DNA of 64,000 nucleotides from Chthonomonas calidirosea T49. Its GTDB lineage: Bacteria; Armatimonadota; Chthonomonadetes; Chthonomonadales; Chthonomonadaceae. The notes beneath the pieces were generated by a model. The model did no database searches. It saw only the letters and a list, made by a program, of their open reading frames with translations, and was not told the origin of the DNA. Shown piece by piece: positions 1-64,000 of this stretch (its first letter is position 1; each line of letters opens with the position of its first letter). The stretch spans positions 1,268,903 through 1,332,902 of the forward strand of contig NC_021487.1 of assembly GCF_000427095.1 (NCBI RefSeq), read 5' to 3'. A program made the position numbers and the translations under genes.

Positions 1-2
1 TG

Positions 3-941
3 GACACCTCTTTACACTCCCTTGAGGTGGGCGACGTGCTTCTCCTCTGTTCCGATGGCCTTACCACCGAAGTGACCGAGCGAGAGATCGCCCAAATTCT
101 CGTCTCCTCCACCGACCCCCAAGAGGCCTGCAATCGCCTGATCGAATCCGCGCTGAACCACGGCGGCTCCGACAATGTCACCGCACTTGTGGCGCGCTAT
201 GGCCCCATGCGTCCTCTTCTGCCACCTGAAGAGGAGACCCCCACCGACAACACCGCCAACTGGCGCTATGCTCTTACGCAGGAAACGGTTGCCGATTCAA
301 AGACCGTTTCCAAAGTTGCTAGAGGTTGGGTCGTTGGCACGCTTTTGCTGCTTTTGATCGCCCTTGGCGAAGCCGCCTGGATATACCATCTTTTCGTCAA
401 GTTGCAACATGCAAGGCCTTCTCAGCCTGTGGTACTCCTTCAGCCACCGTCCAAACCTGCCGTGTTCGAGCCCCTAAGCTACGCTACCGTAGCAACAAAA
501 CAGCTTGATATGCCGCTGCGCAACGATGTTCTCCAAATCATGCCCAATGGTGACCTTTTGGTGGCGACGCTTCAGGGCAAGTTGATGGACTTTAATCCAC
601 AGACGCATCTGCTACGCCCTGTCCCAGTCAATGCACAGATCCCCTCTTCGCCAGAGACATCCGCAAAGAAAACGAAACCCACAGCCCAGTTTTACCTTAC
701 TTTAGATCAGGCGGGAAATCGCTATCAGATTCGACCGGATCTACGCTGTATCGAGAAATTCACACCAGAAGGCACGCGCGTCGCCACCAATATCGGCAAG
801 GGAGCGCTCGTCGCCCCCACCTGTTTAGCTGTAGCGCCTTCAGGAACGATCTATGTCATTGACAACGGGCGACTAAAATCTATTCAGGCCTACCCTGCGC
901 GCCCTCAAAGCTCCGAACTATCTACCTCACAAGCGAGATAA
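3..941 (+). CDS. PP2C-type Ser/Thr protein phosphatase, C-terminal part, membrane anchored (5' end outside window)
   Basis: The reading frame is open to the left edge, so this is the C-terminal part of a longer protein. It opens with the end of a PP2C catalytic domain: the metal-site motif CSDGLT and, about 45 residues later, GSDNVTALV, both classic PP2C motifs. A single hydrophobic segment (VVGTLLLLLIALG, about residue 110 of the visible part) follows. The remaining ~180 residues look like an exported beta-rich region with repeated short phrases such as GDLLVATLQGK, compatible with a partial NHL or propeller-like domain; that is inference. The stop lies 4 bp before the start of a Ser/Thr kinase, so the two probably form a phosphatase/kinase pair that reverses the same phosphorylations. 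The catalytic call is firm; the role of the outer domain is unknown. Confidence 0.85.
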   Translation, partial: DTSLHSLEVGDVLLLCSDGLTTEVTEREIAQILVSSTDPQEACNRLIESALNHGGSDNVTALVARYGPMRPLLPPEEETPTDNTANWRYALTQETVADSKTVSKVARGWVVGTLLLLLIALGEAAWIYHLFVKLQHARPSQPVVLLQPPSKPAVFEPLSYATVATKQLDMPLRNDVLQIMPNGDLLVATLQGKLMDFNPQTHLLRPVPVNAQIPSSPETSAKKTKPTAQFYLTLDQAGNRYQIRPDLRCIEKFTPEGTRVATNIGKGALVAPTCLAVAPSGTIYVIDNGRLKSIQAYPARPQSSELSTSQAR

Positions 942-945
942 AACG

Positions 946-2736
946 ATGCCTTTGGGAATGCTTGGCAAATACGAGCGCCTCGATATTCTAGGCCATGGGG
1001 CCTCCGGAATCGTCTATCTTGCTCGCGACACCCTTTTAAACCGACAAGTGGCCTTAAAGGAAATAGATGCGGAAGCTGGCGATGTAAGGCGCTTCCTTGA
1101 AGAGGCGCGACTGCTAGACCGACTTCATCACCCTAACATTGTGCGCGTGCACAGTATTGATCGTATTGAGGGACACCTCGTCATTGACATGGAGTACGTG
1201 CGAGGGAAAAACCTAGCCCAGATTCTACGTGAGGAGGGTTCCCTGCCTCTTGGTCAGGCGCTCGACATTGCCATCCAGGTGCTCGATGCCCTCGATTATG
1301 CGCATAGCCTCCAAACTGTCCATCGCGACATCAAACCGGCCAACATTCTGGTAGGTCGCGACGGCGTGGTGAAACTAGTGGATTTTGGGCTTGCAGAGAT
1401 CCTAGCCACCAATGCCTATGCCGGTGGCGCCGGCACCTATGCCTATATGGCTCCGGAAGACTTTTCATCCGAAGACCGTTCTGACCATCGCTCGGACCTC
1501 TGGGCTGTGGGGGTAACTCTCTACGAGATGCTGGCAGGAGAGCGCCCTTTTAAAGTACGACAAACCCGTGATCCCTTCGCTTGGAAACGCGTCTTAGAGA
1601 CAGAGAGCCCAACTCCTGTAACGGAATACCTACCGCGGGCGATTGTGGATGGCAATGGCGTTGGCCTTAAGCTAGAACGCATTTTTGAGCGTGCGTTGGC
1701 TCGCAATAAGCAGGAGCGCTACGCCACGGCGCGTGCGTTCCGTGATGACCTCGTCGCTCTACGTGCTAGCTTGGCGCCTGAGCTAGCCGAGGTGCGTCTA
1801 CAGCCCCCTCCGGCCTATCCCACGTCCACCACACCAAATGGTATGGCACCTCCCCAACAGCCCCCCCTACCAATGCGGGGGCCTCAACCAATGCCGGGGA
1901 CCGTCGTTGCTGAGGTTGTGCCGGAACCCTCGGTACCCAAAACCCTTTTCCGAAGACGTCCACGCCCCGTCCTGTTCGTTGCCGACCCACAGGAGGTGGA
2001 TTTTGGTGAATTGCGAAAAGGAGAAAAGCGCACTCTGCGTGTACGGGTGCTTTCTAAAGGAGTTCAGGGGCCTGTACAGGGATGCGTGGTTCACGCCCCG
2101 GAGTGGATAGAGATAAGCCCCATGCACTTTCAACATCCTCGACAAACGCTCCAAATTGTTGCCGATAGTAGAAGAGTCTGGGAAACGGGCGCCTTTGAAG
2201 ATCGCATTATGGTGGAAAGCAGTGCCGGTCAACTCCAGATTCCTGTGTTCTTGCGTGTACTGCCCGCACGCCCTACGTTTCGCCAAGTAGCTTTCTGGTT
2301 TTTGCCACTTTGGCTGCTTTGCCTTTCGCCACTCGCTATGGTGGGTGTCCACCTCTATCAAGAGCCTACCGCTTTCTCCTTTTTACTTCCTGGTCTTTGC
2401 ATCTCTGGCCTGCTTGCACTCAGTCTCCTTATCACAGCCTGCGCTGCCGACCTCGGAAGGAACGAGCGAGTTGCCTGTCTCGTCTTTATCTGTCTTATGC
2501 TCTTCTTCATGGGAGGAACCGCCTCCCTGTGGAGGGAGCATGCGTTAACGCCCTCTCTTCATCAGGCGCTTGTTGATGGAGTGGCACAAAGTGCCGTCCC
2601 AGCCTTCCTCCTCGGTGCTATGCTGCTTCTGCAATCGCTCCATTTCCGTAAGTGGAAGCTGTGGGCGGTGGTAATGGCCTGCTTGGGGCTACTGCTCGAC
2701 GGCATGCTGCTTCGCATTTTGTGGCCATCTACCTAG
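946..2736 (+). CDS. membrane-bound Ser/Thr protein kinase (Hanks type) with Ig-like domain
   Basis: A 596-aa eukaryotic-like kinase. Residues ~8-270 carry all key motifs: glycine loop GHGASGIVY, ATP-binding lysine in VALKEID, catalytic loop HRDIKPANIL, metal-binding DFGLAE and APED in the activation segment. A Pro-rich linker (~285-325) leads to a beta-rich, Ig-like module (~335-435) of the type with WIEISP and a Val/Pro-rich final strand. At least four hydrophobic helices follow (from about residue 445), so unlike PknB-type kinases the membrane segments sit at the C-terminus and the Ig-like module is probably cytoplasmic or loops between; topology is inference. It follows the PP2C gene by 4 bp. 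Substrates cannot be told from the sequence. Confidence 0.93.
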   Translation: MPLGMLGKYERLDILGHGASGIVYLARDTLLNRQVALKEIDAEAGDVRRFLEEARLLDRLHHPNIVRVHSIDRIEGHLVIDMEYVRGKNLAQILREEGSLPLGQALDIAIQVLDALDYAHSLQTVHRDIKPANILVGRDGVVKLVDFGLAEILATNAYAGGAGTYAYMAPEDFSSEDRSDHRSDLWAVGVTLYEMLAGERPFKVRQTRDPFAWKRVLETESPTPVTEYLPRAIVDGNGVGLKLERIFERALARNKQERYATARAFRDDLVALRASLAPELAEVRLQPPPAYPTSTTPNGMAPPQQPPLPMRGPQPMPGTVVAEVVPEPSVPKTLFRRRPRPVLFVADPQEVDFGELRKGEKRTLRVRVLSKGVQGPVQGCVVHAPEWIEISPMHFQHPRQTLQIVADSRRVWETGAFEDRIMVESSAGQLQIPVFLRVLPARPTFRQVAFWFLPLWLLCLSPLAMVGVHLYQEPTAFSFLLPGLCISGLLALSLLITACAADLGRNERVACLVFICLMLFFMGGTASLWREHALTPSLHQALVDGVAQSAVPAFLLGAMLLLQSLHFRKWKLWAVVMACLGLLLDGMLLRILWPST

Positions 2737-2878
2737 CTTTGTTGAGATGGTAAGACAGCTTCCTTTAGAGGAGGGAACAAAATTGCCTTGAATCGCTTCC
2801 AATATGTATGCTAGACTAAAGAGGTTGTCTTTTCCCTTACTCAACCCAATATTCTCTCGACGAGGAGGTTTTTCGCCC

Positions 2879-3451
2879 ATGATTTCCCGCTCTCAGCTAA
2901 GCAAAGCTATCGCCTTTGCTACCCTAGCAAGCGTTCCTCTGTTTGCCAAAGCGGATGTACCCTCGCTCCCCAATACGCCGTTCTCTCCTATCACTCAAGT
3001 TTCAACGTTCGATCCCTTTTCCAAACCCGCCCCTTGTCAGGTTGGGCCTATCATTGGAGGCCATTTCGTCCCTCTTAACCTACGATTAGGAGCAGAGCTC
3101 TCTCCGCGCACCAAATTCGACGGCGGTGTAGACCTCGACGTGCCCGGGGTTCATTTCGGAAGAGGTTCTAGTGCTCGCATTGATTTCGATGCGATCGTCT
3201 CGGCGAATTTTGGCGGGGTTTCCACCCTTTTTCCGCTCACCTTTGATCTGATCTATCACCCGGCCTTCGTCGGCATCCATAACCCCTATCTTGGGTTTGG
3301 CATCGGCCCTTACTTTGGTGAGCGCACGCGATTTGGTGGAAAAATCGTCTTTGGCGCCAACTTTACACGGGATCAAGGGCTGGAAGGCGCCGTTCATTTC
3401 GCCGGCTACGGCCCCGCACTTTTCACGCTTCAAGTCCGTTTTCCGCTTTAA
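2879..3451 (+). CDS. exported barrel-like protein of unknown function
   Basis: 190 aa from the ATG at 2879, chosen because CGAGGAGG lies 10 bp upstream and the protein then begins with a typical Sec signal (MISRSQLSKAIAF, cleavage near AKA-DVP). An in-frame start further upstream would put 25 extra residues before the signal. The mature part alternates Gly, Phe and small residues (for example LRLGAELSPRT, GFGIGPYFGE) and ends with an aromatic-rich strand FTLQVRFPL, as outer-membrane beta-barrels do. No named family recognised. It resembles in size and layout the protein at 18164-18730, although direct identity is low by eye. It stands alone and is followed by a strong hairpin. Confidence 0.7.
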   Translation: MISRSQLSKAIAFATLASVPLFAKADVPSLPNTPFSPITQVSTFDPFSKPAPCQVGPIIGGHFVPLNLRLGAELSPRTKFDGGVDLDVPGVHFGRGSSARIDFDAIVSANFGGVSTLFPLTFDLIYHPAFVGIHNPYLGFGIGPYFGERTRFGGKIVFGANFTRDQGLEGAVHFAGYGPALFTLQVRFPL

Positions 3452-3458
3452 CCCAAGC

Positions 3459-3494
3459 ACCGACCCTCTTTGGATTTAGACAAAGAGGGTCGGT
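3459..3494 (+). terminator. hairpin after the barrel-like gene
   Basis: A perfect 14-bp stem (ACCGACCCTCTTTG with its complement) around an 8-nt loop begins 8 bp after the stop codon. There is no clean T-run after it, so it may end transcription with help or simply protect the mRNA 3' end. Confidence 0.6.
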
Positions 3495-3527
3495 ACCGCT
3501 ACCGTTTTCCGTATGGGTAAGCTTTTG

Positions 3528-3536
3528 TGCTATAAT
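3528..3536 (+). promoter_or_regulatory. extended -10 promoter for purA
   Basis: TGC followed by a perfect TATAAT (3531-3536) forms a textbook extended -10 element. The -35 region at the right distance is poor, as is usual for this promoter type. The predicted start, near 3543, leaves a 5' leader of about 160 nt before purA. Confidence 0.7.
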
Positions 3537-3542
3537 AGCTCG

Positions 3543-3703
3543 GCATTGAGGTTGTCTTCTAAAAATTTTAGGTCGTTTGGCAGCCTTATGCCGATTCCAA
3601 TTTGAAGTTGTCGCCTCCGGATCCCCTCAGGAGGAGGGAAAAGGGAGGAACGAAACCGCCCCGCGCGGCTTCGACTCCCGTGGGGCTGGAGGTCGAGAAA
3701 CGT
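3543..3703 (+). promoter_or_regulatory. structured, purine-rich 5' leader of purA
   Basis: Between the predicted start and the purA ATG the RNA can form CCTCC/GGAGG (3614-3618 with 3630-3634) and GCCCC/GGGGC (3658-3662 with 3682-3686), separated by a GA-rich stretch. The second stem ends just before the ribosome site GGAGGTCGAG. This could allow control of purA translation. I compared it by eye with purine, PRPP/ykkC, TPP, SAM and THF riboswitch cores and saw none of their conserved residues. Confidence 0.35.
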
Positions 3704-5005
3704 ATGAACAATCTTGTTATTGTGGGCGCGCAGTGGGGCGACGAAGCTAAGGGGAAACTGATAGACTATTTGGCCCAAGAGGCGCGCATGGTGGTTCGTT
3801 ATGGGGGTGGCAACAACGCCGGCCACTCGGTGAAGGTTGGTGATGAGGAGTATCGTTTTCATCTTATTCCCGCAGGCATCCTTCATCCGCACCTTCAATG
3901 TGTGATCGCAGCAGGCACCGTTATAGACCCGGCCATCCTTGCCGAAGAGATCGCCCACCTCAAACAGCGTGGCGTCGAGTTGCATAACCTCTACCTCTCT
4001 GCAGCCGCCCATGTTATTCTCCCTTATCATCGTCTGCTCGATGAACTCGAAGAGAGCCGACGGGGTGAAGCGAAAATCGGAACAACCGGCCGTGGCATCG
4101 GCCCGGCCTACGCCGACAAGGCCGCCCGCATTGGCATTCGCCTCTGCGACTTCATCCATCCAAACCGCTTTAGAGAACGCCTTGCAGACGTGCTTGCGCT
4201 TAAAAACGCCATCTTAACCTCTGTCTACCAGCACCCCCCGCTGAACGCCGAAACGCTCTTCGAGGAGTATGCTGTTTACGCCGAACAGATAAAACCCTAC
4301 GTCTGCGATACAACTCCGCTCATTCATGCCGCGGCCGTGCAAGGCGGTGTGCTTTTTGAGGGCGCCCAGGGGAGCTTGTTGGATATAGACTTAGGCACCT
4401 ACCCCTATGTCACCTCGTCACACCCTATTGCGGGCGGTGCCTGTCTCGGCACTGGCGTGGGGCCGACCCTCATTCACGGCGTTATCGGCGTTGCCAAAGC
4501 GTACACTACCCGCGTTGGAGCCGGCCTTTTTCCCACCGAACTGCACGACGCCACCGGCCAATATATTCGAGAAAAAGGTCATGAATATGGCACTACCACC
4601 GGTCGCCCGCGAAGATGCGGATGGCTCGATGTCCCCGTCCTTCGTTACTCTGCCCAGATCAACGGTCTTACATGCCTTGCACTGGGTCACCTCGACGTGC
4701 TCTCTGGGCTCGATGAGGTTAAAATCTGCTATGCCTATGCCGACGGCCACGGTCGTCCCTTAGAACTACCTTCCGTTGATATTTTTATGGAAAACACCGT
4801 GACTCCCCTCTATGAAACGCTTCCAGGATGGCATGAAGACATCGCCTACGTCCGCGACGTGAAAGACCTGCCTTCTACCGTCCTTCGATATATCCAGAGG
4901 GTGGAAGAGCTTACTCGGTTGCCCATTGCCATGCTCTCGGTAGGGCCAGAACGAAGCCAAACTATTGCCCTTAAACCCGAGCTCCTGCACGCGCATCGGG
5001 CTTAA
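3704..5005 (+). CDS. purA: adenylosuccinate synthetase
   Basis: Joins IMP and aspartate using GTP to make adenylosuccinate, the first committed step from IMP to AMP, in the cytosol. The 433-aa product has the family length and its signatures: the N-terminal GTP/IMP loop GAQWGDEAKGK at residues 7-17 with the catalytic Asp and Lys, NNAGHS, GTTGRGIGPAYADK, FEGAQGSLLDID and the late GTTTGRPRRCGW. The ATG at 3704 is preferred over an in-frame start at 3602 because the family begins right before GAQWGDE and GGAGG precedes this ATG. It is a single gene with its own extended -10 promoter and a long leader. Confidence 0.97.
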   Translation: MNNLVIVGAQWGDEAKGKLIDYLAQEARMVVRYGGGNNAGHSVKVGDEEYRFHLIPAGILHPHLQCVIAAGTVIDPAILAEEIAHLKQRGVELHNLYLSAAAHVILPYHRLLDELEESRRGEAKIGTTGRGIGPAYADKAARIGIRLCDFIHPNRFRERLADVLALKNAILTSVYQHPPLNAETLFEEYAVYAEQIKPYVCDTTPLIHAAAVQGGVLFEGAQGSLLDIDLGTYPYVTSSHPIAGGACLGTGVGPTLIHGVIGVAKAYTTRVGAGLFPTELHDATGQYIREKGHEYGTTTGRPRRCGWLDVPVLRYSAQINGLTCLALGHLDVLSGLDEVKICYAYADGHGRPLELPSVDIFMENTVTPLYETLPGWHEDIAYVRDVKDLPSTVLRYIQRVEELTRLPIAMLSVGPERSQTIALKPELLHAHRA

Positions 5006-5169
5006 ATTTACAAAAGAAAGCCAATGTCGCGCAGCGCCCAAGTGTCTATCGGTTTTGGGCACTGACAATGGATGCGGTTGACAGCCTTGCGTTGATTGAG
5101 TGAGAGGATGCAGCTGGCTAAGAACTTGGTACCTGTTCGGGCCAATGCTGCCGATGTGTTCGAGGCCTT

Positions 5170-5198
5170 TTGTCAAAAAGCATGCTGCATAGTATAAT
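5170..5198 (+). promoter_or_regulatory. sigma-70-type promoter for the 5535 gene and its leader
   Basis: TTGTCA (5170-5175) and a perfect TATAAT (5193-5198) are spaced by 17 bp. The expected start is near 5205, which makes a leader of about 330 nt before the next start codon. Confidence 0.7.
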
Positions 5199-5204
5199 GG
5201 TAGT

Positions 5205-5534
5205 TGTTCCGTGAGGGCTTTTGGTCTGAGCATAGTGAACTCGCTGCCGCTGAAACGCAACTTGCTGCCAAAGCTCGAAGCTCGCTCTCGTTAGGTCCTT
5301 CTTGCGAAAGCAAGATAGCGGCCAGAATGCAGCCTTATGAAGTGCCTGTTATGCCTAGGCTCAGCGGCAAAGAATAGGATTTGAAAACCTGCTAGGGATA
5401 CGGGGCAAGAAAGCCTCCACGGTCTGCCTGTGGGGGCTCACCAGAGGGAATAAGCGCCTATTCGACGCCCATGTTGGTTAAAGGCCATTCCCTCCGCAAA
5501 CTATGCGGCGGAACAGAGATTAGGAGACAACTGA
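5205..5534 (+). promoter_or_regulatory. long structured 5' leader or embedded small RNA
   Basis: This 330-nt stretch has no convincing gene but many complementary segments: a 9-bp long-range pairing TGCCGCTGA (5245-5253) with TCAGCGGCA (5361-5369); a hairpin TCTTGC-GAAA-GCAAGA (5300-5315) with a GNRA loop; GCCTCCAC with GTGGGGGC (5413-5437); and GAGGGAAT (5444-5451) with ATTCCCTC (5487-5494), next to CCGC/GCGG. No terminator with a T-run separates it from the gene at 5535, so it is most simply a leader. RNase P, tmRNA, SRP RNA and cobalamin riboswitch signatures are absent. A regulatory role is inference. Confidence 0.45.
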
Positions 5535-8500
5535 ATGACCCACGACGAACTCCGGCAGGAAGCCGATACTCCTATCGTTCAAGAGGAGACGCTTCCTACA
5601 GAGGGTCCGTCTCATGTGGATGCGCCGCCCGCAACGCGCCGCCGCACCCGAAGGCGCACGGGGTCTGTCGCAGCATCTACATCGGAACCCGCATCTGAGA
5701 CAAGTTTAACTGCAACAAACAATGAAAACTCGGAAAACATAAAGGGTAGCACACCGCAGGACACAGAGAAGATCGAGACGGCAGAGGAACCGGCCACAAA
5801 AGCCTCCTCTACGAAACGCAGAACACGCCAACGCAAAAAGAACACGGAAGCGCCAGCTGCTGCAAGTGCTGCCGATGTTACGGCGGAAGTGGTGCCGGTG
5901 GATGAAGCGCTCTCGGATGTTGAAGCAACAAGCAGCGGCGCTACAACGGCTGAGGTTGTTCGTCTGCCCGAAGCGCCGCAAGCGGAGCCTTCCTCCACAG
6001 AACAGCCCAAGCCGGCATCCAAACCGCGGCGCACGTCACGACGCAAACAAGCAGAGGTGGTTCCAGAATCGCCCCCCCTCCCCCCTTCAACGGATTCTCA
6101 GGAGAGCGTTGGGCCTACAGGGGAATCACCCTTAGAAACGCCTTCCCTGGAGATCGTCTCACAAACCCCACCGCCCCAGGAAGAGTTGCCGACGGCTGAA
6201 GAAGCTAGCACCACGTCACCTGTCGCCCTTCCTTCTCTTTCGCCAAAGCAGCCCGAGGCTCCCGAGACGGTAGAGACCAAGACCACGCGGCGAGGCACAA
6301 AAAGGTCTGTCGGTAAGACCACCGACACGGGCACGACTTATCCAAGAGAGCGATCGCCTCGTACCACGCGAAGACGTCCCGAACCCACACCGATTCTGCC
6401 GGAAACGACGCCCGCCACAGAATTCCCTCCCATAGATATTGCCGTCGGTGCGCACATTGTCGAGCGCGACGGCATGCCCGTGATCCTGATCAATGGTTGG
6501 GCCTATCCTCCCACTATCTTTTTTGGGAATCTGAGCGAGGAAAGATGCGAGGCCAAGGTGCTTCAAGAGATTCGCCAAGCGGCCAAGTCGGGCATTCATC
6601 TTCATTCCACTTTGATCGAACTTCCTTGTCCGCTCTCCGAAGCGAGCGAAATACTGGAGATCATCGACTCGCGCTTACGCTCTATTCTCGAAGCCGACCC
6701 TGAAGGCTTCGTCATGCCGCGGCTCGTGTTCTATCCGGCTCCCGGTTGGCGACGCGAATACCCTCTGGAAATGAGCACCTACGCCGATGGCACCACCGGC
6801 GATCCCTCCATCACAAGCCAACGATTCTGGCAAGAGTGCGAACGCTCTCTGCAAACCCTCATCGAGCACCTGCGCCTGCAACCTTGGGGAGAGCGCGTCT
6901 TTGGCTATCACCTCGAAAGAGGGGAGTGGTTTCAGCCGGCCGATCTCGGATTCGACCGCTCGATGGCTAACCGCGACGCGTTTCGAGACTGGCTTCGTGA
7001 GCGCTACCAAGGGAGCCTTATCGCCCTTCGTGCGGCCTGGTTCGACGGCGACGTGCAGTTCCATACAGCAGAAATACCTGCCCTTCCTACCAAGCCCGAC
7101 CCAATGCGCGCCTTCTTTGAAACACGCCGAGAGCGCCATCTCATTGACTTTATGGAGTTCACCTCCGAGACCACCGCACGACGCATCATCTCCCTGGCGC
7201 GTGCCGTGAAACGCGCTACAGCATACCGCGCTCTGGTATCCGTATGTTACGGCTACACATTTGAGTTCACCCACGGATACAGTGGGCATCTTGCTCTCGA
7301 TAGGCTGTTGGCTGAGCGCTGCATAGACCTGATCTGCGGCCCTCCTTCTTATCGAGATAGAAAGCCAGGCGGAGCCGCCTCCTTTCCGGCCCCAGTCGAC
7401 TCCATGTGGCTTCACGGCAAACTGTGGCTCTCCGAAGACGATACCAAAACCCACCTGGCCGTCCCTAATAAAACACCCGACGATTTTAACCCGCGTCTCA
7501 CCGACGCACGCCAAACCGAACAGGCTCAACTGCGCACCATTGGCCGTGCCTTCGTTCACCGTACGGCCGTAGGCTGGATGGACCTCTGGGGTGAAGGCTG
7601 GCTCGACGATGAGGCCATCTGGAAACGCTTGAAGCTCTTCGCCAGTATCGTCTCCGCTCCCGGTATCCCTCGTAAAGACCCCGAGGTGGTTGTCCTCATT
7701 GATGAAAAGAGCCTGCTTCATATCCAACGTGGGGAGGGATTCTTCCGTCGTTTCACCATAGAGATGCGGGATGTGGTGCAGCGCTGTGGCGTTGAATACG
7801 GCCTCTACTTGCAAAGCGACGTCACCTCTCCGAACTTTCCAACCGATGGTAAACTCTACATTTTTCTCAACCCCTTCCGACTCACAACAGAGCAGCGAGC
7901 GGCCATTCGTGAGAAGTTGCACTCCGGCAAAAAAACTCTCGTTTGGCTCTACGCACCGGGCACATGCGAGGCAAAACCGCGCGCCTCAAGCGGCATGGAG
8001 GAGACCGCCTTCGACGTGGTGGGCCTTCGCTTGCGCCTGCAACCTTGGAGCTCTGAAATGGGCTCGCGCGTTGTGCAAACCTCCCACCCCATCACGGAAC
8101 GCCTTACCGACCTCGAATTCGGCTACCGAGAACGCTTAAATCCCTCTTTTTACGTGGACGATCCCGACGCCATCGTGCTGGCCGAATACATCGAAACCGG
8201 CTTGCCCTCCGTGGCGGTAAAACAGCTTGGCGACTGGAAGTCCGTCTTTATTGGCGAGACCGTGCTGCCGTTGGAACTACTGCGGGGGATTTGCCGCTTT
8301 GCCGGAGTCCATCTGTGGGTTTCTGAGGGCGAACACATCGTGGAGGCTGGCTCCGGCTGGATCGTTCTTCATGCGACACAAGATGGCCGATGTGTCCTCC
8401 GCCTGCCAGCCCCGACAGCGCTTTATGACCTCGCTCAATGCCGCCTGCTCTCCCAGGAGACCGCTGAGTATGCCCTGCATCTGCGCCAAGGCACGACCTA

Positions 8501-8876
8501 TCTCTTCCTTGCGGCCTCTTACCATCAGATGGAGCGCATTGGCCTGCCTCATCTAGACGAGCCGGTGCAAAGCACGGCTTCTCCCCCGCTACTGCCCGCA
8601 GAACTGCCTAAAACCGATCTCGACCCAAGCGTGGTGGCCGAGGCCCTAGAGACCCTGCAGGCGGTGCTCGCCCCCACTCGCGAGGAGCTAGGGTTAGCAG
8701 AGACGCCTGTGGCGAACGGCACTGAAGAGGGACCCGCCGACACAGGAGAACCGCTCTCTGCCGGCAGACGACGCCGCAGACGGCGTGGAGGACGCGGACG
8801 CGGCAAACAGCAGAACGGAACAACAGAACGAAACAACGCGAATAACAACCATCCTTCTAAGGATAACCATGAGTGA
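5535..8876 (+). CDS. GH42/beta-galactosidase-like protein with Arg-rich, RNase-E-like tails
   Basis: 1113 aa, start ATG 5535 behind AGGAGAC. Residues 1-~295 are disordered: acidic, Pro/Thr/Ser-rich stretches broken by basic clusters RRRTRRRTGS, TKRRTRQRKK, KPRRTSRRKQ and TTRRGTKRS. Residues ~300-700 look like a clan-A glycoside hydrolase of the GH42-like kind: GYHLERGEW (probable acid/base Glu), VCYGYTFEF, MWLHGKLWLSEDDT (probable nucleophile Glu). Residues ~700-1000 resemble the trimerisation/GATase-like and final beta domains of such enzymes. The end is a run of seven Arg then GGRGRGK, like RNase E or RGG RNA-binding tails. There is no signal peptide, so it should be cytoplasmic. The hydrolase assignment is from motif memory; substrate unknown. 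The domain combination is odd. Confidence 0.75.
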   Translation: MTHDELRQEADTPIVQEETLPTEGPSHVDAPPATRRRTRRRTGSVAASTSEPASETSLTATNNENSENIKGSTPQDTEKIETAEEPATKASSTKRRTRQRKKNTEAPAAASAADVTAEVVPVDEALSDVEATSSGATTAEVVRLPEAPQAEPSSTEQPKPASKPRRTSRRKQAEVVPESPPLPPSTDSQESVGPTGESPLETPSLEIVSQTPPPQEELPTAEEASTTSPVALPSLSPKQPEAPETVETKTTRRGTKRSVGKTTDTGTTYPRERSPRTTRRRPEPTPILPETTPATEFPPIDIAVGAHIVERDGMPVILINGWAYPPTIFFGNLSEERCEAKVLQEIRQAAKSGIHLHSTLIELPCPLSEASEILEIIDSRLRSILEADPEGFVMPRLVFYPAPGWRREYPLEMSTYADGTTGDPSITSQRFWQECERSLQTLIEHLRLQPWGERVFGYHLERGEWFQPADLGFDRSMANRDAFRDWLRERYQGSLIALRAAWFDGDVQFHTAEIPALPTKPDPMRAFFETRRERHLIDFMEFTSETTARRIISLARAVKRATAYRALVSVCYGYTFEFTHGYSGHLALDRLLAERCIDLICGPPSYRDRKPGGAASFPAPVDSMWLHGKLWLSEDDTKTHLAVPNKTPDDFNPRLTDARQTEQAQLRTIGRAFVHRTAVGWMDLWGEGWLDDEAIWKRLKLFASIVSAPGIPRKDPEVVVLIDEKSLLHIQRGEGFFRRFTIEMRDVVQRCGVEYGLYLQSDVTSPNFPTDGKLYIFLNPFRLTTEQRAAIREKLHSGKKTLVWLYAPGTCEAKPRASSGMEETAFDVVGLRLRLQPWSSEMGSRVVQTSHPITERLTDLEFGYRERLNPSFYVDDPDAIVLAEYIETGLPSVAVKQLGDWKSVFIGETVLPLELLRGICRFAGVHLWVSEGEHIVEAGSGWIVLHATQDGRCVLRLPAPTALYDLAQCRLLSQETAEYALHLRQGTTYLFLAASYHQMERIGLPHLDEPVQSTASPPLLPAELPKTDLDPSVVAEALETLQAVLAPTREELGLAETPVANGTEEGPADTGEPLSAGRRRRRRRGGRGRGKQQNGTTERNNANNNHPSKDNHE

Positions 8877-9094
8877 ACCCTAAACTCTCTAACAAACAGC
8901 TCATCGCCTTTAAGATCGGAGCACGTGCACACAAGTTCCTCTTGGAGGGCTGCCCCCTAGAAGGATATGACTACCTCTTCGCATGCCTCCAAGAGGCGAA
9001 AACCACTGATGCAGACCTCTACGCCCTCCTCTGTAAGGAACTTGAGAAGTACGAAAAACGTATTGCGGCCATAACAGATCAAAGTGAGCCTTAG
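8873..9094 (+). CDS. small acidic/helical protein of unknown function
   Basis: 73 aa from a GTG that overlaps the stop of the preceding gene by 4 bp (GTGA), with AAGGA 11 bp upstream, so translation is probably coupled to the large hydrolase-like gene. The product is mostly helical (LLCKELEKYEKRIAAI) with no signal, no cysteine pair and no membrane segment. I do not recognise a family. Its tight coupling suggests it works with, or helps regulate, the large protein; that is inference. Confidence 0.55.
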   Translation: MNPKLSNKQLIAFKIGARAHKFLLEGCPLEGYDYLFACLQEAKTTDADLYALLCKELEKYEKRIAAITDQSEP

Positions 9095-9153
9095 GTCTCT
9101 CGTCGCCTAGCTCACACTTCCTTTTTAAAATGACCTAAGTGAGGTGTCTTCGT

Positions 9154-9990
9154 ATGAAAGTCGCTCGGCTCTTTGGATGGTTCGGAGTGGTGTTAGGCTG
9201 TTTGGGCATGTCGGCAGCCGCTCAGGAACCGAATAACACATCGGCAAACCCCTACAGTGGGCTACGTCCCGAAGTTGCCACGCTGTTGCAGCAAGCCACC
9301 GCTGCCTACCAGCATATGAACTCCTACCGTCATACCGCGGAACTGATTCAACGGGATGCCCAAGGCCAAATCGTTGTAGACCGCGCCTATACGTTGGCCA
9401 TGGTCCGCCCCAACAAATACTGCTATCGCTCGGAAAGCAACTCCACGAATACCGTCGTCTCCGATGGGCAGTACATCGTAAACTATGATGGTAGTGATAA
9501 AACTTATACACGCCTTAGAGCGCCAGCCTCCCTCACTCAGATCGACTTCGTAAACGATGTCAACTTCGATGGCGTGGCCTCCTACCTCATTAGTCTCATG
9601 CTTCAAGGCAATCCGCTGGTTGATCCAGAGTTGCGTGCTGGATTTCAAGCCGCCTCGGCTCCCACCACTGTAACTGATAATGGCAAGACCTATCAGGTTC
9701 TCTCTATCAACCTGTCCGACCAAGATGTGCCCGTCTCGCTCTACTTTGACCCCACAACGCACCTTCTCCATAAATCGGTTCAAAAAGGGGCGGATAAAAG
9801 CGAACTAGCCGAGATCATCGAGAACGTGAAGATCGATCAACCCGTGCCCGCCGATCTTTTTCAGTTTGCCATTCCTGCGGGCGCCCACTGGATTACGCTA
9901 GCGCCCCAACGCAATTCACATCTCCTTGTTGCCCTCAGCGAGAAGGAGAAAAGGAGCACTCTGCAACAGCAGATCTTACGCTCTTTTTGA
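9154..9990 (+). CDS. exported LolA/DUF2092-like protein
   Basis: 278 aa from ATG 9154 (signal peptide MKVARLFGWFGVVLGCLGM, cleavage near AAA-QEP; GTGAGG lies 9 bp upstream). The mature protein follows the LolA/DUF2092 plan: a first helix (VATLLQQATAAYQHM), then strands alternating with phrases such as RPNKYCYRSES, VVSDGQYIVNYDG and YFDPTTHLLHKS. Members of this fold bind lipids or lipoproteins in the periplasm. It is 12 bp upstream of a paralog that carries the same domain plus a thioredoxin domain, so the two likely act together. Specific ligand unknown. Confidence 0.75.
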   Translation: MKVARLFGWFGVVLGCLGMSAAAQEPNNTSANPYSGLRPEVATLLQQATAAYQHMNSYRHTAELIQRDAQGQIVVDRAYTLAMVRPNKYCYRSESNSTNTVVSDGQYIVNYDGSDKTYTRLRAPASLTQIDFVNDVNFDGVASYLISLMLQGNPLVDPELRAGFQAASAPTTVTDNGKTYQVLSINLSDQDVPVSLYFDPTTHLLHKSVQKGADKSELAEIIENVKIDQPVPADLFQFAIPAGAHWITLAPQRNSHLLVALSEKEKRSTLQQQILRSF

Positions 9991-10002
9991 AAGGAGACCC
10001 TT

Positions 10003-11199
10003 ATGAAAACTTACCATCGCCTCTTCGTCGGCCTCATTGGCGCTCTCTGCAGCCTTGCTCCCCTACGCGCAGCCAAGGCCGATAGCGCCCTTCAAAATGT
10101 AAGGCCCGATGTGGCCGCTGTGCTGAAAGCGGCCACATCGGCTTACGACAAGCTCCAGGCTTATGAACACACCGAAACCTGGACTCTCCACTCCGGAGAC
10201 CAGAAAACGACCTCCGCAGTTACCAAACTCGCCTTTAAACGCCCCAATCGCTTCTATATACAAACCTCTTCTGACGGCGATCTCCTCGTCTCAGATGGAC
10301 AGAATCTCTATATCTATCGGAAGGCCGTTCAGGAGTACACCAAAGACGCTGCCCCCATCTCCCTAGCCAAATCTGACGATCTGCTCGGTGCCCTGCCTGG
10401 CAACCGTTTTGTAAGCGTGCTTGTGGTGCTTATCGTGCAGCATAACCTCGATAAAGCCTCCAGCTTTCTCTCTTTGGCAACGCTGGCCCCACCGACGAGC
10501 TACCACGGACAGCGCTGCGACGATGTGGTCGTCAAAGCGGGGAACACGGCCATTCATCTCTACTTCAATAAACAGACGCATCTCTTAGCCGGTGCCTACT
10601 TAAAACACGACACCGAATCGGTTACGGAAGAGCTGAGCGATGTTCATACAAACGGTGCCGTTCCCAACGATCTCTTCACCTTTACCCCACCAAGTGACGC
10701 AAAGCTGGTTGCCGACCTCGATGATCCTGAAGAGCTGGCGCTACAGCAAAAGTACGTGGGAAAACCGGCCGTGGACTTTAGCCTTCAAGACACAAAAGGC
10801 AAAACATGGGACATCGCCGAGCTCAAAGGCAAGGTGGTGATTGTGGATTTTTGGGCGAGTTGGTGTGGGCCATGCCAGATGGTGATGCCCACCATTGAGA
10901 AAATTTATGAGAAGTACTCCGATAAGGATGTTGTGGTGCTGGCCGTTAATACATGGGATGATCCCGACGCCTGCGCCTCCTTTTTAAAGAAGCACCCCGA
11001 ATACAAGATGAACGTGCTGCTGGACCCGGCAGGAAAAAATGCCGCTGATTCCGTGGCCACAAAGCTCTATGGTGTGCAAGGCATTCCGACCACCCTCTTT
11101 ATTGACAAAGAGGGAATCGTGCGTACCTACGCCATTGGCGCCCATCCACCGGAGTTTTATATGGATCAACTCAAAAAACTCGGTATCGCAACCGACTAG
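10003..11199 (+). CDS. exported DUF2092/LolA-like domain fused to a TlpA-type thioredoxin
   Basis: 398 aa with a signal peptide (about 1-26, ending LRAAKA-DS) and start behind AAAGGAGA. Residues ~30-230 repeat the LolA/DUF2092 plan of the preceding gene (RPNRFYIQ, LVSDGQNLYIY, YFNKQTHLLAG). Residues ~255-398 are a TlpA/ResA-like thioredoxin: GKPAVDFSLQD, then the redox motif WCGPC within VDFWASWCGPCQMVMP, and the cis-Pro loop GIPTTLFIDKEG. It should act in the periplasm as a thiol-disulfide reductant or oxidant. The fusion suggests that a lipid- or lipoprotein-binding function is tied to disulfide chemistry, perhaps reduction of a partner. Which partner is unknown; no cytochrome-maturation genes are nearby. 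Confidence 0.88.
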   Translation: MKTYHRLFVGLIGALCSLAPLRAAKADSALQNVRPDVAAVLKAATSAYDKLQAYEHTETWTLHSGDQKTTSAVTKLAFKRPNRFYIQTSSDGDLLVSDGQNLYIYRKAVQEYTKDAAPISLAKSDDLLGALPGNRFVSVLVVLIVQHNLDKASSFLSLATLAPPTSYHGQRCDDVVVKAGNTAIHLYFNKQTHLLAGAYLKHDTESVTEELSDVHTNGAVPNDLFTFTPPSDAKLVADLDDPEELALQQKYVGKPAVDFSLQDTKGKTWDIAELKGKVVIVDFWASWCGPCQMVMPTIEKIYEKYSDKDVVVLAVNTWDDPDACASFLKKHPEYKMNVLLDPAGKNAADSVATKLYGVQGIPTTLFIDKEGIVRTYAIGAHPPEFYMDQLKKLGIATD

Positions 11200-11215
11200 A
11201 GAGCGTTCGTCTGCC

Positions 11216-11250
11216 GCTCAGCCCTGCCCAAGATCGCGCCAGGGCTGAGC
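11216..11250 (+). terminator. hairpin after the thioredoxin-fusion gene
   Basis: A perfect 11-bp stem (GCTCAGCCCTG with its complement) around a 13-nt loop starts 16 bp after the stop. No T-run follows. It separates this operon from the nucleotidyltransferase gene. Confidence 0.55.
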
Positions 11251-11285
11251 GTATGGACGCACAGAGAGTGCGGAGGACATGCTCT

Positions 11286-12068
11286 GTGGAACTCTACGAC
11301 GCCATCCTACCCGCTGATGGACGGATTGATAACGCTTTTGCGGCAAAAGTAGGCACGACCATCAAAGCGCTCATCCCCTGGCAAGGGCAGACGCTTCTGA
11401 GCCATACCCTTTCTGCCTTACAAGGCATCCAGCAAGTGCGGCGTATTGTGGTCATCGGCAACGCGGAAGTTGCCTGCGAAGCTCGGTGCAGAGGTGCCGA
11501 TGCCGTTATCCCGCCCGCGCGATCGGCTCCAGAAAATATCGCGTTGGGTATTCGATGGCTGAACGGACAGCCCGATGGCCCCACCGAGAAACTGCTTCTG
11601 CTGACCACCGACCTGCCTTTTCTCTCTGCGGAGGTGCTCAACTCCTTTCTTCATGAATGCCCTATCAATGCAGACCTCGTGGTGCCCGTCCTGCGTCGTG
11701 AGGTGTTTGAGGCCCGTTTCCCTAACTCACCGGCGATATTCGTCCGTCTAAAGGACGGCTATTGGACAACCGGCTGCGTTTTTTGTGTCTCCACGTCGGT
11801 CTATCTACGCCTGCTTCCTTTGTTAGAATCTCTCTTTCACTCCCGTAAGAGCCAGTGGAAAACGGCTCTCCGCGTAGGGCCCGTTGTCGCCTGGCGCTTC
11901 TTCACCCATCAACTTACGGTTCCCGAAATCGTGCAGCGGGCCGAACGGCTCCTCCAATGCCGAGCTTTTGCGCACACAAAAGCTCCTCCGGAGGTCGCTT
12001 ACGATATAGACGACCTTCAAGATTACGACAAGGCCTTCAACTACCTCACAAGGGGAGCGAACATGTAA
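11286..12068 (+). CDS. MobA/IspD-like nucleotidyltransferase, degenerate substrate loop
   Basis: 260 aa if started at GTG 11286, which has CGGAGG 9 bp upstream; an ATG at 11253 is possible but lies right against the preceding hairpin. The fold is that of NTP-transferases: DAILPADGR in place of the usual LAGG-x-G loop, then KALIPWQGQTLLSHTL, a variable middle, and the metal-binding TTDLPFL. The C-terminus ends with YDIDDLQDY, similar to the terminal motif of MobA-like enzymes. The family moves a nucleotide onto a phosphate or sugar-like acceptor. Because the Gly-Gly of the nucleotide loop is replaced, activity may be altered. It overlaps the MFS gene by 1 bp. Substrate not identifiable. Confidence 0.7.
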   Translation: MELYDAILPADGRIDNAFAAKVGTTIKALIPWQGQTLLSHTLSALQGIQQVRRIVVIGNAEVACEARCRGADAVIPPARSAPENIALGIRWLNGQPDGPTEKLLLLTTDLPFLSAEVLNSFLHECPINADLVVPVLRREVFEARFPNSPAIFVRLKDGYWTTGCVFCVSTSVYLRLLPLLESLFHSRKSQWKTALRVGPVVAWRFFTHQLTVPEIVQRAERLLQCRAFAHTKAPPEVAYDIDDLQDYDKAFNYLTRGANM

Positions 12069-13360
12069 TGGCCTCCAATACCCGCGATCCTGGCCCACCG
12101 CAAAGCTTTTTGACCCCGTCTCAAATCTTTTGGTACAGTCTGGCCAATTTTGGCTATGGTACCTTCTTCTCTCTGAACAACGCCCTCATTGCCCCTTTTC
12201 TAAGCAACTTCACCAAAAATGCCATTCTTATGGGGCTCATGGGCAGCACCCACTCCTTTGAGGGCGCGATCATTCAGCCCCTTGTAGGCACTGCAAGCGA
12301 CCGTTTGCGCCACCCGTTCGGCAAACGACGCCCCTTTATCCTGCTGTTTACGCCGTTGTCTGCCCTATTTCTCGCCCTTACCCCGGCAGCAACCCATCTA
12401 CCCTCCTCTATTCGCCTTAGCTTGCTTGTATTGCTAATCTTTTTGTCTACTGTCCTCTTCAATATCGCCTACGATCCCTATCAAGCGCTCATGCCTGACA
12501 TCACTCCGGAACCGCAGCGGGGACGCGTTACCGCCATCTGGAGCCTGTTTGGGTTGTTTGGTCAAGCGACCATCCTCCTCATGCCGGGGGACTATACTAC
12601 CAAATTCCTGCTGTCCGCAGCTCTTATGATCGTCCTAGCAGTTCTCACCTGCATGATGATACCAGAACCCTCTCCACTCGATGCACCGGAAGGAGATATC
12701 GAAACGCCTTCCTTCAAACAGCAGCTTGTTCGGGCCCTTCGAGGGCTTCGCGTGTTACGTCAGGCACGGTTAGGTCTCCTCGGATTTTTCTTTGCCGGTC
12801 TCGGCATCGGTGCCGTGCTGCCGCTACTCACCGAGTTCGTCATACATATCACCCACTGCACGGCCAATCAGGCCGCTCAAATGTTTCTTATTCTTATGGC
12901 CTCTACAGCCCTTGCCGTTGTTCCAGCCGGTCAAATCGCCGACCGAGTTCTTACACCTAAAAAGACCCTCCTCGTCGGCTTCTCGCTCATCTTCATCGCT
13001 TGCCTTTGCGGCTTGCGAGTCACCACCCTTACCCAAATCGCCTGGGTTATGGGGTTGGCCGGCATCGGTAATGCGGCCCTTAGCGCTTCAAGCTATCCTC
13101 TGCTGGCCGACATCGTGCCTCCAGAAGAGGTAGGTTTCTACGTGGGGCTGCAGTCCACCGCGGCCTCTTTGGCACAACCGCTCACCATTGTTATTACAGG
13201 TGCCCTTGTGAACCACGGTAGTTATCGGGTAATTTTTCTCGTCTGCGCGCTTTGCATTCTCGCCGCCTTGCTGAGCATTGCTCTCCTAAGACCATCGGCA
13301 GCAAAGCAGGAGATCCAACAGCATCGCGCCCTAGCCGAGCTTAAGTTATCAGACATCTAG
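12068..13360 (+). CDS. MFS transporter (sugar/SLC45-like)
   Basis: 430 aa with about 12 hydrophobic helices. The ATG at 12068 overlaps the previous stop (TAATG), so translation is coupled. The loop after helix 2 has DRLRHPFGKRRPFILL, which matches the MFS A-motif pattern as found in the sugar-cation symporter/SLC45 group, where the segment between helices 2 and 3 reads similarly. The central cytoplasmic loop (around residues 195-220) is acidic-basic. No substrate can be fixed. It sits between a nucleotidyltransferase and cdsA, suggesting a shared envelope or glycolipid context, but this could equally be loose clustering. Confidence 0.85.
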   Translation: MASNTRDPGPPQSFLTPSQIFWYSLANFGYGTFFSLNNALIAPFLSNFTKNAILMGLMGSTHSFEGAIIQPLVGTASDRLRHPFGKRRPFILLFTPLSALFLALTPAATHLPSSIRLSLLVLLIFLSTVLFNIAYDPYQALMPDITPEPQRGRVTAIWSLFGLFGQATILLMPGDYTTKFLLSAALMIVLAVLTCMMIPEPSPLDAPEGDIETPSFKQQLVRALRGLRVLRQARLGLLGFFFAGLGIGAVLPLLTEFVIHITHCTANQAAQMFLILMASTALAVVPAGQIADRVLTPKKTLLVGFSLIFIACLCGLRVTTLTQIAWVMGLAGIGNAALSASSYPLLADIVPPEEVGFYVGLQSTAASLAQPLTIVITGALVNHGSYRVIFLVCALCILAALLSIALLRPSAAKQEIQQHRALAELKLSDI

Positions 13361-14245
13361 ATGCAACAACGAATTCTAAGTGCTATCGTCGGTATTGCCC
13401 TTTTTCTGTTTTTCTGTTTCCACAGCCTCACCCTTATGCTGTGTGGGATAGTGCTCGTCGCGCTTCTCTGCGCTTACGAATGGACGACTGCCTACAGCCA
13501 TCAACTGGTGCCAGAACGGTTATCGCCATCTGCAAATGCGCTCCAGGCCAGCTTGCCCTTCCTCGGTGCCATCTACCCAGTGGGGCTTTACCTTCGGCTC
13601 TTACGCGGCGATATATCACCTCTCTATCCGGCTATTCTCGTGGCATTGCCCATCCCCGTGTTCGCCTTTCTCACGCTCCGTGCAGCACGCACCGGTATAG
13701 CGCTCGGCTCGCTACGGCGCTTCTACGGACTTGTTGGGGCCATCTACATTGGCTTACCTATTAGTAGCCTGGTTATTCTCCGAAGCTTTCTCACCATTCC
13801 CTCCGCTAAACCTCCTCTAGCTCACACCCCTTTAGGTGCCTGGCTGGTTCTGTTCACCGCTATCTGTGTTTGGACGGCCGACAGCCTTGCCTTTTTCATA
13901 GGAAGGCGCTTGGGACAACATAAACTCGCTCCCACCCTCTCTCCCGGTAAAACATGGGAAGGGGTTCTAGGCGGTCTTTTCGGCTCCCTTGTGGTTGGAG
14001 CCGTTGTTATGCGGTCTCTTGGCCTTCCGTTGTGGGATGGGCTTATTTTAGGAGCCATAGCAGGAGTTGTAGGCCCTTGGGGTGATCTGTGGGAGTCGGC
14101 CGTGAAGCGCGAGTTAGGATTAAAGGATTTTGGCCACCTTATGCCCGGTCACGGTGGTTTTCTCGATCGTTTCGACAGCCTCCTCTTTGTGCTGCCCCTT
14201 GCCTGCCTCTTTTGGGTGCTTCTATCCTCGCTGCTTGCTCGCTGA
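13361..14245 (+). CDS. cdsA: phosphatidate cytidylyltransferase
   Basis: Makes CDP-diacylglycerol from CTP and phosphatidic acid in the inner membrane, the branch point for bacterial phospholipids. The 294-aa product has eight or so hydrophobic helices and the diagnostic C-terminal signature: ESAVKRELGLKDFGHLMPGH followed by GG-x2-DR-x-DS with the essential Asp residues. It also has GKTWEGVLGG upstream, as in the family. The ATG follows the MFS stop codon directly, without a gap. Unlike many genomes it is not next to uppS, dxr or rseP here. Confidence 0.95.
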   Translation: MQQRILSAIVGIALFLFFCFHSLTLMLCGIVLVALLCAYEWTTAYSHQLVPERLSPSANALQASLPFLGAIYPVGLYLRLLRGDISPLYPAILVALPIPVFAFLTLRAARTGIALGSLRRFYGLVGAIYIGLPISSLVILRSFLTIPSAKPPLAHTPLGAWLVLFTAICVWTADSLAFFIGRRLGQHKLAPTLSPGKTWEGVLGGLFGSLVVGAVVMRSLGLPLWDGLILGAIAGVVGPWGDLWESAVKRELGLKDFGHLMPGHGGFLDRFDSLLFVLPLACLFWVLLSSLLAR

Positions 14246-14342
14246 ATGGCGCCCTCGCACCGTTGCTACCCCATAGACCTAAGCTCATGTCCTCGACACC
14301 GATGGATCACGGCAGACTGCACGCCAATTTAGTCCATCAAGT

Positions 14343-14380
14343 AAAAAAAAGAGCCTTCCCTACCGTGCGGTAGGGAAGGC
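14343..14380 (-). terminator. intrinsic terminator of the peroxidase gene (minus strand)
   Basis: A perfect 12-bp stem (14353-14364 with 14369-14380) and a 4-nt loop are followed, when read on the minus strand, by TCTTTTTTTT. It lies 22 bp beyond the peroxidase stop and could also stop transcripts from cdsA on the plus strand. Confidence 0.85.
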
Positions 14381-14402
14381 CAAACCACTGTGGACAGCAG
14401 AG

Positions 14403-15215
14403 CTAGTTGGTGTTTTCTGATGGAGCGGGTTGTTCGAGCTGATGCTCGATGGCCGCCACGACTTCGGGCTTAGCGGGGCTCAGGCCTGCTGGAAACCGTG
14501 CCACGATCTCCCCACTGCGACTAATAAGGAACTTCGCAAAGTTCCACTCGATGGGCCCACCGAACTTCGGATCGGTCTCCTTGTCGGTTAGGAATTTGTA
14601 GAGCGGTGCCTGGGTGTCTCCTTTTACATCTATCTTAGAGAACATAGGAAAGGTAACATGATATTTGCTCGTGCAGAACTGTTTAATCTGTTGGTTATCA
14701 CCAGGCTCCTGATGCCCGAAGTCATTGGAGGGGAAGCCAAGAATCACGAAGCCCTTATCCTTGTACTTCTCATAAAGCTGCTCGAGAGCGGCATACTGTG
14801 GGGTATTGCCGCAAAGCGAAGCGGTGTTTACAATGAGAATGACCTTTCCAACATAGCGGGCAAGGTTTACGTTGTTGCCATCAATATCTTTCATCACAAA
14901 CCGAAGCACTGGCGGCACGTCCACATGTACGTTAGGGTAGTCGGCCACTGTAGGCTTGGCATCGGGCCCCATCGCATCAGGCGAAACGCCAGCTAGCTTT
15001 GCCTCGTACTCGTTGTCGAAGTCGGCGAAAGAGTGGTTATGTGTGGCATAGTAAAGACCTCGGAAGTTGCGCGGCCCCCCGGGCACCACGTGGCAATAGA
15101 CACAGGGTTTGTTCTCTTTCTTTGCAAAGGCCGGGGTCGCATGAGCTTGAGAGCCTAACCCCAACAGCAGTAGCCCTACACATAGCGCTGGCAGCCAGCG
15201 TAAAGTACGGATCAT
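14403..15215 (-). CDS. exported glutathione-peroxidase-like protein with an N-terminal CXXCH heme motif
   Basis: 270 aa with a signal peptide (MIRTLRWLPALCVGLLLLG, cleavage near AHA-TPA), start behind AAGGAGG. Residues ~35-95 hold KPCVYCHVVPGG, a CXXCH motif for covalent heme c, within a short region like those of small cytochrome-like modules. Residues ~105-262 are a glutathione peroxidase: NTASLCGNTPQY with the peroxidatic Cys (not Sec), GFPSNDFGHQEPG with the partner Gln, and WNFAKFLI with the Trp/Asn of the catalytic tetrad. It should reduce peroxides in the periplasm, most bacterial homologs using thioredoxin-like donors; the heme could supply electrons or act as a sensor (inference). 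Own terminator downstream. Confidence 0.88.
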   Translation of the reverse strand: MIRTLRWLPALCVGLLLLGLGSQAHATPAFAKKENKPCVYCHVVPGGPRNFRGLYYATHNHSFADFDNEYEAKLAGVSPDAMGPDAKPTVADYPNVHVDVPPVLRFVMKDIDGNNVNLARYVGKVILIVNTASLCGNTPQYAALEQLYEKYKDKGFVILGFPSNDFGHQEPGDNQQIKQFCTSKYHVTFPMFSKIDVKGDTQAPLYKFLTDKETDPKFGGPIEWNFAKFLISRSGEIVARFPAGLSPAKPEVVAAIEHQLEQPAPSENTN

Positions 15216-15382
15216 TCACTTCCTCCTTAGGTTGTTATGAGTTTCACGAACGATGTTTATTTGATTTAGACAGGCGATTATCCTTGCAAGTTACAACCAG
15301 CTTACTAGAGCTGAAGGAGACGCGCGGTGAAGTTGCTTGCTCGCCGAAGAACAGCGGGCATCCTTGAACCGTGTTCTGAAGC

Positions 15383-15898
15383 TTACAACCACCTTTTTAG
15401 GCCTGTAGAAACGATGTCGGCCAAGGAATGCGCCGTGCCAGCAAGCACAAACCCCACAAGAAAGGCCAGACTTTCCCGCGGATGTGTACGCATGATCTGC
15501 CCTAACGAGTGCGCCTCCATCTGTGTGACAGAGGCGGGATCCACGTGCATCCCGCACTGATTCCATAGCCATACGCCCACCCAAGAGAGCAAAAAGAACA
15601 TGACGCCTAAATAGAGCGCTCGAATAATGCCTCCCACAATAAGCCCATGTGAAACCCAGGAACGGTGTGGCACCAACACCCGGTAGGGCCACCAGATAAA
15701 CCGCAGCGGCCCCCAACGCCGATACTCTCTGGAGTTGGTATCTAAATCTCCGGCGCAGGCGAGCCCAGCGAAAAGATAGGCCCCACTGAAGCAGCAGAGC
15801 GGCACCAGCGACGCTGGGTGCACTTTGGCCACATAGAGCACGTCGAAGGCGGCCAAAGTGGAGACGGTGATAAGATCATGAACGCGCGCTCCAGGCAT
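15383..15898 (-). CDS. DUF2227-type putative metal-binding membrane protein
   Basis: 171 aa, start ATG at 15898 behind GAGGAG. The beginning MPGARVHDLITVST and the later AGDLDTNSREYRRWGPLRFI and VPHRSWVSHG carry the conserved His and Asp residues of DUF2227, a family annotated as putative metal-binding proteins. Three hydrophobic stretches (about 15-30, 35-55 and 85-110), and a fourth near the end (residues 145-165), suggest an integral membrane protein. The His/Asp set resembles that of membrane metal-dependent hydrolases of the YdjM/YfhO-like kind, but no reaction is established. It is divergent from the ECF sigma gene that starts at 16125. Confidence 0.78.
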   Translation of the reverse strand: MPGARVHDLITVSTLAAFDVLYVAKVHPASLVPLCCFSGAYLFAGLACAGDLDTNSREYRRWGPLRFIWWPYRVLVPHRSWVSHGLIVGGIIRALYLGVMFFLLSWVGVWLWNQCGMHVDPASVTQMEAHSLGQIMRTHPRESLAFLVGFVLAGTAHSLADIVSTGLKRWL

Positions 15899-16050
15899 CT
15901 CTCCTCATAGATGAAGAAAATTTCGACACATGTGGCCTTTTCTCCTGCCTGTGAAGACCTAGGGCTCAACAGCCCTCTATTTTACAGGAGATGGCACTTT
16001 CCCGCAAAAATTATGACACCGAAACCTTGGTTTGATCGTCCATAATATTG

Positions 16051-16087
16051 GATAGTTGGATCAGGGATCTCCAACGATCCAACTATC
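16051..16087 (+). promoter_or_regulatory. inverted repeat with alternative hairpins upstream of the ECF sigma gene
   Basis: GATAGTTGGATC (16051-16062) and its exact complement (16076-16087) form a 12-bp stem. A second, shorter stem GTTGGA (16055-16060) with TCCAAC (16070-16075) uses the same left arm, so the two cannot form together. The repeat ends about 22 bp before the AAAGGAGG ribosome site of the sigma gene. It may be an operator palindrome or an RNA switch; no protein or ligand can be named. Confidence 0.5.
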
Positions 16088-16124
16088 GAAAAGAGAGACT
16101 AAAAAGAAAGGAGGCGCCAGGGTT

Positions 16125-16832
16125 ATGCTTACCAATGAAAAGCCCAACGTGCCAACGCCTGAAAGCCTGGAACAGACTCAAAGTGAGGAGAAGGGCCGTG
16201 GAGCTCATGGCCAGGTCATCAAGTCGGAGGAAGAACTTGAACAGACTCACCGCGAGTTTGAACGGCTGATGGCTCGCACACAGAAGAGGGCTTATAACAT
16301 GGCCTACCGCATGACGGGGAATCGAGATGATGCCGAGGACCTAACTCAGGAGGCCTATCTGCGCGCCTACCGTTCCTTCGATACCTACAATCGGCAGATG
16401 CCTTTTGAACGCTGGTTCTACCGCATCCTTTCTAACCTCTTCATAGATGTGCTGCGCCGTCAGCCCAAGCAGAAAACGCTGTCGCTTGATCAGCCCACAA
16501 GCGACGAAGAGGGCGAGGAGAACCTCTTGCTGCAGATACCCGACCCGAAAGGTGGGCCGGAGGACATCGTGATGCGCGAGGTAATGGATGAACGCCTGCA
16601 AGAGGCACTTGCCAAGCTGCCCGAATCGTTCCGTCAGGCCGTTTGGCTTTGCGATGTGGAAGGATATTCCTACGAGGAGATAGCACGCATTATGAACTCC
16701 TCTATTGGAACGGTACGTTCGCGCATCCACAGAGGACGCACGCTCCTGCGCAAATACTTAGAAGCCTCTCCTGAGGCCTCTAAATCGCACAAAACGTCCT
16801 CATTGCCGCCCATGCAGGCAAAACCTGCATAA
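16125..16832 (+). CDS. ECF-type RNA polymerase sigma factor
   Basis: 235 aa from ATG 16125 (AAAGGAGG 9 bp upstream; the longer in-frame start at 16056 would begin inside the inverted repeat). After a charged ~60-residue N-terminal extension comes sigma region 2 (AYNMAYRMTGNRDDAEDLTQ; FERWFYRILSNLFIDVLRR) and region 4 (LPESFRQAVWLCDVEGYSYE then EIA and GTVRSRIHRGR), typical of SigE/RpoE-like factors. It redirects RNA polymerase to a stress or envelope regulon. No anti-sigma gene follows: an intrinsic terminator lies right after the stop, so any partner is elsewhere. The upstream repeat may control it. Confidence 0.95.
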   Translation: MLTNEKPNVPTPESLEQTQSEEKGRGAHGQVIKSEEELEQTHREFERLMARTQKRAYNMAYRMTGNRDDAEDLTQEAYLRAYRSFDTYNRQMPFERWFYRILSNLFIDVLRRQPKQKTLSLDQPTSDEEGEENLLLQIPDPKGGPEDIVMREVMDERLQEALAKLPESFRQAVWLCDVEGYSYEEIARIMNSSIGTVRSRIHRGRTLLRKYLEASPEASKSHKTSSLPPMQAKPA

Positions 16833-16863
16833 ACCTTAACTCAAAAAACACGTAAATCATACA

Positions 16864-16897
16864 CCCCTTCCTACCGCGATGTAGAAAGGGGCTTTTT
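16864..16897 (+). terminator. intrinsic terminator of the sigma gene
   Basis: An 11-bp stem with one A-C mismatch (16864-16874 with 16881-16891) and a 6-nt loop is followed by CTTTTTATTT. It ends just before the convergent minus-strand dioxygenase gene. Confidence 0.85.
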
Positions 16898-16917
16898 ATT
16901 TGGCACGGGATCTAAGC

Positions 16918-17844
16918 CTAACGAGAGCCCGTGCGCGCGGCTCGTCGCTCCTCTGCCGCCTTGCAGGTGCGTAGCCATACACGCTGAGGCGGCTCTTCAT
17001 ATCCCTTCCAAGCATAGGGATCTATGCCGGCTACCGGTACAATGCAGCGCCTATCCGCAGTCGCCACTGTCTCGCCCTCGCGCAAAGACCAAGGCAGAAA
17101 TGACCATGCGTTGCAGTAGTGATTGACCAAAACGCGACGGTAGATGTTACTTCGATTCTTTAGCGAGCGATGTAACAGATAGCCGTTAAAGAACACCACC
17201 GTCCCCGTCTTTACCTCCACCGGGATCTGCTCGTTTTCATCGAACCCGTAGCTTTCCGGCGCAAAATCAAACTCATCGGCATTATTGTGTGCGCGCTGCG
17301 GATAGAGATAGCCGGTTTTGTGCGAACCGGGGATAACCCACAAACAGCCGTTCTCTATGGTGGCATCATCCAAGGCGATCCAGGCTCCGATGAGAGAGCG
17401 ATCACGGGTGGGAATATAGATTTCGTCTTGATGCCATGCCTGTCCTTGAAACTGAGGGGGCTTCACAAAGAGCATGGACTGCATGCATTTTACGCTTCCG
17501 TCCCACCATGGCAGGTGTGCAGCGGTGATCTGCGATAGAACACCACAGATGGAAGGATGCTTCACATACTTCAGCATCACCGGGCTAATGTAGTGAGGCT
17601 GATGAATGCACAGTATGCCCTCTAAAACCTCTTGGTCGCTCCAGTCCGAAGGAGCCGGCTCTATCCCTTCACAAGGGTAGGCTCCACGAGCGATCGCCAC
17701 GATATCTGCCCGAAGTTCTTCAACTTCTGCCTCCGACACCAACCCTTCAACAACGAGAAAGCCCTCTTCCACAAACTGCCGAACCCGCGCTTCATCGAGT
17801 AGCTTTGGAACCTCTATCCTCTCCGTTATGCTGTCACTCGCCAT
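16918..17844 (-). CDS. phytanoyl-CoA dioxygenase (PhyH) family protein, paralog 1
   Basis: 308 aa, Fe(II)/2-oxoglutarate-dependent oxygenase of the PhyH fold. WHQDEIYIP supplies the HxD iron ligands (His and Asp about residues 140-142), GCLWVIPGSHK the conserved core, and LLHRSLKNRS the distal His and the 2-oxoglutarate-binding Arg/Ser region. The N-terminus VRQFVEEGFLVVEGLVSE is typical. Start ATG 17844 behind AGGAGG. A TATAAT lies at 17877-17882 on the minus strand but without a clear -35. Bacterial PhyH enzymes hydroxylate diverse small molecules; the substrate is unknown. Two more PhyH genes are present at 29990 and 44610. Confidence 0.9.
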   Translation of the reverse strand: MASDSITERIEVPKLLDEARVRQFVEEGFLVVEGLVSEAEVEELRADIVAIARGAYPCEGIEPAPSDWSDQEVLEGILCIHQPHYISPVMLKYVKHPSICGVLSQITAAHLPWWDGSVKCMQSMLFVKPPQFQGQAWHQDEIYIPTRDRSLIGAWIALDDATIENGCLWVIPGSHKTGYLYPQRAHNNADEFDFAPESYGFDENEQIPVEVKTGTVVFFNGYLLHRSLKNRSNIYRRVLVNHYCNAWSFLPWSLREGETVATADRRCIVPVAGIDPYAWKGYEEPPQRVWLRTCKAAEERRAARTGSR

Positions 17845-18163
17845 AAAGAGCCTCCTATACGAAATCGCTCAACTCTATTATAACCAGGTTCCTGAGAGAT
17901 TTGGATGTGTGGAGAGATCATGCACAAGGTGCCGCATTGGCTCCAATACGATACTTCCCCCAACCCAGGGCCTATCTTCAGGCTGCGAGGCATTGACAAT
18001 GCCTGAGCCATCACCGATAAAAGGAACGATCGCCTGCAGGATTGCCAAGCATGTCCCTACGCTCGGCTTGGGAACCAAGGGAGCATTCAACAAATAAGCA
18101 GGAATCTTGAAGGTTCATCACGAATTTTGTTTGAAGTATTTCTGTCCATTGAGGAGGAGCCTC
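17845..18163. other. intergenic region without a recognisable gene
   Basis: About 320 bp between the divergent dioxygenase and barrel-like genes. It contains the minus-strand TATAAT at 17877-17882 and the GAGGAGG ribosome site (18151-18157) of the plus-strand gene. I see no RNA gene, repeat or conserved protein in it. Confidence 0.4.
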
Positions 18164-18730
18164 TTGCACCGATCAAGACTTGCGATGGTTCTTTGTTTCG
18201 CCGTGTTTGTCATCGGCGGTCTTTTGGAGGATACGTGCCCTGCGCGTGCTCAAAATCAAGCGGAGCGTACTCTTGCCTCCTTCTTCGATATCGGAGGCTA
18301 TTTTTTCCTCGATCACAAGCTTGTGAATGCCATTGGCAGCCCCAAGTTCTACTCCGAAGGCAACTTCTTCAGCGCTCCCGCCCGGATCGGAAGCTACGAG
18401 GTGGCCGGTGGCGTGGAGTTCCTTAGCGCAAACGACCATTTCTTTCCTTTCAGCGGTGGCAATAGTGTTAGCTTTGTTGGCCCCTGTGTGCGATTCTCTA
18501 CGCCCCTGCGCAACAATCATCTGCGCTTTCTCCTCACACTCGGCGCCTATGCCACCACGCTGAACGCTGGTAGCGTCGGCGTAGATACCACCACCTTTGC
18601 TCCGGGAGGAGCCATCGAGGCCGATTATCGCTTTGCGCGTTACTTTACTTTTTCGGCCGGTTTTCGCATCGGCAGTTCGATTCACGGCTACAATACCAGC
18701 GGATTCATCATCGGGCTGCGCTTCTTCTAA
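18164..18730 (+). CDS. exported barrel-like protein of unknown function
   Basis: 188 aa if started at TTG 18164, which has GAGGAGG 6 bp upstream and gives a good signal peptide (MHRSRLAMVLCFAVFVIGG, cleavage near ARA-QNQ). The next ATG at 18185 would also give a signal peptide but has no ribosome site. The mature part has alternating aromatic and small residues, many Gly, and ends in SGFIIGLRFF with a terminal Phe, the usual C-terminus of outer-membrane beta-barrels. No named family. It is 37 bp upstream of the aldolase gene, a loose spacing. The layout matches the protein at 2879-3451. Confidence 0.68.
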   Translation: MHRSRLAMVLCFAVFVIGGLLEDTCPARAQNQAERTLASFFDIGGYFFLDHKLVNAIGSPKFYSEGNFFSAPARIGSYEVAGGVEFLSANDHFFPFSGGNSVSFVGPCVRFSTPLRNNHLRFLLTLGAYATTLNAGSVGVDTTTFAPGGAIEADYRFARYFTFSAGFRIGSSIHGYNTSGFIIGLRFF

Positions 18731-18767
18731 ACAAAACATCCGGTAGCCCTTCGGCGGAGATATTGCC

Positions 18768-19805
18768 ATGCACGAAATCGTAGACCTCCGTAGCGATACG
18801 GTTTCACGCCCTACCCCCGCAATGCGTGAGGCCATGGCGCAGGCAGAGGTAGGAGATGATGTGTTTGACGACGATCCCACCGTCCATCAACTGCAACAGC
18901 TTGCCGCCCAAATCACCGGAAAAGAGGCGGCCCTGTTTATGCCCTCCGGTACCATGAGCAACACCGTGGCCATCTGCGTGCATACACAGCCTGGCGACGA
19001 GATTCTGCTCGACACCGAGGCTCACTCCATGCTTTACGAGGTAGGTGCACCCGCTCGAATAGCTCATGTCCTAACCCGCACTTTCCCAAGCAAAGAGGGC
19101 GTGCCTTGCTTGGAAACGATCGAACGATCTCTACATGTTGCCTCCCTTCATAGCCCGCGTACCGCGCTTGTGATACTGGAAAACACCCATAATCGTGCCG
19201 GCGGGTACCCCATCCCCCTGGAAGTGCATCAACGTATCTACGCGCTTTGTCAAGCACAGCATGTACGAGTCCATATAGATGGCGCGCGCATCTTTAACGC
19301 CTCTATTGCCACGAACACTCCCGTAGCCCAATTTGCGGCGTGCGCCGATAGCCTTACCTTCTGCCTCTCCAAGGGCCTGGGATGCCCCATTGGCTCCGTA
19401 CTCTGCGGCTCTTACGAGTTCATCCAACAAGCCAAACGCGTGCGTAAAATGCTTGGAGGCGGCATGCGACAGGTAGGCATTCTCGCAGCAGCAGGAATTT
19501 ACGCTTTAAAAAACCATATCGAGCGCCTTGCCGAAGACCACCGCCGCGCCCGTCAGCTCGCTCAAAACATCGCCGACGCTCAAGGCATTTTGGTCGAAAG
19601 CCCGAACCCACCCACCAATATGGTCTATTTTCAAACCCAGGCGCCCGCAGAAGCTTTTGTGGAACGACTTCAGACCGACTATCGTGTGCTCTGTCACGCC
19701 ACCGGCCCCCATCGCATTCGTTTGGTAACACATCTCGATGTGGATGATGACGACGTTGCCCATGCCGCACAGGCTATTTGCGCCGTTGCCAAAGCGTTGT
19801 ACTGA
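18768..19805 (+). CDS. ltaE: low-specificity L-threonine aldolase
   Basis: PLP-dependent enzyme that splits L-threonine or L-allo-threonine into glycine and acetaldehyde in the cytosol. The 345-aa length is normal for the family. It begins with VDLRSDTVSRPTPAMREAM and GDDVFDDDPTV, has the PLP stacking His (EAHSMLYE), HIDGARIFNA with the Asp that holds the pyridine nitrogen, and LSKGLGCPIGS with the Schiff-base lysine (near residue 205). The C-terminal HRIRLVTHLDVDDDDV is typical. Start ATG 18768 with GGCGGAGA upstream. Confidence 0.96.
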   Translation: MHEIVDLRSDTVSRPTPAMREAMAQAEVGDDVFDDDPTVHQLQQLAAQITGKEAALFMPSGTMSNTVAICVHTQPGDEILLDTEAHSMLYEVGAPARIAHVLTRTFPSKEGVPCLETIERSLHVASLHSPRTALVILENTHNRAGGYPIPLEVHQRIYALCQAQHVRVHIDGARIFNASIATNTPVAQFAACADSLTFCLSKGLGCPIGSVLCGSYEFIQQAKRVRKMLGGGMRQVGILAAAGIYALKNHIERLAEDHRRARQLAQNIADAQGILVESPNPPTNMVYFQTQAPAEAFVERLQTDYRVLCHATGPHRIRLVTHLDVDDDDVAHAAQAICAVAKALY

Positions 19806-19901
19806 GGAACTCTACCGACTTATCCCCTGTTTCTATTAAAAAGCAGGAAGATTGCAAATAAGCGTAGAATAGTTTCGCGACCTACTTCTTAAGGAGGTTT
19901 T

Positions 19902-20450
19902 ATGGCACGCATCGTTAGCGGCGGGTTGCGCAGGGATGGAGAGGCCTATTCTAGCCGAATGGGGCTTGCCGAATTTGTCATTCTCATCTGCCTTATCGGC
20001 GCGATTGCTTGGGGAGTAAACTACTATTTCAACGTCTATCGTAAGTCGCCAGCCTATGCGCTCAAAGTCTTTCTCGGCGCGATAGAGGCCGGTCGTTCAG
20101 ACGAACAGTACGACATGCTCAGCGACTATGATAAGATGTACTACCCCACCGAGAAGCAATATGAGAACAGCTGCCCGCTGGCCCACGGTTACACTGAGCG
20201 CTTGCCAAATTTCGACCTAGCCCCTCCCAAACCTGCCTCGCCCCCAAACACCGTTCAGATTGACGCGACCCTGTACGTCACTAGCAGCATGGCACATGAG
20301 GCCCTTTACCAAGCTGGAAAAACTCATACGGTGCACGTGCTGTTTCGCCTTATTCAAGATAGAAATGGACACTGGAAAGTTTGGCTTCAGAAGTCCGACC
20401 TGACTAACCTTTTGCAGATTACGCCCAACCCACCCGGAAGCAATTTCTAG
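19902..20450 (+). CDS. small single-pass membrane protein of unknown function
   Basis: 182 aa, start ATG behind AAGGAGG. A basic N-terminus (ARIVSGGLRRDGEAY) is followed by one membrane helix (FVILICLIGAIAWGVNYYF, ~residues 26-44) and a soluble domain beginning SPAYALKVFLGAIEAGRSDE, which resembles the NTF2-like/DUF4878 start seen in the next gene (TAKRFVAAISSEDME). So the two may be diverged siblings with a membrane-anchored NTF2-like module. It is 18 bp upstream of that gene and probably cotranscribed. Function unknown. Confidence 0.7.
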   Translation: MARIVSGGLRRDGEAYSSRMGLAEFVILICLIGAIAWGVNYYFNVYRKSPAYALKVFLGAIEAGRSDEQYDMLSDYDKMYYPTEKQYENSCPLAHGYTERLPNFDLAPPKPASPPNTVQIDATLYVTSSMAHEALYQAGKTHTVHVLFRLIQDRNGHWKVWLQKSDLTNLLQITPNPPGSNF

Positions 20451-20468
20451 CCAAATAGGAGACTGCTT

Positions 20469-21251
20469 ATGATCAATTGCCCTCATTGTAACCAACCTGT
20501 TGATGAACAGACGAACTTCTACTGCCCTAGCTGCCGTAAACCGTTGCGCTCGCTAAGCGGAGAACTGTTAACACCGCCTTCAACTCCGACTCCATCGCCC
20601 TCAGTGCCAGGCCCTACCCCATCTGGCCCGAATCCAGCACAACCGATGCCCACTACGCCAGCTGCCCGCCCCGCCATGGCATCAACCACCTATCGCATCC
20701 AACACAAGCAAGAAAAGGAGAGCAAGCTCGCCGGTTATGTTATTGCACTCTGCCTTCTTGCCCTCCTTGTGGCGCTGGGCGCCGGAGGCTACCTATGGTG
20801 GATGCACGCGCGCTCAAACCCAGAAGACACGGCCAAACGCTTCGTAGCCGCAATCAGCAGCGAAGATATGGAAACCGTCTACAACCTCTCTATACTGCCT
20901 GATGCTATAAGATCAAAATATCCCGATGCGAAGAGTTTCGCAGACAATTTCAATCGCCAGCGTGCTGCCATGAATAGCGCTGGAGCCGGACAGCTGATGG
21001 ATATGATCTTTCAGTGGTTTAAAGGGGCGAAGGTAGGGCACGCGATTATCAACGGCGACACGGCCACGGTTCCGATTACCTTACACGTTACTTTTGGGCC
21101 TCTTAGCGCCGATAGTCAACAGAATCTCCTCATGCGCTACGATCACGGTATGTGGAAAGTAGACCTTTCGACCATGCAAGCGCCCACCTCCTCTTTGCCG
21201 GCAGGGAACAACCTACCTGGAGGTATGTTGGGTGCCGGTGGTAGATTGTAA
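20469..21251 (+). CDS. zinc-ribbon membrane protein with an NTF2-like C-terminal domain
   Basis: 260 aa, start behind TAGGAGA. Residues 4-24 form a zinc ribbon (CPHCNQPVDEQTNFYCPSCR, two CxxC pairs), then a Pro-rich linker, a membrane helix (YVIALCLLALLVALGAGGYL, ~95-114) and an extracytoplasmic domain starting DTAKRFVAAISSEDMETVYN, compatible with DUF4878/NTF2-like lipids-or-peptide-binding modules. Cytoplasmic zinc ribbons of this type often mediate protein contacts. It sits between the related small membrane protein and the Rieske gene in a plus-strand cluster of three. No specific role can be named. Confidence 0.72.
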   Translation: MINCPHCNQPVDEQTNFYCPSCRKPLRSLSGELLTPPSTPTPSPSVPGPTPSGPNPAQPMPTTPAARPAMASTTYRIQHKQEKESKLAGYVIALCLLALLVALGAGGYLWWMHARSNPEDTAKRFVAAISSEDMETVYNLSILPDAIRSKYPDAKSFADNFNRQRAAMNSAGAGQLMDMIFQWFKGAKVGHAIINGDTATVPITLHVTFGPLSADSQQNLLMRYDHGMWKVDLSTMQAPTSSLPAGNNLPGGMLGAGGRL

Positions 21252-21270
21252 GAAGGCCTAAACTTAAGCG

Positions 21271-21606
21271 ATGCAATGGCGCCGAGTGGCTGTCGCCCAA
21301 ATGGCAGACCTTTTGCCGGGTCGGGGGCTTACTGTATCCCTCAACGAGGAACGAGAGTGCACGCTCTTCCTCCACGAAGGTCGGTGCTATGCAGTTGGTA
21401 GTCTCTGTCCTCATCAAAATGCTCCACTATGCAACGGATACTTGGAAGAGGGTGAGATACTTGTCTGTCGCCGACACGGCTTCCGTTTTAGCCTGCAAAC
21501 CGGCGAGTGCCTCACCATCGGCGGGTATGGGATACCGACCTATCCCGTGGAGATCGAAGAGGCTAGTGGCACGATTTTCGTCAGCTTCCTCGACGATCTA
21601 TCTTAA
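21271..21606 (+). CDS. Rieske [2Fe-2S] ferredoxin, NirD-like
   Basis: 111 aa, a single Rieske domain. The cluster ligands are visible as CPH (Cys/His, ~residues 46-48) and CRRH (Cys/His, ~residues 66-69), spaced as in the family, with the flanking APLCNGY and GFRFSLQTGEC. It lacks a signal or membrane segment, so it is a soluble cytosolic electron carrier, like NirD or the ferredoxin components of dioxygenases. No nitrite reductase or oxygenase large subunit is next to it; the partner is unknown. It ends tail-to-tail with the next minus-strand gene, the two stop codons overlapping. Confidence 0.9.
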   Translation: MQWRRVAVAQMADLLPGRGLTVSLNEERECTLFLHEGRCYAVGSLCPHQNAPLCNGYLEEGEILVCRRHGFRFSLQTGECLTIGGYGIPTYPVEIEEASGTIFVSFLDDLS

Positions 21607-22196
21607 CGATGAGGTCTGGATGGGGTTTCGCCGGGGATTTGTCGCTCAGGTAGATACTGGCGAACAAACTGATCTTCCACGATGGTGCCATCTTTTAAGA
21701 GATCGAGGTAGATAGATTGCTTTTGCATGTCGGAAATATGGAAGGTACCTAGCCAAAACCGCGCCACAACGGTATCGCCGGGCGCATTTGGGGCAGGCGG
21801 TTTGTAGAACACCGTACGGGGTGGGTCGTTGTCGCTGGGACGATAGGTAAAGCTGGTGGTATCTGGAAGATAGTTAGGAACAAGTACTTGAAGGTTTGGT
21901 GGAAACTTCCCGCCGTGATCTTTCGCATAGAGCTGCAGGCCGGTGCGTATCTCCAAAAGTTTTTGCTCACAAATCGGAGCCGCCCCAATAGATTGAAAGA
22001 GACCTTGAAACTGGTGACCAACTTTTTTGGTAGCAAAAATTCCTCCTAAAACCATTAGCAATACGAGCACACCACAGCCGCCCAGCGTCCAAAGCAAACA
22101 GTTTGTACCCGTCGAACGACGTGGCGGCCCTACGCTTGGAGGATAAGGATAGGCTGGCGGAATGTTAGAGCTTGAAAGAGGCGGCGGGCTTTCCAT
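21603..22196 (-). CDS. Pro-rich membrane protein with a pilin-like soluble part
   Basis: 197 aa, start ATG 22196 behind GGCGGAGAG inside the end of the ATPase gene. Residues 1-30 are Pro/Ser-rich, then a membrane helix (LLWTLGGCGVLVLLMVLGG, ~34-52), then LLEIRTGLQLYAKDHGGKFP, a phrase often seen just after the helix in pseudopilin-like proteins of this group. There is no prepilin peptidase site (no G-F-T-L-x-E), so it is not a canonical pilin. It follows the RbsA-like gene by 6 bp on the same strand. Function unknown. Confidence 0.6.
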   Translation of the reverse strand: MESPPPLSSSNIPPAYPYPPSVGPPRRSTGTNCLLWTLGGCGVLVLLMVLGGIFATKKVGHQFQGLFQSIGAAPICEQKLLEIRTGLQLYAKDHGGKFPPNLQVLVPNYLPDTTSFTYRPSDNDPPRTVFYKPPAPNAPGDTVVARFWLGTFHISDMQKQSIYLDLLKDGTIVEDQFVRQYLPERQIPGETPSRPHR

Positions 22197-22202
22197 GGCT
22201 AG

Positions 22203-23744
22203 CTACTCTCCGCCTGTAGCCAAGTGCATGATCTTCTCTTGGGTGGCCTCCTCGCGACGCAGCTCCCCAACGATACGCCCTTCATGCATCACGAGGATGC
22301 GATCGCTCATCCCCAAAATCTCCGGCAGCTCCGAAGAGATCATCAAAATGCCTACGCCCTGCGAGGCCAGTTCGTTCATTAGTTCATAGATTTCACTCTT
22401 CGCACGCACGTCTATGCCGCGCGTCGGCTCATCTAAAATCAGCACCTTTGCGCCAGCAAAAAGCCACTTAGCCAACACCACCTTCTGCTGGTTGCCACCA
22501 GAGAGGTTTTTTACGGTCTGCTCTATGGTCGGCGTCTTAATACTGAGCTCCTGGCGATATTTCTCGGCAACGCTGCGCTCTTTCCCCAAGCGAATAAAGC
22601 CGGCGGCAGAGAGCGCTTGCAAATTGGAAAGCGTATTGTTGGAGCGCACGGCCATTCCTAGCACTAACCCTTGCTGTTTTCTGTCCTCCGTTACCAGCCC
22701 GATGCCCGCTCGGATAGCATCGCGCGGCGAACGGATGCGCACCGGTTTTCCATCCACTTCGATCGTGCCGCTATCAATGGGGTCAGCGCCAAAGATAGCG
22801 CGTGCCGTCTCAGTGCGCCCCGCTCCAACCAAACCGGCTAAACCCACGATCTCGCCCCGATGCACCTCAAAAGAGATATCATGCAGCACGCCCTTCCGGT
22901 TGAGATGGCTCACGCGTAATACCGGAGGGCCGATGGGCACGACAACTTTAGGAATGGCCTCTTTGAGCTCGCGCCCCACCATTAGACGAATGATCTCATC
23001 GCGTGTTAGCTCGGCCACCTTCTTGGTCGCCACGTAGTGCCCATCACGTAGGACCGTAGCCCTATCGCAAATCTCGAATATCTCCTCAAGCCGGTGCGAG
23101 ACATAGATCACGCTAATTCCTTCCGAACGCAACTGCCGAATGAGGTCGAAAAGGGCTTCAATTTCATGTTCGGTCAGGGTAGCCGTAGGCTCATCCATCA
23201 CTAGTATCTTGGTTTTGCGCCCCAAAGCCTTCGCGATCTCCACCATCTGTTGCTGGGCCACACTCAGCTGATTTACTGGGGTTCGCACGTCGAAACGCGC
23301 TCGAATGCGATCCATCAGCTGTTGGGCCTCGCGGTAGAGGGTTTTAAAATCCACAAAGCCCGGCAACATCCCTTGCGGCTCGCGCCCTAAAAAGATGTTC
23401 TCCGCCGCGCTGAGATAGGGCACAAGGTTGAACTCCTGATAGATCGTGGAGATTCCGAGGTCCATAGCTTTCTGTGGGTTATCAATAACCACCGGCTTGC
23501 CCTCGATATAGATCTCTCCCCGATCCGCCATCGTGACCCCCGATAGGATCTTGATGAGCGTAGATTTCCCTGCCCCGTTCTCTCCTAGCAGCGCATGAAC
23601 CTCTCCATGCTCCAAAGAGAAGCTTACATCATCAAGGGCCTTCACGCCAGGGTACTGTTTACTGATATGGCGCATCTCCAAAAGAGGCGGACGGCTTTCT
23701 AGTACAGCCGCCTGAGATCGTTCCTGAGGATGTGCATCACTCAT
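22203..23744 (-). CDS. sugar ABC transporter ATP-binding protein, RbsA/XylG-like (two ATPase domains)
   Basis: 513 aa, the length of RbsA/MglA-type fused ATPases. First domain: Walker [13 protein letters not shown], signature-like [11 protein letters not shown], Walker [12 protein letters not shown]. Second domain: a degenerate Walker A ([12 protein letters not shown]), normal signature [10 protein letters not shown] and [10 protein letters not shown]. The unequal pair is typical of carbohydrate uptake ATPases of class CUT2, which import ribose, galactose, xylose or autoinducer-2. The permease and sugar-binding protein that should accompany it are absent from this window. It is 33 bp after the giant TPR gene on the same strand and 6 bp before the small pilin-like gene. 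Start behind AAAGGA. Confidence 0.94.
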
Positions 23745-23777
23745 GCGAAAAGTCCTTTCTTCTGCTTATCCTAATCT

Positions 23778-26700
23778 TTATTTTGCCGGCAGATTAGCCA
23801 GAGCGGTCTCCGCAGGTGGAAACTGCGGCATACATCTTAAAGCAGCCTGATATTGCGCCCGCGCTTCTGCGATGTTCTTCTGCTGCTGAAAAGCTTGCCC
23901 AAGATAGGTATACGTCCACGCGCGTTGCATCTGGGAAAGCCCGGGTTGTGCTACAAAGTTTGTGCAGAAAGCGATGATCTGGTCTAACTTCCCTTGCCCT
24001 TTCCAGAGCGTAATGAGATTTAACAGCGACTGCGTATCGTTTGGTGATTCTTTCAAGATCTGCTCATACTGTTCCTGTGCTCCTGCTAGATCGCCCGTGC
24101 TTTGTAGTTGCTGGGCCAATAGCTGTCGCATCTGGAGCTGCTCGGCCATTGGGATATTTGGCTGTTGCAAGAATTTTTGATAAACAGCGATAGCCGCTTT
24201 TTTGTCTCCATTATCGCTCAGCATAGCCGCATACGATTCCTGAATTGAGGCATCGGTGGGCGCCTTTTGAGCAACTTGCGCCATCATATCTAACGCCTCC
24301 TTCTTCAATCCATGGCTCTGCAGCGCCTGCATGCAGGCGAGGGCGACCGCATTTTTCGGGTGTGCGCTCACCAATCCCTGGAGATAGGAGATGCCCTCCT
24401 GGTGCCGCTTTAGCGCATCGTACTGGTCGAGCAGAGCTGTCAGCAGGGAGGCATTATCCGGCTGCTGTTGGGCTTTGGCTTGAAGCCAGGCAAGACACTC
24501 CTCTGGTTTTCCTTCAAGCGCGTAGAGGTGGATCAGATCCGCGTAGGCCTGAGGATTATTTGGTGCGGCGGCGATCTGTTGCTCACGAAGGGCAACGGCC
24601 TCAGGATAGCGCTTTAAGCGAGTCAGCACCGTTGCCTCTTTATCCAACACCCACACGAGGGTGGGATTGACCTTATAAAGCTGCTGATAGACGCCCAAAG
24701 CCTGCTCGTCTTGCCCACTCTGCTCTAGCGTTTGGGCTAAATCACTTAACAGTTCGATGCTCTTTGGGAAGCGCTTCTGCAGAGATTGGTATAGAGCGAT
24801 CGCCTTATCATACATTTTATGGCTTCGGTAGACATCGGCTGCTTCCAGCGAGTCAGGTAGAGGGTCTTTGGCGCGTTGTGATGCCTTGATCAGCGCATCC
24901 ACTGCCTGTTCCACTTTACCCTGCCGTTCGTAGATGTGTCCGAGCTCCACATAGGGCTTTTCATTGAGGGGCAGAAGCGCGGCAAGTTGGTTCAGTACCT
25001 GGATGGCCTTATCGGGTTGATTCTCTTTTTCATAGATCGAGGCCATTTCCAGGTAAGGCTCTTCATGTGGGTTTGTATGGTTACGCGCAGCATTGGTGCG
25101 ATCCTCTTCAGCCGCCTGTTGCAAATAGCGCAGGGCATCGGCTAACTTATTCTGCTTTTGCGCAATATCGGCTAGTCCCTGTAAGGCCGAAAGTCTCCAG
25201 GAGGCAACGTTGGCCGCAGTGGCCACATTCGGTACGTTGGGAGCGCTTTTGGACTGCGGCTTTAGCGAGAGAACTTTGTTATAGATGGCCTGAGACGCCG
25301 CCAACTGGTTGGCCTGCAGCAGATCGTGCGCCTGCGAAAGCATGTCGGCTCCATCCTCAGGGTTCAACGCCACCAACGCGGCCCGCTGGTCGGCAGCCTC
25401 TTGCCAACGCCCGCGCAACTCTAGAACCTGGGCGTATTGGATATGCCCAATGGGGTCTTTCGGATTGTGTTGCACAAAATCGTGCCAAATTGCGAGGGCA
25501 TCATCAGGTTTCCCCTGCATAAAGGCTACATCCGCAATGCCGAAGGCAGCGCTGCTATCGGAGGGGTCCTCCGCATAGCGCTTTTTATAGATGGCCAAGG
25601 CATCCTCATAGCGCCCTACATTGCGATAGAGCACAGCAAGCTGATACTGCAGACGCAGATTATTGGGGTCGAGGGCGATCGCCTCTTTATAGTGCCTTTC
25701 GGCCTGTGCGATAAGCTCCTGACGCTGGGCCACATTGGCCGTATCAAAAACCATCTGCGCTTCCACCTGTGCGAGGTTAGCAAGCAGCTTGATAAGCAAC
25801 GGATCCCTCTTCGACTTCTCTTTGTCTAAAACGGAAGCGGCGAGAAGAAACTGGTTCCGAGCGGCTGGGTAGTTTTTCAAGCCCGCATAGAGCAAGCCGA
25901 AGTTGAAGTGGCCAGGCACATCGTTGGGATAGAGCCTTAGCAACTCCACGTAGGCTTTCTCGGCTTCCTGCACCATACCGATCTGCTGCGCAAGCAGTGC
26001 GCGGTTGAAGAGCGCTTCATGGTTGCGCGGGTCTAAGGCAAGAATTTGATCGTAAGTCGCGATAGCATCTTTCAGGTCACGCCCCGTTTGACGAATGGAG
26101 GCTAACAAGAATAGGGCCGACAGGTTTTTCGGCGCCTTCTCACAAACAAGTTTGGCTTGTGTTTCCGCCTCTCGCAAGTTGCCGGAGGCGTAGAGAGCAA
26201 AAGCGTAGTTATAGCGCGCGTCCAAGTCGTTTGGTGTCAACTGGAGGGCGGTATGTAGCTGCTGTCGGGCTGTTGGATAATCCTTACGTCCTAGTGCAAC
26301 TATACCAAGGGTCTCATGAGCGAGGGCTGCAATGGGCGCCGGCGGTTTCAAATGAAGGGCATGGAGAGCGAGTTGCTGCGCTTTAGCCCAATCGCGTTTG
26401 GCCGCTGCAATACGAGCAAGACGCGCCCACGCCTCACTATCTGTGGGAATCACCTTCACGATCTGAAGAAGCGTCGTTTCGATTCCTTGGAGGTCTTTAC
26501 GCTGGGCGTAGATATTATAGATTTGGGCCAGAGCGAGCAGCTGAGTTTGAGGTGGCTGGTGCTGGGCACGCGCTAGTTGAAGGAACTCACGATAGGCCAC
26601 TAAAGCCTCATCGAGTTTTCCCTCCTGCTGAAGCATCCCGGCCTGATGATACAGCTCGGCAAGGCGCTTCATCTGGGCGGAAAGCGGCGGGGTTGCGTGG

Positions 26701-26804
26701 GCTGTGCCACCAAGGGAAGGGGAAGTGCCAGAACCTTGCGCCATCGCCATGGAAGACGCTATCAGTAAGCAGAGCACACCACATCCAACCGTCCAACCGC
26801 GCAC
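23778..26804 (-). CDS. large exported TPR-repeat protein
   Basis: 1008 aa if started at GTG 26804, which has AAGGAG 8 bp upstream and gives a compact signal peptide (MRGWTVGCGVLCLLIASSM, cleavage near AMA-QGS); a GTG at 26849 is in frame but lacks a ribosome site. Nearly the whole mature protein (about 50-1000) is made of ~34-residue TPR units, recognisable from repeated phrases such as ALALGRKDYPTARQQL, LDPRNHEALFNRALL, LNPEDGAD and YQAALRCMPQFPPAE. TPR scaffolds hold other proteins together; here in the periplasm or at the outer membrane. No catalytic domain is visible. It heads a minus-strand operon with the RbsA-like ATPase, so it may be a periplasmic scaffold, although a functional link is only inferred. 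Confidence 0.9.
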   Translation of the reverse strand: MRGWTVGCGVLCLLIASSMAMAQGSGTSPSLGGTAHATPPLSAQMKRLAELYHQAGMLQQEGKLDEALVAYREFLQLARAQHQPPQTQLLALAQIYNIYAQRKDLQGIETTLLQIVKVIPTDSEAWARLARIAAAKRDWAKAQQLALHALHLKPPAPIAALAHETLGIVALGRKDYPTARQQLHTALQLTPNDLDARYNYAFALYASGNLREAETQAKLVCEKAPKNLSALFLLASIRQTGRDLKDAIATYDQILALDPRNHEALFNRALLAQQIGMVQEAEKAYVELLRLYPNDVPGHFNFGLLYAGLKNYPAARNQFLLAASVLDKEKSKRDPLLIKLLANLAQVEAQMVFDTANVAQRQELIAQAERHYKEAIALDPNNLRLQYQLAVLYRNVGRYEDALAIYKKRYAEDPSDSSAAFGIADVAFMQGKPDDALAIWHDFVQHNPKDPIGHIQYAQVLELRGRWQEAADQRAALVALNPEDGADMLSQAHDLLQANQLAASQAIYNKVLSLKPQSKSAPNVPNVATAANVASWRLSALQGLADIAQKQNKLADALRYLQQAAEEDRTNAARNHTNPHEEPYLEMASIYEKENQPDKAIQVLNQLAALLPLNEKPYVELGHIYERQGKVEQAVDALIKASQRAKDPLPDSLEAADVYRSHKMYDKAIALYQSLQKRFPKSIELLSDLAQTLEQSGQDEQALGVYQQLYKVNPTLVWVLDKEATVLTRLKRYPEAVALREQQIAAAPNNPQAYADLIHLYALEGKPEECLAWLQAKAQQQPDNASLLTALLDQYDALKRHQEGISYLQGLVSAHPKNAVALACMQALQSHGLKKEALDMMAQVAQKAPTDASIQESYAAMLSDNGDKKAAIAVYQKFLQQPNIPMAEQLQMRQLLAQQLQSTGDLAGAQEQYEQILKESPNDTQSLLNLITLWKGQGKLDQIIAFCTNFVAQPGLSQMQRAWTYTYLGQAFQQQKNIAEARAQYQAALRCMPQFPPAETALANLPAK

Positions 26805-27071
26805 ACTCCAAACTCCTTTTTGGAACGATTTCTCTATCACCTTTGGCACTATAGGCAGTTTCCTTTACGCAGGGAGAGAACGCCTTAGTTTCTCCGTGCA
26901 GAAAGTATACCCTCATGGTAGTGAAGCGTACTTCGATGGACGAGCTGTGATTTGGCGAAACTCATGGGGCCTCTTATTACCGAGACGTCTAGGGCGCTTC
27001 TGTCATCGTTTTAGACCAAAAATACTAAAATAGGTCCATTTTGAAGATGGAATCGAGCGATCTGACGACCA

Positions 27072-27108
27072 TTTGACATATTATGGAATATTTAGTATAA
27101 TAGTCAAA
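27072..27108 (+). promoter_or_regulatory. consensus promoter inside an inverted repeat (GntR-LacI regulator)
   Basis: TTGACA (27073-27078), 17 bp, then TATAAT (27096-27101): a perfect sigma-70 promoter. The whole promoter is framed by TTTGAC (27072-27077) and its complement GTCAAA (27103-27108), with ATTAT/ATAAT inside. Such a framing repeat is where a self-repressing regulator could bind. Confidence 0.75.
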
Positions 27109-27134
27109 GATCCAGAACATAGGAACTCTTCCAC

Positions 27135-28323
27135 ATGGTGCGCAAAAACGCGCTCTCACCGTCCGCTAAACATATCGCGGACACCCTGGAAAATCGTATA
27201 CGTACCGGCGTGTACCTTTCCGGCCAATGGCTGCCGGCAGAACGCGAGATCGCTCAGGAGTTCGGCGTTAGCCGCATCGTCGTACGCGCTGCTATCCATG
27301 AACTCGAACAACGTCAGCTTCTCGTGCGCTCGGCCAAATGCCGGCCTATTATTCAAACCCCTGCCTCAGTAATAACCCCTTCATCCAACGCTGCCACACG
27401 GCGTTTCAATATCGGCCTTTGGCTTTGGCCTACCCCCGGCGATCCAGCCTATGCCATGATCGTGCGGGGTATCCGTAAGTCACTTGATGAGGCCCACTTT
27501 CGTCTGATTACGGAAACCCCGGTCGAGTCGGATTGGCCCTCCATCCGTCGCGCAGAACGGCTTTTTCTTCAGCGCATGCGCGAAGATCGGGACATCGCCG
27601 GCATCATCCTCTGGTACCTTGGAGGCACCGAAAATATCCGTGCTCTTGAGCGGGTTCGCGAGGCCGGCATTCCCATGGTGTTCATTGACCGCCGTCCTCC
27701 AGAGGGCTTCGATGCCGACTATGTTGGCGTAGATAACATCCACGCTGCCGAGAACATCGTGCGCCATCTCCTTTCACGAGGCCAGTCGGGTTATCGCCCA
27801 TGTCTCCAACCTTGACACGGCCTCCACTGTGGAAGAGCGCCTTCGAGGTTATCGCCGTGCACTCGAACTCGCTGGTATCCCCTATTGCCCGGAACTGGTC
27901 TGTAGAGACCCTGGTTCCCCAGAAGACAACCCCTCAGAAGGGCTTCTTCCCCTCATTCGCTCGCTCCTTCAACGCCCTGATCCACCCACGGCCTTTTTTG
28001 CCGTTAACGATCACGTTGCCCAGAGAACCCAATCTGTCCTACGAAAACTTGGTGTCTGCGTCCCCGATGATGTCGCTTTGGCCGGATTCGATGGGACGGA
28101 ACGGTGGAGCCCTCATGGTTGCACCCTCACCACCGCCAATCAGCCCTTTGAGAGCATGGGCACTCGCGCCGTTGAGGTGCTGCTGCGTCGAATGAAGGTA
28201 GGCTCAGATGGAACCTGGCAACACGTATTACTTGAAGCGCCGATCGCGATCTATCACTCAACCTCCACGATCCCTAAAAAACGTCGCCTTAATATTCCTA
28301 GCGATAAGGAAAGGACCGAATAA
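27135..28323 (+). pseudogene. GntR-type DNA-binding domain fused to a LacI-type sensor domain, frameshifted
   Basis: The first frame (27135-27815) gives a GntR winged helix (ENRIRTGVYLSGQWLPAERE then FGVSRIVVRAAIHELE, residues ~18-65) and the first half of a LacI/periplasmic-binding-like sensor (NIGLWLWPTPGD ... VFIDRRPP ... DYVGVDN). The frame then fails at about 27780-27784: the sensor continues in another frame as SRVIAHVSNLDTASTVEER, to PDDVALAGFDG and the end at 28323. The expected family wording RGHSRVIAHVS would need two extra bases (CACAGT instead of CAGT), so a 2-bp loss is the simplest reading. No slippery site is present. It is either a recent pseudogene or a sequence error. The next gene begins 2 bp after it. 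Confidence 0.8.
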
Positions 28324-28325
28324 GC

Positions 28326-29276
28326 ATGAAAACAAAACTATCAAGAATGGGTTTTACTCTTATTGAACTTCTCGTCGTTATTGCTATTATAGCAATATTA
28401 GCGGCCATTCTCTTCCCTGTTTTCGCTCAGGCCCGCGAGAAGGCACGCCAGATCACCTGCCTCTCCAACATGAAGCAGATCACACTTGGTATTCTCCAAT
28501 ACGAAGAAGATTACGATGAGACGATGGTTCCTGCCCACAACTGCGATCTCAGCCTCACGAGCCGCGTCTCTTTCTTCTGCGGAGGTAGCATCGCCGCCCG
28601 CCTCGACTGGCCGCAAACTATCGAACCCTACGTGAAATCACCGCTCAACCGAGGTAACTCTGTTTTTTATTGCCCCGATCTCGAAGCAGACTTCTACCAC
28701 CAGTGGTCCGCCAACCCCACGAATACAAGCGATCAGTGGTCATCCTACTTCGTTACCTATGCTATGAATCTGGACTATCTGCAGCCAGATCCCGGCTGTG
28801 ATCCCCATCAAGTATTGCCAACGGCTAGCCAGGTTTGGGGGTTTCCGGTTAACATCGCCCGCATAGAAGAGCCGGCCAACACGGTGCTAATAACCGATGC
28901 GAAACCGGATGTCATCCTCTCAGGGCCGGCAACCGGCGCTTTCTACCCTAGCGATCTCGTTGACTCTCCGGCCGACTATGGGGCTAACTCGCTAGCTTGT
29001 GGGCTTGATGCCTGGGGAGCCTGCGACTTCGGCGATGGGGAAGCCTGTGGTCTTGGTGGCCCTAATGGGGCGCAGATCACAGATACCAATATGTTCGACC
29101 CCCGCCATAGCCAAGGGGGTAACGTGGCTTTCTGCGATGGACACACCAAATGGCTTACCCCAGGTGCCCTTGCCGCCGGAACCAACTGGTACCGTGGCAT
29201 CCCCGACGGCAATGTGCAGATTACCGATCTGAGTCAGTATCTGTGGTCGCTCAATAAAGAAGGAACCGACATGTGA
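28326..29276 (+). CDS. type II secretion/pilin-like pseudopilin with H-x9-DG C-terminus
   Basis: 316 aa. The N-terminus has a prepilin peptidase site and hydrophobic helix ([19 protein letters not shown], residues 9-27), with cleavage after Gly9 and the conserved Glu5 of the mature protein. It then reads [19 protein letters not shown], typical of Armatimonadota/Planctomycetes pseudopilins, and ends with [14 protein letters not shown], the His-x9-Asp-Gly motif of this family (DUF1559-like). It would be processed by a prepilin peptidase and inserted in the inner membrane or assembled in a pseudopilus. The position directly after a GntR-LacI regulator suggests regulated surface display. No pilus assembly ATPase or secretin is nearby. 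Confidence 0.93.
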
Positions 29277-29302
29277 TGCGTTCCTTTCAAAGGAGAATGG
29301 CT

Positions 29303-29533
29303 ATGCAATTAGAAAGAAGAGAGACCAACAGATTTGTGCAGAAGTGGCGCCTCGGCCTTTTTCCATTGCTTCTGCTGCTTGTAAGCGGCTGTTCACACAA
29401 CCCAACGCTTACGGCAGCTCCGCCTCCCAGCCCAGAGGCTGTAAAACCACCGGCGGTACAACATACGTACCCCCACATGAAACCTCCTCCTTTAACGGGC
29501 AAAGGGGGGGCAGGAGGCGGAATCAACTATTAA
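29303..29533 (+). CDS. small Pro-rich lipoprotein
   Basis: 76 aa from ATG 29303, chosen for AAAGGAG 7 bp upstream. Lipoprotein signal with basic n-region, hydrophobic LGLFPLLLLL and lipobox LVSGC; after the lipid-bearing Cys the protein is a short Pro/Ala/Gly-rich tail (PPPSPEAVKPP, GKGGAGGG) without domains. It closes the regulator/pseudopilin operon and is followed by a strong terminator. Such short lipoproteins may anchor a neighbouring product; function unknown. Confidence 0.75.
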   Translation: MQLERRETNRFVQKWRLGLFPLLLLLVSGCSHNPTLTAAPPPSPEAVKPPAVQHTYPHMKPPPLTGKGGAGGGINY

Positions 29534-29589
29534 AGAACAGAACCTCTTGCTTCATCATCTCACTCCGAGAGCCTAAATGCAATACGTTC

Positions 29590-29625
29590 CCTCCCTCTAC
29601 CAATTGGTAGTGGGAGGCTTTTTTT
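29590..29625 (+). terminator. intrinsic terminator of the pseudopilin operon
   Basis: A 12-bp stem with one T-T mismatch (29590-29601 with 29606-29617) around an AATT loop is followed by CTTTTTTTC. Clear rho-independent terminator. Confidence 0.9.
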
Positions 29626-29659
29626 CATCACAGACCGCTTAACCTGTTTACGTATCCAC

Positions 29660-29689
29660 TTGACAGATAGCCCTGCCTCTTGTTATAAT
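29660..29689 (+). promoter_or_regulatory. tRNA operon promoter
   Basis: TTGACA (29660-29665) and TATAAT (29684-29689) with an 18-bp spacer, about 45 bp upstream of the tRNA-Leu gene. Confidence 0.85.
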
Positions 29690-29739
29690 AAGAAATGCCC
29701 TTGAGGTGAACGGTGGTGCTCCGTAAACCGAAATCCCAT

Positions 29740-29820
29740 GGGCGAGTGGTGGAATGGTAGACACGCCGGATTTAGGTTCCGGTGCCGAAAGGCGTAGGGG
29801 TTCAACTCCCCTCTTGCCCA
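29740..29820 (+). tRNA. tRNA-Leu(UAG)
   Basis: Full cloverleaf: acceptor GGGCGAG with CTTGCCC, anticodon stem CCGGA/TCCGG with loop TTTAGGT (anticodon TAG at 29773-29775), a long variable arm as in class II tRNAs, and TTCAACT in the T loop. Discriminator base A, no encoded CCA. Cotranscribed with the tRNA-Gly that follows. Confidence 0.96.
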
Positions 29821-29846
29821 TTGGCTCTACGCTTAGCGGTTCGTGT

Positions 29847-29918
29847 GCGGGAGTAGCTCAGTGGTAGAGCGCTTCCTTGCCAAGGAAGAGGTCGCGAGTT
29901 CGAAACTCGTCTCCCGCT
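29847..29918 (+). tRNA. tRNA-Gly(GCC)
   Basis: Cloverleaf with acceptor GCGGGAG/CTCCCGC, D arm with AGCTCAGTGGTAGAGC, anticodon stem CTTCC/GGAAG and loop TTGCCAA (anticodon GCC), T loop TTCGAAA. No encoded CCA. 26 bp downstream of tRNA-Leu. Confidence 0.97.
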
Positions 29919-29921
29919 CTT

Positions 29922-29958
29922 GCCCCTCATGCGTTGCGTGAGGGGCATTTGCATTTTT
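29922..29958 (+). terminator. terminator of the tRNA operon
   Basis: Perfect 8-bp stem GCCCCTCA/TGAGGGGC with a 9-nt loop, followed by ATTTGCATTTTT. It starts 4 bp after the tRNA-Gly. Confidence 0.85.
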
Positions 29959-29989
29959 CGTGTAAACAACGCGGCATAGGAGAGAGGCT

Positions 29990-30766
29990 ATGAATGAGGA
30001 AGAACGCTTTCTTTTCGACCTGAGAGGTTACCTGGTTTTGCCACAAGTCCTAGATGCCGAAACCGTGCGCCAAATGAACGCCTGGATAGATGCCCAGGCC
30101 GAGCGCGACCCGCAATGGCGAGGCCAAACAGCTAATAAGCATATCGAAAACCCCATCACATGGCATCCGCTGTTTCAAAACCTGATGGACCATCCACGTG
30201 TGCTTCCCATCCTTCGGGAGATTCTAGGAGAGCGCTTTCGCCTTGACCACGACTACGCTATCTTTCTCGAGCCAGGCCATAAAGGCCTCAAACTCCACGG
30301 CCCGCATACGGTTCCCTTCGATCCCTGTCACTACTATCGCTGCGATAATGGCCAGATTCGTTGCGGTCTGACCGTGGTCTCTTGGTCACTGACCGATGTC
30401 CCTCCAGGCGCCGGTGGTTTCGCCGTCGTCGCCGGTAGTCATAAGAGCAATTTCCCCTGCCCACCGGATATTAAAGCTCTACAGCGCCCCTCCCCCATCG
30501 TCGAACAGATCCCCTGTAAAGCAGGAGACTGCGTGATCTTCACAGAAGCGCTTCTGCACGGAACCCTCCCATGGAAAGGGCCGGGAACTCGACGTACCCT
30601 GTTCTACAAATATGCTCCTTGCATGCTTGCTTGGAGTCAGCAAACCTACAGAGCCCCTGAACAGGTACCCTTTCCCCCACACTTTTGGGAAAACCTCACC
30701 CCACGCCAAAAACTTCTCCTCGCCCCTGCTTCTGCCATAGATTTCCATCCGCCCATTGAGGCCTAG
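29990..30766 (+). CDS. phytanoyl-CoA dioxygenase (PhyH) family protein, paralog 2
   Basis: 258 aa, start behind AGGAGAG. Typical N-terminus FDLRGYLVLPQVLDAETVRQ and a core GGFAVVAGSHKSN as in PhyH enzymes. The distal pair ALLHGTLPW and RRTLFYKYAP supplies the C-terminal His and 2-oxoglutarate Arg. The first iron ligand is less obvious: LKLHGPHTVPFD has His residues but not the clean HxD of the two paralogs, so the metal site may use HGPH or be altered. Substrate unknown. Single gene between the tRNAs and the convergent oxidoreductase. Confidence 0.82.
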   Translation: MNEEERFLFDLRGYLVLPQVLDAETVRQMNAWIDAQAERDPQWRGQTANKHIENPITWHPLFQNLMDHPRVLPILREILGERFRLDHDYAIFLEPGHKGLKLHGPHTVPFDPCHYYRCDNGQIRCGLTVVSWSLTDVPPGAGGFAVVAGSHKSNFPCPPDIKALQRPSPIVEQIPCKAGDCVIFTEALLHGTLPWKGPGTRRTLFYKYAPCMLAWSQQTYRAPEQVPFPPHFWENLTPRQKLLLAPASAIDFHPPIEA

Positions 30767-30794
30767 TCCTTACTGAGCCCCACAAAACGGAACT

Positions 30795-31961
30795 TCACAA
30801 GATGCCCGTCTCCGGGTTAAGATCGCTTTCTACAAAACGTGTAGGACGCAAAGCGTGCACATCCAATGTGCGTGTCTGGCCAAAAAGTATCATCTCCGCC
30901 ACAAGCTGACCTAAAATGGGCGCGTGCATTACCCCATGGCCGGACGATCCGTTTACAAGATAAAATCCTTTTAAACGTGGGGCCTCCCCCAACACCACGT
31001 GCTTGTCTGGAGACATCTCGTACAAACCGCAATAACAAGCCTCTCTATCTAGGACAACGGATCTTAATACCGGCACACGCCGATCCATCTTCGTTCTGAG
31101 GCCCTCTAACCATCTCTCATAGAATGAGACATCGTAGGGATAGCGACCTGGCGTCTCTGCCGGCCACAGCAGAAGAACACGGCCATCCCTCACCCGCAAG
31201 TGAAACCCGTCCTCCACATCTATTGTCATCGGCATTGTGTCGGGCAAAACGGGCTGCTCTACACTCACAGCTACCTGACGCCTTGCAGGCCAAACCGGAA
31301 GAGCCACACCTGCCAACGCCGCCACCTCACCTGCCCATGCGCCAGCTGCGTTCACCACAGTGCGTGTCTCAATAGTCTCACGCTGGGTACGAACGGCGCG
31401 TACCCTTTGCCCGCCGTCACTTTGTATCTCAATAACCTGCCGCTCGCATAACAGAGAGGCCCCGCTCCTGACCGCAGAACGCAAATAGCCTTCGTGAATC
31501 TGCAGGGGACGTGTGAAACCGTCGGTTGGACAAAACGTGCCTCCAACGATATCCTCTGTGCTTACCCAAGGATTGATCGCATGTATCTCCTCCACACTTA
31601 CCTCGCGCACCTCGGAAAGACCCGCCGCTCGCTGCACGTTCATCGCTTGACGGAGCGCTTCCATCTGTTCCGGCCGTCGTGCTAAAAAAAGATACCCGTA
31701 AGGACGATAGCCCGAATCGATGCCGGTTTCCTCCTGGAAGGAGCGCAACTTCTCTCGCGACAACAATGAAAGCTTGACATTGATGGCCGTGCTGAACTGT
31801 GCACGATAGCCACCTGTTGCGTAACGGGTAGAACCTAACCCAGGACGCTCCTGCGCCTCCACCAGAAGCACCTTTCCCACCTTCTGTGTAGCCAGATGGT
31901 GCGCCACGCTCGCACCGATCACGCCGGCACCAATGATTACCACATCTGCAGTCTCTGCCAT
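30795..31961 (-). CDS. FAD-dependent amino-acid oxidoreductase (DAO/sarcosine oxidase-like)
   Basis: 388 aa, cytosolic flavoenzyme. The N-terminal VVIIGAGVIGASVAHHLATQ is the dinucleotide-binding GxGxxG fold, followed by the DAO-family VNAAGAWAGEVA and late GLYEMSPDKHVVLGEAP and VNGSSGHGVMHAP, matching glycine/sarcosine oxidases and dehydrogenases. It probably oxidises a secondary or small amino acid; the acceptor (oxygen or a quinone) and substrate cannot be fixed. Start ATG 31961. Convergent with the PhyH gene, own transcription unit. Confidence 0.88.
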   Translation of the reverse strand: MAETADVVIIGAGVIGASVAHHLATQKVGKVLLVEAQERPGLGSTRYATGGYRAQFSTAINVKLSLLSREKLRSFQEETGIDSGYRPYGYLFLARRPEQMEALRQAMNVQRAAGLSEVREVSVEEIHAINPWVSTEDIVGGTFCPTDGFTRPLQIHEGYLRSAVRSGASLLCERQVIEIQSDGGQRVRAVRTQRETIETRTVVNAAGAWAGEVAALAGVALPVWPARRQVAVSVEQPVLPDTMPMTIDVEDGFHLRVRDGRVLLLWPAETPGRYPYDVSFYERWLEGLRTKMDRRVPVLRSVVLDREACYCGLYEMSPDKHVVLGEAPRLKGFYLVNGSSGHGVMHAPILGQLVAEMILFGQTRTLDVHALRPTRFVESDLNPETGIL

Positions 31962-32059
31962 GCCATCGCCTCTACGTTTTTAGGCATTATACCGATTTCT
32001 TTTTCCTGCCATGAAGAGGGTATCCTGAATAGGCATTCTAAACTATTTATCGAGGAACC

Positions 32060-33019
32060 ATGACTCCCCAAGAAACGATTCGAGCATTAGCAGCGCATGT
32101 AAAAGCGGCCGTCTATCCTAACCTCGGCACCTGGCGCGCCCGAAAGGTGACAGGGACAGCATCCAGCGGCGACGCCACGTTCGATATAGATGACATCGCA
32201 GAAGCTGCCGTCGAGCAGTTTCTGCATGAGCACAACGTCAATGTAGCCTACTACTCCGAGGATAGGGGCCTTGTACATCCTTTTCCCGATCGCAGCCCTG
32301 AAGGCATCCTCATCATCGACCCCATCGATGGAACACGCAGCGCCATCGCGGGTTTAGAGGCTTGCGTGGTCTCCGTGGCCTGGGCCGACTATTGCGAAGC
32401 CCCTACCCTCTCCGACGTGCGCTATGCCGCCATCGCTGAGATAAAGGGAAGCTATCTCTTTTCTGCCGAGCGTGGTGGAGGCGCCTGCATTCTTAACGAA
32501 GCTGGCCAACAGGTGCTTCCAACACTTTCTCCCACCACCGAAGTCGCCAACATGGCATGGACGCTGGAGGTGGTAGGCGCCCCCCTCGATCTCGTCTTCC
32601 GCGCCGTCTCCGACATGGCTAGCCAGACTACCCTAAAGGGCGGGTTCTTTATTCTCAACAGCAGCGCTTACGAGCTAACACGCCTCCTTACAGGCCAACT
32701 GGCTGGTGTGGTAGATGTTCGCAATCGGCTCCTAAAGGACTTTCCACAAACGCGCGAGGCGTTCGTCCGTTATGGAGGGGGGCGCCCATTGTCGCTCTAT
32801 GGCTACGATGTGGCTGCAGCCGCTCTCATCGCACAAGAGGCCGGCTGCGTTCTTTCGGACGCGTGGGGACGTAGCCTTGCCGATTGGAAGCTTTTAGATA
32901 CCACCGAAGCCAACTTCGGTTCGCTGATCGCCGCATCCAACCCCACGCTTCATACCCGCCTGCTGGAGGCTGTAGAGGAGGGCTTTGCGCGACTACGTAG
33001 AGAAGGCCTAAACCGATGA
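32060..33019 (+). CDS. inositol-monophosphatase-family phosphatase
   Basis: 319 aa. Metal-dependent phosphatase of the IMPase fold: GDATFDIDDIAE near the N-terminus, EDRG around residue 75, the signature IIDPIDGTRSA with the catalytic Asp residues, and the late YDVAAAALIAQEAGC in place of WDxAAG. The family acts on inositol phosphates, 3'-phosphoadenosine nucleotides or fructose bisphosphate; the unusual YDVAAA suggests a different substrate. The next gene starts 4 bp inside its end (ATGA), so it is cotranscribed with a small transporter and a glycosyltransferase, pointing to glycolipid work (inference). Confidence 0.88.
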   Translation: MTPQETIRALAAHVKAAVYPNLGTWRARKVTGTASSGDATFDIDDIAEAAVEQFLHEHNVNVAYYSEDRGLVHPFPDRSPEGILIIDPIDGTRSAIAGLEACVVSVAWADYCEAPTLSDVRYAAIAEIKGSYLFSAERGGGACILNEAGQQVLPTLSPTTEVANMAWTLEVVGAPLDLVFRAVSDMASQTTLKGGFFILNSSAYELTRLLTGQLAGVVDVRNRLLKDFPQTREAFVRYGGGRPLSLYGYDVAAAALIAQEAGCVLSDAWGRSLADWKLLDTTEANFGSLIAASNPTLHTRLLEAVEEGFARLRREGLNR

Positions 33020-33396
33020 GCCCGCTGAAGTGGAAGGCAGCATTTATCACATTTATTGCCGTATTTGCCATCAGCTTTGGCGAAGCCATGCTCTCACGAG
33101 GGATGAAACAGATCGGCGATGGCACACTATGGCATCAGGTCGGTGCTGTTCTGCATAACCACTGGGTTATCATAGGCACCACCTTCATGGCTGCCTACTT
33201 TTTCCTTTACATGTGGGCGCTCAAAATAGCTCCGTTCAGCTTCGTCCTACCTATAACCGCTCTCTCCTATCCTCTAGGAGGACTTTTGGCGACCACCTTT
33301 CTTAAAGAGCACGTCGGGCCGCTGAAATGGCTAGGCTATGTTGCCATTGTTATTGGAGTGATCCTTGTAGGCCTGGGGGAGGCAAGCGGGAAATGA
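33016..33396 (+). CDS. half-size EamA/DMT-like transporter
   Basis: 126 aa with four hydrophobic helices (e.g. FITFIAVFAISFGEAML, FMAAYFFLYMWALKIAPF, VLPITALSYPLGGLLA, WLGYVAIVIGVILVGLG). This is the size of small multidrug/ArnE-ArnF-like members of the DMT superfamily, which dimerise; ArnE/F flip an undecaprenyl-linked sugar. Both ends overlap neighbours by 4 bp (ATGA), so translation is coupled. In this operon it could flip the glycolipid made by the glycosyltransferase (inference). Confidence 0.82.
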   Translation: MSPLKWKAAFITFIAVFAISFGEAMLSRGMKQIGDGTLWHQVGAVLHNHWVIIGTTFMAAYFFLYMWALKIAPFSFVLPITALSYPLGGLLATTFLKEHVGPLKWLGYVAIVIGVILVGLGEASGK

Positions 33397-34565
33397 AAGA
33401 AGCGATCGTGCTTGCAAGACTCCTCCTCGATGCCGGTCTCCTAGGCTATCTAGCCTATGCCTGCCTTACCGTTGTGGCTGCATGGCAATGGCGCCATAGT
33501 GCCATTCCTCCAAACCAACCCCTTGCACTTGGCATATCCGTTCTCAAACCGGTATGTGGTGTAGACCCCTATGCCGAAGAGAATTTCCGCAGTTTCATCG
33601 AGCAGGACTATCCCCTAGACCGCTTCCAAGTCCTCTTTACCGCTTTCGATCCCGATGATCCAGCCTTAGCCGTCGCCGTTGACCTCAAAAAACGCTACCC
33701 ACACCATAACATACAGGTTGTTTTCAGTAGCTCTAACAAGCCGGAGGGTAACAACCGTAAAGTCGCTAACCTTCTTGCTCTGCTGCCTTTTGCCGAACAT
33801 GAGCTGCTTGTTATCGCGGATAGTGACATGCGCGTCGGCCCTGACTATCTGCGCGCTATCTCCGCCCATTTCTTAACTGCAAATTCCCAACAGAGCGTTG
33901 GGCTAGTGACCTGTCCCTATCGGGGCGCCCTAGCACACTCCTTTGCCGCCCAGCTAGAGGCGCTTGGAATCGGTGCCGACTTCATCCCCAGTGCCCTTGT
34001 TAGCCGAATGCTAGAGGGCGTCGGTTTCGCTTTCGGTTCGACCATTGCCATCCCCAAAACTGTGCTCGAACGCATCGGTGGCCTGCAGCCGTTGCTCAAC
34101 GAAATAGCCGATGACTTTCTGCTCGGCCAAAAAGTGCGCCAAGCTGGTTACAAAGTGGTGATCGCTAACTACATGGTGGACGATGTTTTAGGTGCCATCG
34201 CCTTTAAAGAGATGTGGTCGCGCCGGCTCCGCTGGGCCCGCACGGTGCGCGCTTGTCGTCCAATGGGTTATGCCGGCTCCCTTATCACCCACGGCTTCGC
34301 ACTTTCGCTGCTATGGGCATTGATACAGCCTTCCCTAAGGGAAATCGCGGTTATCGTTCCCAGCGTTTTGTTGGTGCGCCTGCTTACCGTCTTTATGGTG
34401 TCTTTCTTAACCGACGATCCGGCCCCTCGAAAAAGATGGTATCTCTTGCCAGTAAGCGATCTTATTAGCTTTGCCATCTATGTAACCAGTTGGTGCGGCA
34501 ACCGTGTGCAGTGGCGTGGAGAGCGTTTTCGCTTGCAAGCAGGAGGAAAGCTTGAACGTATCTAA
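33393..34565 (+). CDS. ceramide-glucosyltransferase-like/HpnI-type glycosyltransferase
   Basis: 390 aa from ATG 33393, overlapping the previous stop by 4 bp. An N-terminal membrane helix (LLDAGLLGYLAYACL) is followed by a GT21/GT2-like catalytic domain: VLKPVCGVDPYAEENF, ADSDMRVGPDYL (the D-x-D metal site), NEIADDFLLGQ and RRLRWAR (the (Q/R)xxRW signature of processive and sphingolipid-type enzymes). Three C-terminal hydrophobic helices follow. The family adds sugar or N-acetylglucosamine to ceramide or hopanoid lipids (HpnI acts in hopanoid biosynthesis). Hopanoid cyclase genes are not in this window, so the acceptor is unknown. Confidence 0.88.
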   Translation: MKEAIVLARLLLDAGLLGYLAYACLTVVAAWQWRHSAIPPNQPLALGISVLKPVCGVDPYAEENFRSFIEQDYPLDRFQVLFTAFDPDDPALAVAVDLKKRYPHHNIQVVFSSSNKPEGNNRKVANLLALLPFAEHELLVIADSDMRVGPDYLRAISAHFLTANSQQSVGLVTCPYRGALAHSFAAQLEALGIGADFIPSALVSRMLEGVGFAFGSTIAIPKTVLERIGGLQPLLNEIADDFLLGQKVRQAGYKVVIANYMVDDVLGAIAFKEMWSRRLRWARTVRACRPMGYAGSLITHGFALSLLWALIQPSLREIAVIVPSVLLVRLLTVFMVSFLTDDPAPRKRWYLLPVSDLISFAIYVTSWCGNRVQWRGERFRLQAGGKLERI

Positions 34566-34630
34566 CTAAATTCGTTGTTAGTTCGCGTCGCAAAAGATTG
34601 TTGTGCAGTGATTCCCTCTGGAGGAGAGAG

Positions 34631-35985
34631 ATGCCGAATGAAATGCCGGCGTCGTCCGATGCGGCACGCCTTTATCAGAAGCAACTTGAGGCCGTGCAAG
34701 AGATATGCGCTGCGCTCGCAGCGAAAAACGATGTAGAGGAGTTGCTGCGCGAAACGTTGCGAGTATCGCTCGATACGGTTGAGGCCGATGCGGGCTCTCT
34801 TTTACTTTACGAACCGGAACGCCGGCGCCTCGTTTTTCGCCACGTAATAGGGAAGGAGCAGCTTGTAGGCCAAGAGATTGACCCAGAGACCGATATGGAG
34901 GGAAGAGCCGCGCTTGTCTTTCGCACCGGTCAGGCCCAACTCACCAACACCACCCAAGAACACTACAACCCAGCTTTCGATGTCGTGACCGGCTACCATA
35001 CACAAACCCTGCTGACAGTGCCGCTGAAAACGCTAGGTAGCCCTCCTATCGGTGTACTTCAGGTACTCAATAAATGCGAAGGGGAGTTCACGCAGGAGGA
35101 TGTGAACCTGCTGAAGATAGTAGCGAGTTTGGCCGCCACCGTCATTGCCAACGCCCGTCTCGCGAAAGAAGCGGAGCTGGCCGCCGTCACACGCGCCATC
35201 GGGGATCTAGGACATGACATCAAAAACGCCCTCACGCCCCTTCAAGGCATCGTTCAAACCACTGTCGAGGCCTTTATTAACCCTATGTTCGCTGAACTCG
35301 ATCAAATTTATCTAGCGCTACAAGAACAGGCGCCGGCACTGGCACAGCGCCTGCAAAATGCTATGGAGCCGCTGAAGGAGTGGATGTTGGAGGCAGAAAG
35401 CTCCATTCAAGATAGTTGCACCGATATCCGCGAGATGGTCTCCGAAATTGCGGACTACGTGAAAGGAACGCAATCGGCCTACTTTGAAGAGTTGTCCATT
35501 GGTGATATCATCAAAGAGCGTCTAAAACGCCTCCAGGTCATTGCTAGAAATCGCCAGGTGAGTATCTCTTATGAGGGACTAGAGAACATCCCACCGTTTT
35601 GCCTCGACAGGCGTCTTGTGGGACGCGCACTTTACAACCTTGTGCATAATGCCCTAGGCGCTATAGATGCGGCCGTACGTAAGAAACAGATTGAGCTGCG
35701 TCCTTTTTTCATATCGTGGTACGTGCGAGGGTTGTTTCCGACGAAAAGGCGCTCCACAAAACCTATTGCCGCATCGAGGTTGAAGACGACGGACCGGGCA
35801 TGCCGGAACAGGTAAAAAAGTCCCTGTTCACCTCAGCAACTATCTCCACTACCCCAGGAGGAACCGGCATTGGAACTCGTTTTGTCAAAAACGTGGCCGA
35901 TATTCATGGTGGGCGCGTCGGTGTGGAGAGCGAACTAGGACAAGGAGCCCGATTTTGGCTTGATCTTCCTATGGAACGTCCCTAA
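34631..35985 (+). CDS. GAF-domain sensor histidine kinase with an internal -1 frameshift
   Basis: Start ATG 34631 behind GGAGGAG. First frame: GAF domain (~15-170; DAGSLLLYEPERRRLVF, PPIGVLQVLNK), then the phospho-acceptor region GDLGHDIKNALTPLQG with the active His and the start of the ATPase domain (GRALYNLVHNALGAI). At 35704-35710 the frame has CCT TTT TTC, i.e. the slippery heptamer T_TTT_TTC. A -1 slip gives ...RPFFHIVVRARVV and the rest of the ATPase domain (EDDGPGMPE, GGTGIGTRFVKN) to a stop at 35985; the total is 451 aa. Without the slip the protein ends at 35815 with the ATPase lobe missing. A T-run sequencing error or real mutation is also possible. Confidence 0.85.
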
Positions 35986-36674
35986 TTTTGGAGGATGCGC
36001 TTACGGAGTTCGTCGGGCTTATAGATCGTGATACGAAAGTCAGTTTCCGTCTTAAGAATCTTGGTTTTACGATAGGCTACCATCACCTGATTAACCCTTT
36101 CCCGTGAAGCCCCTACAAGTTGCGCGAGGTCGGTTTGTGTTAAACGAACAGGAATATAGATGCTTCCATCCGGATATTTCTCACCGTAGAGGGCGGCAAA
36201 TTCGAGCAGTTGATAGGCCACCATGCCATAAATATCGAGCGTGCAATGGGCTCGAATGCGGGCATTGGCCATACGCAACCTTCTCGCAAGTAGCTGAAGC
36301 ATATTTCTCCCAAAGCTAGGGCTTCTATCGAGCAGATGGTTAAAAAGCGGTTGCGCCATAATGAGCAGTTTGGTGGGCTCACGCGTCAACACATTGGCAG
36401 AACGCCCAGAAGCATCTATCAAGCTCATCTCACCAAACACATCGCTGGTGCCTAACAGCGCTAGAAATACCTCACTGCCATCCGATAGATTGAGAAAAAC
36501 TTTCACCGTTCCTTGCAGAATAAGATAAAGCGCATCGCCGGTATCCCCCTGAAACAGCACGTAGTGACCGGCTGTAAAGCTTCGTATCTGGGCATCGTGA
36601 GCCACACGCTCGAGGAGGTCACCCGGCACTCCCTTAAACAAGGAGAGCCTCTCCAGTAATGTTATGTCTATCAT
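35982..36674 (-). CDS. Crp/Fnr-family transcriptional regulator
   Basis: 230 aa. Residues ~1-120 form a cyclic-nucleotide-binding-like domain (FQGDTGDALYLILQGTVKVF, GEMSLIDASGRSANV), and residues ~150-225 a Crp-type winged helix with TQTDLAQLVGASRERVNQVM. The binding pocket's usual RSA-x-V motif is seen as GRSANV, so a cyclic nucleotide could still be bound; there is no iron-sulfur cysteine set as in Fnr. It controls unknown genes. Its stop overlaps the histidine kinase stop tail-to-tail by 4 bp. Start ATG behind GAGGG. Confidence 0.92.
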   Translation of the reverse strand: MIDITLLERLSLFKGVPGDLLERVAHDAQIRSFTAGHYVLFQGDTGDALYLILQGTVKVFLNLSDGSEVFLALLGTSDVFGEMSLIDASGRSANVLTREPTKLLIMAQPLFNHLLDRSPSFGRNMLQLLARRLRMANARIRAHCTLDIYGMVAYQLLEFAALYGEKYPDGSIYIPVRLTQTDLAQLVGASRERVNQVMVAYRKTKILKTETDFRITIYKPDELRKRILQN

Positions 36675-37269
36675 CAGCGTCTGCCCTCACAATCCATCCG
36701 TTATTTAGCTCAAATATATCGGCCATAACATCTGCAGTCATGTTACTGTTATACCCATCAAATTTGTCAAAGCGGTCTAATCTGCCCACCCTTTGCCTCC
36801 CTTCTTTCCACGCTAGCGAGATAGTTGATAGCCTTCAACCGACATTGGCACAGGGCCTGCTACCGAAATCTCGCCAAAAGATACACACAGGCCCTATGAT
36901 AACCCGCCTCAAAAAACAGCTTTCCTAGAAGACAGAAGAATGTCATATGGAAAGGGAGAGGCCAAAGTCAGGCCCTTATCTCCTCCCATGTACGAGGGGA
37001 CACAAGGGACTTCGACAAGATTTATTCCAACAGAGAACCATCGGGGAACTTAAAGGAGCAATCGATAAAACCGTCTTGGCCGTCTTTAGGCGCACGGATC
37101 CATCCATGCAAGCACTTTCCTTACGAAATCGCCCTTGGATTGTGGCGATTCGGTTGAGCGCGACTTCAACGCCGTCAGCATCCTAAACAGGGTGAGGATA
37201 CCCTCGCTGCACGTACCCTCCTCCACGCTACAGATGAAAACAGACCAAGAGGGCGGATTCGACATGCTG
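36675..37269. other. intergenic region with a degenerate transposon-gene trace
   Basis: About 600 bp with no intact gene. The only recognisable element is the TnpB-like trace at 37111-37194, described separately. The remainder has frequent stops in all frames and no RNA gene or strong hairpin that I can see. Confidence 0.5.
37111..37194 (+). pseudogene. TnpB (IS200/IS605-type) C-terminal remnant
   Basis: In one frame a 28-codon piece reads STFLTKSPLDCGDSVERDFN then AVSIL. The core CG-x4-RDFNA-x3-L matches the end of the TnpB/OrfB zinc ribbon (CxxCG...DRDxNAAxNIL), with the first Cys pair lost. Neighbouring frames and the rest of the gene are not readable, so this is a decayed transposon trace. 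No matching end sequences were seen. Confidence 0.45.
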
Positions 37270-38319
37270 TTAGAAGAGCTGTCCCTGTCCCGCTTCCTGC
37301 TCACCATCCCGCTTAGCGGGATATGGCAGCCCCAAATGTTCACAGGCGGCCTTTGTAACGGCGCGCCCCCGGCTTGTGCGGTTTAAAAAGCCGAGTTGCA
37401 TGAGGTAAGGCTCGTAGAGGTCTTCGATGGTATCGCGCTCCTCTCCTAGCATGGCAGCCAACGTTTCAAGCCCCACCGGCCCACCGTCAAACTTTTCGAC
37501 AATGGCCGTTAATAACCTTCTGTCGAACTGATCGAGGCCCAGAGCGTCAATCTCAAGCATCTGCAGGGCACGGATGGCAACCTCCCGCGTTACCACCCCA
37601 TCTGCCCGCACCTGAGCGTAGTCACGCACCCTCCGCAAAAGCCGATTGGCGATTCTGGGGGTTCCGCGTGCGCGTCGTGCGATCTCCTCGGCTCCCTCCT
37701 TCTCAATCGCCACGTTGAGGATGTCGGCGGAACGCAAAACGATGGTTGTAAGCTCCTCCTGCGTGTAAAACTCGAAACTGCAGTGAATGCCGAAGCGGCT
37801 TCGCATGGGAGAGGAGATCAGCCCCGCACGTGTCGTGGCACCAACAAGCGTAAACGGCGGAATGTTGAGGGCGATTGTACGTGCCGAAGGCCCTTGTCCT
37901 ATCACCACATCGAGCCGAAAATCCTCCATTGCCGAATAGAGCACCTCCTCCACCACACGACTCAACCGATGGATTTCGTCAATGAAGAAGACGCTCTGAT
38001 CCTCTAGCGATGTCAATATCGCGGCCAAATCGCCCGGCTTTTCCAGCGCAGGGCCGGAGGTGGTGTGGATGGGAACCCCCATCTCGTTGGCAATAATATG
38101 GCTTAGCGTTGTTTTTCCTAAGCCAGGAGGCCCATACAGCAACACGTGATCGAGCGCCTCACCGCGTTCGCGGGCGGCCTCAATGGCGATGGTTAAGTTC
38201 TGTTTGATCTTCTGCTGCCCGATCATCTCACGCAAAAAGCGAGGGCGCAGTGAAAGCTCCGCCGTATCTTCTGGTAGCTCCATTGGGCTAATAAAACGGC
38301 TATCCTCTTTCTTACGCAA
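37270..38319 (-). CDS. ruvB: Holliday junction branch migration ATPase RuvB
   Basis: 349 aa, AAA+ motor that drives RuvA-bound Holliday junctions. Walker [10 protein letters not shown], Walker [10 protein letters not shown], sensor 1 GATTRAGL, arginine finger SRFG and the C-terminal winged helix are all in place. Start is a TTG at 38319 behind AGGAGG. It overlaps the preceding flavoprotein gene by 8 bp and ends a minus-strand operon rng/flavoprotein/ruvB. RuvA and RuvC are not adjacent. Confidence 0.98.
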
Positions 38320-39400
38320 CGTTGTGCCCTCCTATTCGGGCGAGGATGGCCTCCGCCGTTTCTAATCCAGACAGATAGGCCTGATGAATACGGCCCCCCT
38401 CCGGGCGGGTTCCATCCCCTGCCACATAGATCAAGGAATCGACCGCAGGCGGATTGATCATCTCAAAAGGCATCATGCCGCGCGGTTGCGAGTAGCGCCA
38501 ACGCTTCACCTGCACCCACAGCGGACGTTCATAGGTTTCACCAAACAGTCGTTTCAACTCGTTTAGCGTTCTTCCCACTACCATTGCTTCTGCCTCTTCA
38601 AAGCAGACCCTGCTCATCGCTGGCCCCCACTGGGCGACCAGTAGGCTCTCCCCATGCGGTGCCCGCTCCGGTGCTTTGAGGTGCTCAAATGCCAACCATA
38701 GCAGCGTTTCAGAACGATCTTCTGCCAAAAGCGCATAAGCAGGCGGTTCCGGCAGCCCTGGCCCATACCCCAAAAGCACGGAAAGGCAGGGCACATACTC
38801 CACCTCGCGCAGAGCACGCACCCTATCAAGGGTCTGTTGGGTTCCTCGCATCCAGAGCGCGCTTTCCGCCAATAAGCTCGCCGCTTGTGGCAGCGGTGCA
38901 GTCAGCACGGCGAAATCGGCACGCATAAGTTCACGTCCCTCCCCATCTTTTAAAACCACCTCTTCCCCCTCTTCTGCCAGCCGAGCCACCGGCGTCTCCA
39001 AATGCAGGGCGATCCACTCTTTGGGCAAACGCGCCAGAAGGAGTTTCGCCAAGGTCGTCAGGCCGTAACGGTAGGCGTATTTGGAGATCGCTTCGTGCCT
39101 GGGATCGGGCGGCAAGATCTCGCCATTGGCACGCCAAAGCCGCACGGGAGCCACTATCGGCACAAGGTCTGCCGTATCTAACTCCTCTAGCAGTAGGTTC
39201 ACGAAGGCAGGTTCCGTTGTCTTGATGTTCTGGGCGCCGTGGTCTACAATGCACCCTTCAATGCGCCGCGTAGCCACACGCCCCCCTATCCCACGACTTT
39301 TTTCGTAAATATGCACCTGAATCCCTTCGGAACACTGCAGTAAGGCCTGTGCCGCACTTAACCCCGTAATGCCGGCCCCCACAATGGCTACAATCGTCAT
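38312..39400 (-). CDS. renalase-like NAD(P)/FAD-dependent oxidoreductase
   Basis: 362 aa from the ATG at 39400, which lies 8 bp after the rng stop and opens directly with the FAD fold [20 protein letters not shown]; an earlier in-frame start would run through rng. It then has [16 protein letters not shown] and DHGAQNI, as in the renalase-like flavoproteins (COG3380), and ends with [20 protein letters not shown], the FAD-binding tail of amine-oxidase-like proteins. The family oxidises NAD(P)H isomers or unknown amines. Translation likely coupled to rng and ruvB. Confidence 0.88.
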
Positions 39401-39408
39401 TTCTGTTT

Positions 39409-41415
39409 CTACTTCTCTTCTAGGGGGCGATTCGTGCCTGGGATTAGCTGTGCCATTGCATACGAGCGCCTTACCAGCAAAATACGCGCTTTTGCTCGCT
39501 GCCCAATGAACCGATACCCATCGTCGAGGTCGAGCATTTGGCCATCGGCCCAGCCAATGCAGTGATTGCCCTCCTTCAGCAAAGAGCGACGAATGCGGCA
39601 TTCTACCACCTGCGCTCGCTTAATTCCGATGCGGCTCTTCTCAAAAGAGGCGATCTCGCCGGCTTCAATAAGATATTTCTCGATCACTGCCTCCTCTGAA
39701 GCCCGGATGTAAAGCGCTTTCTCCAGCTCTCGCTCCATCTCCTCCACCGTCGCTCCGTCTGGCCCGATCAGAAACTCGGCCACGTCGGGATGGCAGGTAA
39801 TACGAAAAGCCTCTTTCTTTGCATACTTCGGATCGGCCACCATGCGCCGAAGATCTCGTTCCACCTCCAACGAGACGCTCTCTGCCGAGGGCAGATGGCC
39901 GCGCCCCTTACAAAGGGGGCACTCTTCGCTTAGAAAGTTCAGCAGGTTATCCGCCGTGCGTTTACGGGTCATCTCCACCAATCCTAAACGGCTCATAGGG
40001 GAGACTTTCGTACGAGAGCGATCCTTCTTTAGCGCAGCCTCCAACGCTTTCACCACCGCAGTCCTATCACGCGGGTTGCTCATATCAATAAAATCTATGA
40101 CGATGATTCCCCCGATGTCACGGAGACGCAGCTGCCGCGCTATCTCCTCAGCAGCCTCTAGGTTGGTTTTAAATATCGTTTCGGCAAGGCTACTTCCCCC
40201 TACGTTTTTACTCGTGTTTACGTCAATAACGGTGAGCGCCTCCGTCTCATCAATCACTAAGGAGCCACCGGATTTAAGGTAGACCTTGCGCCTCAGGTTT
40301 TTCTCGATCTGCTCCTCAATTTTGTAGTAATCGAAGATAGGCTGTACCCCATCGTAAAGCTGTACACGCCCGATGAGCTTTGGCGAGATGCGCTCCAACA
40401 GCGCATTGGCCTTCTCGTACTCCGCTGGGTCATCTATCACCAAGCGCTGCACATCGGAGCTAAAAATGTCGCGAATGGTTTTATAGAGGAGGGTGAGGTC
40501 TTGCATCACCAAGGCAGGTGCCTCCACCTCTTGAGCACGCTGCTGTATCTGCTGCCAACTTTGCAACAAAAACTGTAGGTCGGCTTCGAGTTCGGCTTCC
40601 GTTTTATCCTCTGCTTCCGTGCGCACGATCAAACCAAAACCAGGACGGCGTAGCCTCTCTCCAATACGCTTTAGCCGTTCTCGCTCTTTAGGGTCTTCGA
40701 TCTTACGAGACACACCCAGCAATTCGGCACCGGGCATCAGCACCACATAGCGCCCCGGCAGGGTAATGCGGGTGGAGACACGAGCGCCTTTTGTGCTGCG
40801 CGGCCCCTTGATCACCTGCACCAAAAGCTCTTGCCCCACCTTAAGCACATCGCTGATGCTCTGCCGTCGCAAAACCGAGCGCCGAAACTGGCGACGCGGT
40901 CGCCACCGCACGCGAGGGGTCGCTTCTGGCTCCTCATCGGCTGCCTCCTCTGCGGCCTCAGCGGTCTCTAGCGCCTCCTGGATGATCTCCTCTGTGGCGC
41001 TCTGCGCTCTCTCTGCCTCTTCGTCCTCCTCCAAAGCCTCCGCCTCTATGTCTACGTCTAGAGCGTCCGCATCACCGTTTTCGACCTCGGCAAGCCCCAT
41101 AGGCAGCATGGCCCCTGGCAAATCAGAGGAAGACTCAGCAGCCACCTGCGTATTCTCCCCGGAGAGCGCCCCAGCCTCCTGCCCCATAACGCGATTCGGC
41201 AGCACATCGCCCACGTAGAGAAAGGCGTTGCGTTCTAGCCCAATATCTACGAAGGCGGCATCCATGCCAGGCAAAACGTTCATCACACGGCACTTATAGA
41301 GGCTACCTACCAAACGCTCGGAGCGCTCTATCTGCAGTTCCATCAGTTTGCCATCTTCTACAACAGCAATGCGTGTTTCTCTTTCCCCCACATTTACGAT
41401 GATCTCTTTGACCAA
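39409..41415 (-). CDS. rng: ribonuclease E/G
   Basis: 668 aa, endoribonuclease that matures 16S and other RNAs. N-terminus is the RNase H-like/S1 region (KEIIVNVGERETRIAVV; GMDAAFVDIGLERNAFLYVG). The S1 domain is interrupted by an acidic/basic insertion of about 100 residues (EDEEAERAQSATEEIIQEAL then RRQFRRSV). The catalytic region shows LTVIDVNTSK, IIVIDFIDM with metal-binding Asp residues, and the zinc-link ECPLCKGRG (CPxCxGRG). The tail is short, as in RNase G, so a degradosome scaffold arm is absent. Start is TTG 41415 behind AAAGGAG. Confidence 0.97.
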   Translation of the reverse strand: MVKEIIVNVGERETRIAVVEDGKLMELQIERSERLVGSLYKCRVMNVLPGMDAAFVDIGLERNAFLYVGDVLPNRVMGQEAGALSGENTQVAAESSSDLPGAMLPMGLAEVENGDADALDVDIEAEALEEDEEAERAQSATEEIIQEALETAEAAEEAADEEPEATPRVRWRPRRQFRRSVLRRQSISDVLKVGQELLVQVIKGPRSTKGARVSTRITLPGRYVVLMPGAELLGVSRKIEDPKERERLKRIGERLRRPGFGLIVRTEAEDKTEAELEADLQFLLQSWQQIQQRAQEVEAPALVMQDLTLLYKTIRDIFSSDVQRLVIDDPAEYEKANALLERISPKLIGRVQLYDGVQPIFDYYKIEEQIEKNLRRKVYLKSGGSLVIDETEALTVIDVNTSKNVGGSSLAETIFKTNLEAAEEIARQLRLRDIGGIIVIDFIDMSNPRDRTAVVKALEAALKKDRSRTKVSPMSRLGLVEMTRKRTADNLLNFLSEECPLCKGRGHLPSAESVSLEVERDLRRMVADPKYAKKEAFRITCHPDVAEFLIGPDGATVEEMERELEKALYIRASEEAVIEKYLIEAGEIASFEKSRIGIKRAQVVECRIRRSLLKEGNHCIGWADGQMLDLDDGYRFIGQRAKARILLVRRSYAMAQLIPGTNRPLEEK

Positions 41416-41673
41416 TCGTCAACTCCTTTCTCCGGCAAAAACACCTGAAATCCTACTACGATTCTAGCATACAAACTTCTATCCCACCCTCCTAGGGGAT
41501 CGATCAAAATAAGGTCGGCTCCTGCTATTTGCGAGTGTCGCGCATCCATTTGGCTCACATCAAGCAATATGCCGTCGGATATGCAAAGTGCCTGCAACCA
41601 TAACACTGCGATACTCGATGTGCAACGTGAAATCGCGCAAGTGATTGTTTAATGAGGGAGACTTGGAATAAAC

Positions 41674-41691
41674 CTGCTGTTCTCTCAGCAG
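41674..41691 (+). repeat. small perfect hairpin upstream of the intron
   Basis: CTGCTG-TTCTCT-CAGCAG forms a 6-bp stem with a 6-nt loop just upstream of the likely 5' end of the group II intron. Some group II introns insert next to stem-loops, so it may be part of the target; this is only a possibility. Confidence 0.35.
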
Positions 41692-41699
41692 TAGCCTAG

Positions 41700-42472
41700 G
41701 GGAGCGGCCATAATTGGCAACGATAATGTTTAAAACCTTTCTAACAATTTAGCCCATTCCGAAAGGTGAAGCAAAACCCGTGAGGGGAAAAGCGAATCCA
41801 GAAATAGCCGACACCGAACCTTCCATTGTCCCTCATGTGGAACACAGTAAGCCCGTACTCCCGCCCAAAAGGACAGGACGACCGCAAGGAAGGCAGTTGG
41901 GCATGCGGGTATGGGATACCGGAAAAAGCAAATGCCATTCCGTAATGGGACGGATAGGGAGGGATCGAGGAGGTAACCCGACATCATCCCGCCCTAAAGG
42001 GAGCAAACTTCCAGTTGGTCTCTCTTTGCACGAGAGTTTGTGGAACCTTTTGGACGGGGGACACGCAAATGACGACCATGCAAGGTTGGTGCGGCCTCTG
42101 ACCAGACGGTGGATTAGAACGGCACCGCTCGGTCGAAGCGCACCGAACGGTAAGAGGGCTGCAAACGCGCCTTGCAGAGGCCATGCAGCAAGGGCACTGG
42201 GGAAGGTGAAGAAATTTTGCGATGGCTGCTAACCTATGCGTTCAGCGGTAAAGTGCTTGCCGTTAGATGAGCTACTGCAAACCAAAATGAAAAAACCGGG
42301 CGTAGATGGGGAAACATCTGAGACACTTCGGATGCCAAAGCCAAAGTGGTGCGAAATAGCATGCCGGCTCCCGTCCCAGGAGGCTTTGCAGAGACTTAAG
42401 CCGTATGCGGAGAAATCTGCACGTACGGTTCTTAAGGAAGGATGGCGTAGCAGTGTACCGTCCTTACCCAAT
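41700..42472 (+). mobile_element. group II intron with deleted reverse-transcriptase gene
   Basis: The 3' end is clear. Domain V (42399-42430) pairs AGCCGTA with TACGGTT and TGCGGA with TCTGCA, has a 2-nt CG bulge and a GAAA tetraloop: catalytic AGC triad intact. Domain VI (42436-42468) pairs AAGGATGG with CCGTCCTT plus GG/CC, with a bulged branch-point A at 42466; the intron would end ...CCCAAT at 42472. Upstream, CGAAAGGTGAAGC and CCCGTGAGGGG resemble group II domain I sequences. At 42236-42340 the start of the intron protein survives (MRSAVKCLPLDELL, then KKPGVDGET like the RT N-terminus PGVDG), but the rest is deleted. The 5' boundary is an estimate; no clear GTGYG was found. Confidence 0.78.
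42236..42340 (+). pseudogene. remnant N-terminus of a group II intron reverse transcriptase
   Basis: About 35 codons: AVKCLPLDELLQTKMKKPGV then DGETSETL. The PGVDG wording is typical of the RT0 region of group II intron proteins. RT, maturase and endonuclease domains are gone; within 60 codons the sequence passes into domain IV/V RNA. The intron could move only with protein supplied from elsewhere. Confidence 0.6.
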
Positions 42473-42526
42473 AGCATGTCAAACCGCAAATTTTGGAGTT
42501 TTTTTATGGCTAGAGGGCGGAAACTC

Positions 42527-42555
42527 TTGACAACGTAGAAACGGTATGTTATAAT
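42527..42555 (+). promoter_or_regulatory. perfect sigma-70 promoter of the structured RNA
   Basis: TTGACA (42527-42532), exactly 17 bp, TATAAT (42550-42555). The expected start is about 42561-42562, at or next to the first base of the 9-bp closing helix of the RNA that follows. This is one of the strongest-looking promoters in the window. Confidence 0.88.
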
Positions 42556-42649
42556 GTAAGTGTGAACAAGAGAGCAAGCCCGAAATGGGCACAAAGCTTC
42601 AAGCTTTGGAAACTCTGTTCACACAATACTCCGAAAGGAGGGAGCGACG

Positions 42650-42745
42650 ATGCGCGCTTCAAAAAGTCGTGGAACGCGGAGCTGTACTCGTCTGGACGAA
42701 GAGGGCTTAACACCACCGGACAGTTTTGCCGGGGCACGGTGCTGA
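42650..42745 (+). CDS. possible 31-aa basic peptide inside the structured RNA
   Basis: ATG at 42650 has AGGAGG 8 bp upstream, ideal spacing, and opens a 31-codon frame (MRASKSRGTRSCTRLDEEGL and 11 more, ending GARC). The same AGGAGG lies in the 3' arm of a GAAA-capped hairpin (42629-42640), so folding would hide it. Whether it is translated is unknown; it may be chance within a structured RNA, or a regulated leader peptide. Confidence 0.35.
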   Translation: MRASKSRGTRSCTRLDEEGLTPPDSFAGARC

Positions 42746-42882
42746 GGCCCGACCCGTCCTAGATGTCGCCGGTAAAGGTTCCCTAGAGAACCATATCTTA
42801 CGGCGAAACGTGCTACGCGACGGCAACGCGCACGGGAAAGTCGGTCCCCTCTAGCAGTTAAATGCCCCATCATCCAAATTTC

Positions 42883-42914
42883 AAAAACCCTGCAGCAACC
42901 ACTGCAGGGTTTTT
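42883..42914 (+). terminator. intrinsic terminator of the structured RNA
   Basis: A 9-bp GC-rich stem ACCCTGCAG/CTGCAGGGT (42887-42895 with 42902-42910), extended by A-T pairs, 6-nt loop, followed by a T-run. Symmetric enough to work in both directions. Confidence 0.9.
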
Positions 42915-42992
42915 GCTTTCATCCTGAAACCTCACCGCCTCTGGCTCCGTAGTTGTGTTAGATTGCCGCTTGCTTGAAGGAAAAGAATACCG

Positions 42993-43316
42993 ATGAGCCG
43001 ATGGAACGTGGGTGTATTTGGAATGCGAATGCTCTCCCGCCCTCTACGACGATGGTTGAATGTACCGCAAGGACTGTCGTTGATGCGATCCAAACAGATA
43101 CCCTGGCGCTATAAGCTGCTCGCCCTAGGACTAGGCGCTCTGATAACCGCTCTGCTCATGGCGCTGGAACTGCCGGTGGAATCGCTGTTAGCTACCCTGC
43201 TTATAGGACTGCCTATAGATATCTCTGTGGACGGCCTTGAGGCCATCCTAGGCCCTATTGTATTCGGATCAGCGCTCCTACCCCTCGTACTTCCCCGACA
43301 GCAGTTGCAGGAGTAG
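42993..43316 (+). CDS. small membrane protein of unknown function
   Basis: 107 aa from ATG 42993 with AAGGAAAAG about 8 bp upstream. A basic N-terminus (RPLRRWLNVP; RSKQIPWRYK) precedes two hydrophobic helices (LLALGLGALITALLMALEL and LLATLLIGLPIDIS, ~45-80). Later starts at residues 11, 13 or 31 are possible. The phrase IPIDISVDGLEAILGPIVFG-like region (seen as IDISVDGLEAILGPIVFG) resembles DUF1232/YkvA-type membrane segments in which a hydrophobic domain follows an amphipathic one, but I cannot confirm this. It comes right after the structured RNA terminator and is read separately. Confidence 0.6.
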   Translation: MSRWNVGVFGMRMLSRPLRRWLNVPQGLSLMRSKQIPWRYKLLALGLGALITALLMALELPVESLLATLLIGLPIDISVDGLEAILGPIVFGSALLPLVLPRQQLQE

Positions 43317-43420
43317 GTCACCGCACCTCCCCTAGCAGCTCCCTTGCTCTTTTTACAGCAGGTTATTTGCGATGACACGTCGAATACGTCGAGAAAACAT
43401 AGGAGAGAATATTCTTACTC

Positions 43421-44590
43421 GTGCGATCGGCTCTGAACAAAGGATTACTTTGTGGCTTTACCATCGCGATGGCGCTTTTATCAGCCAGCAGCGTTGGTGC
43501 ACAAAACTCGACGCGTTCCGCTAACCTCCCAAAAGTGAAAATCCTCTCTGTAAAGAACGAGGGGTTGCTCTTCACCGACAACAACGCCGGCGTCAGCGGT
43601 GTAGATGTGGCTAGCTCGATCCCGGTTGGGAATCGAGCACTATGGCTTTTTGGGGATGTGTTCCTTCTCGGCCCAGTAGAAGCCCCCATCCAAAGCTATG
43701 TGGGCAATGTCAGCAATTGTGGACTTTGGGTGCCTCTAGAACATGGGGTGGCCCCGCTTCATCACTACCGTTTCATCTGCGACACCTCAACCCAGCTTGC
43801 CCGCCAGCTCATACCGCTAGAACATGGAGAGGCAAACGAGACGCGCCTTTGGCCATCCAGCGGATGGTACGATGCCCACACGCATCGGCTCTACGTCTAC
43901 TACTCCATCAACAAAGTGGTCGGTTCGGGTGCCTTCGGGTTTAAGGTCGAGGGTTATGGACTCGCCTGTGCCTCTCCTCCCGATCGATCGCTGCAATTTA
44001 CTCGTCTCCACATAAAATCTCAAAGCTCTCTTTGGTGGCCTCTCGATTCCGGAGCGGCCTTCGGATGTGCCGTTATAGACGACAACGCCGATCCCTACCT
44101 CTATATCGTTGGCGTGGACGATCGGCAAGGACACCACTACGGGAAGTTAGCCCGCGTGTTAAAATCGCGCATCGCAGACCTCCAAGCCTATGAGTACTTC
44201 GCCGGCTACGGAGAGAGTCCACAGACGCCCCGCTGGAGCAAGCATGTTCAAGACGCGGCCGATGTGGAAGGACTTAAGGACTTCCCCAACGAACTTTCCA
44301 TCACTTACAACACCTATCTGGGCGCCTATCTCGCCGTCTATTCGGAAGGGGTCTTTTCTCAAAGAGCGCTCCTGTGTGAAGCTTCAAAGCCTTGGGGACC
44401 CTATCGCCCCATCGGTGAGATCAGCACACCCCATAGGGCTTTCGAAAACGCTTTCTGCTACGCTTGCAAAGAACACCCAGAACTTGCCGAGCAAAACGGC
44501 CGCATCATCTATATAACCTATGTAGACAGCGAGCGCTACTGGCCACAGCTGCTAAGAGTTACGCTGCAAAAGCAAACGAACACACCTTAG
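43421..44590 (+). CDS. exported DUF4185-like protein
   Basis: 389 aa from GTG 43421 behind a GGAGAG site. Signal peptide GLLCGFTIAMALLSASSVGA-QN. The mature part reads like a five-bladed propeller or glycan-interacting fold: GNRALWLFGDVFLL, GWYDAHTHRLYVYYS, NELSITYNTYLGAYLAVYSE, AFENAFCYACKEHPEL. The order of a W-L-F-G-D motif, a WPSSG stretch and YNTYLGAYLAVY is what I associate with DUF4185-type proteins, but the assignment is moderate. Function unknown; such proteins occur beside carbohydrate-related genes. It is 19 bp upstream of the third PhyH gene and probably cotranscribed with it. Confidence 0.65.
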   Translation: MRSALNKGLLCGFTIAMALLSASSVGAQNSTRSANLPKVKILSVKNEGLLFTDNNAGVSGVDVASSIPVGNRALWLFGDVFLLGPVEAPIQSYVGNVSNCGLWVPLEHGVAPLHHYRFICDTSTQLARQLIPLEHGEANETRLWPSSGWYDAHTHRLYVYYSINKVVGSGAFGFKVEGYGLACASPPDRSLQFTRLHIKSQSSLWWPLDSGAAFGCAVIDDNADPYLYIVGVDDRQGHHYGKLARVLKSRIADLQAYEYFAGYGESPQTPRWSKHVQDAADVEGLKDFPNELSITYNTYLGAYLAVYSEGVFSQRALLCEASKPWGPYRPIGEISTPHRAFENAFCYACKEHPELAEQNGRIIYITYVDSERYWPQLLRVTLQKQTNTP

Positions 44591-44609
44591 GGATCGAGGA
44601 GGTTTCCTT

Positions 44610-45374
44610 ATGACTGCCAACGCAATATCAACAGAATGGCGCTCTTACTGGCGCCTCACCCCTGAACAGGTCGCTCAGTACCAACGCGATGGGTATGTGC
44701 TGTTCCACCAACCCCTTTTTTCTCAAGAGAAGTTTGCCCGTCTTAAAGCCATTTTCGAGGAGAACCTTGAACGCTACGGGCCCGACAACCTCGACGTAAT
44801 TCACTTTCGCGATCCGAGACTGCTCGAGTTTCTCTTATCAGATGAAGTGCTAGACCTGGTCGAGCCGGTTGTTGGCCCAAATATTGGGCTTTGGAGTAGC
44901 CATTTCATCTGCAAACCGCCCTATACGGGCAAAGCCACTCCGTGGCATGAGGATTCAGCCTACTGGAACGGCCGCGTCTCCACGATGGCCGGCATCTGCA
45001 CTGTCTGGCTCGCCATAGATGAGGCCACCCCGGAAAACGGCTGCATGCGCGTGATTCCCGGTACCCACAACAACGGTTTCTCTGAATACGAGCCGGTAGA
45101 TACCGCTCAAAACATCTTTGGATCGCAGATTCGCCCCGAACTGATAGATGAAAGCAAAGCGGTCTACTTTGCCCTACAGCCGGGGGAGTGCAGCCTGCAT
45201 GAAGCGCGGCTTATTCATGGTGCGCGTGCTAACACATCGCCGAAACGCCGCGCCGGCTACACAATGCGCTATTTCCCCACCTCCAGCAAAGTCTATCCGG
45301 AACGCAATCAGGGTCATAAGATATGGTTGGCGCGGGGTGTAGACCTGGCCGGCAACCGCTATGAGAACGCTTAG
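44610..45374 (+). CDS. phytanoyl-CoA dioxygenase (PhyH) family protein, paralog 3
   Basis: 254 aa, start behind GAGGAGG. PhyH fold with a clean iron site: WHEDSAYWN gives His and Asp, the core is NGCMRVIPGTHNNG, and RLIHGARANTSPKRRAGYTM supplies the distal His and the 2-oxoglutarate Arg. The N-terminus QVAQYQRDGYVLFHQPLFS is typical. Closest in layout to paralog 1. Substrate unknown. It follows the DUF4185-like gene by 19 bp and converges on tsaB. Confidence 0.93.
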   Translation: MTANAISTEWRSYWRLTPEQVAQYQRDGYVLFHQPLFSQEKFARLKAIFEENLERYGPDNLDVIHFRDPRLLEFLLSDEVLDLVEPVVGPNIGLWSSHFICKPPYTGKATPWHEDSAYWNGRVSTMAGICTVWLAIDEATPENGCMRVIPGTHNNGFSEYEPVDTAQNIFGSQIRPELIDESKAVYFALQPGECSLHEARLIHGARANTSPKRRAGYTMRYFPTSSKVYPERNQGHKIWLARGVDLAGNRYENA

Positions 45375-45383
45375 CGGCAGGCT

Positions 45384-46124
45384 CTAGCGACGTTTTGGTG
45401 TAGAGATGGGTGGGGGCGCGATATAGGCAGGAACGAGCGTTACTGGGCTTTCACCCACCTCTCCTTGCTCTTTGCGCCGCCAAGCAAGCCTACCTATGGT
45501 GGAGGCACGAGGGGATTCGAGGCAAAACGCAGCCAACGATAGGCGCTCTGAAAACCAACTCTTCCACTGGCAGAAGATGTCGGCTGCCGCAGGGCCGCAA
45601 AGGATCCATGGCTTCTCTTTAAACCCTTCAATCTGTTTTACTAACTCGTTCACGGAGAACGCAGCTGGCTCTACGAGAGCCCTCGGCAAAACGTCAGACA
45701 CATCGTAGAGCGCCGCATATACTACCCCGGCACGACATGGCAGCACCACTAAAACAACGGTTTCGTGCAGACCCAAATATTCGGCGGCCAACGCCTCAAG
45801 CGCGTTAACCCCGAAGAGAGGACGCCCATAGACCTCGGCAAAGACCTTGGCGGTCATCACCCCGATACGTGTGCCAGTGAAGGAACCTGGGCCTATGCCG
45901 ACGGCAAAGGTACCTATTTCCTCCAAAGTGACATAGGCGTCGTTACAGAGCCCCTCCAGAGTTGCCGGCAGGTTCTCCGATAGATGCATCTCATGACGAA
46001 ACGTGCGTTCGGCCTGCAGCTGCCCTTCACACAACACGGCAAAGCTGCAGACATCGCCTGAAGTCTCGATGGCCAGAAGCGTCCCCGACGTTCGGCCGGT
46101 GCTGGGCTCTTCAGATCTGGCCAT
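45384..46124 (-). CDS. tsaB: tRNA threonylcarbamoyladenosine biosynthesis protein TsaB
   Basis: 246 aa, paralog of TsaD in the complex that makes t6A37 in tRNAs reading ANN codons. Shows LLAIETSGDVCSFAVL, HEMHLSENLPATLEGL, and GIGPGSFTGTRIGVMTAK, the family signature; it lacks the metal-binding His pair of TsaD, as TsaB should. It overlaps tsaE by 14 bp at its start. TsaD and TsaC are not in this window. Confidence 0.97.
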   Translation of the reverse strand: MARSEEPSTGRTSGTLLAIETSGDVCSFAVLCEGQLQAERTFRHEMHLSENLPATLEGLCNDAYVTLEEIGTFAVGIGPGSFTGTRIGVMTAKVFAEVYGRPLFGVNALEALAAEYLGLHETVVLVVLPCRAGVVYAALYDVSDVLPRALVEPAAFSVNELVKQIEGFKEKPWILCGPAAADIFCQWKSWFSERLSLAAFCLESPRASTIGRLAWRRKEQGEVGESPVTLVPAYIAPPPISTPKRR

Positions 46125-46593
46125 GTTGCACGATCCTTTCCAATGTCTCCAGCAAGGCGACAGCTCGCTCGCCTTTCGCCTGCAGATGCAGCAAGCGTAA
46201 CTCCTGTTCGGGGAGAGGAGCCTCGAAATAGATCTCGAGCCGATCTTCGGGCAACAGCGCGGCGATTCGATCGGCCCACTCCACCGCGAACACGGCAGGG
46301 CGTGTAAAATACTCCTCCAACCCTAGGGTGGCCGCAGCGGCGGCATCGTCGAGCCGATAGGCATCTATATGAATCAAAGGAATCGGTCCATGATACTCTT
46401 GAATGAGGGCGAACGTCGGGCTAGTTACAGGCTCTTGCAGGTTCATGCCTTCGCCAAGAGCGCGAACGAAAAAGGTTTTTCCCGTCCCCAAAGCTCCGGT
46501 AAGCGCCAGCACGTCGCCGACTTGTACCGCCTTCCCCAACGCTTGCCCGCAGCGCCGCATCTGGTTTTGGTCGGAAATAGAGAGGGTTCTCAT
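46111..46593 (-). CDS. tsaE: tRNA threonylcarbamoyladenosine biosynthesis ATPase TsaE
   Basis: 160 aa, ATPase of the TsaBDE complex. Walker A is seen as GALGTGKTFFVRALG, switch region EPVTSPTFALIQEY, then HIDAYRL and the Walker-B-like VFAVEWADRI. Overlaps the end of pyrF by 4 bp and the beginning of tsaB by 14 bp. Start behind GGAGG. Confidence 0.97.
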   Translation of the reverse strand: MRTLSISDQNQMRRCGQALGKAVQVGDVLALTGALGTGKTFFVRALGEGMNLQEPVTSPTFALIQEYHGPIPLIHIDAYRLDDAAAAATLGLEEYFTRPAVFAVEWADRIAALLPEDRLEIYFEAPLPEQELRLLHLQAKGERAVALLETLERIVQHGQI

Positions 46594-47327
46594 GACTCCT
46601 CCAAAGCACCTTGTATCTCTTCAGCAATACGTTGTGCTGCCTCCACAGGGTTCTGCGCGGTGAGAATGGGACGCCCGATCACTAGATAGCTCGCTCCGCG
46701 TCGAACGGCTTCGGCTGGGGTAAGCGTGCGCGCCTGGTCGTCGGCCATCCTCAGAGCCGGTCGCACCCCGGGTGTAATAAAGAGATGGCTGGGATCAGGA
46801 AAAGCAGCGCGCAGCGCGACAAGCTCCTGCGGAGAGGCCACGACGCCCCCACAACCGCTCTGGAAGGCAAGACGGGCTAGATGGACAACTAGCTCCTCCA
46901 TCGGCTCGTCTATTCGTAACTCCTGCTTCAACACCGTTGGCGAGAGGCTGGTAAGCACGGTTACCCCCAACAATAGGGGCGGCTCTCGCTGCGCCTCTTG
47001 GGCTGCCTCTAGAGCAGCTTGGTAGGCCGCTTCTAGCATCTTGCTTCCTCCAAATGTGTGCAGTGTGATCGCCCACACCCCCAAACAGGCAAGTTTGCGA
47101 ACGGCACCCACCACCGTGTTGGGAATGTCGTGAAGCTTCACATCGAGGAATATCTTTTTTGCGCCTGCAGCTTGTAAACGGGGCACAACGCTGGGGCCTT
47201 CGGCCATCAGCAGCTCAAGCCCCACTTTGAAAACCCCTACATGCTCGCGAAGACGCTCCACATGCCGAAGAGCTACATCGGCACTTGGTACATCCAGCGC
47301 ACAGATAATCCGCTCCCTTGGGCTCAC
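46590..47327 (-). CDS. pyrF: orotidine 5'-phosphate decarboxylase
   Basis: Last step of de novo UMP synthesis, cytosolic. 245 aa from GTG 47327, which has GGGAGG 6 bp upstream and sits 2 bp after the dppA-like stop; a TTG at 47348 is the alternative. Type-1 signature FLDVKLHDIPNTV with the catalytic Asp/Lys pair, a start CALDVPSADVAL, and FITPGVRPA with the phosphate loop. Not with other pyr genes here. Confidence 0.97.
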   Translation of the reverse strand: MSPRERIICALDVPSADVALRHVERLREHVGVFKVGLELLMAEGPSVVPRLQAAGAKKIFLDVKLHDIPNTVVGAVRKLACLGVWAITLHTFGGSKMLEAAYQAALEAAQEAQREPPLLLGVTVLTSLSPTVLKQELRIDEPMEELVVHLARLAFQSGCGGVVASPQELVALRAAFPDPSHLFITPGVRPALRMADDQARTLTPAEAVRRGASYLVIGRPILTAQNPVEAAQRIAEEIQGALEES

Positions 47328-47329
47328 GC

Positions 47330-48148
47330 CTATCCTCCCATGGGCCAAAACTGATCCCAGGCCTGCCAGAAAGAATCGGCGCGCGAGCAGATAAGGCGCG
47401 ACCCAATGCGCTCCACCCCTTTCTTCCCCAAAAAGTCGTTTGCCCTATCTGGCGTAGCCAGCTCGACCTCAAAGGTAACTGGTGGGTCGAATTTGAGAGG
47501 TTTTGGCCAGTCGCGCCGCGTGAGCGCGCTGTAGACTCGCCCCTCGATAAGCGCACAAGCATCGCTCGCCGGCAGATGACGGGCGCTAAAGCGCCCTAGT
47601 CCTATCTTTACTGGCGCTTGAACCACCTGAGGCCCTATCAACTCCGTTACCTCTTTACAGGTCGCTGCATCTCCTGACACAAAGACACAAGGGGTGTTGA
47701 AGTCGCCACAGATAGCCGCAATAATTCCCGACTCGCCCACCAACGTCCCGTTAATGCGAGCGTTGTACCAGCTTTGCGACGAAACTGTATGGCAGAGAAC
47801 CCCATCTGGTGTTCCAGCCATCGCATGGGCGCCCACAAACAACGCTGCATCACAACCGGCCTCCAACGGAGCGATATAACGCGCCCATGGATAACCTAAT
47901 ACATACTCGGCACCGCTCTCAAGACGCTCCGGTATCAGGCTCTTAAAGCTCCACGGCCCGCCAGCCCCGTGGCCATCCACCACTACGATTTCCGTAGCTC
48001 CAGCCCGTTTGCAACCGCGTACGGCCGCGTTTACCTCTTCCGTATAGAGCCGACGCCCCTCCTCATAGAGAGGTGCTCCGCCGTTTACCTGTTCCCAAAC
48101 GGAGATGCCGGCAACGCCTTCCATGTCACACCAAAGCATAACTCGCAT
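47330..48148 (-). CDS. M55 family D-aminopeptidase (DppA-like)
   Basis: 272 aa zinc peptidase. MRVMLWCDMEGVAGIS has the metal-binding Asp and Glu, VVVDGHGAGGPW the His, LFVGAHAMAGTPDGVL another His, and NGTLVGESGIIAA the Glu, a full M55 set as in DppA, which cleaves D-amino-acid peptides, for example from peptidoglycan. No signal peptide. It heads the minus operon of pyrF, tsaE and tsaB. Start behind AAAGGAG. A dipeptide transporter is not adjacent. Confidence 0.92.
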   Translation of the reverse strand: MRVMLWCDMEGVAGISVWEQVNGGAPLYEEGRRLYTEEVNAAVRGCKRAGATEIVVVDGHGAGGPWSFKSLIPERLESGAEYVLGYPWARYIAPLEAGCDAALFVGAHAMAGTPDGVLCHTVSSQSWYNARINGTLVGESGIIAAICGDFNTPCVFVSGDAATCKEVTELIGPQVVQAPVKIGLGRFSARHLPASDACALIEGRVYSALTRRDWPKPLKFDPPVTFEVELATPDRANDFLGKKGVERIGSRLICSRADSFWQAWDQFWPMGG

Positions 48149-48444
48149 AGGGCAAACTCCTTTCGTTAGACTGCCTCTGCTTTCAATCTGCCGTCTAAGT
48201 TTACCCCAGCCGTAGCAAAGCCAATTTTCACCTTGCTATGCAAGCACCGATAACACAGTTTTTGGGTTCGCGCATCCAAAATCCTTAGCATTTCCGAAAC
48301 TTTCCCTTCGCATTTGTCGTATTCGTGAAGGAAAAACCTTTGCACAAACCACGATAGGCTCTCCCTTATGCGATAGTTTCTTGGCTTGAGGAACGTCTCG
48401 TTCACAGGGCCTTATCTATTCGGAGGAAAAAGGAGTCTCGAAAC
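48149..48444. other. divergent intergenic region
   Basis: About 300 bp between the M55 peptidase and the TolC gene. It must hold both promoters, but I find no well-scored -35/-10 pair. GGAGGAAAAAGGAG at the right end is the ribosome site for tolC-like. No gene or RNA seen. Confidence 0.4.
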
Positions 48445-50121
48445 TTGTTCCTAGCGCGTTTTCATCGCCTACTGCGTCTTTGTTGGTACCTTGTCGGCCT
48501 CATGCTTACCTCTCTTGGAGGCTCTGTAGCAATCGCCCAGCAGACGATGCCCGAACCCCCTCTGTCTGCTCCCACTGGCGTCACCCCGCTGCCAACAACA
48601 CCCCCGCCAACGAATCTGCAAGCGCCTGTTCCCGCACCTATTCGTCCTCTGCCCGAGCCGGCACATCCTCAACTGGTCTCTCCTACCTTACCGCAGGTGG
48701 AAGGGCGTGTCCCGCCCCACCCCATCACCCTCCAACAGGCCGTAGCGATCGGGCTAGCTAACAGCCGTGCGCTCGCTTTGGCCGTTGAAGCCCTCCAACA
48801 GGCTCACGGACGCACCGTGCAGGCGCGAGATGCTTTTAACCCAACGCTCACCGGCCAATTTACCTTTACCCACCTTGATGCCGGGCAATCCTTCCGACTC
48901 GGCCAACAGACCGTTACCATCGTGAACCAAGATCAGCGTCAGCTCCAGGCCGTGGCCTCTCTCCCTATAGACATTACCGGGCTCCTGCGCACGGCCAAAG
49001 ATCAGGCACAATTTGAAGAGATCGCTGCGCGAATCGCCGTGAACCAAACCCAAAACGACACGGTTCTGGCCATTAAGAACGCCTTCTATAACGTGTTGCG
49101 AGCCCAGGCTCTTGTCGTCGTCGCAAAAGAGACCCTACAAAACGACCTCGATCGCCTTGCCGATGCCCAAAAAAAGCTCAAGGCGGGCACCGCAGCCCCT
49201 TTCGATGTGTTGAGCGCACAGACCGATGTGGCAAACGCTCAACAACAGCTGATTGCCGCACAAAGTAACGTTAGCCTCGCCATCGCGCAACTGAACAGCG
49301 CCCTCGGTATCGCTATAGATACCCCTCTTGAAGTCAGCGACGCTGGCGCCGTTGAAAACCCGCCCAATGTGCCCCCTCCCAGCGCCCTTCAACAGCTGGG
49401 CAACTTAGAGGTGCCCCAAAATATGGACACGAGCCAAGCTACTCATAGCTCACTATACCTTGGTAAAGACTACGACGCCCTTGTGCAGGAGGCTCTAAAA
49501 ACACGTCCTGAAGTGCTCGCCGCCGACGCGCAGTTAGCGGCAGCCCGAAAAGGCATCCTGCTGGCACAAAAAAGCTATCTGCCCTCTGTTGCCGTCTCCG
49601 CTCAGGTGACTTACTCTCCAGATGCCGCGGGGTTTGCCCCCAAAACCACATCGGGCGCTTTGGTGCTGTCGGTCTCTATTCCACTCTACGACGGTGGCCA
49701 GGCCAGTGCCCAACTCGAACAGGCGCGTGCGCTCGTCGCGCAGGCAGAGACCCAGCGTCGCAACGCCATTGACCAGGTTGAACTCGATGTGCGTAGCGCT
49801 TATCTCAACCTGCTTCAAGCTCGCGATAGGGTGGCCGTAGCGAATCAGGCGCTCGCCGAAGCGCGCGAAAGCTATCGTTTAGCCACCGTGCGCTACACCA
49901 GTGGCGTCTCGCCCATCCTTGAAGTGAGCAATGCGCAGGCAGCCCTTACCCAAGCAGAACAAAATCAAGTGAATGCTCTCTACGACTACAACAACGCTCG
50001 TGCAGCCCTCGATCGCGCCGTAGGTCGCTACTCCTACACCCCACAAAGTGCTGGGTACCAAAATCAACCATCCCCTCACGCGCTTGGCCTGCCGAATCTG
50101 CCTACCGGAGGTCCCAAATGA
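48445..50121 (+). CDS. TolC-family outer-membrane efflux channel
   Basis: 558 aa, start is TTG 48445 behind AAAGGAG. Signal peptide (FLARFHRLLRLCWYLVGLML, cleavage near AIA-QQ), then a Pro-rich stretch (~30-90), and the outer-membrane efflux domain twice: PITLQQAVAIGLANSRAL, and ALKTRPEVLAADAQLAAARK, each leading long coiled-coil helices. The tail RAALDRAVGRYSY is typical. Forms a trimeric tunnel through the outer membrane. The next gene, its partner adaptor, overlaps by 4 bp. Confidence 0.95.
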   Translation: MFLARFHRLLRLCWYLVGLMLTSLGGSVAIAQQTMPEPPLSAPTGVTPLPTTPPPTNLQAPVPAPIRPLPEPAHPQLVSPTLPQVEGRVPPHPITLQQAVAIGLANSRALALAVEALQQAHGRTVQARDAFNPTLTGQFTFTHLDAGQSFRLGQQTVTIVNQDQRQLQAVASLPIDITGLLRTAKDQAQFEEIAARIAVNQTQNDTVLAIKNAFYNVLRAQALVVVAKETLQNDLDRLADAQKKLKAGTAAPFDVLSAQTDVANAQQQLIAAQSNVSLAIAQLNSALGIAIDTPLEVSDAGAVENPPNVPPPSALQQLGNLEVPQNMDTSQATHSSLYLGKDYDALVQEALKTRPEVLAADAQLAAARKGILLAQKSYLPSVAVSAQVTYSPDAAGFAPKTTSGALVLSVSIPLYDGGQASAQLEQARALVAQAETQRRNAIDQVELDVRSAYLNLLQARDRVAVANQALAEARESYRLATVRYTSGVSPILEVSNAQAALTQAEQNQVNALYDYNNARAALDRAVGRYSYTPQSAGYQNQPSPHALGLPNLPTGGPK

Positions 50122-51647
50122 ACACGCTCCATAAAGCACAAAAAACCCTCATCCTTTACGTAATCGTTGGTCTGATAGGGCCGCTCCTCACCGGATGCTC
50201 GCATTCAAAGCCGACTGCTACACCGGCCACTCCCATGTCCGATACGAAAGCTGCCGTGCTCGTGCAGGTAACGCCCGCCCGCGTCGGTCCCATCGAACAG
50301 ACAACCATCGTTACCGGAGTTCTCACAGCCCTTAACGACGTCACCGTGGGCGCTAAGGCCGCCGGTAAACTTGTGGCCCTCTACTACCGCGAAGGAGATA
50401 GTGTAAAAGCGGGCCAGGTGGTAGCTCAGCAGGATACTAGCGATCTACAGGCGCAACTCGACCAGCAGCTGGCCAATCTCCAAGCGGCCATCGCCCGACT
50501 CGACCAGGCTAAAGTGGAATATCACAGCGCGCTTACCAACCTGCAGCTTACTCAATCGCAAACGCAGCATGCCATTGCCCAAGCGCAAGCCGCCCTGAAC
50601 GCTGCCAAAGAGCAGGCCAAAATCGTGGAGGAAGGAGCACGCTCCGAAGACCGCGAGCAAGCCCGTCAAAAGATGTTAGCGGCAAAAGCCGCCTACGACC
50701 AAGCTCGTTCTGATCTACAGCGCTACGAAAGCCTCTACCGTCAAAACGCTATCTCGGCTCAGCAGCTCGATCAGGCTCAAACGGCCGCCGACCAGGCGCA
50801 GGCCAACTATATCGCCGCCCAGCAGGCCTACGACGAAATTCAGGCGGGCAATCGCCCCGAAGAGATCAAAAGCGCCCAGTACAACGTGGAGCAGGCCGAG
50901 CAAGCCCTCCAAACCGCATTGGCCAACCGTGATCAGATTAAGTTGCGCCAAGAGGATGTAAAAAACGCACAAGCCGCCATTCAGACGGCACAGGCGCAGG
51001 TGGACCAAGCCAAAGCTGCGGTTGCCTACGCTCGACAACAGCTTGAAGATACCACCATCACCAGCCCTATCTCCGGTGTGGTTGCAGCGCGCCTTGCAGA
51101 GCCAGGAGAACAGCTCGCAGCTGGAAAATCCGTGCTTGAAATCGTCTCTTTGGAAAACATCTACTTCGATGCCCAGCTGCCCGAATCTCAGTTTGAAAAG
51201 GTGCACATCGGCCAACCTGTAACCGTCACAGTGGATGCTTTGCCAGGCAAAACGTTTCAAGGGCGGGTTAGTAAACTCTTTCCGGTGGCCTCCGCACAGG
51301 CCAGAAGCTTCACCGTGCGTATCTCGTTGCCCAACGACAGCCATCAACTACGCCCTCAGATGTTTGCAAGAGGCACCATTGTGCTCGACGTGCATCCTCA
51401 CGCAGTGCTTGTGCCTTATCTCTCCGTTCTCAATCCAGCCGACGGCATGGGCACGGTGTTTGTTGTGGAAAACAACGTTGCACACCAACGCAAAGTACAG
51501 CTCGGTTTCGTCACTCCAGACAAGATAGAGATTCGCAGTGGCGTTTCTGCCGGCGAGGCGGTGGTAACCCAAGGTCAGACGCAGTTGCAAGACGGTATGA
51601 AAGTACAGATCGAATCTCCAAACACATCCTCCTCGAATCCGGAATGA
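50118..51647 (+). CDS. HlyD/RND-type membrane-fusion lipoprotein
   Basis: 509 aa lipoprotein with lipobox LLTGC. Barrel and lipoyl half-domain (VTVGAKAAGKLVALYYREGD), then about 250 residues of coiled coil with the repeating pattern AAKAAYDQARSDLQRY and QANYIAAQQAYDEI, longer than in AcrA or MacA, then the second lipoyl half (DTTITSPISGVVAARLAEPG) and barrel. Bridges an inner-membrane pump to TolC. No RND, ABC or MFS pump gene is present nearby, so the pump is encoded elsewhere. A terminator follows. Confidence 0.94.
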   Translation: MNTLHKAQKTLILYVIVGLIGPLLTGCSHSKPTATPATPMSDTKAAVLVQVTPARVGPIEQTTIVTGVLTALNDVTVGAKAAGKLVALYYREGDSVKAGQVVAQQDTSDLQAQLDQQLANLQAAIARLDQAKVEYHSALTNLQLTQSQTQHAIAQAQAALNAAKEQAKIVEEGARSEDREQARQKMLAAKAAYDQARSDLQRYESLYRQNAISAQQLDQAQTAADQAQANYIAAQQAYDEIQAGNRPEEIKSAQYNVEQAEQALQTALANRDQIKLRQEDVKNAQAAIQTAQAQVDQAKAAVAYARQQLEDTTITSPISGVVAARLAEPGEQLAAGKSVLEIVSLENIYFDAQLPESQFEKVHIGQPVTVTVDALPGKTFQGRVSKLFPVASAQARSFTVRISLPNDSHQLRPQMFARGTIVLDVHPHAVLVPYLSVLNPADGMGTVFVVENNVAHQRKVQLGFVTPDKIEIRSGVSAGEAVVTQGQTQLQDGMKVQIESPNTSSSNPE

Positions 51648-51659
51648 ACTTCGTTTGAA

Positions 51660-51690
51660 GAAGGGGAGTGAGCAGTGCTCACTCCCCTTC
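51660..51690 (+). terminator. bidirectional terminator between the adaptor and Spy-like genes
   Basis: A perfect 14-bp stem (51660-51673 with 51677-51690) and a 3-nt loop, followed by TATTTT on the plus side. It lies between convergent genes and can serve both. Confidence 0.8.
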
Positions 51691-51734
51691 TATTTTGACA
51701 TCTCGACGCTGGTACCACAGCGCCTCCAATTTCC

Positions 51735-52787
51735 CTAAAACGGCCTATCAGGAAGAGGCGGTTGATCGTCCGGAGGCGGCGGTGGCGGTGGCCCTTGATC
51801 GCCAGGAGGAGGTGGCGGCTGTCCGCCCGGCATCTCGAAGTGGAACGTAAAGGGCTTGCCCGTCATCTGCTGCCACTGCGCCAGTTGGTCGGGCGTAAGC
51901 AGAGCCAGTACCTTCTTCCCGGCTTCCATACGCTGCTGATAAAGCTTCTGCTCTAGCTGGACAAATTGGGCACCAAAGCCGCCAGGCCTTCCCCTAAAGG
52001 GACGTTGTGGAGGTCCACCAGGGCCACCAGGAGGCGGAGGGGCCCCCTGATTGTTTGGTGGTGGGCCAGGAGGTCCGCCTGGAGGACCATTAAAGCGGTT
52101 GTTCCCACCGCGGTTGAAGAGAGACGACATGGTTTGTCGCGTGGTCTGCTGATACTGCTGCCATATCTGTTGGATCTCCTGACGCTGCTGATCGTTCAGA
52201 TTTAACTTCGCCGCCAGCTTATCGTCGGCAAGCGCTAAAGCGGTGCGCCACTGCAGATCGAGCTGCTGCAGACGGCTCTGCTGATCGTCCGTAAGCACCT
52301 GGGAGAGCTGTTTTTGCTCCTCGTCCTGCAGCTCTTGCTGTAGCGCGGCCATCGCACTTTGACGCTTCTGGAAAAGCTCTTGACGCTCTTCTGGCGTCAT
52401 ATTGTTAAAGTCGGAGGGATTGGGAGGAGGATTTTGCTGCATCCAATCGCGAATCTTCTGCTGGCGTTGTGCTGCCATATCGCGTAGAATCTGCCCGATC
52501 TTCTGCCGTTGGTCTTGGCTCAGCCCCAGCTCCTGTTGCACATCAGGCCTCTGTAACAAAGCCATCGCATTGGACTGACGGGGGTCCATCATAAAACCAC
52601 CGGGTCCGAAGCGAAAGCCCATCTGTCCTCCAAAGCCGCGCCCCTGTCTTCCTGGAAAGCCTCCTGGGCCTGGCGGCGGCCCGCCTTGTCCAAACCCTTG
52701 TGCGCCGCATGCCACCGTGGCCACACTCCATCCTAACCCGAAAGCCACACTGGCAAGGCGCAACCATCGGAAATGGTGTTCTTTCAT
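51735..52787 (-). CDS. exported Pro/Gly/Gln-rich Spy/CpxP-like protein
   Basis: 350 aa from ATG 52787 (GGAGGAT upstream). Signal peptide FRWLRLASVAFGLGWSVATV-ACG; a Cys follows the helix but the box VATVAC is not a good lipobox. The mature part is a Gly/Pro-rich start, then helical units of LTxxQ type: LGLSQDQRQKIGQILRDMAA, MTPEERQELFQK, VLTDDQQSRLQQLD, LNLNDQQRQEIQQIWQQY and, after another Gly/Pro linker, LLTPDQLAQWQQMTG. This repeat marks periplasmic chaperones such as Spy and CpxP. It follows dinB by 20 bp, so it may be cotranscribed with it. Confidence 0.78.
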   Translation of the reverse strand: MKEHHFRWLRLASVAFGLGWSVATVACGAQGFGQGGPPPGPGGFPGRQGRGFGGQMGFRFGPGGFMMDPRQSNAMALLQRPDVQQELGLSQDQRQKIGQILRDMAAQRQQKIRDWMQQNPPPNPSDFNNMTPEERQELFQKRQSAMAALQQELQDEEQKQLSQVLTDDQQSRLQQLDLQWRTALALADDKLAAKLNLNDQQRQEIQQIWQQYQQTTRQTMSSLFNRGGNNRFNGPPGGPPGPPPNNQGAPPPPGGPGGPPQRPFRGRPGGFGAQFVQLEQKLYQQRMEAGKKVLALLTPDQLAQWQQMTGKPFTFHFEMPGGQPPPPPGDQGPPPPPPPDDQPPLPDRPF

Positions 52788-52807
52788 CGTCTTATCCTCC
52801 ACAAGTC

Positions 52808-54145
52808 TCAGGTCGTTTTCAGTAAATGCTTTGAACGCTCCTGAACATTGCATCTATTCAGACGATGCACTGCAAAAAGAGTTATCTTCACTTCTGCCAT
52901 ATGAAGCTGCAGGAGGATGCGGCGGCACACCGAAAGGAATGCGGTAAGGGCCTGTTCTCGAAGGGTATAAAGCGAGGCGCGAGCTATTGGTAGGCCTTTC
53001 GCTTCTAGCATATCTACCACACGTGCCGCGCAGGCGCGCTTAGTGGGCTCCGCTTCAAAAAGGCTTAGGTTCTGATCTTTTTCCGCCAACAGGCCCGAAA
53101 AGCCGATGGAAACCCGCATCGGTTGGTAGTTAAATCGCGCAGGGGGCAACCGATCTAGTAGTTTGCGCACAATGGGCAACCAGGTGCTCTCCTCGTTCGC
53201 ATGCAGATGTTTCGTGCTGCGTTGCCGCCAAGAGTACGTCGTCAAATCGTACCGATGCCGATAATCCACCCGTATCTCCACACAGGATGCGCCCAATGCC
53301 TCCTCTCTTAACCGTTTAAGCGCCTTTTCACAAAGCCGCAGAAGAATTCGCACCGCACCGCAGCGATCCCGAAACTCCGGAGGTAAAACATGCGAACAGC
53401 TCACCGACTTCCGTGGACGCCCCACATACTGCCCGTAATCCACCTCCAATGAGCCACGAAGCATCCAATACCAGCGCACCCCCACCACACTGCCCCAAGC
53501 CCGGCGCAGGTGCACAACATCGGCCTCATAGAGGTCGCGCACGCTTCGTATATGATATTGATTTAAGCGTGCGAGCATTCTTTTTGCAATGCCGGGCAGA
53601 TCGGTCAATTCGAGCGTAAAGAGGACATCTGGCAGATCGGCACTATCGTAGATGGTAAGGCCATCGGGCTTTTGGCGCTCACAGGCCACCTTGGCCAAAA
53701 AAGTGTTGGGGCCAATTCCAATGGAACAGCGCATCTGGGCGCCTAGTTGGGCTTTTATGGCTTGTTTTACCTGATGTGCCAAAGCCTCCTCCATCGTGCG
53801 CCCCACCACCGTCCGACCGATCCCACATACCATTTCGTCTATGCTAAGCACCTGAATTGAAACGAAATAGGCTTGCAGGAGCTCACAGAGGGCGCGATGA
53901 TACTGCACATACAGCAAAGGACGCGCCTCGACAACCTCCAGGTCCGGACAAAGACGACGCGCTGCGCTAACTTGGGTGCCGGTGTGAATGCCAAAGGCTT
54001 TCGCCTCATAAGAGGCGGCTATAGCGCAAGTCGTGGGCACTTTAAGCGGCACCACAATAAGAGGCCTTCCCCGCAATGCTGGGTTTTCTTGTTGCTCCAC
54101 AGAGGCGAAAAAAGCGTTCATATCTAGGAAAAACCGTCGGCCCAC
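52808..54145 (-). CDS. dinB: Y-family DNA polymerase (DinB-like)
   Basis: 445 aa lesion-bypass polymerase, start is GTG 54145. Catalytic carboxylates are present: FLDMNAFFASVE (first Asp and steric gate Phe/Tyr region) and SIDEM (the Asp-Glu pair), so it should be active, unlike ImuB. The finger reads AASYEAKAFGIHTGTQVSAA, and the thumb helix-hairpin-helix LPGIAKRMLARLNQYHIRS. A C-terminal extension with Cys/Arg (CRRILLQLHMAEVKI) is not typical of PolIV. It precedes the Spy-like gene with a 20-bp gap. No LexA box was seen upstream. Confidence 0.9.
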   Translation of the reverse strand: MGRRFFLDMNAFFASVEQQENPALRGRPLIVVPLKVPTTCAIAASYEAKAFGIHTGTQVSAARRLCPDLEVVEARPLLYVQYHRALCELLQAYFVSIQVLSIDEMVCGIGRTVVGRTMEEALAHQVKQAIKAQLGAQMRCSIGIGPNTFLAKVACERQKPDGLTIYDSADLPDVLFTLELTDLPGIAKRMLARLNQYHIRSVRDLYEADVVHLRRAWGSVVGVRWYWMLRGSLEVDYGQYVGRPRKSVSCSHVLPPEFRDRCGAVRILLRLCEKALKRLREEALGASCVEIRVDYRHRYDLTTYSWRQRSTKHLHANEESTWLPIVRKLLDRLPPARFNYQPMRVSIGFSGLLAEKDQNLSLFEAEPTKRACAARVVDMLEAKGLPIARASLYTLREQALTAFLSVCRRILLQLHMAEVKITLFAVHRLNRCNVQERSKHLLKTT

Positions 54146-54484
54146 CGCGTCTTGGCCCTCCCACGCAGATTTTTAGCTCAATTATGGCATAATTTTGTCT
54201 ACCTGTTTTTGCAATATGCTCCCTTGTTAAGCAAACCATCGGTATGCTTGGACAGGCCATTACCGAATCATATCGTGCAATGAAGACGTCTTGAGGAGGC
54301 CGCTACCAACAGAGGGCCAACCATGCTGAACGAGAGAAATTTCTCTTGCTCTATGGGAACCATTCGGGCGATTCTACAATAAGATAATTAAGAAAGGAAA
54401 GCGGCCGTCTTTGAGAGAAATTAGCCTGCTCTCTTGACAAGGGGGACGTCTAGATCGCACAATGGGGATGAAACCTAAAAAACG
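54146..54484. other. intergenic region between dinB and rpoZ
   Basis: About 340 bp between two divergent genes. It has TTGACA (54434-54439) with a weak CACAAT 18 bp later (54458-54463), a likely rpoZ promoter. No gene seen. Confidence 0.4.
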
Positions 54485-54985
54485 ATGACCAAGGAGCCGA
54501 AAGAGACAATGAGCATCTGTCCATCACCAGATAAGCTGGATCAGATGGGGAGCAAATATGCGTTAGTGATTATTGCAGCCAAACGAGCCCGTCAACTCAA
54601 GGAGGGAGCACGTCGCCTCGTGGAAACGCGCTCCACAAACCCACTTACCATCGCTCTAGAAGAGATAGCGGCGGGTAAAATTGTGCCGCACGAGCCGGAA
54701 GAGGTTCTGTTGGCCACCCAAAAAGCCTTGCAGCCGCATGAGCCTTCCGATGCTGATATCATCGGGGCCGGCACCGTTCTGCCCATTGATGAAACTGGGC
54801 AAGAGGCCGTTCTGTTGGAAGATGAGGTTCTTCAAGGAGTGGATGCCGAAGCCCAAGAGGAAGACGGCGAGGAGCGCGTCACGGCGGTAGATGTGCGTAT
54901 TCGAGAAGGTGGGCCGCTGGAGGAAGAGGAAGAGCTTTTGGAAGAGGAGGGATTCGATATCCTTCCCGACATTGATGAGACATGA
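54485..54985 (+). CDS. rpoZ: RNA polymerase omega subunit with long acidic C-terminal tail
   Basis: 166 aa (or 158 from the ATG at 54509). The core YALVIIAAKRARQLKEGARR, with the PLTIALEEIAAGKI end, is the omega fold, which binds the beta-prime C-terminus and helps assemble RNA polymerase. Usual length is 70-100; here another ~75 residues follow, almost all Glu/Asp with few aromatics (GPLEEEEELLEEEGFDIL). This acidic tail could contact DNA-binding or other basic proteins. AAGGAG lies 12 bp before the second ATG and nothing precedes the first, so the start is uncertain. It is alone before dnaJ. Confidence 0.9.
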   Translation: MTKEPKETMSICPSPDKLDQMGSKYALVIIAAKRARQLKEGARRLVETRSTNPLTIALEEIAAGKIVPHEPEEVLLATQKALQPHEPSDADIIGAGTVLPIDETGQEAVLLEDEVLQGVDAEAQEEDGEERVTAVDVRIREGGPLEEEEELLEEEGFDILPDIDET

Positions 54986-55072
54986 GAGGCTCTCGCTAGT
55001 GCCGATCGAGCTTTCTAGACCCCATGCACTTGCAAAAACAACCAGTTCAAGAGATAACCCAACGGAGTAGAA

Positions 55073-56191
55073 ATGGCAACTGGCGCGCGTGACTATTATG
55101 AGGTTTTAGGTGTCTCTCGCGATGCCTCCCAAGAGGAGATTAAGCGAGCCTACCGAAACTTAGCGGCCAAATACCACCCAGACAGAAATAAATCGCCCGA
55201 CGCGGCCGAGAAGTTCAAAGAGATACAGGCTGCCTACGACGTGCTTAGCGATGAGCAGCGGCGCCGCCAGTACGATCGTTATGGTCACGCGGCATGGGAT
55301 GAGATGCCAAGTAACGGCTTCTCATCAGGCTTTGGCGCGAACCCGTTTGCCGATATCTTCGACATCTTCTTTGGTGAGTCTCCCACAGCACGCGGCCGCA
55401 CCGACGTTGCGCGCGGAGACGACCTGCGCGAAGATGTGGAGCTAACCCTGGAGGAGGTGGCAACAGGCGTTACAAAAACGATTCGCTACGCTCGCATGGA
55501 GACTTGCGAGGCATGTCAGGGCACGGGTGCGGGAGCCGGAAGTGTGGATACCTGCCCTCAATGTCATGGACGAGGGCAGATTCGCTTCACGCAAACCAGC
55601 CTCCTGGGCACCTTCCAGACCATTCAAACCTGCATGCGCTGCCGAGGCACAGGCAAAGTGATTCGCGACCCCTGCCGGCACTGTAACGGCACCGGGCGTG
55701 TGCGACGCACTTGCGAGCGCACCGTGAACATCCCTGCCGGAGTAGAAACAGGGGTTCGCCTGCGATTAGTGGGTGAAGGAGATGTTGGCGAGCGCGGAGG
55801 CCCTCCCGGCGATCTCTACCTTGTGATCTACGTGCGCGACCATGAGATATTCGAGCGACGTGGTAGCCATATCTACTGTGAGGTACCGGTAAGCATTACA
55901 ACGGCGACGCTGGGCGGCACCATCGAAGTGCCCGTGCTTGGAGGGAAGGAGACATTAAAACTGGAACCGGGGACCCAGCCGGGTCAAGAGTACGTGCTCC
56001 CAGGGAAAGGGCTTCCTGAGCTGAACGGTCGCCGCCGCGGTGACCAGCATGTGATCATCACAGTGCAGATTCCCAAACAACTTACCCCCGAACAGCGAGC
56101 GCTGCTGCAACAGCTCGCCGTTACCTTCGGTGAGAAAGCCGAAGATCACGAAAGCCGCAGCATTCTTGCCCGGCTTTTTGGAAAGCATTAA
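55073..56191 (+). CDS. dnaJ: DnaJ (Hsp40) chaperone, type I
   Basis: 372 aa co-chaperone that delivers substrates to DnaK and stimulates its ATPase. J domain with KYHPDRN (HPD), a Gly/Phe linker ([13 protein letters not shown]), four zinc repeats ([32 protein letters not shown]) and the substrate domains. Zinc spacing is normal, length typical. Start ATG behind ACGGAGT. DnaK and GrpE are not adjacent. prmA follows 6 bp after its stop, so the two are probably coupled. Confidence 0.98.
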
Positions 56192-56197
56192 CCCAAA

Positions 56198-57133
56198 TTG
56201 CGCTGGATAGAGATCGCCATCACATGCCCCGCCGAGACTGAAGAAGCCGTTAACTACGCGCTCCTACAAGTTGGTTGCGGAGGAACCCAGATCGAGGAGG
56301 TAGAAGAGGGCGTGCGCCTCATTCGCGGCTTTCTTCCCCTTAACGATGCACTTACGCCGCGTCTGGATGCCCTACAGCAACATCTTCAGCGTTTCCCGGA
56401 ATTTGGCCTTCCTCCCCTATGCCAGCCGATTGCCCTGCACCCTATAGACGAAGCCGATTGGGAGGAGGCCTGGAAACTACATTTCAAGCCCATGCGCATA
56501 GGCAATCGTCTCGTTATTACGCCTCCTTGGGAGGCATTCGATGCCACCCCAGATGAGATCGTCATCCTCCTTGAGCCGGGCATGGCTTTTGGCACGGGGT
56601 CGCATCCTACTACACGCCTCTGCCTTCAGGCCCTCGAAACCTACCTACAACCGGGCATGCGTGTCGCCGACATCGGAACCGGCAGCGGCATTCTGGCCAT
56701 CGCCGCTGGCAAACTCGGTGCAGCCCAAGTCTTCGCCACCGATATAGATAGCTTGCCTCGACAGATCGCCGCCGAAAATGTGGCACGGAACGGACTTGAA
56801 ACCGTTATCACCATCCATCCCGTTCCTCAATTCTATGAAGTCGCTCATCACTGCCACCTTGTGGTTGCCAACATCGTTGCCAACACCATCATCGAGATCG
56901 CACCCGATGTAGCGCGTATCTGCGCCCCCGAAGCCCTGTTCATCACCTCAGGGATCGTGGAAGAGCATGAAAATCTGGTGGGCGAGGCCCTTGAGGCCGC
57001 CGGCTTTACGGTGTTCGACACCCGCCACGAGGAGGTCTGGGTATGCCTCGTCGCGCGCTATACGGCTCGCCCCTCCGATGAGGCAACCCTCCAACGTATC
57101 GCCAAAATTCTGCCTCCTCTCGCAGAGCTGTGA
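56198..57133 (+). CDS. prmA: ribosomal protein L11 methyltransferase
   Basis: 311 aa, SAM-dependent methylation of L11 at the N-terminus and lysines. A TTG at 56198 gives the family start LRWIEIAITCPAETEEAV; no strong ribosome site, as expected with tight coupling to dnaJ. SAM motifs: VADIGTGSGILAIAAGKLGA, VFATDID, and VVANIVANTIIEIAPD replacing the usual NILANPL. Preceding EPGMAFGTGSHPTT is diagnostic. Confidence 0.97.
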   Translation: MRWIEIAITCPAETEEAVNYALLQVGCGGTQIEEVEEGVRLIRGFLPLNDALTPRLDALQQHLQRFPEFGLPPLCQPIALHPIDEADWEEAWKLHFKPMRIGNRLVITPPWEAFDATPDEIVILLEPGMAFGTGSHPTTRLCLQALETYLQPGMRVADIGTGSGILAIAAGKLGAAQVFATDIDSLPRQIAAENVARNGLETVITIHPVPQFYEVAHHCHLVVANIVANTIIEIAPDVARICAPEALFITSGIVEEHENLVGEALEAAGFTVFDTRHEEVWVCLVARYTARPSDEATLQRIAKILPPLAEL

Positions 57134-57174
57134 TGCTACCTTTCAGCGCTTAAATCTTTAACGGAGAACATACC

Positions 57175-58617
57175 ATGACCCTATTAGGCCCCGACGGCAA
57201 ACCTATCCGCCGCGAACCCGAAGTGAGCGAAGAGGTACGCCAGATCATCGAGCAGGCGCGTAACATCGCCGCTCAAGGCGAACCGCTCCTCGCCCTTCAA
57301 CACCTTGCCTTGGCATATCAACAAGATGTTGCCTCCGATCTCGTTATTGACACCACCATCGAGCTGTTAAAACAGGGCGCTCAACAGAGCGGTATCCAAA
57401 CCAACGACGAGTTAACTCTCTTTCAGCAGATACGTCAAGATCGCACCAACCCTATCCCCTACTATCAACTGGGCAATCGCTTTTTTCAGCTCCAACGCCC
57501 ATTCCTCGCACGCCCCTTTCTAGACCGCAGCCGCCAACTGCTTGCTGCTCTTCCCTCCTCCGCCTTCGAGCGTCCCGAACTGCTGCAACTGCGCCAAGCT
57601 GCCGACGTGGACTACGCCCAAACCCTCATGGACCTCGGCGATTACGAACAGACCCTCGAGATGTTTCATGCTATCAACGACACCTACGGCGGCTTGCCCA
57701 TCTGGCTGATCCTCGAAATGGCCGAATGCTACGCGCTTCTCGGGCAGATGGAGGAAGCGGAAGCCACTTATCGCCTGATCACCCCCGAAGCCCTCGCGAC
57801 CGTCACCGCACAACTGCCCGAAATGGAGAACGTGTACGAGGAGGTGGGCGACCTGCTGGCGCGCGTCCAAGATTTTGAAGACCCACACACCATGGGCCTA
57901 CGGGAATGGCACTACGTGCAGACACGCGGCATCCTCATAGAAACCAACCCCCAACCCGAAACGCCTGGCGAACGCTTTGTCTTTTTCCAGCCTAGCGAGG
58001 AGGATGTGGCCTACGTGGTGGGCATAACGGCCGCCTTTCTAGATGCCCGCGATCTGGCGCCCACAAAACTGCTTTGGCTCGGCGACACATCCGAGCCACT
58101 CGCGCGTCTGTTCGCCCAATGGTGGGAGATTGAAGACAAGAACATTCGCCCCTACCAAATCGGCGATAATACCGACAACGAAGAAGAGCTTGCCCTGCTC
58201 TGCCTCGCCCACTCCTACGACATCCAGGATGAGGATATCTACCAAGATTTGGCTACCGCCAAGCCGGGGCTGATTCTTTTCGCACTTGACCTTCACTGGA
58301 CCGAGCGCCAGCCGATCACCCCTGACATCGCCGGTTTTATGACCCAAACCTGTAATCTTCCTTGGGAAACACGCCTCGAAATAAGCCCGGATGGACAATC
58401 GGCCACGCCGATCCAAGAGACTCGCGATCCCCAAACTATCGCTCAGGAGATCGGAGATCAGTTTCCTACTACCGAAGAGTGCGAACGCTTTGCTCAAGAG
58501 CTGGCTGAAACCTATGCCAACTGCACCGATCTCATCCTCGATCATCGAGACGGCAGCTTGATTCGGCGTCCACTGCCCATCCACTCCCCGATAAAAAGCC
58601 CGCGCTTTGGCTTCTAG
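57175..58617 (+). CDS. TPR-like protein of unknown function
   Basis: 480 aa, no signal peptide. Residues ~15-250 are helical pairs of the TPR kind (GEPLLALQHLALAYQQDVAS; DLGDYEQTLEMFHAIND; MAECYALLGQMEEAEATYRL). Residues ~265-460 are a mixed domain starting FVFFQPSEEDVAYVVG with ALDLHWTERQ, which I do not recognise. It is 41 bp after prmA. Possibly cotranscribed with dnaJ and prmA; a chaperone-linked role is only suggested by place. Confidence 0.7.
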   Translation: MTLLGPDGKPIRREPEVSEEVRQIIEQARNIAAQGEPLLALQHLALAYQQDVASDLVIDTTIELLKQGAQQSGIQTNDELTLFQQIRQDRTNPIPYYQLGNRFFQLQRPFLARPFLDRSRQLLAALPSSAFERPELLQLRQAADVDYAQTLMDLGDYEQTLEMFHAINDTYGGLPIWLILEMAECYALLGQMEEAEATYRLITPEALATVTAQLPEMENVYEEVGDLLARVQDFEDPHTMGLREWHYVQTRGILIETNPQPETPGERFVFFQPSEEDVAYVVGITAAFLDARDLAPTKLLWLGDTSEPLARLFAQWWEIEDKNIRPYQIGDNTDNEEELALLCLAHSYDIQDEDIYQDLATAKPGLILFALDLHWTERQPITPDIAGFMTQTCNLPWETRLEISPDGQSATPIQETRDPQTIAQEIGDQFPTTEECERFAQELAETYANCTDLILDHRDGSLIRRPLPIHSPIKSPRFGF

Positions 58618-58690
58618 TTCAAATGGCAATGGGGGTTGTTTAGGTCAAGCAGCGAACGAGGTAAGAGGATGCCTTAACGGAAGGCAATCT

Positions 58691-58728
58691 GCCCCAGAAA
58701 ATCAATCGTACGATTGATTTTCTGGGGC
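58691..58728. terminator. 38-bp perfect palindrome between convergent genes
   Basis: GCCCCAGAAAATCAATCG TA and its exact complement meet without any loop (centre 58709/58710). It lies 73 bp after the TPR gene and 76 bp before the stop of the minus-strand gene, so a bidirectional terminator is likely, though no T-run follows. A binding site for a dimeric protein is an alternative. Confidence 0.6.
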
Positions 58729-58804
58729 CCCTCGTCTTGGCCTTAAGGAGAAGGGACGTTAGCCTTGAAGCACCCCTCACCGCAGCAAGGATGTCGCTAA
58801 CTGA

Positions 58805-59491
58805 TTATTTGGATGAAGAGATAACCGAGAGCTGCTGAGCATGCACAAGCGCCCGAATGAGCTCGGCAGCCTGAGCCGCATTGAGTTGGTCGAGAGCCTC
58901 CGCACCGCAACGCTCTCGTACGACCTCTTCAACCTGAAGCCCCTGTCGCTTACAAAGCGTGCGAATGGCGTTTGCCTGTTCCTCGGAGAGCCGCTCTGAG
59001 GCGTCAAAACTCTCTTTGCGTTTGCTAGGGGCGCGATGACCTCGATTTGAACCGGTGCTGCCATCCCCTTCACGCCCGCTAGGAGAGCGCCCCAAAAGAT
59101 AGCCTCGTTCTGGTGTGCTTTCCATAGAGAGGCTCTCTCCTTCCGCATCTCCAAGCTCCTCGAGGGCCGCAACCCCAATGTTGACGGCGTCGCGCAAAGC
59201 GCGAGCCTTCGCGCGCGTCTCAGCAAGTCGCAATAAGCAGGTGCGCATTGCGGGAGCTACGTTAGTTGGATCGGCATCTCCTAAACCGGTAAAAATCCGC
59301 TCTTCCCCCTCCTTGCTACCTTCCATTCGCACCACTGCACGCACAATGGCCACGTTTTTATTGGCCTCGGTGGGAATCTGTACCAACTCGGTCTCAATCG
59401 CCTTGAGCCCGCGAGCATGCGCAAGGTCTAACAACCCCGCATACAGACAGAAAACCTTCCCTTGCCGTTCCACAATAAATTCGCGTTTCAC
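58805..59491 (-). CDS. putative single-strand annealing/Rad52-like protein
   Basis: 228 aa. The first 120 residues (FIVERQGKVFCLYAGLLDLA; ELVQIPTEANKNVAIVRAVV; IFTGLGDADPTNV; RLAETRAKARALRDAVNIG) read like a family of DNA-annealing proteins of phage origin in which GxGDAxPxNV and RMAETRAKARALRDAxNxG are typical. A disordered basic linker (SPSGREGDGSTGSNRGHRAP) precedes a ~55-residue helical domain (ERLSEEQANAIRTLCKRQGL then AAELIRAL) also seen at the end of phage recombination proteins. Binds DNA by inference. No phage genes or exonuclease adjacent, so it is probably a resident repair gene. Start behind AGGAGG. Confidence 0.6.
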   Translation of the reverse strand: MKREFIVERQGKVFCLYAGLLDLAHARGLKAIETELVQIPTEANKNVAIVRAVVRMEGSKEGEERIFTGLGDADPTNVAPAMRTCLLRLAETRAKARALRDAVNIGVAALEELGDAEGESLSMESTPERGYLLGRSPSGREGDGSTGSNRGHRAPSKRKESFDASERLSEEQANAIRTLCKRQGLQVEEVVRERCGAEALDQLNAAQAAELIRALVHAQQLSVISSSK

Positions 59492-59593
59492 ACTCTCCTC
59501 CTCGCTATAAAAGTAGACTAATTTCTACTACTTATTCTCCCTTACAAAAGTTCCCCGATCGGACCCGATTTTAAAAAGGCAGTTTTCTACCAA

Positions 59594-60706
59594 ATGAACC
59601 AACTTGGCACGCCAAAAGGTAAAATGAAAAAAGGACTTTTTGAGCTTGATGGGGATAAAAGGCTTTTTTCCATGGAATCGCGCATTCTCGAGTGCAAACT
59701 AACCGAAAATAGCGAGCTTTTTCAAGCGTTGGCCTCCGAAACGCGACTGCGTATTCTCCAGCAACTTGCCGACGGCGAGATGAACATCAGCGAGTTGCAG
59801 CAGGTGCTCGGCGTGGCGCATCCGAGCGTGTCCAAGCATATTCAGGTTCTGGAACAAGCTGGGCTCATTGTCTGTGAATATCGCCCTGGCGTTCAAGGCA
59901 TGCAAAAACGCTGTCGCCTGCGCTACGATCGTATTATCTTCTCCTTAGAAAGTGCAAAACAGCCACACGGCCAGATCGAGGAGGTGCAGATGCCGGTAGG
60001 GCTTTATACGATCGCCTATCCAAAACCTACCTGTGGCCTTGCCTCTTCGGAAGGTATCATCGGCTTCTTCGACGACCCCCAATCGTTTTTTCTGCCCGAA
60101 CGTGCTAAGGCGCAGATTCTCTGGATGGCCGACGGCTTCGTGGAGTATGTCTTCCCCAATAATATCCCCACCTCCATGGAGATCTATCGCGTGGAGCTTT
60201 CTCTGGAGATCTGCTCCGAATGTCCTGACTATAACAACGACTATCCCTCGGATATCACGCTCTGGATTAACGGCGTAGAGGTAGGCACCTGGACTTCGCC
60301 CGGCGACTTCGGTGGCCATCGAGGGCGCCTTAATCCATCCTGGTGGAATGATCGCCTAACCCAACATGGTATGTTGAAAATCTGGTCGCTCGACCAAACC
60401 GGCAGCTACGTGGACGGCGTTTTAGTCTCCGAAACCACCATAGATCAGGCGCTGATCCTCCCGCGACAACCCATAACCGTGCGCATCGGCATTAAGCCCG
60501 ACGCAAAGCACGTAGGGGGATTCAATCTGTTCGGACGCGGCTTTGGCAACTACGAACAAGACCTCCTGCTTCGCATGCACTATCATGAAAAAACCTCGGA
60601 TTCCGCCGCTCCTTCACGACGCAACCGACGTGAGCTGCAAGAATCCCTGAAAACACCTACATCCCCCGCCCAGGAGAGCACTATCCCCGATGGCCTATCC
60701 TCTTAA
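59594..60706 (+). CDS. ArsR-type regulator fused to a large sensor domain
   Basis: 370 aa as written; the ATG at 59672 (MESRILECKL) would give 344 aa and may be the true start since the first 26 residues are poorly conserved-looking. Winged helix at ~42-115: LFQALASETRLRILQQLADG then MNISELQQVLGVAHPSVSKH, an ArsR DNA-binding helix. The rest (~145-340) is a beta-rich domain (GIIGFFDDPQSFFLPE; CSECPDYNNDYPSDITLWIN; WWNDRLTQHGMLKI; VRIGIKPDAKHVGGFNLFGR) as in carbohydrate-sensing ArsR-like regulators of Firmicutes. It probably binds a sugar or glycan. It overlaps the M16 peptidase gene by 17 bp. Confidence 0.82.
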   Translation: MNQLGTPKGKMKKGLFELDGDKRLFSMESRILECKLTENSELFQALASETRLRILQQLADGEMNISELQQVLGVAHPSVSKHIQVLEQAGLIVCEYRPGVQGMQKRCRLRYDRIIFSLESAKQPHGQIEEVQMPVGLYTIAYPKPTCGLASSEGIIGFFDDPQSFFLPERAKAQILWMADGFVEYVFPNNIPTSMEIYRVELSLEICSECPDYNNDYPSDITLWINGVEVGTWTSPGDFGGHRGRLNPSWWNDRLTQHGMLKIWSLDQTGSYVDGVLVSETTIDQALILPRQPITVRIGIKPDAKHVGGFNLFGRGFGNYEQDLLLRMHYHEKTSDSAAPSRRNRRELQESLKTPTSPAQESTIPDGLSS

Positions 60707-62117
60707 AACGACGCGCGCTCTCTTGGCTCTTGCGGTGTCTATCCTGTTTTGGCTCGTTACACCCCCCTGTGCCCGACCTGTAGCTGGCGAGAAAAACCCT
60801 ACGTTACAACTTCCTCCACTCCACTTTAAGACAAGCCACCTCGCCAACGGTCTAAAGGTCATCACCTTAGAAGATCATCATGCACCGGTGGTGACGCTGG
60901 AAATCTGGTATCACGTCGGCAGCAAAGAGGAGCCGCCAGGAAAACACGGCTTTGCGCATCTCTTCGAACACCTCATGTTTAAAGGAACCTCTCATCTGAA
61001 ACCAGGAGATTGGGACCGCTACATCAACGGTGTTGGGGGCGACGACAACGCCGACACCTACTTCGATAGAACGCGCTACTATGAGACGGTGCCATCTAAC
61101 GCGCTTGACATGGTGCTTTGGATGGAAGCCGACCGCATGGCTAACTTGAGGGTAGACCAAGCGAACATGGTTTCAGAGCGTGCTGTTGTGGAGGAGGAGC
61201 ATCGCATGGATGTGGAGAACGCTCCTTACGGACGCCAAGAAGAGCTGCTGCTCTCTATGCTCTACCCTCCGAATCACCCCTATGGTCATACCACGATCGG
61301 AAGCAAGACCGACCTCGACCACGCAACGCTCCGGGATGTGCAGGCCTTCCACACCGAATACTACCGACCAGATAACGCCACCCTCGTGCTTGTGGGAGAT
61401 TTCCAAACGCAACAAGCACTTCAGGCCATTCGCAAGTTCTTTGGCACTATTCCTAACCCACCTAGCCCACCGCGACGCTACCCCGTGCCCCGCGTCGTTC
61501 AAAAGGCTCCGAAAGAGCAAACGGTTACCGATCCCCTCGCCCCCCTGCCCCTTGTTACCCTGGCATTTCGTATCCCAAAAGCCGACGATCCGGCAACCCC
61601 CGTGTTGGAGGTCATTAGCAATCTCCTCTCCAACGGAGATAGCTCGCGCCTCTACCGTGTTTTGGTTCGCCAAACACAGCTAGCTAACAGCGTGAGCGCC
61701 TATCCGAACAGCTTACAGATAGGAGGGTGGTTTGAGTGCGATGTTAGCCTAAACGCAGGGGTTTCGCCGCAAAAGGTTATTCGCCTTCTGCAACAAGAGT
61801 TTGCTACACTTCGCAGTCAACTTGTGTCGCCTATGGAGCTAGCCAAGGCAAAACGCCAAGCCCTTGTAGCCCGTATCTTCAGCCTCCTCTCCACTGAGGA
61901 GAAGGCCGATGCGCTTGGCGAAGCCGATCTGTACTACGGTAACCCTGCCGAAGTAAACCAGGAGATCGCCTCGATTCAAAGGGTGAGCGCAGAGGACATA
62001 CGACGTGTCGCCCGTCGCTATTTCGCACCGCATCTCTTCAACATCCTGATCATGCTTCCACCTACCGCTTCCTCATCCTCAGCTCGCACGCCCCACCAGG
62101 AGGATCGCCCCAAATGA
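60690..62117 (+). CDS. M16 (insulinase/pitrilysin-like) zinc peptidase, catalytic subunit
   Basis: 475 aa with a signal peptide (TTRALLALAVSILFWLVTPP, cleavage near ARP-VAG). The inverted zinc motif HLFEHLMFKG (HxxEH) is intact, with the third ligand in RAVVEEEHRMDVENAPYG (Glu), the usual spacing of ~76 residues. Two M16 lobes are visible. M16 peptidases of this size work as pairs of an active and an inactive subunit; the next gene, overlapping by 4 bp, looks like the inactive one. Exported, so it likely acts in the periplasm on peptides or signal-derived fragments. Confidence 0.93.
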   Translation: MAYPLKTTRALLALAVSILFWLVTPPCARPVAGEKNPTLQLPPLHFKTSHLANGLKVITLEDHHAPVVTLEIWYHVGSKEEPPGKHGFAHLFEHLMFKGTSHLKPGDWDRYINGVGGDDNADTYFDRTRYYETVPSNALDMVLWMEADRMANLRVDQANMVSERAVVEEEHRMDVENAPYGRQEELLLSMLYPPNHPYGHTTIGSKTDLDHATLRDVQAFHTEYYRPDNATLVLVGDFQTQQALQAIRKFFGTIPNPPSPPRRYPVPRVVQKAPKEQTVTDPLAPLPLVTLAFRIPKADDPATPVLEVISNLLSNGDSSRLYRVLVRQTQLANSVSAYPNSLQIGGWFECDVSLNAGVSPQKVIRLLQQEFATLRSQLVSPMELAKAKRQALVARIFSLLSTEEKADALGEADLYYGNPAEVNQEIASIQRVSAEDIRRVARRYFAPHLFNILIMLPPTASSSSARTPHQEDRPK

Positions 62118-64000
62118 AACTCGTTAAACGTTGTGCCATGTCCTATCGCCTGCTCTCTTTTTTCAAGAGCCTTAGCTCTCTTGCTGCCCTGCTCTTCACG
62201 CAGCGACTGCTCTACGCGCAGATCGCGCCGGGCGGGCTTACCTCACCTCCGTCCCCTGCCAATCTGCCTTCCTTTGTTCTGCCCACAGTGCTGCGTTGGA
62301 ACCTGCCTAACGGGCTGCATGTGGCATTCGCACCTGACCATCGGCAACCGGCTCTCTGGGTAGACCTTGCGGTGCCGGCCGGCTCGGTCTATGATCCTCC
62401 ACAGAAGGTAGGTTTGGCAGCGATGACGGTGCGCCTGCTGGATAAAGGCACTCAACACCGCACAGCAGCCCAAATCGCCCAACAGATTGACCAGCTTGGC
62501 GCCACGTTCTCCACCACCGTAGGGCGTGACTATCTGTTTCTTAGCCTGCAAGGACTTAGCGATGACGCGCGTTCCCTTTTCGATCTGCTCTCCGATGTGG
62601 CGCTGCATCCCCAGTTTCCCCCGTCGGAGGTGGCAAAAGAGCGAACCCAGCTCGTAAACGAGATCGCAGCCGAACTCTCCGATGCCTCCACCCTCGCTAC
62701 CGCAGCGCTGGACCGCCTTGTTTACGGTGCCCATCCCTATGGAGACTACCCAAAAGGCACCCCGGAGACACTCAAAGCCATTCGTCCTGACGACCTCAAA
62801 CAGTTTCATCAAACGCATTTTGTGCCCAACGGTTCCACGCTGTTTATTGTGGGAGATCTCCCCGTGGCTCTGGCACACAAGCTCGCACAAACCTACTTTG
62901 GCAGCTGGCCACCCAGCCAACAGGCTGCAGAGGCGCCCCCCGCCCCAGAATCCTATACCCACAGCTCTTTCGTTGTGATCCATCGCCCAGATGCTGCACA
63001 GACGGCCATCAGCATTGGGGTGCTTACGTCGGGCTACACGGCTCCGAACCGTATCGCTGCCGATGTGGCGGCCAGCGTGCTTGGTGGAGGTGAGTTTAAT
63101 TCGCGATTAAACCGTGCCATTCGTGAGCAGCGCGGCCTTGCCTACTATGCCTACTGCCGCATTACACGCCATCGGTATGCCGGATCCCTGGAGGCTGTAA
63201 CGCTCACCAAAACCGCCTCCACCGGCGAGGTCGTACGCCTTGCACTCGACCTGATTCGAGGCATTGGGCAACAACCTATTCCTGCAAAAGAGTTGAAGGA
63301 GAGCCAGCGTTACCTGATCGGCTCGTTTTTCATTCGAAGTGCTACCCCACGAGGTTTTCTCACAGCCCTTGAACCGGCTCTCTTGTACGGCCAAGGCCCC
63401 CAAGAGCTGGCCGATTATGCCTCACAGGTGCAAGCCGTTACACCCCAACAGGCGGAGGAGGCTATGGCACACTTGCCGCTCGCCCATCCTATCGTCGTAT
63501 TGGTAGGGAACGCACCCGCAATCGTTCCTCAGATCCGCTCGCTTGGCTCCGTAGCGGTGATTCCGGAAAACCAGGTAGACCTGCTCTCCCCAACGCTTCA
63601 AAGTGCCGTTGCCTCCGACACAACGCCCTCCTCTCGTGCCGAGGCGAAGGCTCTTTTCCAAGAGGTGTGGCAAGCCCATGGGGGCGATGCGCTCAAATCG
63701 CTTCAAACCTTGCAGTTAAAGGGCAAGGGAAGCTTCTCTCCTCCAGGGCTCGCGACAAATAACCCCCTGCCGATCTCGTCCTTCACTTTCACTTTTCAAG
63801 CACCCGACCGCATGCGCATGGACCTGCAAACCGATTTTGGCCCGGTCTCCATCGGAGTGCCCGGCGATGCGACTCCCTGGTTCTCTTTGGGAGTTCCGCA
63901 GGATGCGCCCGCCATTGTTGTGCAGATCGCCTCAGCCACCAATCTACTGCATCTGCTCCTTGCGGCCAAAGAGGGCAAAGAGACCATTCGTTCTGTGCCC
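62114..64000 (+). CDS. M16 peptidase-like subunit without zinc motif, C-terminal domain extra (3' end outside window)
   Basis: The frame from ATG 62114 (ATGA overlap with the previous stop) is open to the right edge, 629 codons. Signal peptide (LLSFFKSLSSLAALLFTQRL, cleavage near LYA-QIA). M16 lobes: VDLAVPAGSVYDPPQKVGLA, then, where the active family has HxxEH, it reads GLAAMTVRLLDKGT, so it is the non-catalytic partner. After about residue 510 a further domain begins with AKALFQEVWQAHGGDALKSL and KGKGSFSPPG; this LolA/DUF4292-like start is known in some M16 partner subunits. It would interact with the catalytic subunit made just before it. Confidence 0.9.
   Translation, partial: MKLVKRCAMSYRLLSFFKSLSSLAALLFTQRLLYAQIAPGGLTSPPSPANLPSFVLPTVLRWNLPNGLHVAFAPDHRQPALWVDLAVPAGSVYDPPQKVGLAAMTVRLLDKGTQHRTAAQIAQQIDQLGATFSTTVGRDYLFLSLQGLSDDARSLFDLLSDVALHPQFPPSEVAKERTQLVNEIAAELSDASTLATAALDRLVYGAHPYGDYPKGTPETLKAIRPDDLKQFHQTHFVPNGSTLFIVGDLPVALAHKLAQTYFGSWPPSQQAAEAPPAPESYTHSSFVVIHRPDAAQTAISIGVLTSGYTAPNRIAADVAASVLGGGEFNSRLNRAIREQRGLAYYAYCRITRHRYAGSLEAVTLTKTASTGEVVRLALDLIRGIGQQPIPAKELKESQRYLIGSFFIRSATPRGFLTALEPALLYGQGPQELADYASQVQAVTPQQAEEAMAHLPLAHPIVVLVGNAPAIVPQIRSLGSVAVIPENQVDLLSPTLQSAVASDTTPSSRAEAKALFQEVWQAHGGDALKSLQTLQLKGKGSFSPPGLATNNPLPISSFTFTFQAPDRMRMDLQTDFGPVSIGVPGDATPWFSLGVPQDAPAIVVQIASATNLLHLLLAAKEGKETIRSVP

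Follow-up and report, generated by a model that had tools for sequence, protein, structure and literature searches.

The window analysed here (the whole 64-kb stretch G000:C1:1268903-1332902 of the single-contig, 3.44-Mb genome of Chthonomonas calidirosea) harbours on its plus strand a compact unit composed of a perfect sigma-A promoter (42527-42555), a 5′ three-way junction (42560-42624) and an intrinsic terminator (42882-42915), for which no relatives are detectable. We give about an even chance to the reading that this unit specifies an orphan, independently transcribed RNA of ~355 nt, acting in trans as a small RNA with a paired, protected 5′ end and a C-rich antisense linker. The candidate is probably a lineage-specific small RNA and not a new widespread class; as far as searchable, the unit appears to be confined to the species.

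Promoter and terminator

The unit is flanked by a minus-strand gene upstream (start at 41415), which we take from its sequence to be rne, and by a plus-strand gene at 42993 encoding a protein of 107 aa. The promoter matches TTGACA-17-TATAAT at 12 of 12 positions and is of the extended -10 type (TG before the -10 hexamer). Judged from its position, the transcript would presumably start near 42560-42563. The terminator consists of a perfect 14-bp stem (42882-42895/42902-42915), a 6-nt loop and a U run; it was recognised as an inverted repeat as well as by folding, the pairing probability of the stem being 0.98-0.99. A consensus terminator scan does not list 42882-42915, presumably owing to the position of the U run within the stem. 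As no plus-strand gene is seen on the stretch from the promoter side to this terminator, it would most simply end a transcript from the promoter at 42527-42555. Thus, both the perfect promoter and the clear terminator described in an earlier note on this DNA are confirmed, and the sequence supports its view of an independent unit bounded by them. With a promoter and a terminator of its own, the unit has by sequence the boundaries expected of an independent small RNA gene. It is a real-looking transcription unit of ordinary kind.

Perfect copies of the promoter pattern occur 17 times in the genome versus none of a reversed control pattern, demonstrating that the organism clearly uses the TTGACA-17-TATAAT consensus. 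Nearly all of the other copies precede protein genes, mostly of likely transcription regulators (GntR/LacI/ArsR-type, for example) and prepilin-like proteins as judged from the N-terminal sequences. The perfect promoter, taken by the earlier note as a sign of a non-coding RNA, is therefore not diagnostic of one and signals strong transcription instead. About half of the 17 promoters (loci L047-L063) carry an extended TGTTATAAT -10 element, and at two of them (L053 and L055) leaders of more than 250 nt stand ahead of the first long ORF.

Predicted fold of the 5′ domain and the body

According to the folding models, the 5′ three-way junction is the one notable feature of the unit. It is formed by a stem (42560-42568/42616-42624, continued by 42570-42572/42613-42615) and two hairpins (42578-42590 and 42592-42608). 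The predicted energy is -28.0 kcal/mol, whereas shuffled sequences average -13.4 kcal/mol (z of -5.4 and -5.65) and none of 150 is as stable, in agreement with the junction drawn in the earlier note. Since C. calidirosea is a thermophile, folding was also calculated at 68 °C, and the junction is still folded at this temperature (helix probabilities of 0.64-0.98, compared to 0.94-1.0 at 37 °C).

The remaining body is weakly supported. Its favoured fold (42637-42852) is a long-range rod, in which 42637-42656 pairs with 42827-42852, with two terminal arms. Taken alone, the body (42625-42852) is hardly more stable than its shuffled versions, 7 of 150 of which equal it (z -1.8), and related spans yield z-values of -1.3 to -1.7 at 68 °C. 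The earlier description of the RNA as highly folded thus applies to the first 65 nt only; stability above shuffles throughout, as expected for a structured RNA class, is displayed by the 5′ domain but not by the body. The helices drawn from the ranges proposed before are all legal and mutually compatible, but several of them are disfavoured and enforcing the complete set costs ~10 kcal/mol. Among these, the nested stem 42711-42741 holds (p 0.77-0.84); the GNRA hairpin 42629-42640 is not favoured (p 0.55 at 37 °C, falling to 0.10 at 68 °C). In case of the two-hairpin domain 42744-42851, the hairpin 42766-42806 is well predicted (p 0.92-0.99), but neither the closure (p 0.17-0.18) nor the second hairpin (42809-42834; p 0.06-0.08) is.

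The full unit without the terminator has a z-value of -3.65, compared to -5.35 for the RNase P RNA and -4.48 for the tmRNA of the same genome. Among the 17 stretches behind perfect promoters, the candidate is the most strongly folded one (z -4.1; the other 16 range from +0.7 to -2.64). Its overall z-value is notable, albeit not unique, since a few other 322-nt stretches also reach -3.5 to -5 in rough screens of the window. Such screens at 68 °C (12 shuffles each) gave z -5.1 for 9900-10221 (plus strand), -4.0 at 41900 (minus strand) and -3.8 at 51500 (plus strand).

Between body and terminator, the fold leaves a C-rich linker (42866-42881, plus strand) predicted to be unpaired, with unpaired probabilities of 0.77-0.98 for 42866-42876 at 37 °C; it may represent an antisense seed. 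An inverted repeat (42502-42517/42847-42862; 81 %) was dismissed as transposon ends, being imperfect and showing no target duplication, and the resemblance between 42724-42745 and the rne leader (41419-41440) is no greater than chance would produce.

Search for relatives and known RNA families

Comparison with Rfam, at the gathering score as well as up to E 10, revealed no credible match but only chance-level ones. The lowest E-value (0.0015-0.0026, minus strand) belongs to GHRLOS, an animal lncRNA model which was rejected at less than half its cut-off. BLAST searches of the own genome and 100 relatives yielded short chance matches and no homolog. Covariance models for the whole RNA (R1), the 5′ domain (R2) and the body (R3) were run against 291 Armatimonadota genomes, of which the own genome alone rose above chance; these models, each built from a single sequence, are weak, and the searches score only candidates passing a loose first look, such that distant structural homologs could be missed. 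The best non-self E-values (0.0095 to 0.3 per genome) correspond to chance level across 291 genomes, and five R2/R1 matches that were inspected lack the promoter and layout of the candidate. Phages and plasmids provided nothing convincing, and in pattern scans of GTDB contigs (among the matches listed) and viral contigs the matches stop at or near the pattern edges.

An RNA of unrecognised class, as proposed in the earlier note, agrees with the Rfam result, but a class requires members. Since none was found in the genomes and contigs searched, the homologs with compensating base changes asked for by that note are missing, and the claim of a new class is unsupported. A new structured class built around a 5′ three-way junction domain that binds, for instance, a protein or a ligand, with the candidate as its sole sampled member and its relatives residing in unsampled lineages or metagenomes, is considered improbable. 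The large structured bacterial non-coding RNAs OLE, GOLLD and ROOL (e.g., PMC12286853) form conserved families. The candidate resembles them as a stand-alone RNA, but is shorter, has no detectable relative and is over most of its body no stabler than shuffled sequences.

As previously noted, signatures of RNase P RNA and tmRNA are missing from the candidate. The RNase P RNA gene is located at G000:C1:613289-613644 (308.9 bits), a family to which the candidate has no match, and the tmRNA gene at G000:C1:2306922-2307273, with ARAGORN finding no tmRNA in the window. In view of the rod-like body model and of RF00013 detecting no 6S RNA elsewhere in the genome, strong divergence from a known large RNA family (6S, HEARO/omega RNA or other) could be considered. 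However, of 14 control genomes only 5 gave a match with RF00013, and the apparent absence of 6S therefore means little; a 6S RNA may be present but diverged. Moreover, no match to such a family, RF00013 included, was obtained at the candidate up to E 10, no nuclease gene is among the neighbours tested, and the 5′ junction and separate terminator are unlike 6S RNA. We regard this possibility as very remote.

Neighbouring group II intron and downstream gene

An ORF-less group II intron is located just upstream of the promoter (Rfam matches at 41673-41808 and 42396-42472) and occurs as a single copy in the genome; assuming a start near 41618, we estimate its length at ~850 nt. The matches end at 42472 and thus outside 42560-42914, placing the candidate beyond the intron. 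This neighbourhood, together with the near-chance fold of the body and the lack of a relative in anything searched, would also be consistent with decaying or spurious sequence, i.e., a promoter and a terminator brought about by chance, in DNA that drifts without selected function beside a decayed group II intron or other insertion. Such an origin appears unlikely to us, since a 12/12 promoter, a junction with a z-value of about -5.5 and a perfect terminator would hardly arise jointly and in this order by chance, and decay should have eroded all three.

The 107-aa gene (42993-43316, plus strand) starts 78 nt past the terminator. Its membrane-like product belongs to no Pfam or PHROGs family, and homologs of 35-51 % identity are encoded in 12 of 100 relatives, in surroundings other than those seen here. 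The shared strand, the start 78 nt past the terminator and the structured 5′ domain may point to regulation of this gene by a leader (attenuator or riboswitch) that uses the terminator as switch. However, the 5′ arm of the terminator has no strong alternative partner (best duplex -9.6 kcal/mol), rendering an attenuator for the gene at 42993 less likely. In addition, the 12 relatives have the gene but no match to the RNA models, and a riboswitch match in Rfam is lacking. Altogether, a leader function is rather doubtful.

Coding potential

A possible Shine-Dalgarno sequence, AGGAGG (42636-42641), is positioned 8 nt ahead of an ATG at 42650, which opens a plus-strand ORF of 31 codons with its stop ending at 42745. 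The 31-aa peptide suggested by the earlier note is therefore possible with respect to the well-spaced Shine-Dalgarno sequence, but receives no backing from codon usage: the codon score of the ORF (z -0.6) is not above shuffles, though the test is weak at 31 codons, compared to z +9.3 for RuvB and +3.1 for the downstream 107-aa gene. Codon scores of a 66-aa ORF (GTG at 42562) and two minus-strand ORFs are not clearly above shuffles either. The ORFs of the unit have no match in Pfam, and four frame segments none in NCBIfam or PHROGs.

The main rival to the small-RNA reading is a short mRNA, in which the 5′ junction would serve as stabilising leader, AGGAGG at 42636 and the ATG at 42650 would drive synthesis of the 31-aa peptide, and pairing of the Shine-Dalgarno sequence (with 42840-42852 or in the GNRA hairpin) would limit translation. 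Besides the full-consensus Shine-Dalgarno sequence ahead of 31 open codons, this is favoured by the protein genes following most other perfect promoters and by the favoured rod fold, in which the Shine-Dalgarno site is likewise predicted to be mostly paired. It is opposed by the codon score and the missing Pfam match given above, as well as by the lack of a relative that could show conservation of the frame. On balance, a short mRNA is conceivable but somewhat unlikely. In ompA-type 5′ stabiliser leaders, a stable stem including the mRNA 5′ end is followed by the Shine-Dalgarno sequence. The candidate shares this succession of 5′-end stem and Shine-Dalgarno site, but downstream of it has only the 31-codon ORF without a coding signature.

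Proposed function as a small RNA

The small-RNA reading is favoured by the promoter, the 5′ fold stable at 68 °C, the terminator, the open linker and the ORFs devoid of a codon signature; the top rank in folding among the 17 promoter stretches and the lack of an upstream plus-strand gene in need of the terminator also count for it. Counted against it are the missing homolog, the near-chance body, the well-spaced Shine-Dalgarno/ATG pair inside and the failure of the linker complement and of neighbouring gene starts to point to a target (see below). RNA polymerase with sigma-A would start near 42560 and produce the RNA constitutively. The first 65 nt would then form the stable three-way junction, with the 5′ end included in its closing stem and the remainder loosely folded, and transcription would stop unconditionally at the terminator (42882-42915). 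The paired 5′ end may protect the RNA against 5′-end-dependent decay, and the exposed C-rich stretch ahead of the terminator may pair with ribosome-binding sites of target mRNAs; a peptide would presumably not be formed.

Trans-acting bacterial small RNAs with C-rich seeds are those of the FsrA and RsaE/RoxS type. The candidate resembles them in having its own promoter and an open C-rich stretch ahead of an intrinsic terminator, and a weak Rfam match to FsrA covers 42833-42913. The score of 22.8 bits is, however, far below the cut-off of 80 bits, and the candidate was rejected as FsrA. It also differs from these small RNAs by its much greater length and by a large 5′ junction which they lack. 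As a further difference, no target emerged: the complement of the linker (14 nt, zero mismatch) matches its own site only, and pairing of the RNA with 13 neighbouring gene starts is nothing unusual.

As the candidate shows, calling a new RNA class takes more than a promoter, a terminator and foldable sequence. Should homologs with covariation appear, the 65-nt 5′ junction would be the domain worth pursuing. If transcribed, the unit would represent an RNA gene specific to its lineage within the Armatimonadota, a phylum that has been little studied.
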